A stretch of 36,419 nt of DNA. Source: Solirubrobacterales bacterium (GTDB lineage: Bacteria; Actinomycetota; Thermoleophilia; Solirubrobacterales; 70-9). The position numbers were made by a program, and so were the translations under genes. Each line of letters begins with the position of its first letter. Within the stretch, counting starts at the first letter, position 1. The stretch covers positions 1-36,419 of the forward strand of contig JAGQUO010000012.1 in assembly GCA_020438445.1 (NCBI GenBank), written 5' to 3'. Below are positions 1 to 36,419 of the stretch, in pieces. The notes beneath the pieces are model-generated. The model was given only the letters and a program-made list of their open reading frames with translations, was not told the DNA's origin and searched no databases.

Positions 1-1011
1 GACCGCAAGCCCGATGACGACGGGCAGGACGGCAACCGACGCCATCGTCAGCGTGCCGCCGAACAGGGAGAGCAGCCCGAAGGCGAAGCCGGCCGAGCCG
101 ATGGCGGTGGCGAGCGGAAGCAGCCTCAGCGGTGGGCCGAAGACGAGCAGGAGCACGACCGCCATCACGACCAGGGCGGCGCCGAAGAGCAGCGCGATCT
201 GACCTCCGAGCTCGTCGGCGAGCCCCTGCACGACGACGGGGATGCCGGACACCTCGTAGCCGCCATCCCGCAGGGCGAAGCGGTCGTCGTCGATCGCGCT
301 GCGGATCAGCGCGATCGCCTCGCGCCGCTCCGACTCGCTGACGTCGGGCTGGAGCCGGATCGAGATCAGCGCGGCGCGATCGCTCGGGAAGAGGTAGCCG
401 AACTTCGACTTGGGCGGCGCACCGGGAAGCGTCTGATCGAACACGATCGAGGAGACGAACTGGGGGTTGTCGATCGAGAGGCCCTGCAGGACCGTCGCCG
501 GGCTGAGCCCGGTCTGGAGGAACCTGCGAAGCGCCTGCTGCTGCTTCTGTGGCGATGCGTTGCGCAGCGCCTGGATCTGCTCGACGATCGCCTGGTTGGA
601 GCGCGCCGCCGCCTCGTTGATGAAGGTGGCGGGACCGAAGACGACACGGGTCGCACCGAGATCGGCGATATCCCGGCAGACCGGAGCCGCGAACCGGCCG
701 GTTGCGTCGGGCCGGCCCGCGAGGCACGACTCCAGGGCGAGGAGACGGTCGACGTCGGAGGTCAGCATCAGCTTCTTCAGATCGCCCTCGGCGAGGACGA
801 CGATCGCGTCGTCGCCGAACCGCTCCCTGAACTGCTGAGTGCCCTCGTAGGCCGGCGACCCGTGGTCGACCAGCTTGTCGGTCCCGGCATCGGGCGAGAG
901 CCGCAGCGCTCCGACCACGGCGACGATGGCGACGATCGACACGACCCCGGCGATCGCCGCGGCCGGGTGGGTCACCGACCATTCTCCTATGCGCCCCAGA
1001 ACCCGCCGCAC
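1..1011 (-). CDS. MMPL/RND-family membrane transporter, N-terminal part (cut by window edge)
   Basis: An open frame of 337 codons runs off the left edge, so the C-terminal part is missing. The N-terminus (VRRVLGRIGEWSVTHPAAAI) is followed by one membrane helix at about residues 15-37, a large extracytoplasmic domain at about 38-255 with two Cys (LESCLAG, PVCRDI), and then closely spaced hydrophobic helices (GGQIALLFGAALVVMAVVLLLV and onward). This is the layout of the MMPL/RND superfamily, which exports lipids or other hydrophobic compounds. It lies 118 nt downstream of the Mkl-type ATPase on the same strand and may act with that importer. An in-frame TAG sits two codons upstream of the GTG at 1011. 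An alternative GTG at 975 has a better SD (AGGAGA) but would shorten the usual basic N-terminus. The substrate cannot be read from the sequence. Confidence 0.8.
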   Translation of the reverse strand, partial: MRRVLGRIGEWSVTHPAAAIAGVVSIVAIVAVVGALRLSPDAGTDKLVDHGSPAYEGTQQFRERFGDDAIVVLAEGDLKKLMLTSDVDRLLALESCLAGRPDATGRFAAPVCRDIADLGATRVVFGPATFINEAAARSNQAIVEQIQALRNASPQKQQQALRRFLQTGLSPATVLQGLSIDNPQFVSSIVFDQTLPGAPPKSKFGYLFPSDRAALISIRLQPDVSESERREAIALIRSAIDDDRFALRDGGYEVSGIPVVVQGLADELGGQIALLFGAALVVMAVVLLLVFGPPLRLLPLATAIGSAGFAFGLLSLFGGTLTMASVAVLPVVIGLAV

Positions 1012-1129
1012 GGACTAGAGGTTAGGGCCATGTGCAGGGCCGAGCGACGGAGCTCCCGGGTCGTCGGGAGGTGCGAGCCACGGCCCCCGCGGCTCGTGCT
1101 GCAGACCGAGCGGTGAGCTCCCGGCGCCG

Positions 1130-2098
1130 CTAGTCCATCGCGAGCGGGCCGTCCACCTCTGCGTTGAGGAACTGGCGGACGAAGTCGTTGTCCGAGTTGA
1201 ACAGCTCCTCGCTCGGGCCGCTCTCGACGATCCGGCCCTTCCAGAGCACCGCGATGAAGTCGGCGATTCGCCGGGCGGTGCCGAGATCGTGGCTGATCAC
1301 CATGTAGCAACCGCCGTTCTCCTCGTGGACCTCGCGAATGAGCTCGCAGAGGAGCGCGGTCCGGACCGGGTCGAGGCCGGAGTCGGGCTCGTCGAAGAAG
1401 ACGATCGCCGGGTCGAGGACCAGAGCGCGGGCGAAGCCGGCGCGCTTGCGCATGCCGCCCGAGAGCTCGTTGGGCATCTTGTAGTGGGCCTCGGCCAGGC
1501 CGACCTCGCCGAGGCGGCGGTTGACGATCTCAGCGATCTCGTCCTCCGACTTGTCGGTGTGCTGACGGAGGGGGAACGCGGTGTTGTCGTAGATGTTCAT
1601 CGAGCCGAACAGCGCCCCGTCCTGGAACAGCAGGCCGAACTTCTTGCGCATCTCAAAGAGCTCGTCGTCCGTCATGTTCGGAACCGACTCGCCGTGGACC
1701 AGGATGTCGCCGGCGTCGGGATAGAGAAGCCCGACGATCAGCTTGATCAGCACGCTCTTGCCGGTCCCCGACGGGCCGAGGACCATCGAGACCTCGTCGT
1801 CCGGCAGCCCCAGGTTGAGGCCGTTCTGGATCCGGGTCGTACCGAACTGCTTGACGAGGTCGATGACCTCGATCGCGTCCTCGCCGCCGTGGTCCCGCTT
1901 CTCCCCGGTGTGCCAGCGGTACGGATCGGTGTCGTCGGGCTCGACCCCCGGGATCGTGTAGTCGACGTTGAGCTTGCCGAGCTCGGGAGCGGCGGCATCG
2001 GGATCGCCGCCGATCGGCCCGCTGGCGGGCGCCTGCGCCGGCGGAGTCGGAACCGGGCGGCCCTCGTGCATGTGCGGTTGATTCGTCTCGTCAGCCAT
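1130..2098 (-). CDS. MCE/Mla-type ABC transporter ATPase (Mkl/MlaF-like)
   Basis: This 322-aa protein is the cytoplasmic ATPase of a YrbE/MCE lipid-import complex. It has Walker A GPSGTGKS (108-115), Q-loop Gln159, signature LSGGM (212-216), Walker B VFFDEP with the following DSGLDP (about 233-244) and switch His270. The text ELSGGMRKRAGFARAL and the D-loop match MlaF/Mkl ATPases. The N-terminus carries a 75-residue Pro/acid-rich extension before the ABC domain, longer than in E. coli MlaF. It starts at ATG 2098 after a strong SD (AGGAGGAG, 2101-2110). It follows two yrbE genes with a 26-nt gap, so the three form one operon. No MCE substrate-binding protein is visible inside the window; one may lie beyond the left edge. 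Confidence 0.93.
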   Translation of the reverse strand: MADETNQPHMHEGRPVPTPPAQAPASGPIGGDPDAAAPELGKLNVDYTIPGVEPDDTDPYRWHTGEKRDHGGEDAIEVIDLVKQFGTTRIQNGLNLGLPDDEVSMVLGPSGTGKSVLIKLIVGLLYPDAGDILVHGESVPNMTDDELFEMRKKFGLLFQDGALFGSMNIYDNTAFPLRQHTDKSEDEIAEIVNRRLGEVGLAEAHYKMPNELSGGMRKRAGFARALVLDPAIVFFDEPDSGLDPVRTALLCELIREVHEENGGCYMVISHDLGTARRIADFIAVLWKGRIVESGPSEELFNSDNDFVRQFLNAEVDGPLAMD

Positions 2099-2124
2099 CG
2101 CTCTCCTCCTGCCTCAGATGGTAC

Positions 2125-2922
2125 TCAGCCGCCGATCGGCGCCCGCGGATTCGCCCCCCAGAAGACGAGCGTGCCCATCATCCCGATGATGTGGACCAGG
2201 ACGATGTTGAGCACCATCGACTTCGCAGTCGCGGTGCCGACCCCGACCGGTCCTCCGGAGGCGGTGTAGCCGTAGTAGCAGCCGACCAGCACGATGGCCG
2301 TCGCCATCACCATCCCCTTGATGACGCTGAATAAGAGATCCGGTGGATTCTGGAACATCCAGAAGATCAACAGGTAGCCGCCGCTCGAGGTGTCGCCGAT
2401 CTGCTCGACCACCGCGAGATAGGAGCCGACGAAGCCGATGCCGATCGCGGCCAGGTACATGAACGGGATCGTTATCCAGGCCGCGAGCAGCCGGGTCGCG
2501 GCCAGGAACGTGACGGGCTGGATGCCCATGACCTCGAGCGCGTCGATCTCGTCGGAGATCCGCATCGCTCCGAGCTCGGCGACGATTCCGGTGCCCACCT
2601 TCGCGCTCATCATGTAGCCGAACGCGTACGGCGTCACCTCGCGCAGGTCGCACCACGCCGCGAAGACGCCGGCGTAGGAGGGCGAGCCGAGCGAGCGGTT
2701 GAAGTAAGCGCCCTCGATGCCGCACTGCAGTCCGAGGATGAAGACCAGACCCCAGATCACGATCGTCGAGCCGAGGATCAGGATCCCCGCCTGACGCAGA
2801 GCCTCGCCGAAGAACTGGAACACCCGGCCGGAGAAGACGAGACCCATCGTCCGCAGGCAGAACCGCGAGATCTCCCCCATCGAGGAGAGCCATTCCCGCG
2901 GGACGGTCAGCCAGCCGGCCAT
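2125..2922 (-). CDS. YrbE/MlaE-family permease (second copy)
   Basis: This 265-aa integral membrane permease belongs to an MCE-type phospholipid or sterol importer. The MlaE hallmark is seen in the text KVGTGIVAELGAMRISDEIDALEVMGI at about residues 107-133 (GTGIVAELGAMR and EIDALEVMG), followed by hydrophobic segments typical of the family and a glycine-rich TASGGPVGVGTATAKSMV loop near the C-terminus. The ATG at 2922 has a GGAGG about 10 nt upstream. A second Met (MGEISRF, 2877) is possible. The gene sits between the other yrbE (74-nt gap) and the Mkl-like ATPase (26-nt gap). Paired, non-identical YrbE subunits are normal in actinobacterial MCE systems, where they form a heterodimer. Confidence 0.92.
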   Translation of the reverse strand: MAGWLTVPREWLSSMGEISRFCLRTMGLVFSGRVFQFFGEALRQAGILILGSTIVIWGLVFILGLQCGIEGAYFNRSLGSPSYAGVFAAWCDLREVTPYAFGYMMSAKVGTGIVAELGAMRISDEIDALEVMGIQPVTFLAATRLLAAWITIPFMYLAAIGIGFVGSYLAVVEQIGDTSSGGYLLIFWMFQNPPDLLFSVIKGMVMATAIVLVGCYYGYTASGGPVGVGTATAKSMVLNIVLVHIIGMMGTLVFWGANPRAPIGG

Positions 2923-2996
2923 CTAGGCGATGCCTCCGGCGAGCGCGGCAGGCCGGGCGGCGGGCGGCGGGGCGGATTGACGAGCGCTGAGATGCC

Positions 2997-3803
2997 TCAC
3001 TTGATCGTCTGGATCTCCGGGTGGGTCGCGAGGAGCGTCTGGGTGAACACGTAGTTGAACGCGAACACGCCCATGAACGCGATCACGACACCTTGGTTGA
3101 CAGCGGTGCCGACGCCCTGCGCACCTCCGGACGCATTCATCCCTTTGTAGGAGCAGACGATCGCGATGATCGCCCCGAACAGCGTCGTCTTCAGCACCGA
3201 CCCCCAGAGGTCGGTGACCGACGCGTTGTTGAACAGGGTCGCGAAGAAGCCCCCGAGCGGCTGGCCGTAGGTGAGCTCGGCGAAGAGCCCGCCGCTGATC
3301 CCGAACAGCAGCGCATAGATGTTGAGCAGGCCGGTGACCAGCATCAGGCTGAGGAAGCGGGGAACCACGAGGTTCTTGATCGGGTCGACGCCGAGCACCA
3401 TCAGGGCGTCGAGCTCCTCGCGGATCTTGCGAGCGCCGAGGTCGGCGGTGATCGCCGTTCCCGCGACACCGGCGACGACGACAGCGGTCACCACCGGAGC
3501 GAACTCGCGGACCGAGGCGAGGATGAAGAAGCCGCCGAGGCGGTCGAGGGCGCCGAAGAGGCTGAGGAAGTTCGCGGCCTGCAGGCCCGGTGCGCCGAAG
3601 CCGAAGGCGACGGTGCTGATCAGCAGCGGGAACCAGCTGAGCTGAAGTGCGAACAGGAACTGGCTCACGAACTCGCCGCCGTACGGATAGGGCGGCTTGA
3701 CGGTCGCGACGATCGTCTTGCCGGTCAGGATCATCATGTTCCCGACCTGCTCGAACAGGCTCTTGGCGGGCAGAAATGCCCTATCAGCTACTGATCTGAC
3801 CAT
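2997..3803 (-). CDS. YrbE/MlaE-family permease (first copy)
   Basis: This is the 268-aa permease partner of the YrbE encoded just downstream. The signature text GTAITADLGARKIREELDALMVLGVDP matches the MlaE core, and the C-terminal KGMNASGGAQGVGTAVNQGVVIAF corresponds to the TASGG loop of the second copy. The frame is open far upstream of ATG 3803, but that extension is not hydrophobic, is rich in Arg/Ala and overlaps the divergent gene. ATG 3803 (MVRSVADRAF) has an SD (AGGAGAG) directly upstream and gives the family's usual length, so it is chosen. As the first gene of the yrbE-yrbE-mkl-MMPL block it should carry the operon promoter. The N-terminal helix precedes KTIVATVKPPYPYGGEF, typical of the first YrbE of a pair. 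Confidence 0.92.
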   Translation of the reverse strand: MVRSVADRAFLPAKSLFEQVGNMMILTGKTIVATVKPPYPYGGEFVSQFLFALQLSWFPLLISTVAFGFGAPGLQAANFLSLFGALDRLGGFFILASVREFAPVVTAVVVAGVAGTAITADLGARKIREELDALMVLGVDPIKNLVVPRFLSLMLVTGLLNIYALLFGISGGLFAELTYGQPLGGFFATLFNNASVTDLWGSVLKTTLFGAIIAIVCSYKGMNASGGAQGVGTAVNQGVVIAFMGVFAFNYVFTQTLLATHPEIQTIK

Positions 3804-3862
3804 CTCTCCTCGGGACCTGAACGCTGGGAACCGAACGCCCCCCGCCGTCGCCCTCGCGCTGA

Positions 3863-3868
3863 AACTTA
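3863..3868 (-). promoter_or_regulatory. candidate -10 box of the yrbE operon
   Basis: On the minus strand TAAGTT fits the TANNNT -10 consensus and lies 59 nt before the ATG at 3803, leaving room for a leader that carries the SD. No convincing -35 is visible. It lies in the 133-nt region shared with the divergent lipoprotein gene. Confidence 0.35.
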
Positions 3869-3936
3869 GTCCATCGCGAGGCGCGGCGCCACCCGCAAGC
3901 CGCCGCGAGACCGACCCGAAGACCCGAGGGGCCCGC

Positions 3937-4668
3937 ATGACCCCGTGGTATGTTGCCCGCGCTTTGGGGAGGAGACCCGATAGCCAGGGCGGGAAGGTCG
4001 GATTCGCGCCGGCGGCGCCGCGGAGCCGGCGACGGCTCGCCTCCGCTCTCGCCGCATCGGTGCTGGCCACCGGGTTGCTCGCCTCCTGCGGCGGCGACGA
4101 CTCGACCAGCCGCCAGGACGCCAACGAGGCCGCCGGCGACTATCCGGTCGAGGTGACGAAGGCCAAGTTCCCGACCGACCAGCGGCTGGCACTCACCTCC
4201 GATCTCGAGATCAGCGTCGAGAACACCGGCGACGAGACCGTCCCGGAGCTCGCGTTCACGATCGGGACCGACGACGGCGACGCCGACGGCTCGTTCCAGA
4301 CCAGGATCGACGACCCGTCGGTCTCGAACCCGAGCCGTCCCGTCTGGATCCTCGAGAGCAAGTACCCCCGAGCCGTCGGCGAACCGGTCCCGAAGGGCGT
4401 CTCCGGCGGCCTCAGGGCGCAGACCAACACCTTCGCCTTCGGACCGCTCGAGCCGGGCGAGGAGAAGACGATCGTCTGGAGGGTGACTGCGGTCGAGGCC
4501 GGCACCTACACTCTCCACTATCGCGTTGAGGCGGGCCTCGACGGAGAAGCGAAGGCCGTCACCGATGACGGCGGAGAGGTCAAGGGCGAGTTCGTTGTCA
4601 CGATCAGCGACAAGGCACCGAAGGCGACGGTCAACGATGAGGGACAGGTGGTCACCCACGGCGATTAG
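3937..4668 (+). CDS. Putative lipoprotein of unknown function
   Basis: A 243-aa secreted protein with an Arg-rich n-region (RSRRRL), a hydrophobic core and a lipobox LLASC ending at Cys51, so it is probably lipid-anchored outside the membrane. The mature part reads like a beta-sandwich domain (DLEISVENTGDETVPELAFTI, LEPGEEKTIVWRVTAVEAGTYTLHYRVEAG), similar in style to CARDB/DUF11-type repeats. I do not recognise a specific family. Its 3' end overlaps the first sugar dehydrogenase by 32 nt, so the two are probably co-expressed. The start is uncertain. ATG 3937 has a weak SD (GAGGGG), but a -10-like TATGTT (3949-3954) and a strong SD-like GGGGAGGAG (3966-3974) lie inside its first codons. TTG 3964 is an alternative start. 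Confidence 0.72.
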   Translation: MTPWYVARALGRRPDSQGGKVGFAPAAPRSRRRLASALAASVLATGLLASCGGDDSTSRQDANEAAGDYPVEVTKAKFPTDQRLALTSDLEISVENTGDETVPELAFTIGTDDGDADGSFQTRIDDPSVSNPSRPVWILESKYPRAVGEPVPKGVSGGLRAQTNTFAFGPLEPGEEKTIVWRVTAVEAGTYTLHYRVEAGLDGEAKAVTDDGGEVKGEFVVTISDKAPKATVNDEGQVVTHGD

Positions 4669-5857
4669 GGCACTTCCCGTCGCGGTGCTCGTATCCCTGG
4701 CCGTCGGGAGCTGCGGCGGCAACGACGAAGAGACGGGAACGGCCACCGGCGGACCCAACTCGATCGCGACCACACCCGACGGCGACATCGGCGGCGGGCG
4801 CGGCGGCATTACGTTGACCGAAGTTGGGACCTTCGAGGCCCCGCTCTACGTCACTCAGCCCGAGGGCGACGGAAACGACATCTACGTCGTCGAGCAGGGG
4901 GGCAAGGTCTTACGCGTCGCACCCGACGGCAACTCGTCGACGTTCCTCGACGTGTCGGGCGAGATCGTCAGCGGCGGCGAGCAGGGCCTGCTCTCGATCG
5001 CGTTCGCCCCTGACTACGCCGATTCGGGCCTGCTCTACGCCGACTTCACCGACCGCGACGGCAATACCCGCGTCGTCGAGTACCGCGCCTCCGGCGATCG
5101 GGTCGACACGTCGACCGGTCGTGAGCTGCTCGCAGTGGATCAGCCGCACCCGAACCACAACGGCGGGCTCGTGCTGTTCGGGCCTGACGGCAAGCTCTAC
5201 GTCGGCCTCGGCGACGGTGGCTCGGCAGATGATCCCGATCGCAATGGACTCAGCCTCGACACCCTACTCGGGAAGATCCTCAGAATCGACCCTCGCCCGG
5301 ACGGAAGTCGGCCCTACACGATCCCCGCCGACAATCCCTTCGTCGACGACCCAGAGGCGCGCCCGGAGATCTACTCCTACGGTCTTCGCAACCCATGGCG
5401 ATTCTCCTTCGACGCGAAGACCGGTGATCTCTCCATTGGCGACGTCGGTCAAGAAACGTTGGAGGAGATCGATCTCGTGGGCCGAGGTGAGGGCTCCGGA
5501 GCCAACTTCGGCTGGTCTGCCTTTGAAGGCGATCAACGGTTCAACGACGATCAGGATCCGAACGGGGCGATACCGCCTGTCCTGACCGCCCCTCATTCAG
5601 ACGGCAACTGCTCGATCACGGGCGGCCTCGTGGTTCGCGACCGCTCGCTGAAGACCCTCTATGGACGCTACCTCTACGGCGACCTGTGCGTCGGCGAACT
5701 CCGGAGCTTCACACCGCGGCCCGGGCAGCCGGCGAGCGACGACGTCCCGCTAGGGCTCGACGTCGATCGCCTGGCGAGCTTCGGCGAGGGAGCCGACGGG
5801 ACCGTCTACGCGGTCTCGATCTCGGGATCGGTCTACCGCCTGGACCCGGCGCGCTGA
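4637..5857 (+). CDS. PQQ-type sugar/aldose dehydrogenase lipoprotein (GSDH family), paralogue 1
   Basis: A 406-aa six-bladed beta-propeller of the soluble glucose/sorbosone dehydrogenase family (as in E. coli YliI). These enzymes oxidise sugars outside the cytoplasm using PQQ. Visible family marks are the catalytic HNGG (His174), the PQQ-contact Arg251-Asn252 in YGLRNPWRF, GDVGQ and GANFGW. Two Cys in GNCSITGG and GDLCVGEL probably form a disulfide, since they recur in both paralogues. A lipobox LAVGSC (Cys26) predicts a lipoprotein, unlike the two downstream copies. ATG 4637 lies inside the end of the preceding lipoprotein gene and has no clear SD, suggesting translational coupling. The frame is open further upstream, but only this start gives a proper signal peptide. 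Actual substrate and PQQ use are inferred from family. Confidence 0.88.
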   Translation: MRDRWSPTAIRALPVAVLVSLAVGSCGGNDEETGTATGGPNSIATTPDGDIGGGRGGITLTEVGTFEAPLYVTQPEGDGNDIYVVEQGGKVLRVAPDGNSSTFLDVSGEIVSGGEQGLLSIAFAPDYADSGLLYADFTDRDGNTRVVEYRASGDRVDTSTGRELLAVDQPHPNHNGGLVLFGPDGKLYVGLGDGGSADDPDRNGLSLDTLLGKILRIDPRPDGSRPYTIPADNPFVDDPEARPEIYSYGLRNPWRFSFDAKTGDLSIGDVGQETLEEIDLVGRGEGSGANFGWSAFEGDQRFNDDQDPNGAIPPVLTAPHSDGNCSITGGLVVRDRSLKTLYGRYLYGDLCVGELRSFTPRPGQPASDDVPLGLDVDRLASFGEGADGTVYAVSISGSVYRLDPAR

Positions 5858-5871
5858 ATCGATCTCGCGGG

Positions 5872-5877
5872 TAGCGT
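5872..5877 (+). promoter_or_regulatory. candidate -10 box (leaderless start)
   Basis: TAGCGT fits TANNNT and ends 8 nt before ATG 5886, so transcription would begin at or next to the start codon. No SD is present. Confidence 0.5.
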
Positions 5878-5885
5878 TGTCGCGA

Positions 5886-7115
5886 ATGACCAGGCGGGAT
5901 GCAACCACCCGCTGGATCGCCGTCGCCGCGATCGTCTCCTGCTGGACGTTGGCAGCCGGCACGACGCAAGCGGACGCGGCGCTCGAGCTGACCAGAGTGG
6001 CGAAGTTCGACGACCCGGTCGAGACCGTCGCCGCCCCGGGCCCGTCGGCACGCGGTCTCCTGTTCGTCGCCGAACGCGATGGAAGGGTCCGCGTCGTCCA
6101 GGGAGGCGAGACCCGGCGGCGACCGTTCCTCGACATCTCCGACCGCGTCCGGTCGGCCGATCTCGAACAGGGCCTGCTGTCGATCGCCTTCGACCCTCGC
6201 TACGAGCAGAATGGACGCTTCTACGTCTACTTCACCGCCTCCGACCGCTCGATCACGATCGAGCGTTACCTCCGCGATCCGGACGACCCGCTGCACGCCG
6301 AACGACGCTCCGGCGAGCCGGTTCTCACGATCCCCCATCCAGCGTCCGACAACCACAACGGCGGAACTCTCGCCTTCGGCTCGGACGGCGACCTCTGGAT
6401 CAGCACCGGCGATGGCCATCCGGCGTGCGACCCGCCCGAGAACGCCCAGGACACGGAGTCCCTCCTCGGGAAGCTGTTGCGGATCGACCCCGTCGCGCGG
6501 GGATACGCGATCCCCCCGGACAACCCGTTCGTCGGCTCCTCGGGCGCGGACGAGGTCTACGCATACGGGCTCCGGAACCCATATCGGTTCTCGATCGACC
6601 CGAGGCACGGCGGGACGATCGCGATCGGCGACGTCGGTCAGTTCCGCTGGGAGGAGATCGATCTGATCTCGGTCGCGGGCGCCCGCGGAGCGAACTTCGG
6701 CTGGGACGCCTACGAGGGCGACGTCCCGCTCGCCCTCGAGGGACCCTGCTCCACCGATCTGCCGACCGCGCCGACGCCGGACCCCGTCTTCCCGGTGGCC
6801 ACCTTCCCGCACACCGCATCCGATCCCCGGGACTTCAGCGGCTGCGCAGTCATCGGCGGCGTCGTCGTTCGCGACCCGCGGCTGCCCCGGGCGATCCGCG
6901 GGCGCTACATCTACAGCGATCACTGCCGCGGGCGCCTGCGCAGCTTCGAGTTCGGCACCGATCCACCCACCGCCACCGGCGATCACTACGTCGGGCTGCG
7001 GGTCGACTATCCGACCGCGATCACGGCGGGACGGCGCGACCGGATATTCGTCACGACCCGCTTCGGGACCGTCTTCAGGATCGATCCCGCGAAGGCGGGC
7101 GGGCGGCGCGGGTGA
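5886..7115 (+). CDS. PQQ-type sugar dehydrogenase (GSDH family), paralogue 2
   Basis: A 409-aa exported protein. A Sec-type signal peptide (hydrophobic core IAVAAIVSCWTLAAG, probable cleavage after QADA near residue 31) has no lipobox. The beta-propeller keeps HNGG (His157), YGLRNPYRF (Arg230-Asn231), GDVGQ and GANFGW, so the PQQ site and catalytic His look intact. Besides the shared Cys pair (SGCAVIGG, SDHCRGRL) it has two extra Cys (GHPACDPP and EGPCSTDL), which could form an additional disulfide near the active-site loop. That loop reads GDGHPACDPPENAQ where the other copies have GDGGSADDP, so substrate range may differ. ATG 5886 is chosen over TTG 5877 because it fits a leaderless start. 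It lies 28 nt downstream of paralogue 1. Confidence 0.88.
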   Translation: MTRRDATTRWIAVAAIVSCWTLAAGTTQADAALELTRVAKFDDPVETVAAPGPSARGLLFVAERDGRVRVVQGGETRRRPFLDISDRVRSADLEQGLLSIAFDPRYEQNGRFYVYFTASDRSITIERYLRDPDDPLHAERRSGEPVLTIPHPASDNHNGGTLAFGSDGDLWISTGDGHPACDPPENAQDTESLLGKLLRIDPVARGYAIPPDNPFVGSSGADEVYAYGLRNPYRFSIDPRHGGTIAIGDVGQFRWEEIDLISVAGARGANFGWDAYEGDVPLALEGPCSTDLPTAPTPDPVFPVATFPHTASDPRDFSGCAVIGGVVVRDPRLPRAIRGRYIYSDHCRGRLRSFEFGTDPPTATGDHYVGLRVDYPTAITAGRRDRIFVTTRFGTVFRIDPAKAGGRRG

Positions 7116-7149
7116 GGCGGGAACCGGCGAGTCTCGGTTGCGCGGGCGC

Positions 7150-7155
7150 TACGCT
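7150..7155 (+). promoter_or_regulatory. candidate -10 box (leaderless start)
   Basis: TACGCT fits TANNNT and ends 7 nt before ATG 7163. There is no SD upstream of that start. Confidence 0.5.
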
Positions 7156-7162
7156 CCCGTCG

Positions 7163-8347
7163 ATGAGCTTCTCGATTCCCCGCGGGAGGGGGACCGCGAT
7201 CGTCGCTGCCGCGGTCGTTGCGCTCCTCGCCTCCCTCGTTCTCGCCGCCGTGCCCGCTGGCGCCGCCGTGGGCGCGAAGAAGATCGGCAGCTTCTCCCAG
7301 CCCGTCTTCGTGACCGGTCCGCCGCGTGCCCACGGGTTGCTCTTCGTGGTCGAGAAGGAGGGGCGGATCGTGTCGGTCGGCCGCAAGGGCGGCAAGCGCA
7401 CGTTCCTCGACATCGGCGGCCGCATCACCGACAGCGGGGAGCGCGGACTGCTGTCGGTCGCCTTCGCTCCGGACTACAAGAAGAGCAGGCGGTTCTACGT
7501 CTACTACACGGACAAGCACGGAGACATCGTCGTCGCCGAGTACCGCCGCTCGCGACGGAATCCGCGCCGAGCCCTGGCGAAGAGCGGGAGGAAGGTCATC
7601 ACGGTGCCGCACCGCGAGGCCCCCAACCACAACGGCGGCCAGATCCAGTTCGGGCCGGATGGCTACCTCTACATCGGGACCGGAGACGGCGGCAGCGCCG
7701 ACGACCCGCCGGAGAACGCGCAGAACCTGAACGTCCTGCTCGGCAAGCTCCTGCGGATCGACCCGCGGCGAGGGGACGGCAAGCCCTACACGGTCCCTCC
7801 GTCCAACCCGTTCGTCGGCGCTCCGGGTCGCGACGAGATCTACGCCTACGGGCTCCGCAACCCCTACCGATTCTCGTTCGACCGCCGCACCGGCGACCTG
7901 ACGATCGGGGACGTCGGCCAGAACCGGTGGGAGGAGGTCGATTGGCTGAGCGCCGCGGCTGCGAAGGGCGCCAACTTCGGCTGGGACGCCTACGAGGGCC
8001 TGCACGAGTTCGACAGCGCGGATGCCAGCCCGATTCCCGCCGGCCCGGTTACGATGCCGATCGCCGAGCTCAGCCACGGCGACGGCAACTGCGCGATCAC
8101 CGGCGGCTACGTCTACAGGGGGCCGAAGGTCAAGGCCCTGCGGGGACGCTACGTCTATGCCGACTTCTGCCGTGGGCAGATCCGCAGCCTCGTTCCGGCG
8201 CTGCCGCGGGCCCGCGACGACGGGCCGGTCGGCCTTCCCAACTACAACGCGATCTCGAGCTTCGGCGAGGACGCCAAAGGCAACCTCTACTTCGCCAGCC
8301 TCACCGGCGGGCAGGTCTACAAGATCGTCAAGCGGGCCGGCCGCTAG
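7163..8347 (+). CDS. PQQ-type sugar dehydrogenase (GSDH family), paralogue 3
   Basis: A 394-aa exported protein with a signal peptide (GTAIVAAAVVALLASLVLAAV, likely cut after AGA near residue 34). Family marks are HNGG (His156), YGLRNPYRF (Arg232-Asn233), GDVGQNRWEEVD, GANFGWDAYEG, and the conserved Cys pair in GNCAITGG and ADFCRGQI. It is more basic in the first propeller blades (RKGGKR, RRSRRNPRRALAKSGRK) than the other two copies. It lies 47 nt after paralogue 2 with its own leaderless-type start. The stop codon shares the palindrome CTAG (8344-8347) with the stop of the convergent 69-aa gene. The three tandem copies are clearly diverged, so the duplication is old or the copies have specialised. 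Confidence 0.88.
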   Translation: MSFSIPRGRGTAIVAAAVVALLASLVLAAVPAGAAVGAKKIGSFSQPVFVTGPPRAHGLLFVVEKEGRIVSVGRKGGKRTFLDIGGRITDSGERGLLSVAFAPDYKKSRRFYVYYTDKHGDIVVAEYRRSRRNPRRALAKSGRKVITVPHREAPNHNGGQIQFGPDGYLYIGTGDGGSADDPPENAQNLNVLLGKLLRIDPRRGDGKPYTVPPSNPFVGAPGRDEIYAYGLRNPYRFSFDRRTGDLTIGDVGQNRWEEVDWLSAAAAKGANFGWDAYEGLHEFDSADASPIPAGPVTMPIAELSHGDGNCAITGGYVYRGPKVKALRGRYVYADFCRGQIRSLVPALPRARDDGPVGLPNYNAISSFGEDAKGNLYFASLTGGQVYKIVKRAGR

Positions 8348-8553
8348 CTGAGCCGGACGTAGCCGGCGAAGGGCTCGGCGCCCTTGCGGCAGACGTCGGC
8401 GAGCGTGAAGACGTGGTCGCGGTCGCCGTCGAGACGAGCCGGCTTGGCCTCACCCTCCGGCACCAGCCTGGTGCCGTCTGCAAGCTCCAGCACCTGCGCG
8501 ACCGAGGACTCCTCGCGGGATTCCCGTGCTGTGGCTGTCGCATTCAGTGCCAT
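8344..8553 (-). CDS. Small hypothetical protein (69 aa)
   Basis: I do not recognise the family. The protein reads as an ordinary soluble small protein, with a polar N-terminus (MALNATATARESREESSVA) followed by a compact part (VLELADGTRLVP ... DHVFTLADVCRKGAEPFAGYVRLS) and one Cys. Support for a real gene comes from three points: a -10 box TAATGT exactly 8 nt before ATG 8553, a TTGCAA 19 nt further upstream that could be a -35, and a CRP-like palindrome centred about 66 bp before the start. An upstream Met (8565) falls inside the proposed -10, so 8553 is preferred. It converges on sugar dehydrogenase 3 and the stop codons overlap in CTAG. Confidence 0.6.
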   Translation of the reverse strand: MALNATATARESREESSVAQVLELADGTRLVPEGEAKPARLDGDRDHVFTLADVCRKGAEPFAGYVRLS

Positions 8554-8561
8554 CTGCGAAC

Positions 8562-8592
8562 ACATTAGCGGATGCTAACCGGAAATTTGCAA
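8562..8592 (-). promoter_or_regulatory. candidate promoter of the 69-aa gene
   Basis: On the minus strand TTGCAA (8592-8587) is followed after 19 nt by TAATGT (8567-8562), which ends 8 nt before ATG 8553. The stretch from 8561 to 8610 is AT-rich compared with the rest of the window, as expected for a promoter. Confidence 0.5.
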
Positions 8593-8611
8593 TCTAAACG
8601 CCAATTAGCAG

Positions 8612-8627
8612 CGTGATTTCCGTCACA
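8612..8627. promoter_or_regulatory. CRP/GlxR-like binding site
   Basis: CGTGATTTCCGTCACA matches the CRP consensus TGTGA-N6-TCACA at 9 of 10 fixed positions. It is centred near -66 relative to the leaderless start of the 69-aa gene, a distance used in class I activation. Binding is inferred; no CRP-family gene is in the window. Confidence 0.45.
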
Positions 8628-8630
8628 TGA

Positions 8631-8660
8631 GCGGACGCCTGCGCGAACGGAGGCGTCCGC
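8631..8660. terminator. strong hairpin, possible terminator
   Basis: GCGGACGCCT and AGGCGTCCGC form a perfect 10-bp stem with a 10-nt loop. It begins 3 nt after the CRP-like site. There is no T-run on either side, so an intrinsic terminator is only one option. Confidence 0.4.
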
Positions 8661-8841
8661 AGGGGACGGATCGGCCGGCGTGCGGGGCACGGAGGCCGAT
8701 GCAGGCGGACGAGGGTCGTGGCTGGGGAAGGGAAGGTCGGCGGCTGTAGCAGCAGCGGTGGGCCCGATCAGGTGGTCGATGGCAAGAACCGACGAGTCAG
8801 TGGACGCTTCCTGCCATCCACCCGGCCTCGGATGCAGAAAA

Positions 8842-8858
8842 CGACCACGACGTGGTCG
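8842..8858. promoter_or_regulatory. 17-bp palindrome, operator-like
   Basis: CGACCACG-A-CGTGGTCG is a perfect 8+1+8 inverted repeat inside non-coding DNA. The one-base centre is too short for an RNA hairpin loop, so a dimeric DNA-binding protein site is more likely. Target gene unknown. Confidence 0.4.
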
Positions 8859-8868
8859 AAATCAGCAT

Positions 8869-8890
8869 CCGGGCTCGACGGGGAGCCCGG
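8869..8890 (-). terminator. hairpin downstream of ferritin-like gene
   Basis: CCGGGCTC and GAGCCCGG pair in a perfect 8-bp stem with a 6-nt loop, 140 nt past the ferritin-like gene stop. No U-tract follows, so terminator function is tentative. Confidence 0.3.
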
Positions 8891-9029
8891 CCGGCCAATC
8901 AACCTCCCCTCCCCAGCCATACCCACCTTCACCGTCCGGCCAACCTTCGCTCCCGGACGCCCGCCTGACCGCGACGTCCCGGGCCCCCACCGGGCCTCGC
9001 CGCCCCGCGGGCGCCCCGCCGGCTCGGCG

Positions 9030-9533
9030 CTACGCCAGCCCCTCGGCCTCGTACTCGCGGAGGAAACCCTCGAACTCGCGCATGTGGCCCTGCTCGTCGC
9101 GGAGGATGGCGATGATCATGTCCTCGGTGACCGGGTCGGCGTCGGCGGCGAACTCGCGGATCTCGTTGTAGTAGGAGATCGCGCCGGCCTCGGCTTCGAT
9201 GACCCCGCGGATGACGTGCGGGATGTCGGTCTGCTGCTCGGGCGGTTGGAGGTAGTCCTGCGCGGCCGCGAACTGCTTCGAGCCCGGCACGACTCCGTAG
9301 AGCTCCTTGATCCTCGCTGCGAACTGCTGGGCATGACCGAGCTCCTCGGTGATGTCCTGAGCAAGCGACTCCTTGATCTCCTGGGCGCGGACGCCGTCGG
9401 GGTTGACCGAGTTGGCGACGTAGCTCATCACCGTCTCGATCTCCATCCAGTACGCCTTCGCGAGCATTTCGACCAGCTTCTCGCGGTCGGCGGTGTTCTC
9501 GTCGGCCAGGATCCCTCGGGTTACTTCGGACAT
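9030..9533 (-). CDS. Ferritin-like diiron-domain protein
   Basis: A 167-aa four-helix-bundle protein. Metal-ligand pairs of the ferritin-like superfamily are visible: helix 1 EIE (31-33), helix 2 E64-x2-H67 (EELGH), helix 3 EAE (113-115) and helix 4 E147-x2-H150 (DEQGH). The two ExxH motifs and two carboxylates match a diiron ferroxidase centre as in bacterioferritin/DUF2202-like proteins. The Met residues that would mark a haem ligand are not obvious. The likely role is iron storage or oxidation, or peroxide protection, in the cytoplasm. SD AGGAG lies 9 nt before ATG 9533. It is divergent from the hydrolase gene with 78 nt between starts. True bacterioferritin versus a DUF892-like relative cannot be settled here. 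Confidence 0.82.
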   Translation of the reverse strand: MSEVTRGILADENTADREKLVEMLAKAYWMEIETVMSYVANSVNPDGVRAQEIKESLAQDITEELGHAQQFAARIKELYGVVPGSKQFAAAQDYLQPPEQQTDIPHVIRGVIEAEAGAISYYNEIREFAADADPVTEDMIIAILRDEQGHMREFEGFLREYEAEGLA

Positions 9534-9573
9534 CTGCGGCTTCTCCTTTCGTTTGTCTTCGGTGTGGACGAAC

Positions 9574-9591
9574 CCGCCGACGCATCGGCGG
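9574..9591. other. hairpin in the divergent ferritin-like/hydrolase region
   Basis: CCGCCGA and TCGGCGG form a perfect 7-bp stem with a 4-nt loop, 41-58 nt before the ferritin-like start. It could sit in that gene's leader or be a regulator site. Confidence 0.3.
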
Positions 9592-9611
9592 CGATCGCTA
9601 GAAATCAGTCG

Positions 9612-10493
9612 ATGACTCCTACCCGGGCGAAGACGACCCTAATCGAACACCGGAAGGTGCTCGCCGGAGTCCGGACGCGTGGACTCGCGGTGCACGGCGA
9701 TGGTCCGCCGGTCCTGATGCTGCACGGATACGCCGACAGCGCCGACACCTGGCGGCCGCTGCTCGAGCAGTTCCGCGACGCCGGGCGCGCGGCTGCCGCT
9801 TTCGACCTGCGGGGATTCGGCGCCGCGGACCAGCTCGATCCCCTCGGGTTGCTGATGCCGCAATGGGACGACATGGTCGAGGCGGCGATCGAAGAGCTCG
9901 CCGAGGAGCACCGCAGCAGGGTCTACGTCGTCGGCAACTCGCTCGGGGGCGCACTCTCGCTCCGGGCGGCCGGGCGGCCGGAGCTCCCGGTGGGCGGAAT
10001 CGTCCCGATCGCTCCCGCGGGCCTGCACATGGCGTCGTGGTTCGCGGCGATCGAGCGCGAGTGGCTCGTCCGGCTCCTCCGCATCTCCCCCGTCCCCGTT
10101 CCCGACGCCGTCGTCAAGCCGATCGTGGGGCGGGTCTACCGGACCCTCGCGTTCGGCGACCCGGGCGGCGCCGACCCTGGGGTCGTCGCGACGTTCACGG
10201 GGCACATCTCGAGCTTCGCGAAGAGCATGGGGGTGCTGGACACGGGCCGGCGGCTCCTCCCCGAGCTCAACGATCCGTTCGACCTCGAACGGATCGACTG
10301 TCCACTGCTCCTGATCTGGGGCGAGCGGGACCGGATGGTCTTCACCACCGGCGCCGAGCGGGTGCTCCGGACCGTCGATTACTCGGACATCGAGGTCATC
10401 CCCGACTGCGGTCACTGCCCGCAGGTCGAGATGCCGGAGCTCCTGGCCGAGCTCCTGCTCGGCTTCCCGGGCAACCTCGAATACGCCCCCTGA
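9612..10493 (+). CDS. Alpha/beta hydrolase
   Basis: A 293-aa cytoplasmic alpha/beta-hydrolase fold enzyme. The nucleophile elbow is GNSLGG (Ser110), the acid is Asp240 (WGERDRMV) and the base is His268 (DCGHCPQVEMP), with oxyanion motif LHGY (37-40). A lid region at about 138-205 is rich in hydrophobic and Pro residues. This pattern fits esterase/epoxide-hydrolase/C-C hydrolase relatives; Ser as nucleophile rules out a dehalogenase or epoxide hydrolase with Asp. The substrate cannot be named. The frame is open nearly 900 nt upstream, but the fold starts just after ATG 9612. There is no SD; TAGAAA (9599-9604) ends 7 nt before the start and may be an imperfect -10 of a leaderless gene. It ends 3 nt from the convergent metH stop. 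Confidence 0.88.
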   Translation: MTPTRAKTTLIEHRKVLAGVRTRGLAVHGDGPPVLMLHGYADSADTWRPLLEQFRDAGRAAAAFDLRGFGAADQLDPLGLLMPQWDDMVEAAIEELAEEHRSRVYVVGNSLGGALSLRAAGRPELPVGGIVPIAPAGLHMASWFAAIEREWLVRLLRISPVPVPDAVVKPIVGRVYRTLAFGDPGGADPGVVATFTGHISSFAKSMGVLDTGRRLLPELNDPFDLERIDCPLLLIWGERDRMVFTTGAERVLRTVDYSDIEVIPDCGHCPQVEMPELLAELLLGFPGNLEYAP

Positions 10494-10496
10494 GGG

Positions 10497-13400
10497 CTAG
10501 GAGCCGGGCAGTGACCGGGCGGCGGGCTGGTCGACCTCGGAATCGACGGTGCCGTCGTCGCCGAGCTCGTCGTCGGAGGGCAGCTCGCCCCCGCGATCGG
10601 TCCCGGCGATCAGCTCGTCCGGCTTCGGTTCGTCGGGCACGAAGCCCGACTTCATGCCGAAGTAGACCGCCTGCGGATGGTGAGCGATGATCGCGACCGT
10701 GGACTGCTCCGGCTCGACTGCGTAGCCGGTCGAGAGCGTCATCCCGATCTCCTCGAGACCGAGCAGACGCCACACCTTCTCGTGCTCGGACTGGTCCGGG
10801 CACGCCGGATAGCCCCAGGAGTAGCGCCGCCCCTGCGCCGGCGGGATCCCGAGCTCGCCGCGGGCGCCGGCATGAAGCCACTCCGCGAGACCCTCGGCCG
10901 CCTGGACGCCGAGCCCGTGGACGTAGAGCTGCTCGGCGAATTCGCCGTCGCGCTCGAGCTGCCCGATCCTCCGCGTCACCTCCGGCCCGACCGTCACCCC
11001 CTGCAGCACGACGACGTCCCGCTCGCCGGAGTCGATCGGGCGGAAGAAGTCGGCGAGGCAGATCCGGTCGTGGCGAGGCTGGCGCGGGAACACGAGCCGC
11101 TCGAGCTCCCGATCCGGGTCGTCGGGATCGAAGACGACGAGCTCGTTGCCGTCGGCGTTGCACGGGAAGTAACCGATGCGGGCCTTCGGCTCGAGGTAGT
11201 CCTGCTCGTTCCACATCCGTTCGAGGCGGGCGCTGAAGCCCTCGTCGTCCCCGTCGCCCTCGACGATCTTCCGCCACGCCTCGCCCTTGACCCCGCGGCC
11301 GCCCCAGTGGAGCTTGAAGAGGACGTGCCGGTCGAGGTAGGGGAACACCTGCTCGAGGTCGATGCCGACGTCGCGGACCCCGTAGACGACGTCCGGCACC
11401 GGGTTCGCGGTGCTGACCGCCGAGCGGACCGAGTCGTCGCTGGTCGGCGGCGCATCGTCCACCTCGACGGGCTTCTCCCGGAGCTGCCTGGCCTCGTCGC
11501 GGATCTTCGTGATGAGCGCATCCCTGGCGTCGTCGTCGATCAGGGCATCGACGGTGTCGAGCCCCGCGAACGCGTCCTTGCAGTAGAAGACGCCCGGCTC
11601 GTAGAGCTCGTCGGAGTCACGGCCGTTCGGATAGAGGGCGCGGCGCCCGAAGTCCCGATTGATCGCGGCACCGCCGATCAGCACCGGGAATCCGAGCCCG
11701 CGCTCGTGCAGCTCCTGGATGCACGCGGGCATCTGCTTCGACGTGGAGACCAGCAGCGCCGACAGGCCGATCGCATCGGCGTCGTTCTCGACGGCGGCGT
11801 CGATGATCTGCTCGATCGGCACCTGCTTGCCCAGGTCGACGACCGTGTAGCCGTTGTTGGTGAGAATCGTGTTGACCAGCGATTTCCCGATGTCGTGGAC
11901 GTCGCCGAAGACGGTCGCGATCACGACCGTCCCCTTCGTGTGCCCCTCGATCCGGTCGAGGTACCGCTCGAGCTGCGCGACGGCGCGCTTCATCACCTCG
12001 GCCGACTGCAGGACGAAGGGCAGGATCAGCTCCCCGGCGCCGAACTTGTCGCCGACCTCCTTCATCGCGGGCAGCAGCACCTCGTTCAAGGTCGGCACCG
12101 CTCCGATCTTCTCGACGGAGCGGTCGATCCAATCCTCGACCCCGTCCTTGCGGCGGCGCAGGATCTGGAAGTGGAGCGCCTCCTCGGGCTCCATCCCCTC
12201 GGTCGGATCGCCGGCCGCCGCTTCCTCCTCCTCCGGGCCCTTGCTCTCGAAGTGGGCGATGAACCGCTCGAGTGCGTCCTCGGAGCGGTTGAAGACCAGG
12301 TCGTCGGCCAGCTCGCGTTCGCCGGCGGGAATCTCGCCGTAGGGCGTGATGTGGTTCGGATTCACCATCGCGAGGTCGAGCCCGGCCTCGACGCAGTGGT
12401 GGAGGAAGACCGAGTTGAGGACCGCCCGCGCTCCCTGCGAGATCCCGAACGAGACGTTCGACACCCCGAGCGAAGTCTTCACGCCGTGAAGCGAGGACTT
12501 GATCCGGCGGATCCCCTCGATCGTCTCGACGGCCGACGGCTTCCACTCGTCGTCGCCCGTCGTCAGCGTGAAGGTCAGGGCGTCGAAGATCAGCAGCTCG
12601 GGATCGAGCCCGTGCTCATCGCAGGCGAGGCGGTGGATCTCGCGCGCCACCTCGAGCTTGCGCTCAGCCGTCTTCGCCATCCCCGTCTGATCGATCGTCA
12701 GCGCGATCAGCGCCGCCCCATGGCGCAGCGCGAGCGGGACTATCCGGTCGAGCTTCTCGCGGCCGGCCTCCAGGTTCACCGAATTGACGACCGCCCTGCC
12801 GGGAATCCGCTCCAGGGCCGCCTCGATCACCTCGGGCTCGGTCGAGTCGACCTGTATCGGGGCGGGCTGGGTGAGCGAGATCCGGCTGACGGTCTCTCCC
12901 ATCTGCGCGTCCTCGTCCTGTCGCTCGGTGAGCGCAACACAGACGTCGAGGACGTGCGCGCCGCCCTCGACCTGATCCTCGGCCACGCGGACGAGCCCGT
13001 CGTAGTCGTCCGCGAGCAGGAGCTCCTTCGCCTTCCGCGATCCCTGCGAGTTCACGCGCTCGCCGACGAGCGTCGGGCGCGGCTCCTGGACGAGGTCGAC
13101 CGCGGTCATCATGCTCGCGAGCCGCACCGGGCCCGGCGCCGGGCGGGGCTTCGGCTCGATTCCCCGAACGCGCTCGGCGATCGCCGCGATGTGGTCGGGC
13201 GTGGTGCCACAGCAGCCACCGACGAGGCCGACGCCGTGGCGCTCGACGAACTCGCCGAGCACCTTCGCGATCTGCTCCGGCGTCTCGGGGAAGATCGTCT
13301 CGCCGTCGGGCCCCTGGAGCGGGAGGCCCGCGTTCGGGATGCAGTGGACCGGCAGCGGCGACGTCTCGCCGAGGTAGCGGATCGCGTCGCGCATGTCCTC

Positions 13401-14111
13401 GGGGCCGGTCGAGCAGTTCAGCCCGATGATGTCGACGCCCATCCCCTCGGCGATCGCCAGCACCGCCTGGACGTCGGTGCCGAGCAGCATCTTGCCGCCG
13501 TTCGGGAGCAGCGACACGGAGACCTGGATCGGGACCGCCCGGCCGACCCGGCCGAATGCGGTCCGGGCGCCGGCGATCGCCGCCCTCACCTCGAGGATGT
13601 CCTGTGCGGTCTCGATGATCAGCAGGTCGGCCCCACCCTCGACGAGCGCGCCGGCCTGCTCGTCGAACACCGCGGCGAGGCGGCCGAAGGTGATGTCCCC
13701 GAGCGTCGGGTCGTCGCTGGCCGGGAGAAAGCCGGTCGGCCCGATCGAGCCGGCGACGAAGCGCTCCGGGCCTGCGGCCTCGCGGGCGATCTCAGCCGCC
13801 TTCCGGTTGATCTCGACGGTGCTCTCGCCGAGGCCCCACTCGTCGAGCTTGAGCCGCGAGCCCTGGAAGGTGTCGGTCTCGACCACCTCCGCTCCGGCCT
13901 CGAGCATCGCCTCGTGGACGCCCGCGATCACGTCGGGGCGATGCACCACCAGCGCCTCGTGGCACTTCCCGGGCAGCCCGCCGTAATCCTCGGACGACAG
14001 GTCGTAGCGCTCGAGCGTGGCACCCATCCCGCCGTCGAAGACGATGATCCGCTCGCGCGCTGCGGCGAGGATGTCGCGTTCGGCTTGACTCACTCGGAAG
14101 GTCACCTCCAT
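10497..14111 (-). CDS. metH: Cobalamin-dependent methionine synthase
   Basis: A 1204-aa multidomain enzyme that remethylates homocysteine with methyl-tetrahydrofolate through methylcobalamin. In order: homocysteine/zinc domain (about 15-320; Zn Cys233, Cys300, Cys301 in LNCS and GGCCGTTPDH), pterin-binding domain (about 340-610), cobalamin cap and Rossmann domain (about 635-875; DVHDIG with axial His739, then SALLVST), and reactivation domain (about 900-1165; RYSWGYPACPD for SAM binding). It is full length like E. coli MetH. The open frame extends to GTG 14129, but that codon lies in a conserved S-box motif, so ATG 14111 is preferred. It has no good SD and sits in the riboswitch P1 helix. SAM should therefore repress it. 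Confidence 0.96.
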   Translation of the reverse strand: MEVTFRVSQAERDILAAARERIIVFDGGMGATLERYDLSSEDYGGLPGKCHEALVVHRPDVIAGVHEAMLEAGAEVVETDTFQGSRLKLDEWGLGESTVEINRKAAEIAREAAGPERFVAGSIGPTGFLPASDDPTLGDITFGRLAAVFDEQAGALVEGGADLLIIETAQDILEVRAAIAGARTAFGRVGRAVPIQVSVSLLPNGGKMLLGTDVQAVLAIAEGMGVDIIGLNCSTGPEDMRDAIRYLGETSPLPVHCIPNAGLPLQGPDGETIFPETPEQIAKVLGEFVERHGVGLVGGCCGTTPDHIAAIAERVRGIEPKPRPAPGPVRLASMMTAVDLVQEPRPTLVGERVNSQGSRKAKELLLADDYDGLVRVAEDQVEGGAHVLDVCVALTERQDEDAQMGETVSRISLTQPAPIQVDSTEPEVIEAALERIPGRAVVNSVNLEAGREKLDRIVPLALRHGAALIALTIDQTGMAKTAERKLEVAREIHRLACDEHGLDPELLIFDALTFTLTTGDDEWKPSAVETIEGIRRIKSSLHGVKTSLGVSNVSFGISQGARAVLNSVFLHHCVEAGLDLAMVNPNHITPYGEIPAGERELADDLVFNRSEDALERFIAHFESKGPEEEEAAAGDPTEGMEPEEALHFQILRRRKDGVEDWIDRSVEKIGAVPTLNEVLLPAMKEVGDKFGAGELILPFVLQSAEVMKRAVAQLERYLDRIEGHTKGTVVIATVFGDVHDIGKSLVNTILTNNGYTVVDLGKQVPIEQIIDAAVENDADAIGLSALLVSTSKQMPACIQELHERGLGFPVLIGGAAINRDFGRRALYPNGRDSDELYEPGVFYCKDAFAGLDTVDALIDDDARDALITKIRDEARQLREKPVEVDDAPPTSDDSVRSAVSTANPVPDVVYGVRDVGIDLEQVFPYLDRHVLFKLHWGGRGVKGEAWRKIVEGDGDDEGFSARLERMWNEQDYLEPKARIGYFPCNADGNELVVFDPDDPDRELERLVFPRQPRHDRICLADFFRPIDSGERDVVVLQGVTVGPEVTRRIGQLERDGEFAEQLYVHGLGVQAAEGLAEWLHAGARGELGIPPAQGRRYSWGYPACPDQSEHEKVWRLLGLEEIGMTLSTGYAVEPEQSTVAIIAHHPQAVYFGMKSGFVPDEPKPDELIAGTDRGGELPSDDELGDDGTVDSEVDQPAARSLPGS

Positions 14112-14204
14112 CGGTCCCGGCTGTCGCACCGTGCTCCGCCGATCTCCAGACGGCGCCGGTTGCGGCGGCTTCCGAGGTCCGGGTCCCTCAGCCGCTCTTG
14201 ATGG
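14108..14204 (-). ncRNA. S-box (SAM-I clan) riboswitch controlling metH
   Basis: The minus-strand leader matches the SAM-I consensus in order: P1 5' strand CCATC (14204-14200), AAGAG (14199-14195), P2 GCGGC (14195-14191) paired with GCCGC (14169-14165), GAGGGA (14189-14184), GCAACC (14163-14158), P3 CGCCG/CGGCG (14155-14151 with 14141-14137), GGTGC (14130-14126), a short P4 GGT/ACC, and P1 3' strand GATGG (14112-14108). The P1 3' strand contains the metH ATG at 14111. SAM binding stabilises P1, so a translational off-switch that hides the start codon is inferred. Subtype (SAM-I versus a SAM-I/IV variant) is not settled. Confidence 0.88.
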
Positions 14205-14214
14205 GCGAGCAACA

Positions 14215-14220
14215 AGGATA
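14215..14220 (-). promoter_or_regulatory. candidate -10 box of the SAM riboswitch/metH transcript
   Basis: TATCCT on the minus strand fits TANNNT and predicts a transcript start near 14207, only a few nt before the P1 helix. The RNA would thus start with the riboswitch itself. No -35 is clear. Confidence 0.5.
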
Positions 14221-14243
14221 GCGACGCCGGGAAGGGACGCCGC

Positions 14244-16559
14244 CTACGCGCGAATCCGCTCGTCCGCCTCGTCGACCGGCTGCAAGCGGACCGGTGCGGC
14301 GCTGAGCGCCCGGAGCCGGACGTCCGACCAGCTCATCCCCTCCCGGACCAGGGCCGGAACGCCGAGGCCCACGGCGGTGGCGATCTCCACCGCCTGCAGG
14401 ATCACGCCGTAGGCGAGCGCATCGGCGGCGTCGACGCCGTAGCCGGTGGTGAGGACGCTGATCACGGCGAGCTGGAAGACGCCGATGTTCGACGGCGTGG
14501 CCGGGATCACCGCCGTCACGTTGACGGCGAACAGGACGGCCGCCGCGCCGGCGAGTCCCATGGCGCCGTCGAGGCCCATGGCCACGGCGAGCGCCCAGCA
14601 GGCGGCGACCTGGATCGCCCAGGCGATGATCTGCAGCGCGCCGGCCACCGGGGCGCGGCGGGGGTCCCGGAACACGGCGAGCCCGCGCCGCACCCGGACC
14701 AGTGCGCTGCGCACCATCGTCGCGAGCCGCGCGAGCCTGCCGCTGCCCGAGCGCCGGACGGCGGCGGGCGCCGCGATCACGGCGACGAGCAGCATCGCCG
14801 GCGCGAGGCTGACCAGGAAGAGGTGCTCGGAGGTCCGGTGGAAGAGGTCCGTCGAGCTGACGATGATCGCGCCGAGCAGGACGAGCGCGAGGACGTTGAA
14901 GACCGTCTGCGACACGAGGGTGCCGAGCAGGATCGGGAACGTCTCCCGGAACCGGCCGATGCGCCGCGCGATGACCATCGCGCGGGCGGGCTCGCCGAGG
15001 CGGGCCGGCAGCGTGGCCGACATCAGGACCCCGATCATCGTCGCCGACGTGAAGTCCCGCCGGCGCAGCGGGGTTCGCGGCAGGGCCGAGCGAGCCGTCT
15101 GGAACCAGGCGCCGGCACGGAAGAACATCGACGTGCACATGAGCGCGGTCGCGACCGCCACCCATGCGAAGTCGGAGCGGACAGCGCTCTCGACCACGGA
15201 GTCGAAGCCGATGCGCCGAGCCGCCAGGAAGGTCAGGGCGAATCCTGCGAGGGCACCGATCCCGAGCCCGAGCCGGCGGGCGACCCGGCGGCGGCGCGGC
15301 GTCGTGTCGACCGGCATCGGCTCCGGCGAGGGAATCCGGGCCGCGGGCGCCCGCGGCAATCCGTCCGCCGGCGCGAAGCCGTGGCGCTGCGCGATCCTGG
15401 TCAACCGGTCGGCGGGCTGCGGAACCGACAACGCCCGCTCGTAGACCTGCTCGACCCGGGCGGCGATCCGCGGCCACGCGAAGCGCTCCGCGCTCTCCCG
15501 CGCCGCCTCCCCCATCTCCACCCGCCGGTCGGGTTCGACGTGAAGGCGCAGCAGCTCCTCGGCGAGGCGCTGCGGATCGCCGGGAGGGATCAGGACGCCG
15601 TCGACCCCGTGCTCGACGACATCCGCGTATCCGGCGATCTCCGAGGCGATCACGGGCGTGCCGGCGGCGAAGGCCTCGGTCAGCACCATCCCGAAGCTCT
15701 CGCCCGAGAGCGAGGGGGCGCAGAGCACGTCGGCGGCGGCCAGCTCCGACCAGAGCCGCTTCCGCTCGACTGCTCCCAGGGCCTCGATTTCCGCGAGCGT
15801 CTCGGGGTCAGCGAGGTTCCGGGCGATGTCCTCGGGGGCGGTCCCGATCACGACGAGGCGCGCGGGGATGTGCTCGACCAGCGCCTCGAAGGCGCGGAGC
15901 AGGACCGGCAGGCCCTTGCGCTCCTCGGGCCGCCCGACGAAGAGCAGGCGCAGCTCCTCGCGGCCACCGTCCAGCGCCTGCTGGTCGGCGAGCCCGACGT
16001 CGACCCCGTTCGGGATGATCTCGTAGCTGCCGCCGTACCAGCGCTTCCCGGTCCACTCGGCGGCCTCCGAGACTGCGATCCGGGCGCTGAGCTGGTTGAA
16101 CTTGCGCCGGGCACCGAGCCCGATCGCGATCTGCTGGGGAATGAGCTTGGGGGCGTAGGCGTGGAAGGTGCCGACCACCGGAGCGCCGCCGAAGCCGCAC
16201 GCGTCCCAGCCGAGCGTAGGCGCAGGAGGCTCCTGGACGTGAACGACGTCGAAACCTCCGTCGCGGAGCTCACGGCGAAGCGACGCGATCGCGTCGGGGA
16301 AGACGGAGAGGTTCGAGACGGCACCGTTGGCGCCGAAGCCGACCGTGCGCCCGAGCGGGGTCAGGTAATCCGGCATCGGGCGGACCCGCGGCGAGGCACC
16401 GCGGTGGAGCGTACGGCTGAGGCGGTCCGGCGGGTCCCACGGCGAGAGGACGCGGACTTCGTTTCCCCTCCCGATCAGATGCTCGGCAAGCGCTTGGGTG
16501 TGCCGGTTGACGCCTCCCTCGTACGTCCACGAATAAGGCGTGACAAGGGCAATGCGCAT
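14244..16559 (-). CDS. Fusion of GT4 glycosyltransferase and LPG-synthase/UPF0104-type membrane domain
   Basis: This 771-aa protein joins two families. Residues 1-380 are a GT-B, GT4 glycosyltransferase: Gly-rich N-terminal loop (YEGGVNRH), VGRPEERKG at 208-216 at the start of the donor domain, and the E-x7-E pair (E287, E295 in GESFGMVLTE). It resembles PimA-like phosphatidylinositol mannosyltransferases and other lipid-linked sugar transferases. A basic, Pro-rich linker (about 385-430) leads to 7-8 membrane helices (430-740) with the PARLGEPARAM and PATPSNIGVFQLAV motifs of pfam03706-like LPG synthase TM proteins, a family that includes lipid flippases and AglD-like proteins. The likely job is to glycosylate a lipid at the inner face and move or modify it. 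The gene follows the membrane-protein gene by 16 nt. Confidence 0.87.
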   Translation of the reverse strand: MRIALVTPYSWTYEGGVNRHTQALAEHLIGRGNEVRVLSPWDPPDRLSRTLHRGASPRVRPMPDYLTPLGRTVGFGANGAVSNLSVFPDAIASLRRELRDGGFDVVHVQEPPAPTLGWDACGFGGAPVVGTFHAYAPKLIPQQIAIGLGARRKFNQLSARIAVSEAAEWTGKRWYGGSYEIIPNGVDVGLADQQALDGGREELRLLFVGRPEERKGLPVLLRAFEALVEHIPARLVVIGTAPEDIARNLADPETLAEIEALGAVERKRLWSELAAADVLCAPSLSGESFGMVLTEAFAAGTPVIASEIAGYADVVEHGVDGVLIPPGDPQRLAEELLRLHVEPDRRVEMGEAARESAERFAWPRIAARVEQVYERALSVPQPADRLTRIAQRHGFAPADGLPRAPAARIPSPEPMPVDTTPRRRRVARRLGLGIGALAGFALTFLAARRIGFDSVVESAVRSDFAWVAVATALMCTSMFFRAGAWFQTARSALPRTPLRRRDFTSATMIGVLMSATLPARLGEPARAMVIARRIGRFRETFPILLGTLVSQTVFNVLALVLLGAIIVSSTDLFHRTSEHLFLVSLAPAMLLVAVIAAPAAVRRSGSGRLARLATMVRSALVRVRRGLAVFRDPRRAPVAGALQIIAWAIQVAACWALAVAMGLDGAMGLAGAAAVLFAVNVTAVIPATPSNIGVFQLAVISVLTTGYGVDAADALAYGVILQAVEIATAVGLGVPALVREGMSWSDVRLRALSAAPVRLQPVDEADERIRA

Positions 16560-16575
16560 CTCGTGTCGACTGAGG

Positions 16576-18483
16576 TTAGCCGTTGTCCCCGCTGCTCGCG
16601 GGCCGCGCTCCCCACGCGAGGCCGCAATAGGCCGCCAGGTACCCGGTCCCGACCATCAGCAGCAAGGCGGCGGAGTCGTTGGCGAGCGTCCCGACCACCG
16701 TCGCGGCGGCGGCACCCGCTGCGCCCGCCAGGGCCGCCGGACGGCGGTCGAACCAGGCGACGACGTGACGACGGAAGACCAGCGCCGCGGCGATCGCGAG
16801 CAGGGCGGCGACGAAGAACGGCGAGTGGAGGTAGCGGGGGAAGCTGCGGGCTGCGAGCGTGATCCGGCGGTCGAACACGTCTCCGAGGTCCCCCAGCCCT
16901 CCCGCCGACAGGACCGAGCGCGTCAGGTGGGACTCACCGGGCACGAGCAGGTCGAAGACGATGAGAAGCGCCAGCGCGACGAGGGGAGCCAGGATCACCA
17001 GCGCAGCCCGGCGGATCCCGAGCCGGAGCGCGACGACCACGGTGACGGCCGCCCCGGCCGGGAACGTGATCGCGGCGCCGACGTCGGCGCCGAACCGTCC
17101 CGGCGCGAACACGAGGACGCCCGCCACCGTTGCGGCGACGGCGGCGATCGTGACTGCGCGAGCAGGATCGCGGGGACGGGTCGCGGTGACGGCCGAGCCG
17201 ACACCGAGCAGGAGCATCGCCGCGAGCGCCGCCTCGAGCTCGTTGCCGATCCCGAAGAAGCGGACGCCGAGCCCGGGATTGGGCCCGAGCAGAGACAGCG
17301 CGGTCAGCGGCGAGCCGGCGATCACGTCGATCCCGGTGAGGCCGATCGAGAGCGCCGCGGAAATGGCGAACGCCCCATAGGCGGCCAGCCGCCCGAGGCG
17401 GCGGCGAAGGAGGGAGATGAGGAGCAGGGCGAGGACCGGAGCGCCGGCACCCACCATGAGGCGCTCGACGAGCTGGCTCGGCATCAGCGCCGCGGCGGCG
17501 AGCAGGATGGCCGGCACGAGCGCCATCGCCGCAGCCAGCGTCGCGAGCAGGAGCGGTGCCAGACCGCGTCGCCAGAGGACCAGCGCGAGCCCGGCGCCCA
17601 CCCAGATCAGGAGGTTCACCGCGAGCACCTCCCAGCGGCGGCTCTGGATCTCGCCGAGGCGCTCCTCGAGCGACCCGATCGCGGCGATGTCGGCGGGCTC
17701 CGCCGTCGGCTCGATCGCCTGCCCGTCGACGGCGTCCGGCACCGGGACCCCGTAGGCGCCGAGGATCGTCGGCAGCAGGTCGGTCGCGAGGACGTAGCCG
17801 TCCATGCGCGTCGATCCCGAGGTGATCGCGCGACCGTCGAATCCGTCGCCGGCGATCCCGACCGCGAGCAGATCGCGCTCGGGGGGCGGCCGCTCGATCG
17901 CGATCAGCATGTCGCCCGACCCGGGGCGGATCGCGTCGGCGAGCCCCGGCAGCTCGCCGACCTCGGCGCTCATGACGGTCACCCCCGGGCAGCCACCGGG
18001 AACGCAGGAGCCGGTCCGCTCGATCGCGCCGTCGCGATCGGCGGCGATCAGCGCGGGCGACCCGGCGAGGGGCCGCGCCGCGATCCGGACCCCCGCATCC
18101 TCCAGCGTCCCCGCGAGCAGGCCCGGCTCGATGTCCGCCGGCGCGTCGTCCGCTCTGGCCAGGACCCGCGCCCAGAGGTCAGGCGGAACCCTCGCTCCCG
18201 TCACGTACAGCGGTGGGAGCGACTCCTGGTAGAGCGAGGAGAAGATCCGGTTTCCCTGTCCGATGTCGAGGTACGTCTGTCCCGCCGGCACCCGGCCGAG
18301 GCCGGCGCTCATGACTCCGGGAGCGATCCCCGGCACGGCCCGCTCGATCTCGGCCACCGTCGTTCCGGGAGGCAACATCGCGACCGTGATCCGGGGCCCG
18401 GGAGCCGCCGCCGCAGCGGAGCCGGGCATCAGCCCGAGAAGGACGAGCGCTAGCATCGCGAGCATGGCCGAGCGGACGTTCAT
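16576..18483 (-). CDS. Large membrane protein with AlkP-superfamily-like extracytoplasmic domain
   Basis: A 635-aa protein. A signal peptide (VRSAMLAMLALVLLGLMPGSAAAAA) is followed by an extracytoplasmic domain of about 270 residues that ends in ATDLLPTILGAYGVPVPDAVDGQAI, a text typical of the C-terminal part of alkaline-phosphatase/sulfatase/phosphomutase-fold enzymes. The N-terminal metal-ligand motif of active members is not evident. About ten membrane helices follow, with striking polar patches (FFGIGNELEA, GRFGADVGAAIT, GTLANDSAALL) likely to line a site inside the membrane. Function unknown. Operon position before the GT4 fusion suggests cell-envelope lipid or polysaccharide work. ATG 18483 (with GAGGA upstream) is chosen over TTG 18501. 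Its 5' end overlaps the divergent hemQ by 20 nt. Confidence 0.75.
   Translation of the reverse strand: MNVRSAMLAMLALVLLGLMPGSAAAAAPGPRITVAMLPPGTTVAEIERAVPGIAPGVMSAGLGRVPAGQTYLDIGQGNRIFSSLYQESLPPLYVTGARVPPDLWARVLARADDAPADIEPGLLAGTLEDAGVRIAARPLAGSPALIAADRDGAIERTGSCVPGGCPGVTVMSAEVGELPGLADAIRPGSGDMLIAIERPPPERDLLAVGIAGDGFDGRAITSGSTRMDGYVLATDLLPTILGAYGVPVPDAVDGQAIEPTAEPADIAAIGSLEERLGEIQSRRWEVLAVNLLIWVGAGLALVLWRRGLAPLLLATLAAAMALVPAILLAAAALMPSQLVERLMVGAGAPVLALLLISLLRRRLGRLAAYGAFAISAALSIGLTGIDVIAGSPLTALSLLGPNPGLGVRFFGIGNELEAALAAMLLLGVGSAVTATRPRDPARAVTIAAVAATVAGVLVFAPGRFGADVGAAITFPAGAAVTVVVALRLGIRRAALVILAPLVALALLIVFDLLVPGESHLTRSVLSAGGLGDLGDVFDRRITLAARSFPRYLHSPFFVAALLAIAAALVFRRHVVAWFDRRPAALAGAAGAAAATVVGTLANDSAALLLMVGTGYLAAYCGLAWGARPASSGDNG
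18451..18456 (+). promoter_or_regulatory. candidate -10 box of hemQ (leaderless start)
   Basis: TAGCAT fits TANNNT and ends 7 nt before ATG 18464. It lies inside the 5' coding region of the divergent membrane-protein gene. Confidence 0.5.
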
Positions 18484-19165
18484 CAAGTTCACGTTCCTCA
18501 AGATCGACCCTGCCTGGCAACGGCGCGAGGGCGAGCAGAGGGCTCAGGATAAACGCGAGATGCTCGCCGCCTGCGAGGACTACGGGGTCGATCGCCCGCT
18601 CCGGGCCTATTCGACCGTCGGGACCAGGGGTGACACCGACATCCTGATCGTCACGCAGAGCCCACATCTGGACGACATCCACCGCTTCCACGTCGTCCTC
18701 GCGCAGAGCGGGCTCGCCCAGTGGGCGAGCATCCCGTACTCGTACCTGGCGATGACGAAGCCGTCGCCCTACTCCGACTCGAAGACGAGGCCGGAGCTGA
18801 TGACCTCGCGCCGCCGCTACGTGTTCGTCTACCCGATGGAGAAGAAGCGCGAGTGGTACCGCCTCCCCGCCGAGGAGCGGAGGCGGATCATGACCGGCCA
18901 CATCGAGACCGGCCGCAGGTACCCGCAGATCACGATCAACACGGCCTACTCGTTCGGCATCGACGACCAGGAGTTCGTCGTCTCGTTCGAATGCGACGAG
19001 CCCGGTGACTTCCTCGACCTGGTCCAGGAGCTTCGCGCCAGCGAGGCGAGCGCCTGGACCCTGCGGGACACCCCGATCTTCTCCTGCGTGGCGATGTCCG
19101 TCGGGCAGGCGCTGGACGCGCTCGACGGTGCGGCTACGTCCCGGCTCGAGCCGGCCGGCATCTGA
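18464..19165 (+). CDS. hemQ: Chlorite dismutase-family protein, coproheme decarboxylase HemQ
   Basis: A 233-aa protein of the Cld/HemQ family, which in Gram-positive bacteria converts coproheme to protoheme, the last step of the coproporphyrin-dependent heme pathway. The region YPMEKKREWYRLPAEERRRIM...H..TGRRY followed by SFGIDDQEFVVSFECDEP is diagnostic. Tyr123 (YPM-K) matches the catalytic Tyr of firmicute HemQ, and His146 fits the proximal heme ligand. The Cld-specific distal Arg of true chlorite dismutases is not evident, favouring HemQ. The frame is open 200 nt upstream, but ATG 18464 starts the fold and follows a leaderless -10. It is the first gene of a hemQ-fprA-bolA run. Confidence 0.9.
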   Translation: MAERTFIKFTFLKIDPAWQRREGEQRAQDKREMLAACEDYGVDRPLRAYSTVGTRGDTDILIVTQSPHLDDIHRFHVVLAQSGLAQWASIPYSYLAMTKPSPYSDSKTRPELMTSRRRYVFVYPMEKKREWYRLPAEERRRIMTGHIETGRRYPQITINTAYSFGIDDQEFVVSFECDEPGDFLDLVQELRASEASAWTLRDTPIFSCVAMSVGQALDALDGAATSRLEPAGI

Positions 19166-19178
19166 CGAGCCTGAGCCG

Positions 19179-20585
19179 ATGAGCGCCGCCGACCCGAGCG
19201 ATCCCCTGCGGGTAGCCATCGTCGGCTCCGGGCCGGCCGGCTTCTACGCCGCCGAAGCGCTGCTCTCCCACCCGGAGCTCGACGTCGAAGTCGACATGAT
19301 CGACCGGCTTCCCACCCCCTTCGGCCTGGTCCGGGCCGGCGTCGCGCCGGACCACCCGAAGATCAAGAACGTGATCAAGCGCTACGAGAAGACGGCCGGG
19401 CACGAGGCCTACCGCTTCTTCGGCCACGTCACGGTCGGGCGCGACGTCGGCGCCGATGAGCTCGCCGAGCTCTACGACGCCGTCATCTGGGCCTACGGGG
19501 CCGGCGCCGATCGCAAGCTCGGCATCCCCGGCGAGGAGCTGCCGGGCTCGCATGCGGCCACCGAGTTCGTGGCCTGGTACAACGGCCACCCCGACTTCGC
19601 CGACCGTGAGTTCGACCTCGGCTGCGAGCGCGTCGTCGTGATCGGCAACGGCAACGTCGCCGCGGACGTCGCCCGGATGCTGGTCCTGCCGAGGCCCGAG
19701 CTGGAGTGCACCGACACCGCCGACCATGCGATCGAGGCGCTCGCCTCGTCGTCGGTCCGCGATGTCCTCGTGCTCGGTCGGCGCGGGCCCGCGCAGGCCG
19801 CGTTCACGAATCCCGAGGTCCGGGAGCTGGGCGAGCTCACCGACGCCGACGTGATCGTCGACCCCGCGGCCTGCGAGCTCGACGAGACGACCACCTCCTT
19901 CCTCGAATCGGACGCCGCCGACATCACCAACCGCAAGAACTTCGAGTCGTTCACCGAGTTCTCCCGCCGGCAGCCGGCCGGGAAGCCGAAGCGGGTCGAG
20001 CTCCGCTTCCTGCGGACCCCGTTGGAGATCCAGGGCGACGGTCGGGTCGAGCGGATCGTGGTCGGGATCAACGAGCTCCGGCTCGACGAGTCCGGCGCCG
20101 TCCGGGCCCGCACGACCTCCGAGACCGAGACGATCGAGTGCGGGATGGTCCTGCGTTCGATCGGCTACCTCGGGACCTCGATCGACGGAGTCCCCTACGA
20201 CGCCCAGGCCGGGGTCATCCCGAACGAGGCAGGACGCGTCGTCGGCGAGGACGGCGAGCCGCATGCAGGTCACTACGTGGTCGGCTGGATCAAGCGCGGG
20301 CCCTCGGGCGTGATCGGCACCAACAAGAAGGACGCCCAGGAGACGGTCGAGACCATGCTCGGCGATGCCGCAACCGGCTCCCTCCCCCGGCGGGCGGGAA
20401 TCACGGCCGACTCGCTGCCGGCGCTGCTCGACGAGCGCGGGATCGATTACGTCGAGTTCGACGGCTGGCAGGCCATCGACGTGCTCGAGCAGCAGCGGGG
20501 CGCCGATGCCGGCCGGCCGCGGATCAAGCTGACGGCCTTCGAGGAGATGCTGGAGGCGGCGCGAAAGGACGACGGTGGCAGCTGA
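19179..20585 (+). CDS. fprA: Ferredoxin/adrenodoxin-type NADP+ reductase (FprA-like)
   Basis: A 468-aa FAD- and NADP-binding flavoprotein that passes electrons between NADPH and ferredoxin. The FAD dinucleotide fold is VGSGPAGFYAAE (about 15-26), followed by the family text PTPFGLVRAGVAPDHPKIKNV. The NADP fold is GNGNVAADVARML (156-168). Near the C-terminus GWIKRGPSGVIGTNKKDA is highly characteristic of adrenodoxin reductase/FprA. The length fits FprA without its optional N-terminal ferredoxin domain. It starts 13 nt after hemQ and its end overlaps bolA by 11 nt. Likely clients are ferredoxins serving heme, Fe-S or P450 reactions; a P450 gene is 15 kb away, but no ferredoxin gene is in the window. 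Confidence 0.93.
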   Translation: MSAADPSDPLRVAIVGSGPAGFYAAEALLSHPELDVEVDMIDRLPTPFGLVRAGVAPDHPKIKNVIKRYEKTAGHEAYRFFGHVTVGRDVGADELAELYDAVIWAYGAGADRKLGIPGEELPGSHAATEFVAWYNGHPDFADREFDLGCERVVVIGNGNVAADVARMLVLPRPELECTDTADHAIEALASSSVRDVLVLGRRGPAQAAFTNPEVRELGELTDADVIVDPAACELDETTTSFLESDAADITNRKNFESFTEFSRRQPAGKPKRVELRFLRTPLEIQGDGRVERIVVGINELRLDESGAVRARTTSETETIECGMVLRSIGYLGTSIDGVPYDAQAGVIPNEAGRVVGEDGEPHAGHYVVGWIKRGPSGVIGTNKKDAQETVETMLGDAATGSLPRRAGITADSLPALLDERGIDYVEFDGWQAIDVLEQQRGADAGRPRIKLTAFEEMLEAARKDDGGS

Positions 20586-20811
20586 TCTCGCCGAGCTCGA
20601 ACGGATGATCTCCGATGCGCTTCCGGGAGCGGAGGTCAGCGTCGCCGACGAAGGCGGCGGCGATCACCTCCGGGCGACCGTGATCGCGGCGCAGTTCGCG
20701 GGTCTCTCGCGGATCGACCAGCACCGTCTCGTCCGGGCGGCGGTCAAGCCGCGCATGGAGGACGGCACGATCCACGCGCTGTCGATCAGCACGAAGACGC
20801 CCGGCAACTAA
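20575..20811 (+). CDS. BolA family protein
   Basis: A 78-aa small protein with the BolA/IbaG fold: an N-terminal helix (LAELERMISDALPGAEVSV), then the signature FAGLSRIDQHRLVRAAVKPRMEDGTIHALSISTKTP, which carries the conserved His of the RxxQH..V motif and the C-terminal IHAL. BolA proteins pair with CGFS monothiol glutaredoxins to bind or hand on [2Fe-2S] clusters; such a glutaredoxin is encoded 3 kb away (23643-24050). It starts at GTG 20575 inside the end of fprA, so it is translationally coupled. Which BolA subtype it is cannot be decided. Confidence 0.9.
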   Translation: MAADLAELERMISDALPGAEVSVADEGGGDHLRATVIAAQFAGLSRIDQHRLVRAAVKPRMEDGTIHALSISTKTPGN

Positions 20812-20833
20812 GGGAAGAACGCCGATCTGTCGA

Positions 20834-20839
20834 TAGCGT
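20834..20839 (+). promoter_or_regulatory. candidate -10 box of the EAL gene
   Basis: TAGCGT fits TANNNT and lies 48 nt before ATG 20888. It is identical to the -10 proposed for sugar dehydrogenase 2. The predicted transcript start falls inside the hairpin at 20843-20862. Confidence 0.4.
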
Positions 20840-20842
20840 GAA

Positions 20843-20862
20843 CGGCACCCGTTCGGGTGCCG
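20843..20862 (+). terminator. hairpin after bolA
   Basis: CGGCACCC, loop GTTC and GGGTGCCG form a perfect 8-bp stem with tetraloop, 31 nt after the bolA stop. It probably ends the hemQ-fprA-bolA transcript, though no T-run follows. It could also be part of the next gene's leader. Confidence 0.5.
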
Positions 20863-20887
20863 GTCGCGACCATGGAGTTTGAGGCGG

Positions 20888-23506
20888 ATGGCTTCGGAAG
20901 GGCATAGAGCACGGCGGGCGGAGCGCTTCCTGCGGCTGGCCGACGCCGAGCCGGATCGCACCGGCGAGGCTGCGACCAGGCTCGGTGACGCGGCCGTGAC
21001 CCTGCTGGAGGGATCTCCGGTGGGGGTCGCGATCGTCGACGGTTCCGGCGACGTCGTCTACTGGAACGAGGCGGCCGAGCAGCAGTTCGGGCTCGAGCGC
21101 TCGCGGGCGATCGGCCACGACCTCGCCGCGCTGATCTTCCCCGAGCACCTGCAGGTCTCGGTCCGGGCCGTTCTGCTCAGGGAGCTCGAGGTGCCCGGCG
21201 AAGGGCTCGGCCAGCGACGGATCGAACTCGAGGCGCGCCGGGCCGACGGGAACGAGATCCCGGTCGACGTCGCGACCAAGCCGGTCGAGCTCGACGGCTC
21301 CCGGTGGCTCGCCGTCTACCTCCACGATGCGAGCGAGCGGAGCGAGCGCGAACGCGAGCTCCACGCGGATGCCCGTCGCCGATCGGCGGTGCTCGACATC
21401 GGCCAGGTCGCGCTCGAGGGCGTGGACATGGACCAGCTCCTGAACCGGGCGGTGTCGCTGGTCGTCGACGAGCTCGGAGTCGATCGCTGCGAGGTCTGGC
21501 GCCGCGACGACGAAGGCGGGACGATGACGCTGCGCGCCAGCTTCGGCTGGCCGGCCGAGGCAGCCGGCACGGTGATCCCGCTCGCGACCGCGACGCAACC
21601 GGGATACACGCTGCTGCGCTGCCAGGGAGCGATCGTGGTCGAGGACTTCCGCCGCGAGGGCCGGTTCGAGGCCATCGATCCCGAAGAGGGGCCTCCGACG
21701 CAGAGCTCGATCTCGATCAGGATCCCGGGATCCTCCGGTGGATTCGGCTCGCTGATCGCCACGGCGGCGGCGGTGCGCCGGTTCGAGCTCAGCGACATCA
21801 GCCTGTTCGTGTCGCTGGCGCAGACCCTCGGCGCCGCGATCGAGCGCTTCGTCGCCAACGAGACGGTCGCCGACGCGGAGCGACAGATCCGGACGCTGAT
21901 CGAGCGCCTCCCGTCGATCACCTACCAGGCCGACCTCGGAGCCCACGGCGAATGGCACTTCATCTCGCCTCAGGTCGAGGAGATCATCGGCTACACCCCG
22001 GAGGAGCTGATGGAGGACCCGGGGCTGTGGGAGCGAGCGGTGCATCCCGACGACCTCGGCTGGGTCCTCGAAGCCGAGGAGCGCAGCAGCGCCGAGGGCG
22101 CTCCGCTGGACATCGCCTACCGGATCCGCAAGCGGGACGGCGACACGATCTGGGTCCGGGACCGCGCCTCGATCGGCATCGCCGACGGCGACGGAAGGAT
22201 GGTGGTCGACGGGCTGATCACGGACATCAGCGAGCAGAAGGCGGCCGAGGACCGGCTCCGCTACCTCGCCGAGCACGACGAGCTGACCGGGCTGATGAAC
22301 CGGCGCGCATTCGAGTCGACGGTCGATCGCGACCTCGGGTCCAAGCGCCTGCCCGGCGACCGGGGGGCGATGCTGATCATCGACCTCGACCACCTGAACC
22401 GGATCAACGACACGCTCGGTCGCAGCACCGGCGATCGCGTCGTCGCCGACGTGGCGGTGATGCTCGCCGACCAGTCGAGCGGGCAGCTGCTGGCCCGGCT
22501 CGAGAGCGACGAGTTCGCGCTCTTCATCCCCGGCGTCGGCGAAGCCCAGGCCCTCGAGCGGGCGAGCAGCCTCCTGGCGACGATCAGGTCGCGCTCGGGA
22601 GCCGCCGACCTCACGGCGAGCGCGGGCGTCGCCCTCGTCAAACGCGAGATGGGCGTCAGCGCGACCGACCTGATCACCGCGGCCGACATCGCGCTCAGGC
22701 AGGCCAAGGGCGCGGGACGGGACCGCACGGTGCTCTTCACCGGCGAGGACAGGAACCGCCTCGAGTGGGTCGGCCACGTGCGCCAGGCGATCGAGGAGGG
22801 GCGGCTCATCCTCTACTCGCAGCCGATCATCGACATGGCATCCGGCATCGCCTGCGCCGAGGAGCTCCTCGTCCGGATGGAGGACCCGACCAGCGGCCGC
22901 CCCATCGCCGCCGGCGAGTTCGTCCCGACCGCGGAGCGGTTCGGCCTCGCGAGGAACCTCGACCACTGGGTCGTCTCCCGGGCGCTGGAGCTCATCTCCA
23001 CCGGCCGCCACGTCAGCGCCAACATCTCGGCGGCCACGATCTCCGACCGGTCGCTCACGGAGATGGTCGCCGAGTCGCTGGAGCGGACCGGCGCCGATCC
23101 GTCGTTGCTCACCTTCGAGATAACGGAGACCGCCGCAACGCCCGCGATCGAGTCGCTTCGCGATTTCACGACCCGCGTCGAGGCACTCGGATGCGGGCTC
23201 TCGCTCGACGATGTCGGCACCGGATTCGGATCGCTGACGTACCTGCGGCACCTCCCGTTCACCGAACTCAAGATCGACATGCAGTTCGTCCAGGGAGTCA
23301 TCGAATCAGCGGCCGATCGGAAGATCGTCGAGTCGCTCGTCGACATCGCCGCCGGCCTCGGGATGCGCACCGTCGCCGAGGGGGTCGACAACCCGGCCCT
23401 CGTCGAGCCGCTGCGCGAGCTCGGTGTCACCTGCGCTCAGGGGTACCTGTTCGGCCGCCCGGCACCGGCGATGGCGACTGCGGAAGCACCCGATCCGGTC
23501 ACCTGA
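20888..23506 (+). CDS. PAS-GAF-PAS-GGDEF-EAL protein, probable c-di-GMP phosphodiesterase
   Basis: An 872-aa cytoplasmic signalling protein without membrane helices. Domains: PAS (about 35-150), GAF (about 165-325), PAS with PAC (about 330-455), GGDEF (about 460-618) and EAL (about 625-865). The GGDEF active-site motif is degenerate (ESDEF, 539-543), so cyclase activity is doubtful. The EAL domain keeps ExLxR (E659-R663), EITE, the DD of LDDVGTG, Lys in LKID and Glu in AEGV, so it should hydrolyse c-di-GMP, perhaps allosterically controlled by GTP at the GGDEF site. ATG 20888 is preferred to TTG 20879; GGAG lies upstream. It stands alone between bolA and a convergent glutaredoxin. Confidence 0.92.
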   Translation: MASEGHRARRAERFLRLADAEPDRTGEAATRLGDAAVTLLEGSPVGVAIVDGSGDVVYWNEAAEQQFGLERSRAIGHDLAALIFPEHLQVSVRAVLLRELEVPGEGLGQRRIELEARRADGNEIPVDVATKPVELDGSRWLAVYLHDASERSERERELHADARRRSAVLDIGQVALEGVDMDQLLNRAVSLVVDELGVDRCEVWRRDDEGGTMTLRASFGWPAEAAGTVIPLATATQPGYTLLRCQGAIVVEDFRREGRFEAIDPEEGPPTQSSISIRIPGSSGGFGSLIATAAAVRRFELSDISLFVSLAQTLGAAIERFVANETVADAERQIRTLIERLPSITYQADLGAHGEWHFISPQVEEIIGYTPEELMEDPGLWERAVHPDDLGWVLEAEERSSAEGAPLDIAYRIRKRDGDTIWVRDRASIGIADGDGRMVVDGLITDISEQKAAEDRLRYLAEHDELTGLMNRRAFESTVDRDLGSKRLPGDRGAMLIIDLDHLNRINDTLGRSTGDRVVADVAVMLADQSSGQLLARLESDEFALFIPGVGEAQALERASSLLATIRSRSGAADLTASAGVALVKREMGVSATDLITAADIALRQAKGAGRDRTVLFTGEDRNRLEWVGHVRQAIEEGRLILYSQPIIDMASGIACAEELLVRMEDPTSGRPIAAGEFVPTAERFGLARNLDHWVVSRALELISTGRHVSANISAATISDRSLTEMVAESLERTGADPSLLTFEITETAATPAIESLRDFTTRVEALGCGLSLDDVGTGFGSLTYLRHLPFTELKIDMQFVQGVIESAADRKIVESLVDIAAGLGMRTVAEGVDNPALVEPLRELGVTCAQGYLFGRPAPAMATAEAPDPVT

Positions 23507-23649
23507 CGGGCAGGGCGAGTCGATCACACCGGGTTTCAGCTGCCTGACGAGGCAGGGAGGGCCGAGGCCGAGGACGCAGGAGGCGAAGCGGCCGATCGGG
23601 CCGTGAGCCGACGAGGACGCCGGCATCGGGTCTCCCTGCCCGTCAGGTG
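23500..23649. repeat. 16-bp perfect inverted repeat joining two convergent gene ends
   Basis: CACCTGACGGGCAGGG occurs at 23500-23515 on the plus strand and again, inverted, at 23634-23649. Each copy contains the stop codon (TGA) of its gene, the EAL gene and the glutaredoxin gene. A third, related copy with one inserted base and CCTGACGAGGCAGGGAG as its text lies at 23543-23559. Function unknown. Confidence 0.6.
23540..23555. terminator. hairpin between convergent EAL and glutaredoxin genes
   Basis: CTGCCT, loop GACG and AGGCAG give a 6-bp stem 34 nt after the EAL gene stop. There is no T-run. It may serve as a terminator for either strand. Confidence 0.4.
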
Positions 23650-24050
23650 TCGATCTGCATGGGCGGGCTGCGGTAGGGCTGCCCGTCCTCGGCCGGAGCC
23701 TGCTCCGGCTCGGACATCGACTGGGGCTGCGGGACGCCCAGAGCCTCGGCGAGCTCGCCCGAGTCGAGCATCTCCTCCATCAGGTCGGCGCCGCCGAGAA
23801 GCTCGCCGCCGACGTAGAGCTGGGGGAACGTCTGCCAGTCCGCGATCTCGGCCGTGACCTCGCGCAGCGGCTGGAGGACGGGCAGCACGTCGATTGCGCC
23901 GTACTCGGTCCCCATCTGCTCGAGGATGCCGACGGCGCGCATCGAGAAGCCACAGCGGGGTGCATCCGGCGTGCCCTTCATCAGCAGCAGGACCCTGTTC
24001 TCGCTGATCGCGCTCTCGAGCTGTGCGCGAAGCTCCGGGTTGGCGGCCAT
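23643..24050 (-). CDS. Monothiol glutaredoxin, CGFS type (Grx4/GrxD-like)
   Basis: A 135-aa thioredoxin-fold protein with the CGFS active site (Cys33-Ser36) in KGTPDAPRCGFSMRAV, plus the TFPQLYVGGELLGGADLM segment with the cis-Pro and GG glutathione-binding turn. CGFS glutaredoxins bind a glutathione-ligated [2Fe-2S] cluster and work with BolA and A-type carriers, both encoded nearby. A Pro/Gln/Glu-rich tail of about 30 residues follows the fold. SD AAGGAGG stands 8 nt before ATG 24050. It is downstream of the ErpA-like gene with a 49-nt gap. In organisms without glutathione another low-molecular-weight thiol would have to serve as ligand. Confidence 0.93.
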   Translation of the reverse strand: MAANPELRAQLESAISENRVLLLMKGTPDAPRCGFSMRAVGILEQMGTEYGAIDVLPVLQPLREVTAEIADWQTFPQLYVGGELLGGADLMEEMLDSGELAEALGVPQPQSMSEPEQAPAEDGQPYRSPPMQIDT

Positions 24051-24081
24051 TTCTCGTCCCTCCTTGTTGAAGCTGATGCCC

Positions 24082-24101
24082 AGCCCCCTCGGCGAGGGGC
24101 T
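24082..24101 (-). terminator. hairpin at the end of the ErpA-like gene
   Basis: On the minus strand AGCCCCTC, loop GCC and GAGGGGGCT pair with one bulged base. The stem starts inside the ErpA-like stop codon. It could attenuate read-through into the glutaredoxin gene or stabilise the mRNA end; no U-tract. Confidence 0.4.
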
Positions 24102-24474
24102 AGGCGGTTGCGGGAGCGTGGTCGTCCGCGTCCTCGCGGACCTGGAACGAGGAGCCGCATCCGCAGGCGGCGACGACGTTCGGGTTGTTGACCGCGAACC
24201 CGGCGCCCTGCAGGCCCTCCACGTAGTCCACCTCGGAGCCGAACACGAACTGCATGGAGACCTTGTCGACGACGACTGCGACCCCGTTGTGCTCGAAGAC
24301 GTGATCGTCCTCCTTGCGCTTGTCGAGCGCGAGGGCGTACTGGAACCCGGAGCAGCCGCCGCCGCGGACCGCGACGCGAAGAGCCTGATCGGGCTCCTCC
24401 TGCGCGGCGAGGAGCTCCTTGAGCTTGCCGGCGGCGATGTCGGTGATCTCGATGGCTGATTCGGGCGTATCCAT
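24100..24474 (-). CDS. A-type iron-sulfur carrier (ErpA/IscA-like)
   Basis: A 124-aa HesB/IscA-family protein that carries or inserts Fe-S clusters. The three conserved cluster ligands are Cys41 (GGGCSGF), Cys104 and Cys106 (ACGCGSSF). The fold runs from IEITDIAAGKLKELL to SSFQV, and a polar acidic tail follows. The frame is open to TTG 24510, but ATG 24474 is chosen because a full promoter (TTGACG-16-TACAAT) ends 8 nt before it and the added residues would not be part of the fold. The gene lies between a GST-N-like gene and the CGFS glutaredoxin, so it can be read both from its own promoter and from the operon. Confidence 0.93.
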   Translation of the reverse strand: MDTPESAIEITDIAAGKLKELLAAQEEPDQALRVAVRGGGCSGFQYALALDKRKEDDHVFEHNGVAVVVDKVSMQFVFGSEVDYVEGLQGAGFAVNNPNVVAACGCGSSFQVREDADDHAPATA

Positions 24475-24482
24475 GGCTTCAG

Positions 24483-24510
24483 ATTGTATAGCAGGGTCGG
24501 TCACCGTCAA
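24483..24510 (-). promoter_or_regulatory. sigma-70-type promoter of the ErpA-like gene
   Basis: TTGACG (24510-24505), a 16-nt spacer and TACAAT (24488-24483) form the best promoter in the window. The -10 ends 8 nt before ATG 24474, predicting a leaderless mRNA. The -35 contains the TGA stop of the upstream gene. Confidence 0.7.
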
Positions 24511-24800
24511 CCGGCGGCTGCTTCGTCCTCCGCCTCGCCGAAGCGCCAGTCGATGTACTCCCTGATCCGCTTCGAGTCGCTGACGACCTCGTCACCGTCG
24601 ATCAACAGCGGCACCCGGTCCCGCCCGGTCAGCGCGACGATCTCGGGGCGCCCCTTGCGCCGGTACGGAACCCGCTCGGTGCGGTACTCGATGCCGTGGC
24701 GGCGCAGTCGCCGGGCGACCGCACCGCACGGGCAGAGGAAGTCGGTGGGCGTCGGGCAGCGGTAGAGCACGATGCTCGCCGATTCGGCGGACCGGCTCAC
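24507..24800 (-). CDS. GST-N/glutaredoxin-like protein
   Basis: A 97-aa thioredoxin-fold protein. The N-terminal strand and active loop IVLYRCPTPTDFLCPCGAVAR holds three Cys (C-x7-C-x-C); the rest (RRKGRPEIVALTGRDRVPLLIDGDEVVSDSKRIREYIDWRF) is a clear GST N-terminal domain with cis-Pro (VP) and the SDSKRI glutathione-site turn. It lacks the all-alpha C-terminal GST domain, so it is not a full transferase; a thiol-disulfide or redox role is possible. GTG 24800 overlaps the stop of the epimerase gene by 4 nt (GTGA), so the open frame further upstream is not used. It precedes the Fe-S carrier gene, fitting a redox/Fe-S group. Confidence 0.83.
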   Translation of the reverse strand: MSRSAESASIVLYRCPTPTDFLCPCGAVARRLRRHGIEYRTERVPYRRKGRPEIVALTGRDRVPLLIDGDEVVSDSKRIREYIDWRFGEAEDEAAAG

Positions 24801-25861
24801 CGCGGCACGAGCCGTCCGACGAGCCGGCTCGCCCTGCCGGCGAGCTCGAGTGCCACCCCCGCCGGGCCGGGATCGGCGCCGACCCGGTTGCCGAGCTGGG
24901 CCTTCGTCATCTCGAGGGTCGCCTCGAGGGTCTCCTCGTGGGGGCGCGGGGAGAACCCGAGCTCGCGCTTCGCCTTCGCCGAGGAGTAGGTCCACCACAG
25001 CGCCGCGCTGCGGGTCTGGTCGACCGTGATCCCGAGCCCGAGCCCGAGGCGATCCGAGAGCTGGGCGCCGCCGACGGCGAGCTGCGGCGGCAGCCGGAGC
25101 GCCGGCACGGGCACCCCGCTGATCCGGGACAGGTCCGCGAAGAGACGCTGCATCGTGAAGTTGCGGCCGCCGAGGATGTAGCGCTCGCCGGTCCGCCCCT
25201 TCTCGTCGGCGAGGAGCTCGCCGGCGGCGACGTCGCGGACGTCGACGACGTTGAGGCCGCCGTCGACGTACGCAGGGATCCGGCGCTGCAGGAAACGGCG
25301 GACGACCTCGATCGACATCGAAGTGGCGTTGCCGAAGGACGGCCCGAGGGTGAAGGTCGGATTGACGATCACGGCGTCCAGCCCCTGGGCCGCGGCCCTC
25401 ATCACCTCTGCTTCGGCCTCGTGCTTGGAGTTGGCGTAGGCGATGCCGAGGTGGGCGATGGTGAACGGCTGGCTCTCGTCGGTGCGACCGCCCTCCGGCG
25501 CGGGTCCGATCGCCGCAACCGACGACGTGTGAACGAACCGGGAGACGCCGGCCGCCAGCGCCTCGGTGGCGATCAGCCGCGTCCCGCCGACGTTGACCGT
25601 GAAGGTCGCATCGGCGTCGATCGGCTCCATCGAGCTCTTGGCGGCGAGGTGGAAGACCCGCTCGGCTCCGTCGACCGCCCGCCGCACCGCCCGGCGGTCG
25701 GTGATGTCACCGGTGACCCGGTCGTACTCGATCCCCTCGAGCGCCGACGTGTCCGACTCGCGCCGGATCAGCAGCCGCAGGTCGTCGCCGCGCTCGGCCA
25801 GGGCCCGCACGAGGTGCGAGCCGAGCAGGCCCGTACCGCCGGTGACCAGAGTCGTGCCCAT
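24797..25861 (-). CDS. NAD(P)-dependent epimerase/reductase, extended SDR family
   Basis: A 354-aa Rossmann-fold enzyme. The cofactor loop is TGGTGLLG (near residue 7), the catalytic pair is in YANSK (Tyr-x3-Lys), and FVHTSSVAAIG carries the Ser of the triad. Downstream text such as NPTFTLGP, VVDVRDVAAGELLA and YILGG places it in the dihydroflavonol-reductase/3-beta-HSD/HpnA-like branch, which acts on sugars, steroids or related lipids; the substrate is not readable. ATG 25861 with a leaderless -10 is chosen over an upstream frame opening at 25888. It diverges from degV, with 62 nt between starts, and ends in a GTGA overlap with the GST-N-like gene. Confidence 0.87.
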   Translation of the reverse strand: MGTTLVTGGTGLLGSHLVRALAERGDDLRLLIRRESDTSALEGIEYDRVTGDITDRRAVRRAVDGAERVFHLAAKSSMEPIDADATFTVNVGGTRLIATEALAAGVSRFVHTSSVAAIGPAPEGGRTDESQPFTIAHLGIAYANSKHEAEAEVMRAAAQGLDAVIVNPTFTLGPSFGNATSMSIEVVRRFLQRRIPAYVDGGLNVVDVRDVAAGELLADEKGRTGERYILGGRNFTMQRLFADLSRISGVPVPALRLPPQLAVGGAQLSDRLGLGLGITVDQTRSAALWWTYSSAKAKRELGFSPRPHEETLEATLEMTKAQLGNRVGADPGPAGVALELAGRASRLVGRLVPR

Positions 25862-25869
25862 TGCCGCTG

Positions 25870-25875
25870 ATGGTA
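25870..25875 (-). promoter_or_regulatory. candidate -10 box of the epimerase gene (leaderless)
   Basis: TACCAT on the minus strand ends 8 nt before ATG 25861; no SD is present. Confidence 0.5.
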
Positions 25876-25909
25876 GTGAGGCGCGCACCGAGGACCCGAG
25901 GGCAACTGA

Positions 25910-25915
25910 TACAAC
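25910..25915 (+). promoter_or_regulatory. candidate -10 box of degV (leaderless)
   Basis: TACAAC, preceded by TGA to give an extended TGN -10, ends 8 nt before GTG 25924. The last base departs from TANNNT. Confidence 0.4.
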
Positions 25916-25923
25916 GGTCGGCG

Positions 25924-26808
25924 GTGAGCGGCCCAGGGGATATCGCGATCGTCTGCGACTCCACGTCCTACCTCCCCGACACTCTGCTCGAGCAGGAAGG
26001 CGCCGAGGTCGTAAGCCTCTACGTCACGGTCTCCGGCGACCAGCGGCGCGAGCGGGAGATCGACGACTACGCGGGCTTTTTCGAGCGCCTGCGCGCGAGC
26101 GAGGAGGGAGCCGCGACCTCCCAGCCCTCGATCGGCGATTTCATCGAGGTCTACGGCCCGCTGCTCGACGCCGGCAAGTCGGTCGTCTCGATCCACCTCG
26201 CGGCGGGCATCTCGGGCACGTACGAATCGGCGCTGCAATCGCGGCAGCGCCTCATCGACGAGGGCCGGGGCGGCGAGCGCATCCACGTGATCGACAGCCG
26301 CACCGCCTGCGGAGGGATGGGGATGATGGTCCTGACGGCCGCCGCCTCCGTCCGCTCCGGCGCCGGGCTCGAGACGGTCGTCGAGCGCGTGCACGGGGCT
26401 CGCGAGCAGCTGCGGATGTGGTTTGCGATCGACACCCTCGAATACCTGCGGAAGGGCGGGCGGATCGGAGCCGCGAGGGCCTGGATGGGCTCGGCGCTGC
26501 AGATCAAGCCGATTCTGACGCTGGAGGACGAGATAACTCCGGTGGAACGGGTCCGCACCCGGCGCCGGGTCTTCGAGCGGCTCGTCCAGTACGCGCAGGA
26601 GCTTCACGACTCCGGCCGGGACGCCTGGGTCGTCCAGCACATCCGGGACCCGGAGAACGCCCAGCGCCTCGTCGAGCGCTGCCGCGAGGTGATGGGCTCC
26701 GAGCCCGTGTTCATCTCGGAGATCGGCCCGGTCATCGGCGCTCACACCGGCCCCGGGCTGCTCGGGATCGGCGGCATCCCCGGCGAGTTTCTCACCGGCG
26801 GCGATTAG
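25924..26808 (+). CDS. DegV family fatty-acid-binding protein
   Basis: A 294-aa DegV/FakB-type protein. These proteins hold a fatty acid in a deep cleft and, in several bacteria, present it to fatty-acid kinase FakA. Family marks are IAIVCDSTSYLP at the N-terminus, TSQPS, the lipid-head contact IHLAAGISGTYESA, VIDSRTACGGMGMMV, LRKGGRIG and the C-terminal GPVIGAHTGPGLLGIG. GTG 25924 is preferred to the upstream frame because it starts the fold and follows a leaderless-type -10. No FakA gene is in the window. It converges on the DUF3618 gene, with 39 nt between stops. The lipid ligand is inferred from the family. Confidence 0.92.
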   Translation: MSGPGDIAIVCDSTSYLPDTLLEQEGAEVVSLYVTVSGDQRREREIDDYAGFFERLRASEEGAATSQPSIGDFIEVYGPLLDAGKSVVSIHLAAGISGTYESALQSRQRLIDEGRGGERIHVIDSRTACGGMGMMVLTAAASVRSGAGLETVVERVHGAREQLRMWFAIDTLEYLRKGGRIGAARAWMGSALQIKPILTLEDEITPVERVRTRRRVFERLVQYAQELHDSGRDAWVVQHIRDPENAQRLVERCREVMGSEPVFISEIGPVIGAHTGPGLLGIGGIPGEFLTGGD

Positions 26809-26847
26809 CGGCGCGCCGTCTCCCGGCCGCCGGCATCGGGCTCGGAG

Positions 26848-27117
26848 CTATCGGCGGCGGCGGAACGCGCGGAACGCGACCAGCGTGCCCACCACGAAGC
26901 CGGCGACGGCCGCACCCTTGATGAGCTGCTCGCGGTGCTCGCTGATCTGGGCGCGCCAGTCGGTCAGCTCGTTCACCTTGGTGCGCAACGCGACCACGGA
27001 CTCGGCGAGCTGCGCCTGCTGCAGGTCGATGTCGCGCCTGATCTCGGCCGAGCTGCGACCGGGCGCACCCGGTCGCGGGGCTCCGGAGCCGGGGCCGTTG
27101 GAGCCGGCGGCGCTCAC
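26848..27117 (-). CDS. DUF3618-type small membrane protein
   Basis: An 89-aa protein: a Gly/Pro/Ala-rich N-terminus, an amphipathic stretch with the DUF3618 text SAEIRRDIDLQQAQLAESVVALRTKVNELTDW, one membrane helix (LIKGAAVAGFVVGTLVAFRAF) and a basic C-terminal RRRR. This resembles the ribosome- or membrane-associated YqjD/ElaB-like proteins; function in actinobacteria is not established. GTG 27117 overlaps the upstream stop in GTGA. It is the last gene of a three-gene cassette with a holin-3_6 protein and a 44-aa protein. Confidence 0.83.
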   Translation of the reverse strand: MSAAGSNGPGSGAPRPGAPGRSSAEIRRDIDLQQAQLAESVVALRTKVNELTDWRAQISEHREQLIKGAAVAGFVVGTLVAFRAFRRRR

Positions 27118-27572
27118 GGCGTCTTCCCCAATGTGTCCTTGGTCTCCTTGAGCTCCTCGATCGCCATGTCCGGCGTCGGCGATTCGACCTGGCCGAACAG
27201 CTTCTTGGCGACGAGGCCCGCGATCGCGGCGAGGATGACCAGAAGCAGCGCCTCGATCGCGAAGCCCGCCCACACGGCGGTCTCCACCCCGAGCAGGTCG
27301 TTGATCAGCCAGGCGAAGGCGAACATGAGCATGACCAGGGCGGCGAGCACGAAGACCCCGGCGGCGGCCGCGATCCCGGCGCCGCGACCCAGCGTCGTCA
27401 GCTTCTCGGTGATCTCCGCCTTCGCGAGCTCGATCTCCTCGCGGACGAGGATCGTCACCCGCTCGGAGACGTCGAAGATCAGCTCTCCGACCGAACGGCT
27501 CTCGTCCGGGGGAGATGGTTCCTGCGGCGGGGGCGGCGGCGCCGGCTCGGTCTCTGTCGGCTGATCGGCCAT
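27114..27572 (-). CDS. Putative holin-superfamily III (Phage_holin_3_6) membrane protein
   Basis: A 152-aa protein with a Pro-rich acidic N-terminus, an amphipathic helix (SVGELIFDVSERVTILVREEIELAKAEITEKL) and two membrane helices (AGIAAAAGVFVLAALVMLMFAFAWLI and WAGFAIEALLLVILAAIAGLVAKKLF). This is the layout of the Phage_holin_3_6/YqjE group, which is chromosomal and not evidence of a phage. A charged tail (AIEELKETKDTLGKTP) follows. ATG 27572 lies 4 nt after the stop of the 44-aa gene, giving tight coupling. The open frame upstream of 27572 is a shadow. Membrane stress or cell-envelope roles are usually proposed; nothing here proves them. Confidence 0.85.
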   Translation of the reverse strand: MADQPTETEPAPPPPPQEPSPPDESRSVGELIFDVSERVTILVREEIELAKAEITEKLTTLGRGAGIAAAAGVFVLAALVMLMFAFAWLINDLLGVETAVWAGFAIEALLLVILAAIAGLVAKKLFGQVESPTPDMAIEELKETKDTLGKTP

Positions 27573-27576
27573 CGGC

Positions 27577-27711
27577 TCAGTCGGGCGGATCCTCGTGGAA
27601 GATGCGTCGGTAGACGATCCCGGCGACACGGGCTGCGGCGATGCTTGCAAGCGCGCCGAACGCGGCAAGCAGGCCGGACCAGACGAGTCGCTTGGTTATC
27701 TCGTTGTCCAT
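27577..27711 (-). CDS. 44-aa membrane protein (DUF4235-like)
   Basis: A short gene easily missed. MDNEITKRLVWSGLLAAFGA begins the product, which continues with LASIAAARVAGIVYRRIFHE and ends DPPD. It has one hydrophobic helix from about 9 to 33, basic residues after it and the HEDPP end seen in small actinobacterial DUF4235-like proteins. A good SD (AAGGA) stands 8 nt before ATG 27711, and the stop is 4 nt before the holin-like start, strongly supporting translation. It is the first gene of the cassette and should carry its promoter (TAAGGT, 27763-27758). Confidence 0.8.
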   Translation of the reverse strand: MDNEITKRLVWSGLLAAFGALASIAAARVAGIVYRRIFHEDPPD

Positions 27712-27746
27712 TTCGTGTCCTTCTGCCCCCGGTCCTCGGGTCGAAA

Positions 27747-27778
27747 CCTGAGCGGCGACCTTATCGGGACCGCTCAGG
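27747..27778. promoter_or_regulatory. inverted repeat enclosing a -10 box (operator or terminator)
   Basis: CCTGAGCGG (27747-27755) and CCGCTCAGG (27770-27778) are a perfect 9-bp inverted repeat with a 14-nt centre. On the minus strand that centre contains TAAGGT, a -10 candidate for the 44-aa gene. The right arm includes the tetR stop codon. It may be an operator for the membrane cassette or a tetR terminator. Confidence 0.45.
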
Positions 27779-28391
27779 CCCCGTCGCGACGCTCGAGACC
27801 GCAGCAGAGGGTCTCCACGACCATGTCACCGGCCCGCTCGAATTCCTCGTCGGTCGCAGGGATCAGCCCGAAGACCCAGCCGGAGAGGAGCTGTTCGATC
27901 GCCCCGTAGAACCACATCCCGACGAAATCGGGGTCGATCTCCTCGCGGTAGATGCCCTCGCGCTGGCCGTCGGCGACGATCCTCGCGACGAAGTCGTAGG
28001 CGCGCCGGATCTCAGGCAGATGGGTGGCGCCGAAGGAGTTCGCCGCACGCGTGACCTCGACGATGATGACCTTCATCAACTCCGGGTCGTGGCGATAGGA
28101 GTCGATGATGAACCTGGCGATCCCGGCGAGCTTCTCCCGCGCCGGGATGTCCTGCTCGTAGATCGAGTCGGAGGCGTCGAGCAGCAACGACCAACGCTCG
28201 GTGAAGAGCTCGGTCATCACGGCCTCCTTCGAGCGGAAGTAGTGGTAGACCAGGCCGTAGGCGACGCCCGCCTCGTCGGCGATGTCCGCGACCCGCGTCG
28301 AGTGATAACCCTGCCTGGCGAAGACGCGGATTGCGGCGTCGAGGATTGCACGGCGCTTGTCGGCCGGCCCGGTCTTGACCTGATCAGGCAT
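27774..28391 (-). CDS. TetR family transcriptional regulator
   Basis: A 205-aa regulator. The N-terminal helix-turn-helix is KRRAILDAAIRVFARQGYHSTRVADIADEAGVAYGLVYHYFRSKEAVM (about 12-59). The all-helical C-terminal ligand domain includes the IDPDFVGMWFYGAIEQLLSGWVF stretch seen in FadR-like regulators that sense acyl-CoA. It overlaps the end of the nitrilase gene by 8 nt, so the two are co-transcribed. A near-perfect 20-bp palindrome upstream of the nitrilase gene (29254-29273) is the obvious autoregulatory operator. The ligand is unknown; acyl-CoA is a guess from the C-domain and the nearby catabolic genes. Confidence 0.92.
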   Translation of the reverse strand: MPDQVKTGPADKRRAILDAAIRVFARQGYHSTRVADIADEAGVAYGLVYHYFRSKEAVMTELFTERWSLLLDASDSIYEQDIPAREKLAGIARFIIDSYRHDPELMKVIIVEVTRAANSFGATHLPEIRRAYDFVARIVADGQREGIYREEIDPDFVGMWFYGAIEQLLSGWVFGLIPATDEEFERAGDMVVETLCCGLERRDGA

Positions 28392-29217
28392 TCCCGCCCA
28401 CCTCCACGGGCCACGAGTATGCGCCCTCGCGCCTGCTCGCCAGCGACGGCAGGCGCTCCCGGATCCGGTCGAGCTCGCCGAGGTCGAGGTCGGCTACGGC
28501 GTGGCCCTCGCCGTCGGCGATCGAATCGAGGACGCGGCCCCAGGGGTCGACGATCATCGAGTGCCCCCAGGAATCGAACTCGGGCTCCGCCCTGCCGCTC
28601 TGATCGGCGGCGACGACGAACAGCTGGTTCTCGATCGCGCGGGCGCGCACCAGCACCTCCCAGTGATCGCGGCCGGTGGCGGCCGTGAACGCCGACGGCA
28701 CCGTCACGACGGTCGCCTGCCGCAGCGCCAGGATCCGGTAGAGCTCGGGGAAGCGGAGGTCGTAACAGATCGTCATCCCGACCACGAGTCCTCCGCAGGC
28801 AGCGGTGACGATCTCCTCGCCGGCGAGCTCATGCTCCGACTCGCGATACGTGACGCCGCCGACCTCGACGTCGAACATGTGGATCTTCCGGTACACCGCC
28901 TCGATCTCCCCGTCGCGATCGATCAGCACGGACGTGTTGCCGATCCGGTCGCCCTCCTCCAGCCGCTCCCCGAAGCTGCCGGCGAGCAATCCGATCCCGA
29001 GCTCCCGCGCCCAGCCCCGAGCGGCCGAGACGACGGTGCCGTCGAGCGGCTCGGCGAGCTCTGTCAGCACATCGCCCGGCCCCAGCGCGCTCCACTTCTC
29101 CGGCAGGACGACGAAGTCGGCGCCGTCGGCCGCCGCGGAGCGCACGAGGCGCTCGGCGACCGCGAGGTTCCCGTCGACGTCGGCGGTCGAGTTCATCTGT
29201 ATGGCTGCGGCTCTCAT
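28384..29217 (-). CDS. Carbon-nitrogen hydrolase (nitrilase superfamily)
   Basis: A 277-aa amidase of the nitrilase superfamily. The catalytic triad is visible: Glu40 (VVLPEKW), Lys111 (YRKIHMFD) and Cys151 (ICYDLRFPELYR). The KIHMFD and CYDLRFPELYR texts are closest to the Nit/omega-amidase branch, which includes deaminated-glutathione amidase and alpha-keto-acid omega-amidases, rather than true nitrilases. It is cytoplasmic and full length. SD GAGGAG stands 4 nt before ATG 29217. It is the first gene of a nitrilase-tetR pair, under a promoter region that carries the TetR-type palindrome. Confidence 0.9.
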   Translation of the reverse strand: MRAAAIQMNSTADVDGNLAVAERLVRSAAADGADFVVLPEKWSALGPGDVLTELAEPLDGTVVSAARGWARELGIGLLAGSFGERLEEGDRIGNTSVLIDRDGEIEAVYRKIHMFDVEVGGVTYRESEHELAGEEIVTAACGGLVVGMTICYDLRFPELYRILALRQATVVTVPSAFTAATGRDHWEVLVRARAIENQLFVVAADQSGRAEPEFDSWGHSMIVDPWGRVLDSIADGEGHAVADLDLGELDRIRERLPSLASRREGAYSWPVEVGGNA

Positions 29218-29253
29218 CGGCTCCTCGGCGGTCCCGATTTGCAGGAACGACCG

Positions 29254-29273
29254 TTGATTGACCAGTCAATCTA
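29254..29273. promoter_or_regulatory. TetR-type operator upstream of nitrilase-tetR
   Basis: GATTGAC-CA-GTCAATC (29256-29271) is a perfect 7+2+7 palindrome and extends to 20 bp with one mismatch pair. On the minus strand the TAGATT at its edge (29273-29268) is a plausible -10, so bound repressor would block transcription. Its form is typical of TetR/FadR operators. Confidence 0.7.
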
Positions 29274-29281
29274 GCCGATGA

Positions 29282-29295
29282 GGGGCCCTGGCCCC
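29282..29295 (-). terminator. hairpin after the small membrane-protein gene
   Basis: GGGGC and GCCCC flank CCTG (stem 5 bp; as DNA a GGGGCC-CT-GGCCCC palindrome), 8 nt past the stop at 29303. It probably ends the MaoC-to-membrane-protein operon, although no U-run follows. Confidence 0.45.
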
Positions 29296-29302
29296 GGGGC
29301 GG

Positions 29303-29701
29303 TCAGGTGCCCAGGACGAGAGCGATCAGGGCGCCGAGGACGAGGACGCATTCGAACAGCCCGGCGATCGCGATCGCTCCTGCGGCGGTCGCCGGATCGA
29401 ACCCGGAGCCGGCGCCGACTGCCAGGAACGCGGCGGCGAGGACCGCCGTCAGCGCGCCCCACATCACCAGCGCCCGTTCCCAGCGGCGTTCCGGGTCCTC
29501 CGTCCGGCGCGAGGCGATGTCGTGGAACCCGAAGGCGGCGGCGCCCAGGAGGGTCGCGAGCCCGGCCGCGAAGACGACGAGCCAGGGGTCGACGTGGTCG
29601 GCGCCGAGCCGGGACCCGTCGGCCGCCGCCACCCCGGCGACGCCGGCCGCGGCCACGGCCAGGCCGGCGGCCGCGGCGAGGGCGACCGGACGGGTGATCA
29701 C
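29303..29701 (-). CDS. Small four-helix membrane protein, unknown function
   Basis: A 132-aa hydrophobic protein with four likely membrane helices: PVALAAAAGLAVAAAGVAGVAAA, PWLVVFAAGLATLLGAAAFGF, ALVMWGALTAVLAAAFLAVGA and AIAIAGLFECVLVLGALIALVLG. A charged loop (HDIASRRTEDPERRWERA) lies between helices 2 and 3. No family is recognised. GTG 29701 overlaps the MerR stop in GTGA, so it is translated with that regulator and may be its partner or target. The strong Ala/Val/Leu bias is what high GC imposes on membrane helices. Confidence 0.7.
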   Translation of the reverse strand: MITRPVALAAAAGLAVAAAGVAGVAAADGSRLGADHVDPWLVVFAAGLATLLGAAAFGFHDIASRRTEDPERRWERALVMWGALTAVLAAAFLAVGAGSGFDPATAAGAIAIAGLFECVLVLGALIALVLGT

Positions 29702-30411
29702 GACGATCCGGCCCGGTGCGCCTCGATCTCGGCGGTGATGAGCTTGGCGTTCATCGCCGCGATCAGGTCGGCCAGCGGGTCGATCCCCGCCGCGATCAGC
29801 TCGGCGGCCCGATCGGGCTCGAAGCGGCCGACAAGCTTCTCGGAGAGGAGCTCGACCTCGCGGCGCGCGAGCGCCCGCAGCGGCTCCAGGAACCTGGCGG
29901 CGTCGTAGACGGTGAAGCCGATCCGCTCGTCGTAGCCACCGGCGCGGAACCTGGCGATCGCGGCGACGATGCGAACGTCCGAGGGCATGTAGCCGTCACC
30001 CGCCGGACTGAGGATGCCGACCTCCGCGAGCCGCTCGAGGACCTCGACCGGTACGTCGTAACGCTCGCTGACCTCCGCCGCCGGAGTCCGCTCGCGCTCC
30101 CGCTCGAGTGCCCGCTCGATCCCGCGATCGGACTCGGCCAGCAGCGCCCGGACCGCCTCGGGATCGCCGCCCTCCCGCTCGAGCAGCTCCCGGATCACCT
30201 TCAGCGGCATGAACCGCTCCTCCTGCAGGAGCTTGATCAGCTTGATCCGATCCACCATCTCGGCCGGGTAGTAGGCCATGTTCCGGCTCGTCTTCCGGCC
30301 CTCCGGCAGCAGCCCCTCGCGCAGGTAATGACGAACGGTCGCGACGGGGACGCCGGCACCCTCCGCGAGCTCGCTGATCTTCAGCGTCGGCTCGGCGTTC
30401 TCGGCGGTCAC
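29698..30411 (-). CDS. MerR family transcriptional regulator
   Basis: A 237-aa regulator. The N-terminal MerR helix-turn-helix and wing are LKISELAEGAGVPVATVRHYLREGLLPEGRKTSRNMAYYPAEMVDRIKLIKLLQEE (about 10-65). A long charged dimer helix (LAESDRGIERALERERERTP) follows, then a C-terminal region of about 125 residues with a second winged-helix-like stretch (YDVPVEVLERLAEVGILSPAGDGYMPSDVRIVAAIARF) and no metal-binding Cys cluster, so it is not a metal sensor. GTG 30411 overlaps the OsmC stop in GTGA. Targets and ligand are unknown. It sits within the acyl-CoA/OsmC operon and may control it. Confidence 0.87.
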   Translation of the reverse strand: MTAENAEPTLKISELAEGAGVPVATVRHYLREGLLPEGRKTSRNMAYYPAEMVDRIKLIKLLQEERFMPLKVIRELLEREGGDPEAVRALLAESDRGIERALERERERTPAAEVSERYDVPVEVLERLAEVGILSPAGDGYMPSDVRIVAAIARFRAGGYDERIGFTVYDAARFLEPLRALARREVELLSEKLVGRFEPDRAAELIAAGIDPLADLIAAMNAKLITAEIEAHRAGSS

Positions 30412-30836
30412 GCCGCCACCTCGACCGGGAACGAGACCGACGCCGCCAGATAGCAGCGCTCGTGCGCCTCGTGATGGAGCTCGGCGAGGACCCCGGAGCC
30501 GGGGCCGTCGGCGAACGCGACCTCGGGGTTGAGGACGACGCGGCTGATGCGCCCGTTCTCGAGCGTGCCGACGGCCTCGTCCGCGTAGGCCGTGACCCGC
30601 AGGCGCCGCCCGCGCGCCAGCGCGATGAACCAGAGCATGTGGCAGGCCGAGAGCGCGCCGACGAACAACTGCTCGGGGTCGGCACGGTCGGGATCGCCGC
30701 CGTTCTCGGGCATGGTCGAGCCCCGCACGACCTCGCCGGCGAGCTCCACACGGTGAGCGCGCAGGTCCTCCTTGGTGCCCTCCCATGTCACCCGGGCCCG
30801 GTGCTCGGTCCGCTCGGAACCCGAACCGGCGTCCAT
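30408..30836 (-). CDS. OsmC/Ohr-family peroxide-reductase-like protein
   Basis: A 142-aa OsmC-fold protein. The conserved peroxidatic Cys65 lies in LFVGALSACHMLWFIALA, and the resolving Cys128 in AHERCYLAASVSFPVEV, so the two-Cys site of OsmC/Ohr proteins is intact. Such enzymes reduce organic or lipid hydroperoxides with thiol reductants. The N-terminal VTWEGTKEDLRAHRVEL is the usual domain-swapped strand pair. The start is 7 nt after the BKACE gene stop. Its place among acyl-CoA genes would fit detoxifying lipid peroxides, but that is an inference. Confidence 0.88.
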   Translation of the reverse strand: MDAGSGSERTEHRARVTWEGTKEDLRAHRVELAGEVVRGSTMPENGGDPDRADPEQLFVGALSACHMLWFIALARGRRLRVTAYADEAVGTLENGRISRVVLNPEVAFADGPGSGVLAELHHEAHERCYLAASVSFPVEVAA

Positions 30837-30843
30837 GGTCAGC

Positions 30844-31725
30844 TCACTCCGTCGCCGTCAGGCCGAGCAGGCCGCGGGCCTCGGCCACGGTCGCCGCTCG
30901 CCGGCCGACGTCCTCCGCCATCCGCCTGGCCCTGGCGATCAGATCACCGTTGGAGCGGGCCATCTCCCCGCCCGGCAGGTAGAGGTTGTCCTCGAGGCCG
31001 GCACGCACGTTTCCACCGAGCACGAGCGAACTCGCCAGCAGCTTCCACTGGTCCCGTGAGACCCCGATCACCTGCCAGTTGTTGGGGCCCTCGGGACCGC
31101 CGGGGATCTGATCGGACATCACCGACACGTTTCGCGGCGTCGGCCTGATCCCGCCGGTGACGCCCATGACGAGCGAGATCTGAAGCGGAGGCTCGAGCAG
31201 GCCCATGTGCAGGAGCGGATCGAGGTTCGCGACGTGGCCGGCGTCGAAGCACTCGTGCTCGGGCTGGATCCCACTCGCCTTCATGGCCTCGATCAGCTCG
31301 ATGATGGTGTCGAAGCTGTTCTCGAACACGGCCTTGAACACGAAGTCGCCGCGGCGGCGCGAGTACTTCGCGTAGTTCATCGACGACATGTTCAGCGCCG
31401 CGACGTCCGGCTTCAGGGCCTCCAGATAGGCGATCCGCTTCTCGAGCGGGACCCCGATGGCGCCGGTCGAGTAGTTGATGATCACGTCGCCGACCTCGCT
31501 GCGAATCGCCTCCGTGATCGCTGCGAAGTCCTCGACCTCGTAGGACGGCGTGCCGTCCGGAGTGCGAGCGTGGATGTGGATCTGTGACGCACCCTCGTCG
31601 ACCGCGCGCCGGGCCTCGGCCGCGTACTCGCCGGGCGTGTAGGGAATCGCGGGGCACTGGTCGCGGTTGGCGATCGCGCCGCTGATCGAGCAGCTGATGA
31701 TCACCGGGTCCTCGAAGCGGCTCAC
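30844..31725 (-). CDS. Beta-keto acid cleavage enzyme (BKACE, DUF849)
   Basis: A 293-aa TIM-barrel enzyme of the BKACE family. Members such as 3-keto-5-aminohexanoate cleavage enzyme (Kce) condense a beta-keto acid with acetyl-CoA to give acetoacetate and a new CoA ester. The zinc ligands H50 and H52 (QIHIHAR) and the RAGLED motif (Arg241, Glu245, Asp246) match the Kce active-site pattern, including Zn Glu and the catalytic Arg/Asp. The substrate pocket cannot be assigned, so the keto acid used is unknown. GTG 31725 follows the crotonase stop by 4 nt, with a strong SD (GGGGAGGTGA) inside the crotonase end. It is followed by osmC. Confidence 0.9.
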   Translation of the reverse strand: MSRFEDPVIISCSISGAIANRDQCPAIPYTPGEYAAEARRAVDEGASQIHIHARTPDGTPSYEVEDFAAITEAIRSEVGDVIINYSTGAIGVPLEKRIAYLEALKPDVAALNMSSMNYAKYSRRRGDFVFKAVFENSFDTIIELIEAMKASGIQPEHECFDAGHVANLDPLLHMGLLEPPLQISLVMGVTGGIRPTPRNVSVMSDQIPGGPEGPNNWQVIGVSRDQWKLLASSLVLGGNVRAGLEDNLYLPGGEMARSNGDLIARARRMAEDVGRRAATVAEARGLLGLTATE

Positions 31726-31729
31726 GCGA

Positions 31730-32512
31730 TCACCTCCCCTTCCAATCGGGCTCGCGCTTCTCGAAGAACGCCTTCACGCCCTCCTGGATGTCCTCGGTCG
31801 AGAAAGTCAGCGAGAGCTGGCTGCGCAGGTACTCGAGGCCGTCGTCGAGGGCCATGTCCTGCTGCCGGTACATCGCGTCGTGGCCGAGCTTCATCAGCAC
31901 CGGGCTCTTCGAGGCCAGGCGCTTCGCCCAGTCGTCGACGGCCGCCTCGAACTCGGCTGCGGGCACGACCTTGTTGGCGAGCCCGTACTCGACGGCCGCC
32001 TCCGCACCGATCCGCTCGCCGAGAAGCATCATCTCGTTGACCTTCTTGCGCGGAACGTTGCGGTAGATGATCGCCATGATCATGTAGGGAAAGGCGCCGA
32101 CGTTGATCTCCGGCGTCCCGAAGGTGATCCCCTCCCTGGCGATGACGAGGTCGCAGGAGAGAGCGAGCCCCATCCCGCCTGCGAGGACATGGCCGTTGGC
32201 CGCGCACAGGGACGGCTTTCCGAGCCGGGGCATCAGCCGGAAGAACTCGAGGAAGCGGTCGGAGGAGAAGTGCTTCTCGACGAGCGGCGCGTCGGCGGCG
32301 AACCCGCCGAGATCGGCACCGGCGCAGAACACCCTGTCCCCCGCTCCGGTCAGCACGACGGCGCGAACGTCGTCGTCGTCGCGGGCGCTGGTGACCGCGT
32401 CGATGAGCTCGCCGAGCATCTGATTGGACAGCGCGTTGCGCTGCTCGGGCCGGTTCAGGGTGACCGTGGCGACCCCGCCGTCGACGTCGTAGAGAAGCTG
32501 CTCGTAAGCCAT
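31730..32512 (-). CDS. Enoyl-CoA hydratase/isomerase (crotonase) family protein
   Basis: A 260-aa crotonase-fold CoA enzyme. The oxyanion-hole segment is CAGADLGGFA (63-72) and the second is AGGMGLALSCD (111-121). Aligned with rat enoyl-CoA hydratase, the first catalytic Glu (E144) is replaced by Gly115, while the second (E164) is kept as Glu135 in GTPEI. One-Glu members are often isomerases or other crotonases, so classical hydratase activity should not be assumed. ATG 32512 starts the fold; upstream residues in the same frame are not protein-like. A -10 candidate lies 30 nt upstream. It is coupled to the BKACE gene. Confidence 0.87.
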   Translation of the reverse strand: MAYEQLLYDVDGGVATVTLNRPEQRNALSNQMLGELIDAVTSARDDDDVRAVVLTGAGDRVFCAGADLGGFAADAPLVEKHFSSDRFLEFFRLMPRLGKPSLCAANGHVLAGGMGLALSCDLVIAREGITFGTPEINVGAFPYMIMAIIYRNVPRKKVNEMMLLGERIGAEAAVEYGLANKVVPAAEFEAAVDDWAKRLASKSPVLMKLGHDAMYRQQDMALDDGLEYLRSQLSLTFSTEDIQEGVKAFFEKREPDWKGR

Positions 32513-32541
32513 GCCAAGCGCGGATCCTGGACCGCCGCCTG

Positions 32542-32547
32542 AGCCTA
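32542..32547 (-). promoter_or_regulatory. candidate -10 box of the crotonase-BKACE operon
   Basis: TAGGCT on the minus strand fits TANNNT; GTGACT lies 18 nt upstream as a weak -35. The predicted start leaves a leader of about 23 nt with AGGA before ATG 32512. Confidence 0.4.
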
Positions 32548-32576
32548 CCACCGCATGAAGTGGGAAGTCACGCTGC

Positions 32577-33485
32577 CTACTTTGCCGGCAGCTCGAGGAC
32601 CGCTCGGCCCTCGGTGACGACCTCCTTGCCACCCTGCTCCACGCCGCACGCGATCTCGACTCGGGGACCATCCGCCGCCGTCACGACTCCGGTCACCGAG
32701 AGCTTCCGCTCGGGGAAGGCGGGCCGGCGAAACCTCGCCGCGAGCGAGCGGAGCACGCGGGGATCACCCCCGAAGGGCTCGAGGAGACCGTGAGCGAGCT
32801 GGCCGAAGGTGTAGAGCCCGTGGAGGATGATCCCGGGGAGCCCGGCGGCCCGTGCGAATCCGGCGTCGAGGTGGAAGGGCGTGAAATCCCCGGACGCTCC
32901 CGCGTACCGCTGCGCCGCGTAGCGGTCGGGCGTGATCTCGAACCCGGGGATCCGCTCGCCGGGTCGATGGCCGGTGAGCCCGCCTCCCGCCGCCGGCGGA
33001 GCGGCCTCCTGCTCGGCTCCCCGCCGGCGCGGCTCCGGCGCCGGCACGACCCCCTGATAGCGGCCCTCGAGGACCAGCAGGCCCGCCTGGTTGACCGATT
33101 CGGATTCGAAGGTCCGATACCCGGCGCCCTCGCGCTCCTCCGCCTCGGTCAGCCTCGCAGTGGTCGTGATCGTGTCCCCGGCGCAGACCGGCTCGTGCCA
33201 GCGGAACGCCTGGCGGCGCTGGACGAACCGATAGCCGGCGAGGCCCACCGCCGGGTCGAAGATCCCCGCGCGCGGATCGAACATCGCCCCCGCAAGCGAC
33301 CGGGCCACGTAGACCGCCGCGAACACCGGCGGAGCGACGACCGCCCGGAAGCCGGCGGCCCGGGCCGCCTCGTGGTCGCGGTGGATCGGGGCGGCGATCG
33401 CGAGGGCGTCCGCGTACTCGCGGATCTTCTCCCGCCCGACCTCGTACTCGGTCGCCGGCCACTCGGTGCCGACGGCCGCTGTCAC
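32577..33485 (-). CDS. Two-domain MaoC-type dehydratase
   Basis: A 302-aa double-hotdog protein. The N-terminal half (about 8-150) is a FAS1-type MaoC_dehydrat_N domain (REKIREYADALAI, VVAPPVFAAVYV, RFVQRRQAFRWHEPVCAGDTI). A linker rich in Arg, Glu and Ala follows, and the C-terminal half (about 175-300) is a MaoC domain with the hydratase dyad Asp200-x4-His205 in GDFTPFHLD. It resembles a fusion of mycobacterial HadA and HadB halves, acting on (R)-3-hydroxyacyl thioesters. GTG 33485 is preferred because AGGTGA lies 8 nt upstream; GTG 33497, one base after the upstream stop, is the alternative. The frame ends 64 nt before the crotonase start. Confidence 0.87.
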   Translation of the reverse strand: MTAAVGTEWPATEYEVGREKIREYADALAIAAPIHRDHEAARAAGFRAVVAPPVFAAVYVARSLAGAMFDPRAGIFDPAVGLAGYRFVQRRQAFRWHEPVCAGDTITTTARLTEAEEREGAGYRTFESESVNQAGLLVLEGRYQGVVPAPEPRRRGAEQEAAPPAAGGGLTGHRPGERIPGFEITPDRYAAQRYAGASGDFTPFHLDAGFARAAGLPGIILHGLYTFGQLAHGLLEPFGGDPRVLRSLAARFRRPAFPERKLSVTGVVTAADGPRVEIACGVEQGGKEVVTEGRAVLELPAK

Positions 33486-33498
33486 CGCCGGCGTCACC

Positions 33499-35202
33499 TC
33501 AGGCGGCTGATCCGGCGGCGGCCCGGTCGAGGGCGCGGACGAGGGCGTCGACCACGGCCCCGTCGAACTGACTGCCGGAGTAGCGCCCCATCTCCCCGAT
33601 CGCCTCGGCCGGCGTCCTGGCGGCGCGATAGGGGCGGTCGCTGGTCATCGCGTCGTAGGACTCGGCCACCGCGAGGATCCGCGCCTCGAGCGGGATCTCC
33701 TCGCCGCTGATTCCGCGCGGGTAACCATGGCCATCGAGCTGCTCGTGCCGGGCGAGGACCCATTCGCGAATGTCGGTGAGCTCGCGTGCCGCCAGGATCC
33801 GCGCGGCCATCTCCGGATGGCGGCGGACCTGATCCCATTCCGAGGGCGAGAGCGGCCCCGGCTTGTCGAGGATCGAGTCCGCGATCCCGACCTTGCCGAT
33901 GTCGTGGAGCATGCCCGCGAGCCGCAGGCGGGCGACGCGCTGTTCCGGCAGGCCCATCTCGCGACCGATCATCTCGCAATAGCCGGCGACGGCGGCGGCA
34001 TGGCTGGCGTTCGCCTCGTCCCGCAGGTCGAGGACCTCGGCGAGGCTGAGCACGGTGGCGAGGTGCATGCGGCCGTCCTTCGGGGCGGTGCCGGTCTCGG
34101 CGGCCAGCGCGTCGTCGACATCGGCGCTGTAGACGACGGCGCGATCGGAGCCGAGCGTGTCGGCGACCTGCGCCGCCGACTCGGCGGCCTGCATCAGATC
34201 CTCGGCGCGGACGCCGTGCTTGGGGAAGCTGGCGACCCCGAGACTCGCGCGCAGCGTCGTACCCCGCTCCCGGTAGGTGCGCCGGAAGCGGGTCAGGATC
34301 TGCTCCGCGAGCAGGAAGCCGGTGTGCTCGTCGGTCTCCGGGAGCACGACCGCGAACTCGTGCGCGTCGATGCGGCCGACGGTGTCGATCCGCCGCGTCG
34401 ACTCGTCGAGCAGGCGGCCGATCTCCTTCAGGACCGCGTCTCCGGCCTCATGGCCGTGGTCCTTGCTGACCCGTCCGATGCCGCCGACGGAGACGCTGAG
34501 CACGCCGATGCGGTGGGCGTCGGGGCGGGCGCGCTCGATCTCGGTCGCGAGCACCTCCACGAGACCGTGCTTGTTGCGGAAGCCGGTGAGCATGTCGGTC
34601 CGCGCCGCGCCGGAGAGCCGGGTCCAGAGCGCGTTGACGCGGTCGCGCAGCGCGAGCATCATCACGCCGGCGATCGCGAGGCTGCCGACCGTGAGCACGA
34701 ACTGGTGGGTGAGATCGCCGACGCTGGCCGCGTCGGAGCCGTTCATCAGGATCAGGGTGGAGCCGTAGCAGAGGCCGAGGAATGCGACCGTCAGCGCCGA
34801 GTCGGTGCGCGAGAGGAAGTAGAAGGCGTAGAAGCAGGGCCACAGGTAGAAGGTCGCGTAGGCGCCGAGCGCGTCGCCGCTGAAGATCACGGCGGCGGTC
34901 ACCTGCAGGATCCCGGCGGCGGGAGCGAGCCGGATCGCGATCATCGGCAGCCGCTCGGCGTAGATCAGGAAGAACATCGCCCAGAGCGCGCTGAACAGCC
35001 ACAGCGCGATCAGCGCCGGCTCGTTGAAGGACGAAGGGTGCGGAAGGACGATCCCGAGCCCGCCGACACCGACCCCGGCGAGGGTGACGTAGGCGCCGGC
35101 GCGGGCAAGCGGGGCGACCTGGCGGTCGACGCCATCGCCCATGACGGCGTGGCCGACGCCCTCGCCGTCGGAGCCGGAGCCCTCGAATATCGCCAATCCC
35201 AT
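33499..35202 (-). CDS. Membrane GGDEF/HD-GYP protein, probable c-di-GMP phosphodiesterase
   Basis: A 567-aa protein. About six membrane helices (33-185) precede a degenerate GGDEF domain (about 200-360; active-site DAHEF at 279-283 instead of GGDEF) and an HD-GYP domain (about 378-560). The HD pair is His433-Asp434 with Lys437 (HDIGK); RRHPEM gives His462; ARHEQLDGHGYP carries His486, Asp490 and the GYP motif, with Arg485 where many members have a second His. The metal site looks largely complete, so c-di-GMP hydrolysis is likely and cyclase activity unlikely. The start is ATG 35202 with no strong SD; TACGAA upstream is a poor -10. It stands between P450 and MaoC genes with short gaps. Confidence 0.9.
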   Translation of the reverse strand: MGLAIFEGSGSDGEGVGHAVMGDGVDRQVAPLARAGAYVTLAGVGVGGLGIVLPHPSSFNEPALIALWLFSALWAMFFLIYAERLPMIAIRLAPAAGILQVTAAVIFSGDALGAYATFYLWPCFYAFYFLSRTDSALTVAFLGLCYGSTLILMNGSDAASVGDLTHQFVLTVGSLAIAGVMMLALRDRVNALWTRLSGAARTDMLTGFRNKHGLVEVLATEIERARPDAHRIGVLSVSVGGIGRVSKDHGHEAGDAVLKEIGRLLDESTRRIDTVGRIDAHEFAVVLPETDEHTGFLLAEQILTRFRRTYRERGTTLRASLGVASFPKHGVRAEDLMQAAESAAQVADTLGSDRAVVYSADVDDALAAETGTAPKDGRMHLATVLSLAEVLDLRDEANASHAAAVAGYCEMIGREMGLPEQRVARLRLAGMLHDIGKVGIADSILDKPGPLSPSEWDQVRRHPEMAARILAARELTDIREWVLARHEQLDGHGYPRGISGEEIPLEARILAVAESYDAMTSDRPYRAARTPAEAIGEMGRYSGSQFDGAVVDALVRALDRAAAGSAA

Positions 35203-35306
35203 CCGGGTCTGCTTTCGTAGCTGTTGCGGCGTCCCTGAGCACGGCCGGACGCCCTCGCTGGGCTCATCGGCAGATCAGCCGCGAAAGCTGAGTGCGCAGG
35301 CCGGCT

Positions 35307-36419
35307 TCAGCCGGGAACGGGCGCGCGATTGCGGGCGCCGGTTCCGCGGCTGCCGAGCACCGTGACGGTGGCGCCACGGCCGGGGGCGAGGGTCATGTTG
35401 TTGCGGACGATCGGCTCGTCCTCTCCCTCGGCGACGACGGTCGCCCGCTGCAGGACCGTACGAAGCACCGTCTTGATCGTCAGCATCGCCAGATGGGAGC
35501 CGATGCAGTGGCGGGAGCCGGCCCCGAAGGGCAGCCATACGCGCGCGCTCGGCCGCGGATCCTCGAGGAAGCGCTCGGGCCGGAAGCGCTCGGGCTCGGG
35601 GAAGACCTCGGGGTCCTGGTGGATCAGGAAGATCGCCGGCATCAGGGTCCAGCCGCGCGGGAAGGCGAAGTCGCCGACCTCCATGTCCTCCTGCAGGCGG
35701 CGGGCGGTGACGGGCAGAATCGGGCGCTGGCGCAGCGTCTCGCGAACGACGGCGTCGACGTAGGTGTCGTCCTCGTTGCTGAGCTCGGCGAGTAGGCGGT
35801 CGTGGACGACCGGGTGGCGGAGAACCCGCTCGAAGGTCCAGGAGAGCGCGTTCGCGGTCGTCTCGTGACCGGCGATCAGCAGCGTCAGCATCTCGTCGCG
35901 GATCTCGCGGTCGGTCATGAAGGCGTCCTCGTGCGGCTGCGGTGTCGCCAGGATCGAGAGCACGTCGTTGCCACGCTCGTGCGGGCGCAGGGTCCGGCGG
36001 ATCCCGATCTCCTCGTAGAGGATCCGGTCGATCTGCCGGGTCACCTCCATCACCTTGCCGAAGGGGGAGCGGCCGCCCATCTCGCGCTGGAACTGCGGCA
36101 TCAGCGCCAACGGGTTCTCGGCGATCTTCAGCATCGCCGGGACGAGGCGGCGGATCTCGATGTCGTTGTCGGGCCGGCAGACGCCGATCGCGATGCGGAC
36201 GATCGACTCGGTGGTGATCCGCCGCATCGCCGTCTGCAGCGGGAACGGTTCGCCAACCGGCCACTCGCCGAGGTCGCGGAGGGCGATCTCCTCGATCAGG
36301 TCTGCGTAGCGGCGCACGCCGGTGCGGTGGAAGGCGGGAGCCATCAGGCGGCGGTGGTGGCGGTGCTCCTCCCCGTCGAGCAGGAACAGCGAGCTGTCGC
36401 CGAGGACGGGGCGGAAGAT
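35307..36419 (-). CDS. Cytochrome P450, C-terminal part (cut by window edge)
   Basis: The reading frame continues to the right edge (370 codons seen), so the N-terminus lies outside. Inside are the C-helix region GEEHRHHRRLMAPAFH, the I-helix oxygen site AGHETTAN, the K-helix ExxR (ETLRQRP), and the heme loop FGAGSRHCIG with the thiolate Cys. No membrane anchor is visible, but the N-terminus is missing. P450s of this layout (like CYP110/CYP102-like or actinobacterial fatty-acid/terpene hydroxylases) need a ferredoxin partner; an FprA-type reductase is in the window but far away. The substrate is unknown. A short hairpin (35301-35314) overlaps the stop codon. The gap to the HD-GYP gene is 104 nt with nothing recognisable. 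Confidence 0.93.
   Translation of the reverse strand: MFRPVLGDSSLFLLDGEEHRHHRRLMAPAFHRTGVRRYADLIEEIALRDLGEWPVGEPFPLQTAMRRITTESIVRIAIGVCRPDNDIEIRRLVPAMLKIAENPLALMPQFQREMGGRSPFGKVMEVTRQIDRILYEEIGIRRTLRPHERGNDVLSILATPQPHEDAFMTDREIRDEMLTLLIAGHETTANALSWTFERVLRHPVVHDRLLAELSNEDDTYVDAVVRETLRQRPILPVTARRLQEDMEVGDFAFPRGWTLMPAIFLIHQDPEVFPEPERFRPERFLEDPRPSARVWLPFGAGSRHCIGSHLAMLTIKTVLRTVLQRATVVAEGEDEPIVRNNMTLAPGRGATVTVLGSRGTGARNRAPVPG

What the first reader, a model, noticed from the sequence alone, without database searches (positions are those of the whole stretch)
14108..14220. SAM riboswitch that appears to lock the metH start codon inside its P1 helix
Seen: the leader holds the S-box motifs in order (AAGAG, GAGGGA, GCAACC, GGTGC), and P1 pairs CCATC (14204-14200) with GATGG (14112-14108). 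The latter contains ATG 14111. No SD or separate expression platform lies between aptamer and gene. The -10 TATCCT puts the transcript start almost at P1. Known: SAM binding stabilises P1 in SAM-I riboswitches. Inferred: one helix acts as both aptamer clamp and translation lock, an unusually compact design. The automatic start GTG 14129 falls in the conserved GGTGC motif.
Basis: partly seen in the sequence, partly recalled or inferred. Interest (0 to 1): 0.82.

Follow-up and report, generated by a model that had tools for sequence, protein, structure and literature searches.

The report
SAM riboswitch overlapping metH ribosome-binding site
A SAM-sensing RNA switch sits directly on the ribosome-binding site of the vitamin-B12-dependent methionine synthase gene of an actinobacterium and probably shuts translation off when SAM is plentiful; this direct design was already described for this bacterial group, and the codon said to be locked inside it is very probably not the start codon.

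Summary
The S-box aptamer is real: RF00162 matches 14207-14105 (-) at 42.9 bits, E 1e-8, 1.5 bits under the curated cut-off, and relatives recur across the order with compensatory changes in P2, P3 and the P2-loop pseudoknot. P1 (CCATC 14204-14200 / GATGG 14112-14108) is real too. The special claim fails. GATGG runs straight into GGAGGTGA (14109-14102), a full Shine-Dalgarno sequence, followed after 8 nt by GTG 14093, where MetH homology begins. A same-genus relative has ATG at that place and its P1-ATG out of frame; P1-ATG cannot start metH in 7 of 12 metH-linked sites. So P1 overlaps the SD, not the start codon. The arrangement (no P4 helix, SD fused to the 3' strand of P1, start 7-14 nt on) recurs in 27 Solirubrobacterales sites and about 50 in Rhodococcus, Nocardia, Pseudonocardia, Cellulomonas and others. 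[quoted passage not shown] An ordinary member of a known kind; interest low. SAM binding and regulation were not tested.

The parts
14215..14220 (-). -10-like element TATCCT, 10 nt before P1; predicted transcript start about 14208
   Evidence: Sequence; TANNNT ending 8-12 nt before CCATC found 15 times among 27 Solirubrobacterales sites. No sigma-70 two-hexamer match by the scan, so the -35 is not identified.
14108..14206 (-). SAM-I (S-box) aptamer without a P4 helix
   Evidence: RF00162 42.9 bits, E 1.2e-8 over 14105-14207; covariance model R1 built from relatives; compensatory changes
14200..14204 (-). P1 5' strand CCATC
   Evidence: P1 pairs form in 98.8% of cells in 16 sequences, but nearly invariant, so no covariation of its own
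14165..14195 (-). P2 with kink-turn: GCGGC 14195-14191 pairs with GCCGC 14169-14165; inner stem begins GGG 14187-14185
14179..14183 (-). P2 loop CCCGG, 5' strand of the pseudoknot
   Evidence: pairs with 14120-14116; C-G to G-C change on both sides in 3 of 16 sequences
14125..14164 (-). P3 (CGCAACCG 14164-14157 with CGGTGCG 14131-14125); holds the automatic start GTG 14129
   Evidence: C-G to A-U change on both sides in 4 of 16 sequences
14116..14120 (-). J3/4 CCGGG, 3' strand of the pseudoknot; 13 nt from GGTGC to P1, no room for P4
14108..14112 (-). P1 3' strand GATGG, containing ATG 14111-14109
14102..14109 (-). Shine-Dalgarno GGAGGTGA, first two G's shared with P1
   Evidence: GGAGG at this place in 24 of 27 Solirubrobacterales sites
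14091..14093 (-). most likely metH start codon GTG
   Evidence: MetH homology begins here (VSQAERD / VSQPERD / MSQPERD), ATG in same-genus G002
10497..14093 (-). metH, cobalamin-dependent methionine synthase, 1198 aa
   Evidence: Pfam S-methyl_trans, Pterin_bind, B12-binding_2, B12-binding, Met_synt_B12

Best explanation
A SAM-I riboswitch of the direct translation type. Transcription starts a few bases before P1. With little SAM the 5-bp P1 helix is weak, ribosomes reach GGAGGTGA (14109-14102) and start metH at GTG 14093. Shown by sequence: aptamer, overlap of P1 with SD, conserved spacing, gene. Inferred: SAM binding, OFF logic, steric plus pairing block, and the exact start codon.
For: RF00162 match 42.9 bits with all motifs and relatives up to 62 bits; 97% of cells paired and 4 pairs with changes on both sides, against 31-53% paired when slid; GGAGG after P1 in 24 of 27 Solirubrobacterales sites and an SD-like run of 4 or more in 49 of 52 other actinobacterial hits, the latter found with a search pattern that ended at GATGG; start codons 8-14 nt beyond P1; MetH homology starting at GTG 14093 and ATG at the same place in G002; no terminator between aptamer and gene, whereas the canonical S-box of the same assembly, upstream of a threonine-synthase-like ORF, is followed by a terminator-like hairpin with a T-run; the same mechanism class described by Barrick & Breaker 2007 (PMC2258182).
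Against: No binding or expression data. P1 itself hardly varies, so it has no covariation support of its own. Only 2 of the 8 SD bases lie in P1. Thermodynamic folding without tertiary contacts gives partial SD pairing in every state tried and does not by itself show a clean switch. GTG lies 11 nt after GGAGG, at the long end of usual spacing.
Confidence: 0.85

Rival explanations
1. One reading: metH starts at ATG 14111 inside P1, so P1 hides the start codon itself.
For: ATG 14111 is in frame with metH here and in 4 of the other metH relatives (L005, L007, L009, L015); L007 and L009 have no ATG, GTG or TTG between the SD and the conserved MetH sequence, so there only CTG or an upstream start remains.
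Against: No SD lies upstream of 14111, while a full SD follows it; in 7 of 12 metH-linked sites the P1-ATG is out of frame or stopped, including same-genus G002 and the copy on contig C14 of the same assembly; among all 27 sites the P1-ATG frame closes within 30 codons in 15.
Confidence: 0.06
2. A SAM-I/IV- or SAM-IV-like RNA in which the P3 loop pairs with the SD (a second pseudoknot).
For: P4 is absent as in SAM-IV (PMC6890682), and a few relatives carry CUUCC or CCUCC in the P3 arm.
Against: P3 loops vary freely (UCCG and CCAG tetraloops, UGAU, GAGA) and most cannot pair with GGAGG (read by eye); RF00162 outscores the other clan models; the kink-turn and P2-loop pseudoknot of SAM-I are present.
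Confidence: 0.05
3. A decayed aptamer without function, kept only by relatedness.
For: Score just below the Rfam cut-off.
Against: Core invariant across genera and families with compensatory changes; relatives score up to 62 bits; the low score is probably due largely to the missing P4, which many other sites lack as well.
Confidence: 0.03

Closest known systems
SAM-I riboswitch (S-box, RF00162) with direct translation attenuation, as classed by Barrick & Breaker 2007 (PMC2258182)
   Same: SAM-I core; RBS incorporated in the 3' side of P1; start codon within 15 nt of the aptamer's end (GTG 14093 begins 14 nt past P1); [quoted passage not shown]
   Different: Nothing essential. This one lacks P4; I could not check from the text whether their actinobacterial examples did too.
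SAM-IV riboswitch (RF00634)
   Same: Shared ligand core, no P4; known from actinobacteria
   Different: Here a SAM-I kink-turn stands in P2; no sign of the P5 hairpin or of the second pseudoknot; RF00162 scores better
SAM-I/IV variant (RF01725)
   Same: Shared ligand core
   Different: The variant lacks the internal loop in P2 (PMC2864571); here it is present
Terminator-linked S-box RNAs of the same order (L043-L069 for the most part, L001)
   Same: Same core; some also lack P4 (11-12 nt from GGTGC to P1)
   Different: P1 is ACATC/GATGT and is followed by a terminator-like hairpin, not by an SD

Membership tests
SAM-I riboswitch (RF00162) | Covariance-model match at the curated threshold | tested here: inconclusive
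   42.9 against 44.4 bits, E 1.2e-8; 12 of 15 direct-type matches in relatives exceed the threshold
SAM-I riboswitch (RF00162) | P1, kink-turned P2, P3 around the conserved AAGAG, GCAACC, GGTGC core | tested here: met
SAM-I riboswitch (RF00162) | Pseudoknot between P2 loop and J3/4 | tested here: met
   CCCGG 14183-14179 with CCGGG 14120-14116; 3 of 16 sequences changed on both sides
SAM-I riboswitch (RF00162) | P4 helix (present in the consensus; treated here as variable, not defining) | tested here: not met
   Only 2 nt stand where the model has 18; 13 nt from GGTGC to P1 in nearly all direct-type sites; P4 is also missing in terminator-type S-boxes of the order
SAM-I riboswitch (RF00162) | Binds SAM | not testable with these tools
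   Needs in-line probing or calorimetry
Direct translation attenuation (Barrick & Breaker 2007) | Start codon within 15 nt of the end of the aptamer core, RBS in 3' side of P1 | tested here: met
   GTG 14093 begins 14 nt after GATGG; SD shares two bases with P1
SAM-IV / SAM-I/IV | Second pseudoknot between P3 loop and sequence after P1, P5 hairpin (SAM-IV); no P2 internal loop (SAM-I/IV) | tested here: not met
   P3 loops not conserved or complementary (read by eye); P2 internal loop present. P5 was judged only from sequence.

The most novel reading that the evidence does not exclude
The P4-less S-box with the SD fused to P1 is one coherent subtype found across Actinomycetota, in which one block (CGATGGAGG) serves as P1 strand and ribosome-binding site at once; and in a subset the in-frame P1-ATG is also used as an alternative start, giving a second, SAM-locked form of MetH.
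Probability: 0.06. Interest if true: 0.45.

Novelty: new member of a known kind. Interest (0 to 1): 0.18.

Why it matters
It corrects a start-codon call and a mechanistic claim, and it shows that compact SAM-I riboswitches sitting on the ribosome-binding site are common in Actinobacteria yet can slip just under Rfam's threshold when P4 is missing, so that default annotation overlooks some of them.

Tried and rejected
(1) A second pseudoknot between P3 loop and SD: suggested by CUUCC/CCUCC in a few relatives, rejected because loops vary and include plain tetraloops (read by eye, no statistical test). (2) Extension of P1 through the SD by bases upstream of CCATC: duplex energies no better than with upstream bases swapped between members or taken at random. 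(3) P4 loss as something special to this type: rejected, terminator-type S-boxes of the order also lack it. (4) ViennaRNA folding of the leader to show a clean two-state switch: uninformative, SD partly paired in all states, without tertiary contacts or ligand. (5) Checking the organism's own anti-SD: no 16S gene found in the assembly. (7) Trausch et al. 2014 and Weinberg et al. 2008 on the SAM clan are not in the library.

Full report
What is there. The - strand between the upstream ORF (ending at 14244) and metH carries the S-box motifs in order. A default Rfam scan of the window lists nothing, but the permissive scan gives RF00162 over 14207-14105 at 42.9 bits, E 1.2e-8, 1.5 bits short of the curated 44.4. 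The alignment spans the model end to end; the one large deletion is the P4 region (2 nt in place of 18). Searching the window's own assembly finds three S-boxes: a canonical one at 81.2 bits (C133), one at 43.4 bits (C14) and this one. A DNA search of relatives and an Rfam scan of their loci show the same element, mostly upstream of metH, in related genera, scoring 39 to 62 bits.

Is it more than chance. On 16 related sequences the proposed P1, P2, P3 and P2-loop pseudoknot form standard pairs in 97% of cells, against 31-53% when the 3' partners are slid; four pairs show changes on both sides: one in P2, one in the pseudoknot (C-G to G-C in three sequences) and two in P3 (one of them C-G to A-U in four). 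P1 itself is nearly invariant and so gives no covariation evidence; the invariance is what one expects if its 3' strand is also part of the ribosome-binding site, but that is inference.

The start codon. The sequence from 14112 reads GATGGAGGTGACCTTCCGAGTGAGTCAAGCC: GGAGGTGA at 14109-14102 is an eight-base complement of the usual bacterial 16S tail (general knowledge; this assembly has no 16S gene), and GTG 14093 follows 8 nt later, in frame. MetH similarity starts there: VSQAERDILAA here, VSQPERDILAA and MSQPERDILAA in the two same-genus genomes. In G002 a one-base difference puts the P1-ATG out of frame, where it closes after six codons, while an ATG stands at the place of GTG 14093. Of 12 metH-linked sites, the P1-ATG is out of frame or stopped in seven. 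Two relatives (L007, L009) have no ATG, GTG or TTG after the SD, so they must use CTG or an upstream start; one (L008) seems to need ATT or CTG, or holds an assembly error. That the P1-ATG frame is open in 5 of 12 is weak evidence for it, since about one in three would be in frame by chance.

The group. A covariance model built from 16 relatives, ending at P1 so as not to include the SD, hits 199 of 232 genomes of the order; 27 sites at 72 bits or more are of the type seen here, and most of the lower-scoring sites that I read are terminator-linked S-boxes. A pattern ending at GATGG, run over genome contigs, gave 115 stretches (80 listed), and the model gives 63 matches in them, among them Solirubrobacterales MAGs, Rhodococcus, Nocardia, Pseudonocardia, Gordonia, Citricoccus, Cellulomonas, Sanguibacter and Quadrisphaera. 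After GATGG comes AGG in 24 of 27 Solirubrobacterales sites and in 27 of 52 others, mostly with GAG or AAG in the rest; a run of five or more SD bases occurs in 96% and 63% against 12% and 6% in shuffled controls. The pattern and the model were blind to bases after GATGG, but the first relatives, from which the model was built, were found with a DNA query that included the SD. Start codons lie 8-14 nt after P1 in the Solirubrobacterales sites and mostly 7-14 nt in the others, P4 is absent throughout (12-14 nt from GGTGC to P1), and a TANNNT element ends 8-12 nt before P1 in about half of the sites.

How it works. By analogy with SAM-I riboswitches in general (established knowledge) SAM should stabilise P1; here that would take the first two SD bases into a helix and put a folded RNA against the rest. 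No terminator lies between aptamer and gene (one search found one weak terminator-like match, upstream of the aptamer at 14244-14220). Folding calculations without ligand and tertiary contacts show partial SD pairing in all states and do not decide.

What is known. [quoted passage not shown] they class a riboswitch so when the start codon is within 15 nt of the aptamer's end (PMC2258182). This element fits. SAM-IV (PMC6890682) also lacks P4 but has P5, a second pseudoknot and a different turn in P2; the SAM-I/IV variant lacks the P2 internal loop (PMC2864571). I found no paper in the library that treats P4-less SAM-I RNAs as a type, but many subscription papers are missing, so I do not claim that this is new.

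Verdict. A SAM-I riboswitch of the direct translation type upstream of metH, new only as an individual case.

Noticed in passing
L017:1501-2414 (contig C14 of the same assembly): A second metH start, 86% identical over 241 aa, behind the same riboswitch. It runs to the contig end and the assembly has only one Met_synt_B12 domain, so it may be a partial paralogue or a stray contig of a relative.
   Followed up: partly
L017, L010 (=L028), L013 (=L026): In some relatives the SD is followed by an 8-15 codon ORF whose stop overlaps the metH ATG (ATGA), which suggests translational coupling through a leader peptide.
   Followed up: partly
L031, L034-L041, L050, L051 (mostly genus g10), also L012, L024: The same direct-type riboswitch stands before short hypothetical proteins, several with CxxC pairs (zinc-ribbon-like), not before metH; L031 (G018) has two such riboswitches about 400 nt apart. 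Several share a TGTCAG element about 30-40 nt upstream of P1.
   Followed up: partly
L001 (contig C133): The canonical S-box of the same assembly, with P4 and a terminator-like hairpin, precedes a 415-aa ORF that reads like threonine synthase (judged by eye, no family search).
   Followed up: partly
L008, L007, L009: metH relatives without ATG, GTG or TTG between SD and the conserved N-terminus; ATT or CTG starts, or assembly errors.
   Followed up: no
window 14244-14220 (-): Weak terminator-like hairpin just before the -10 region, right after the upstream ORF.
   Followed up: no
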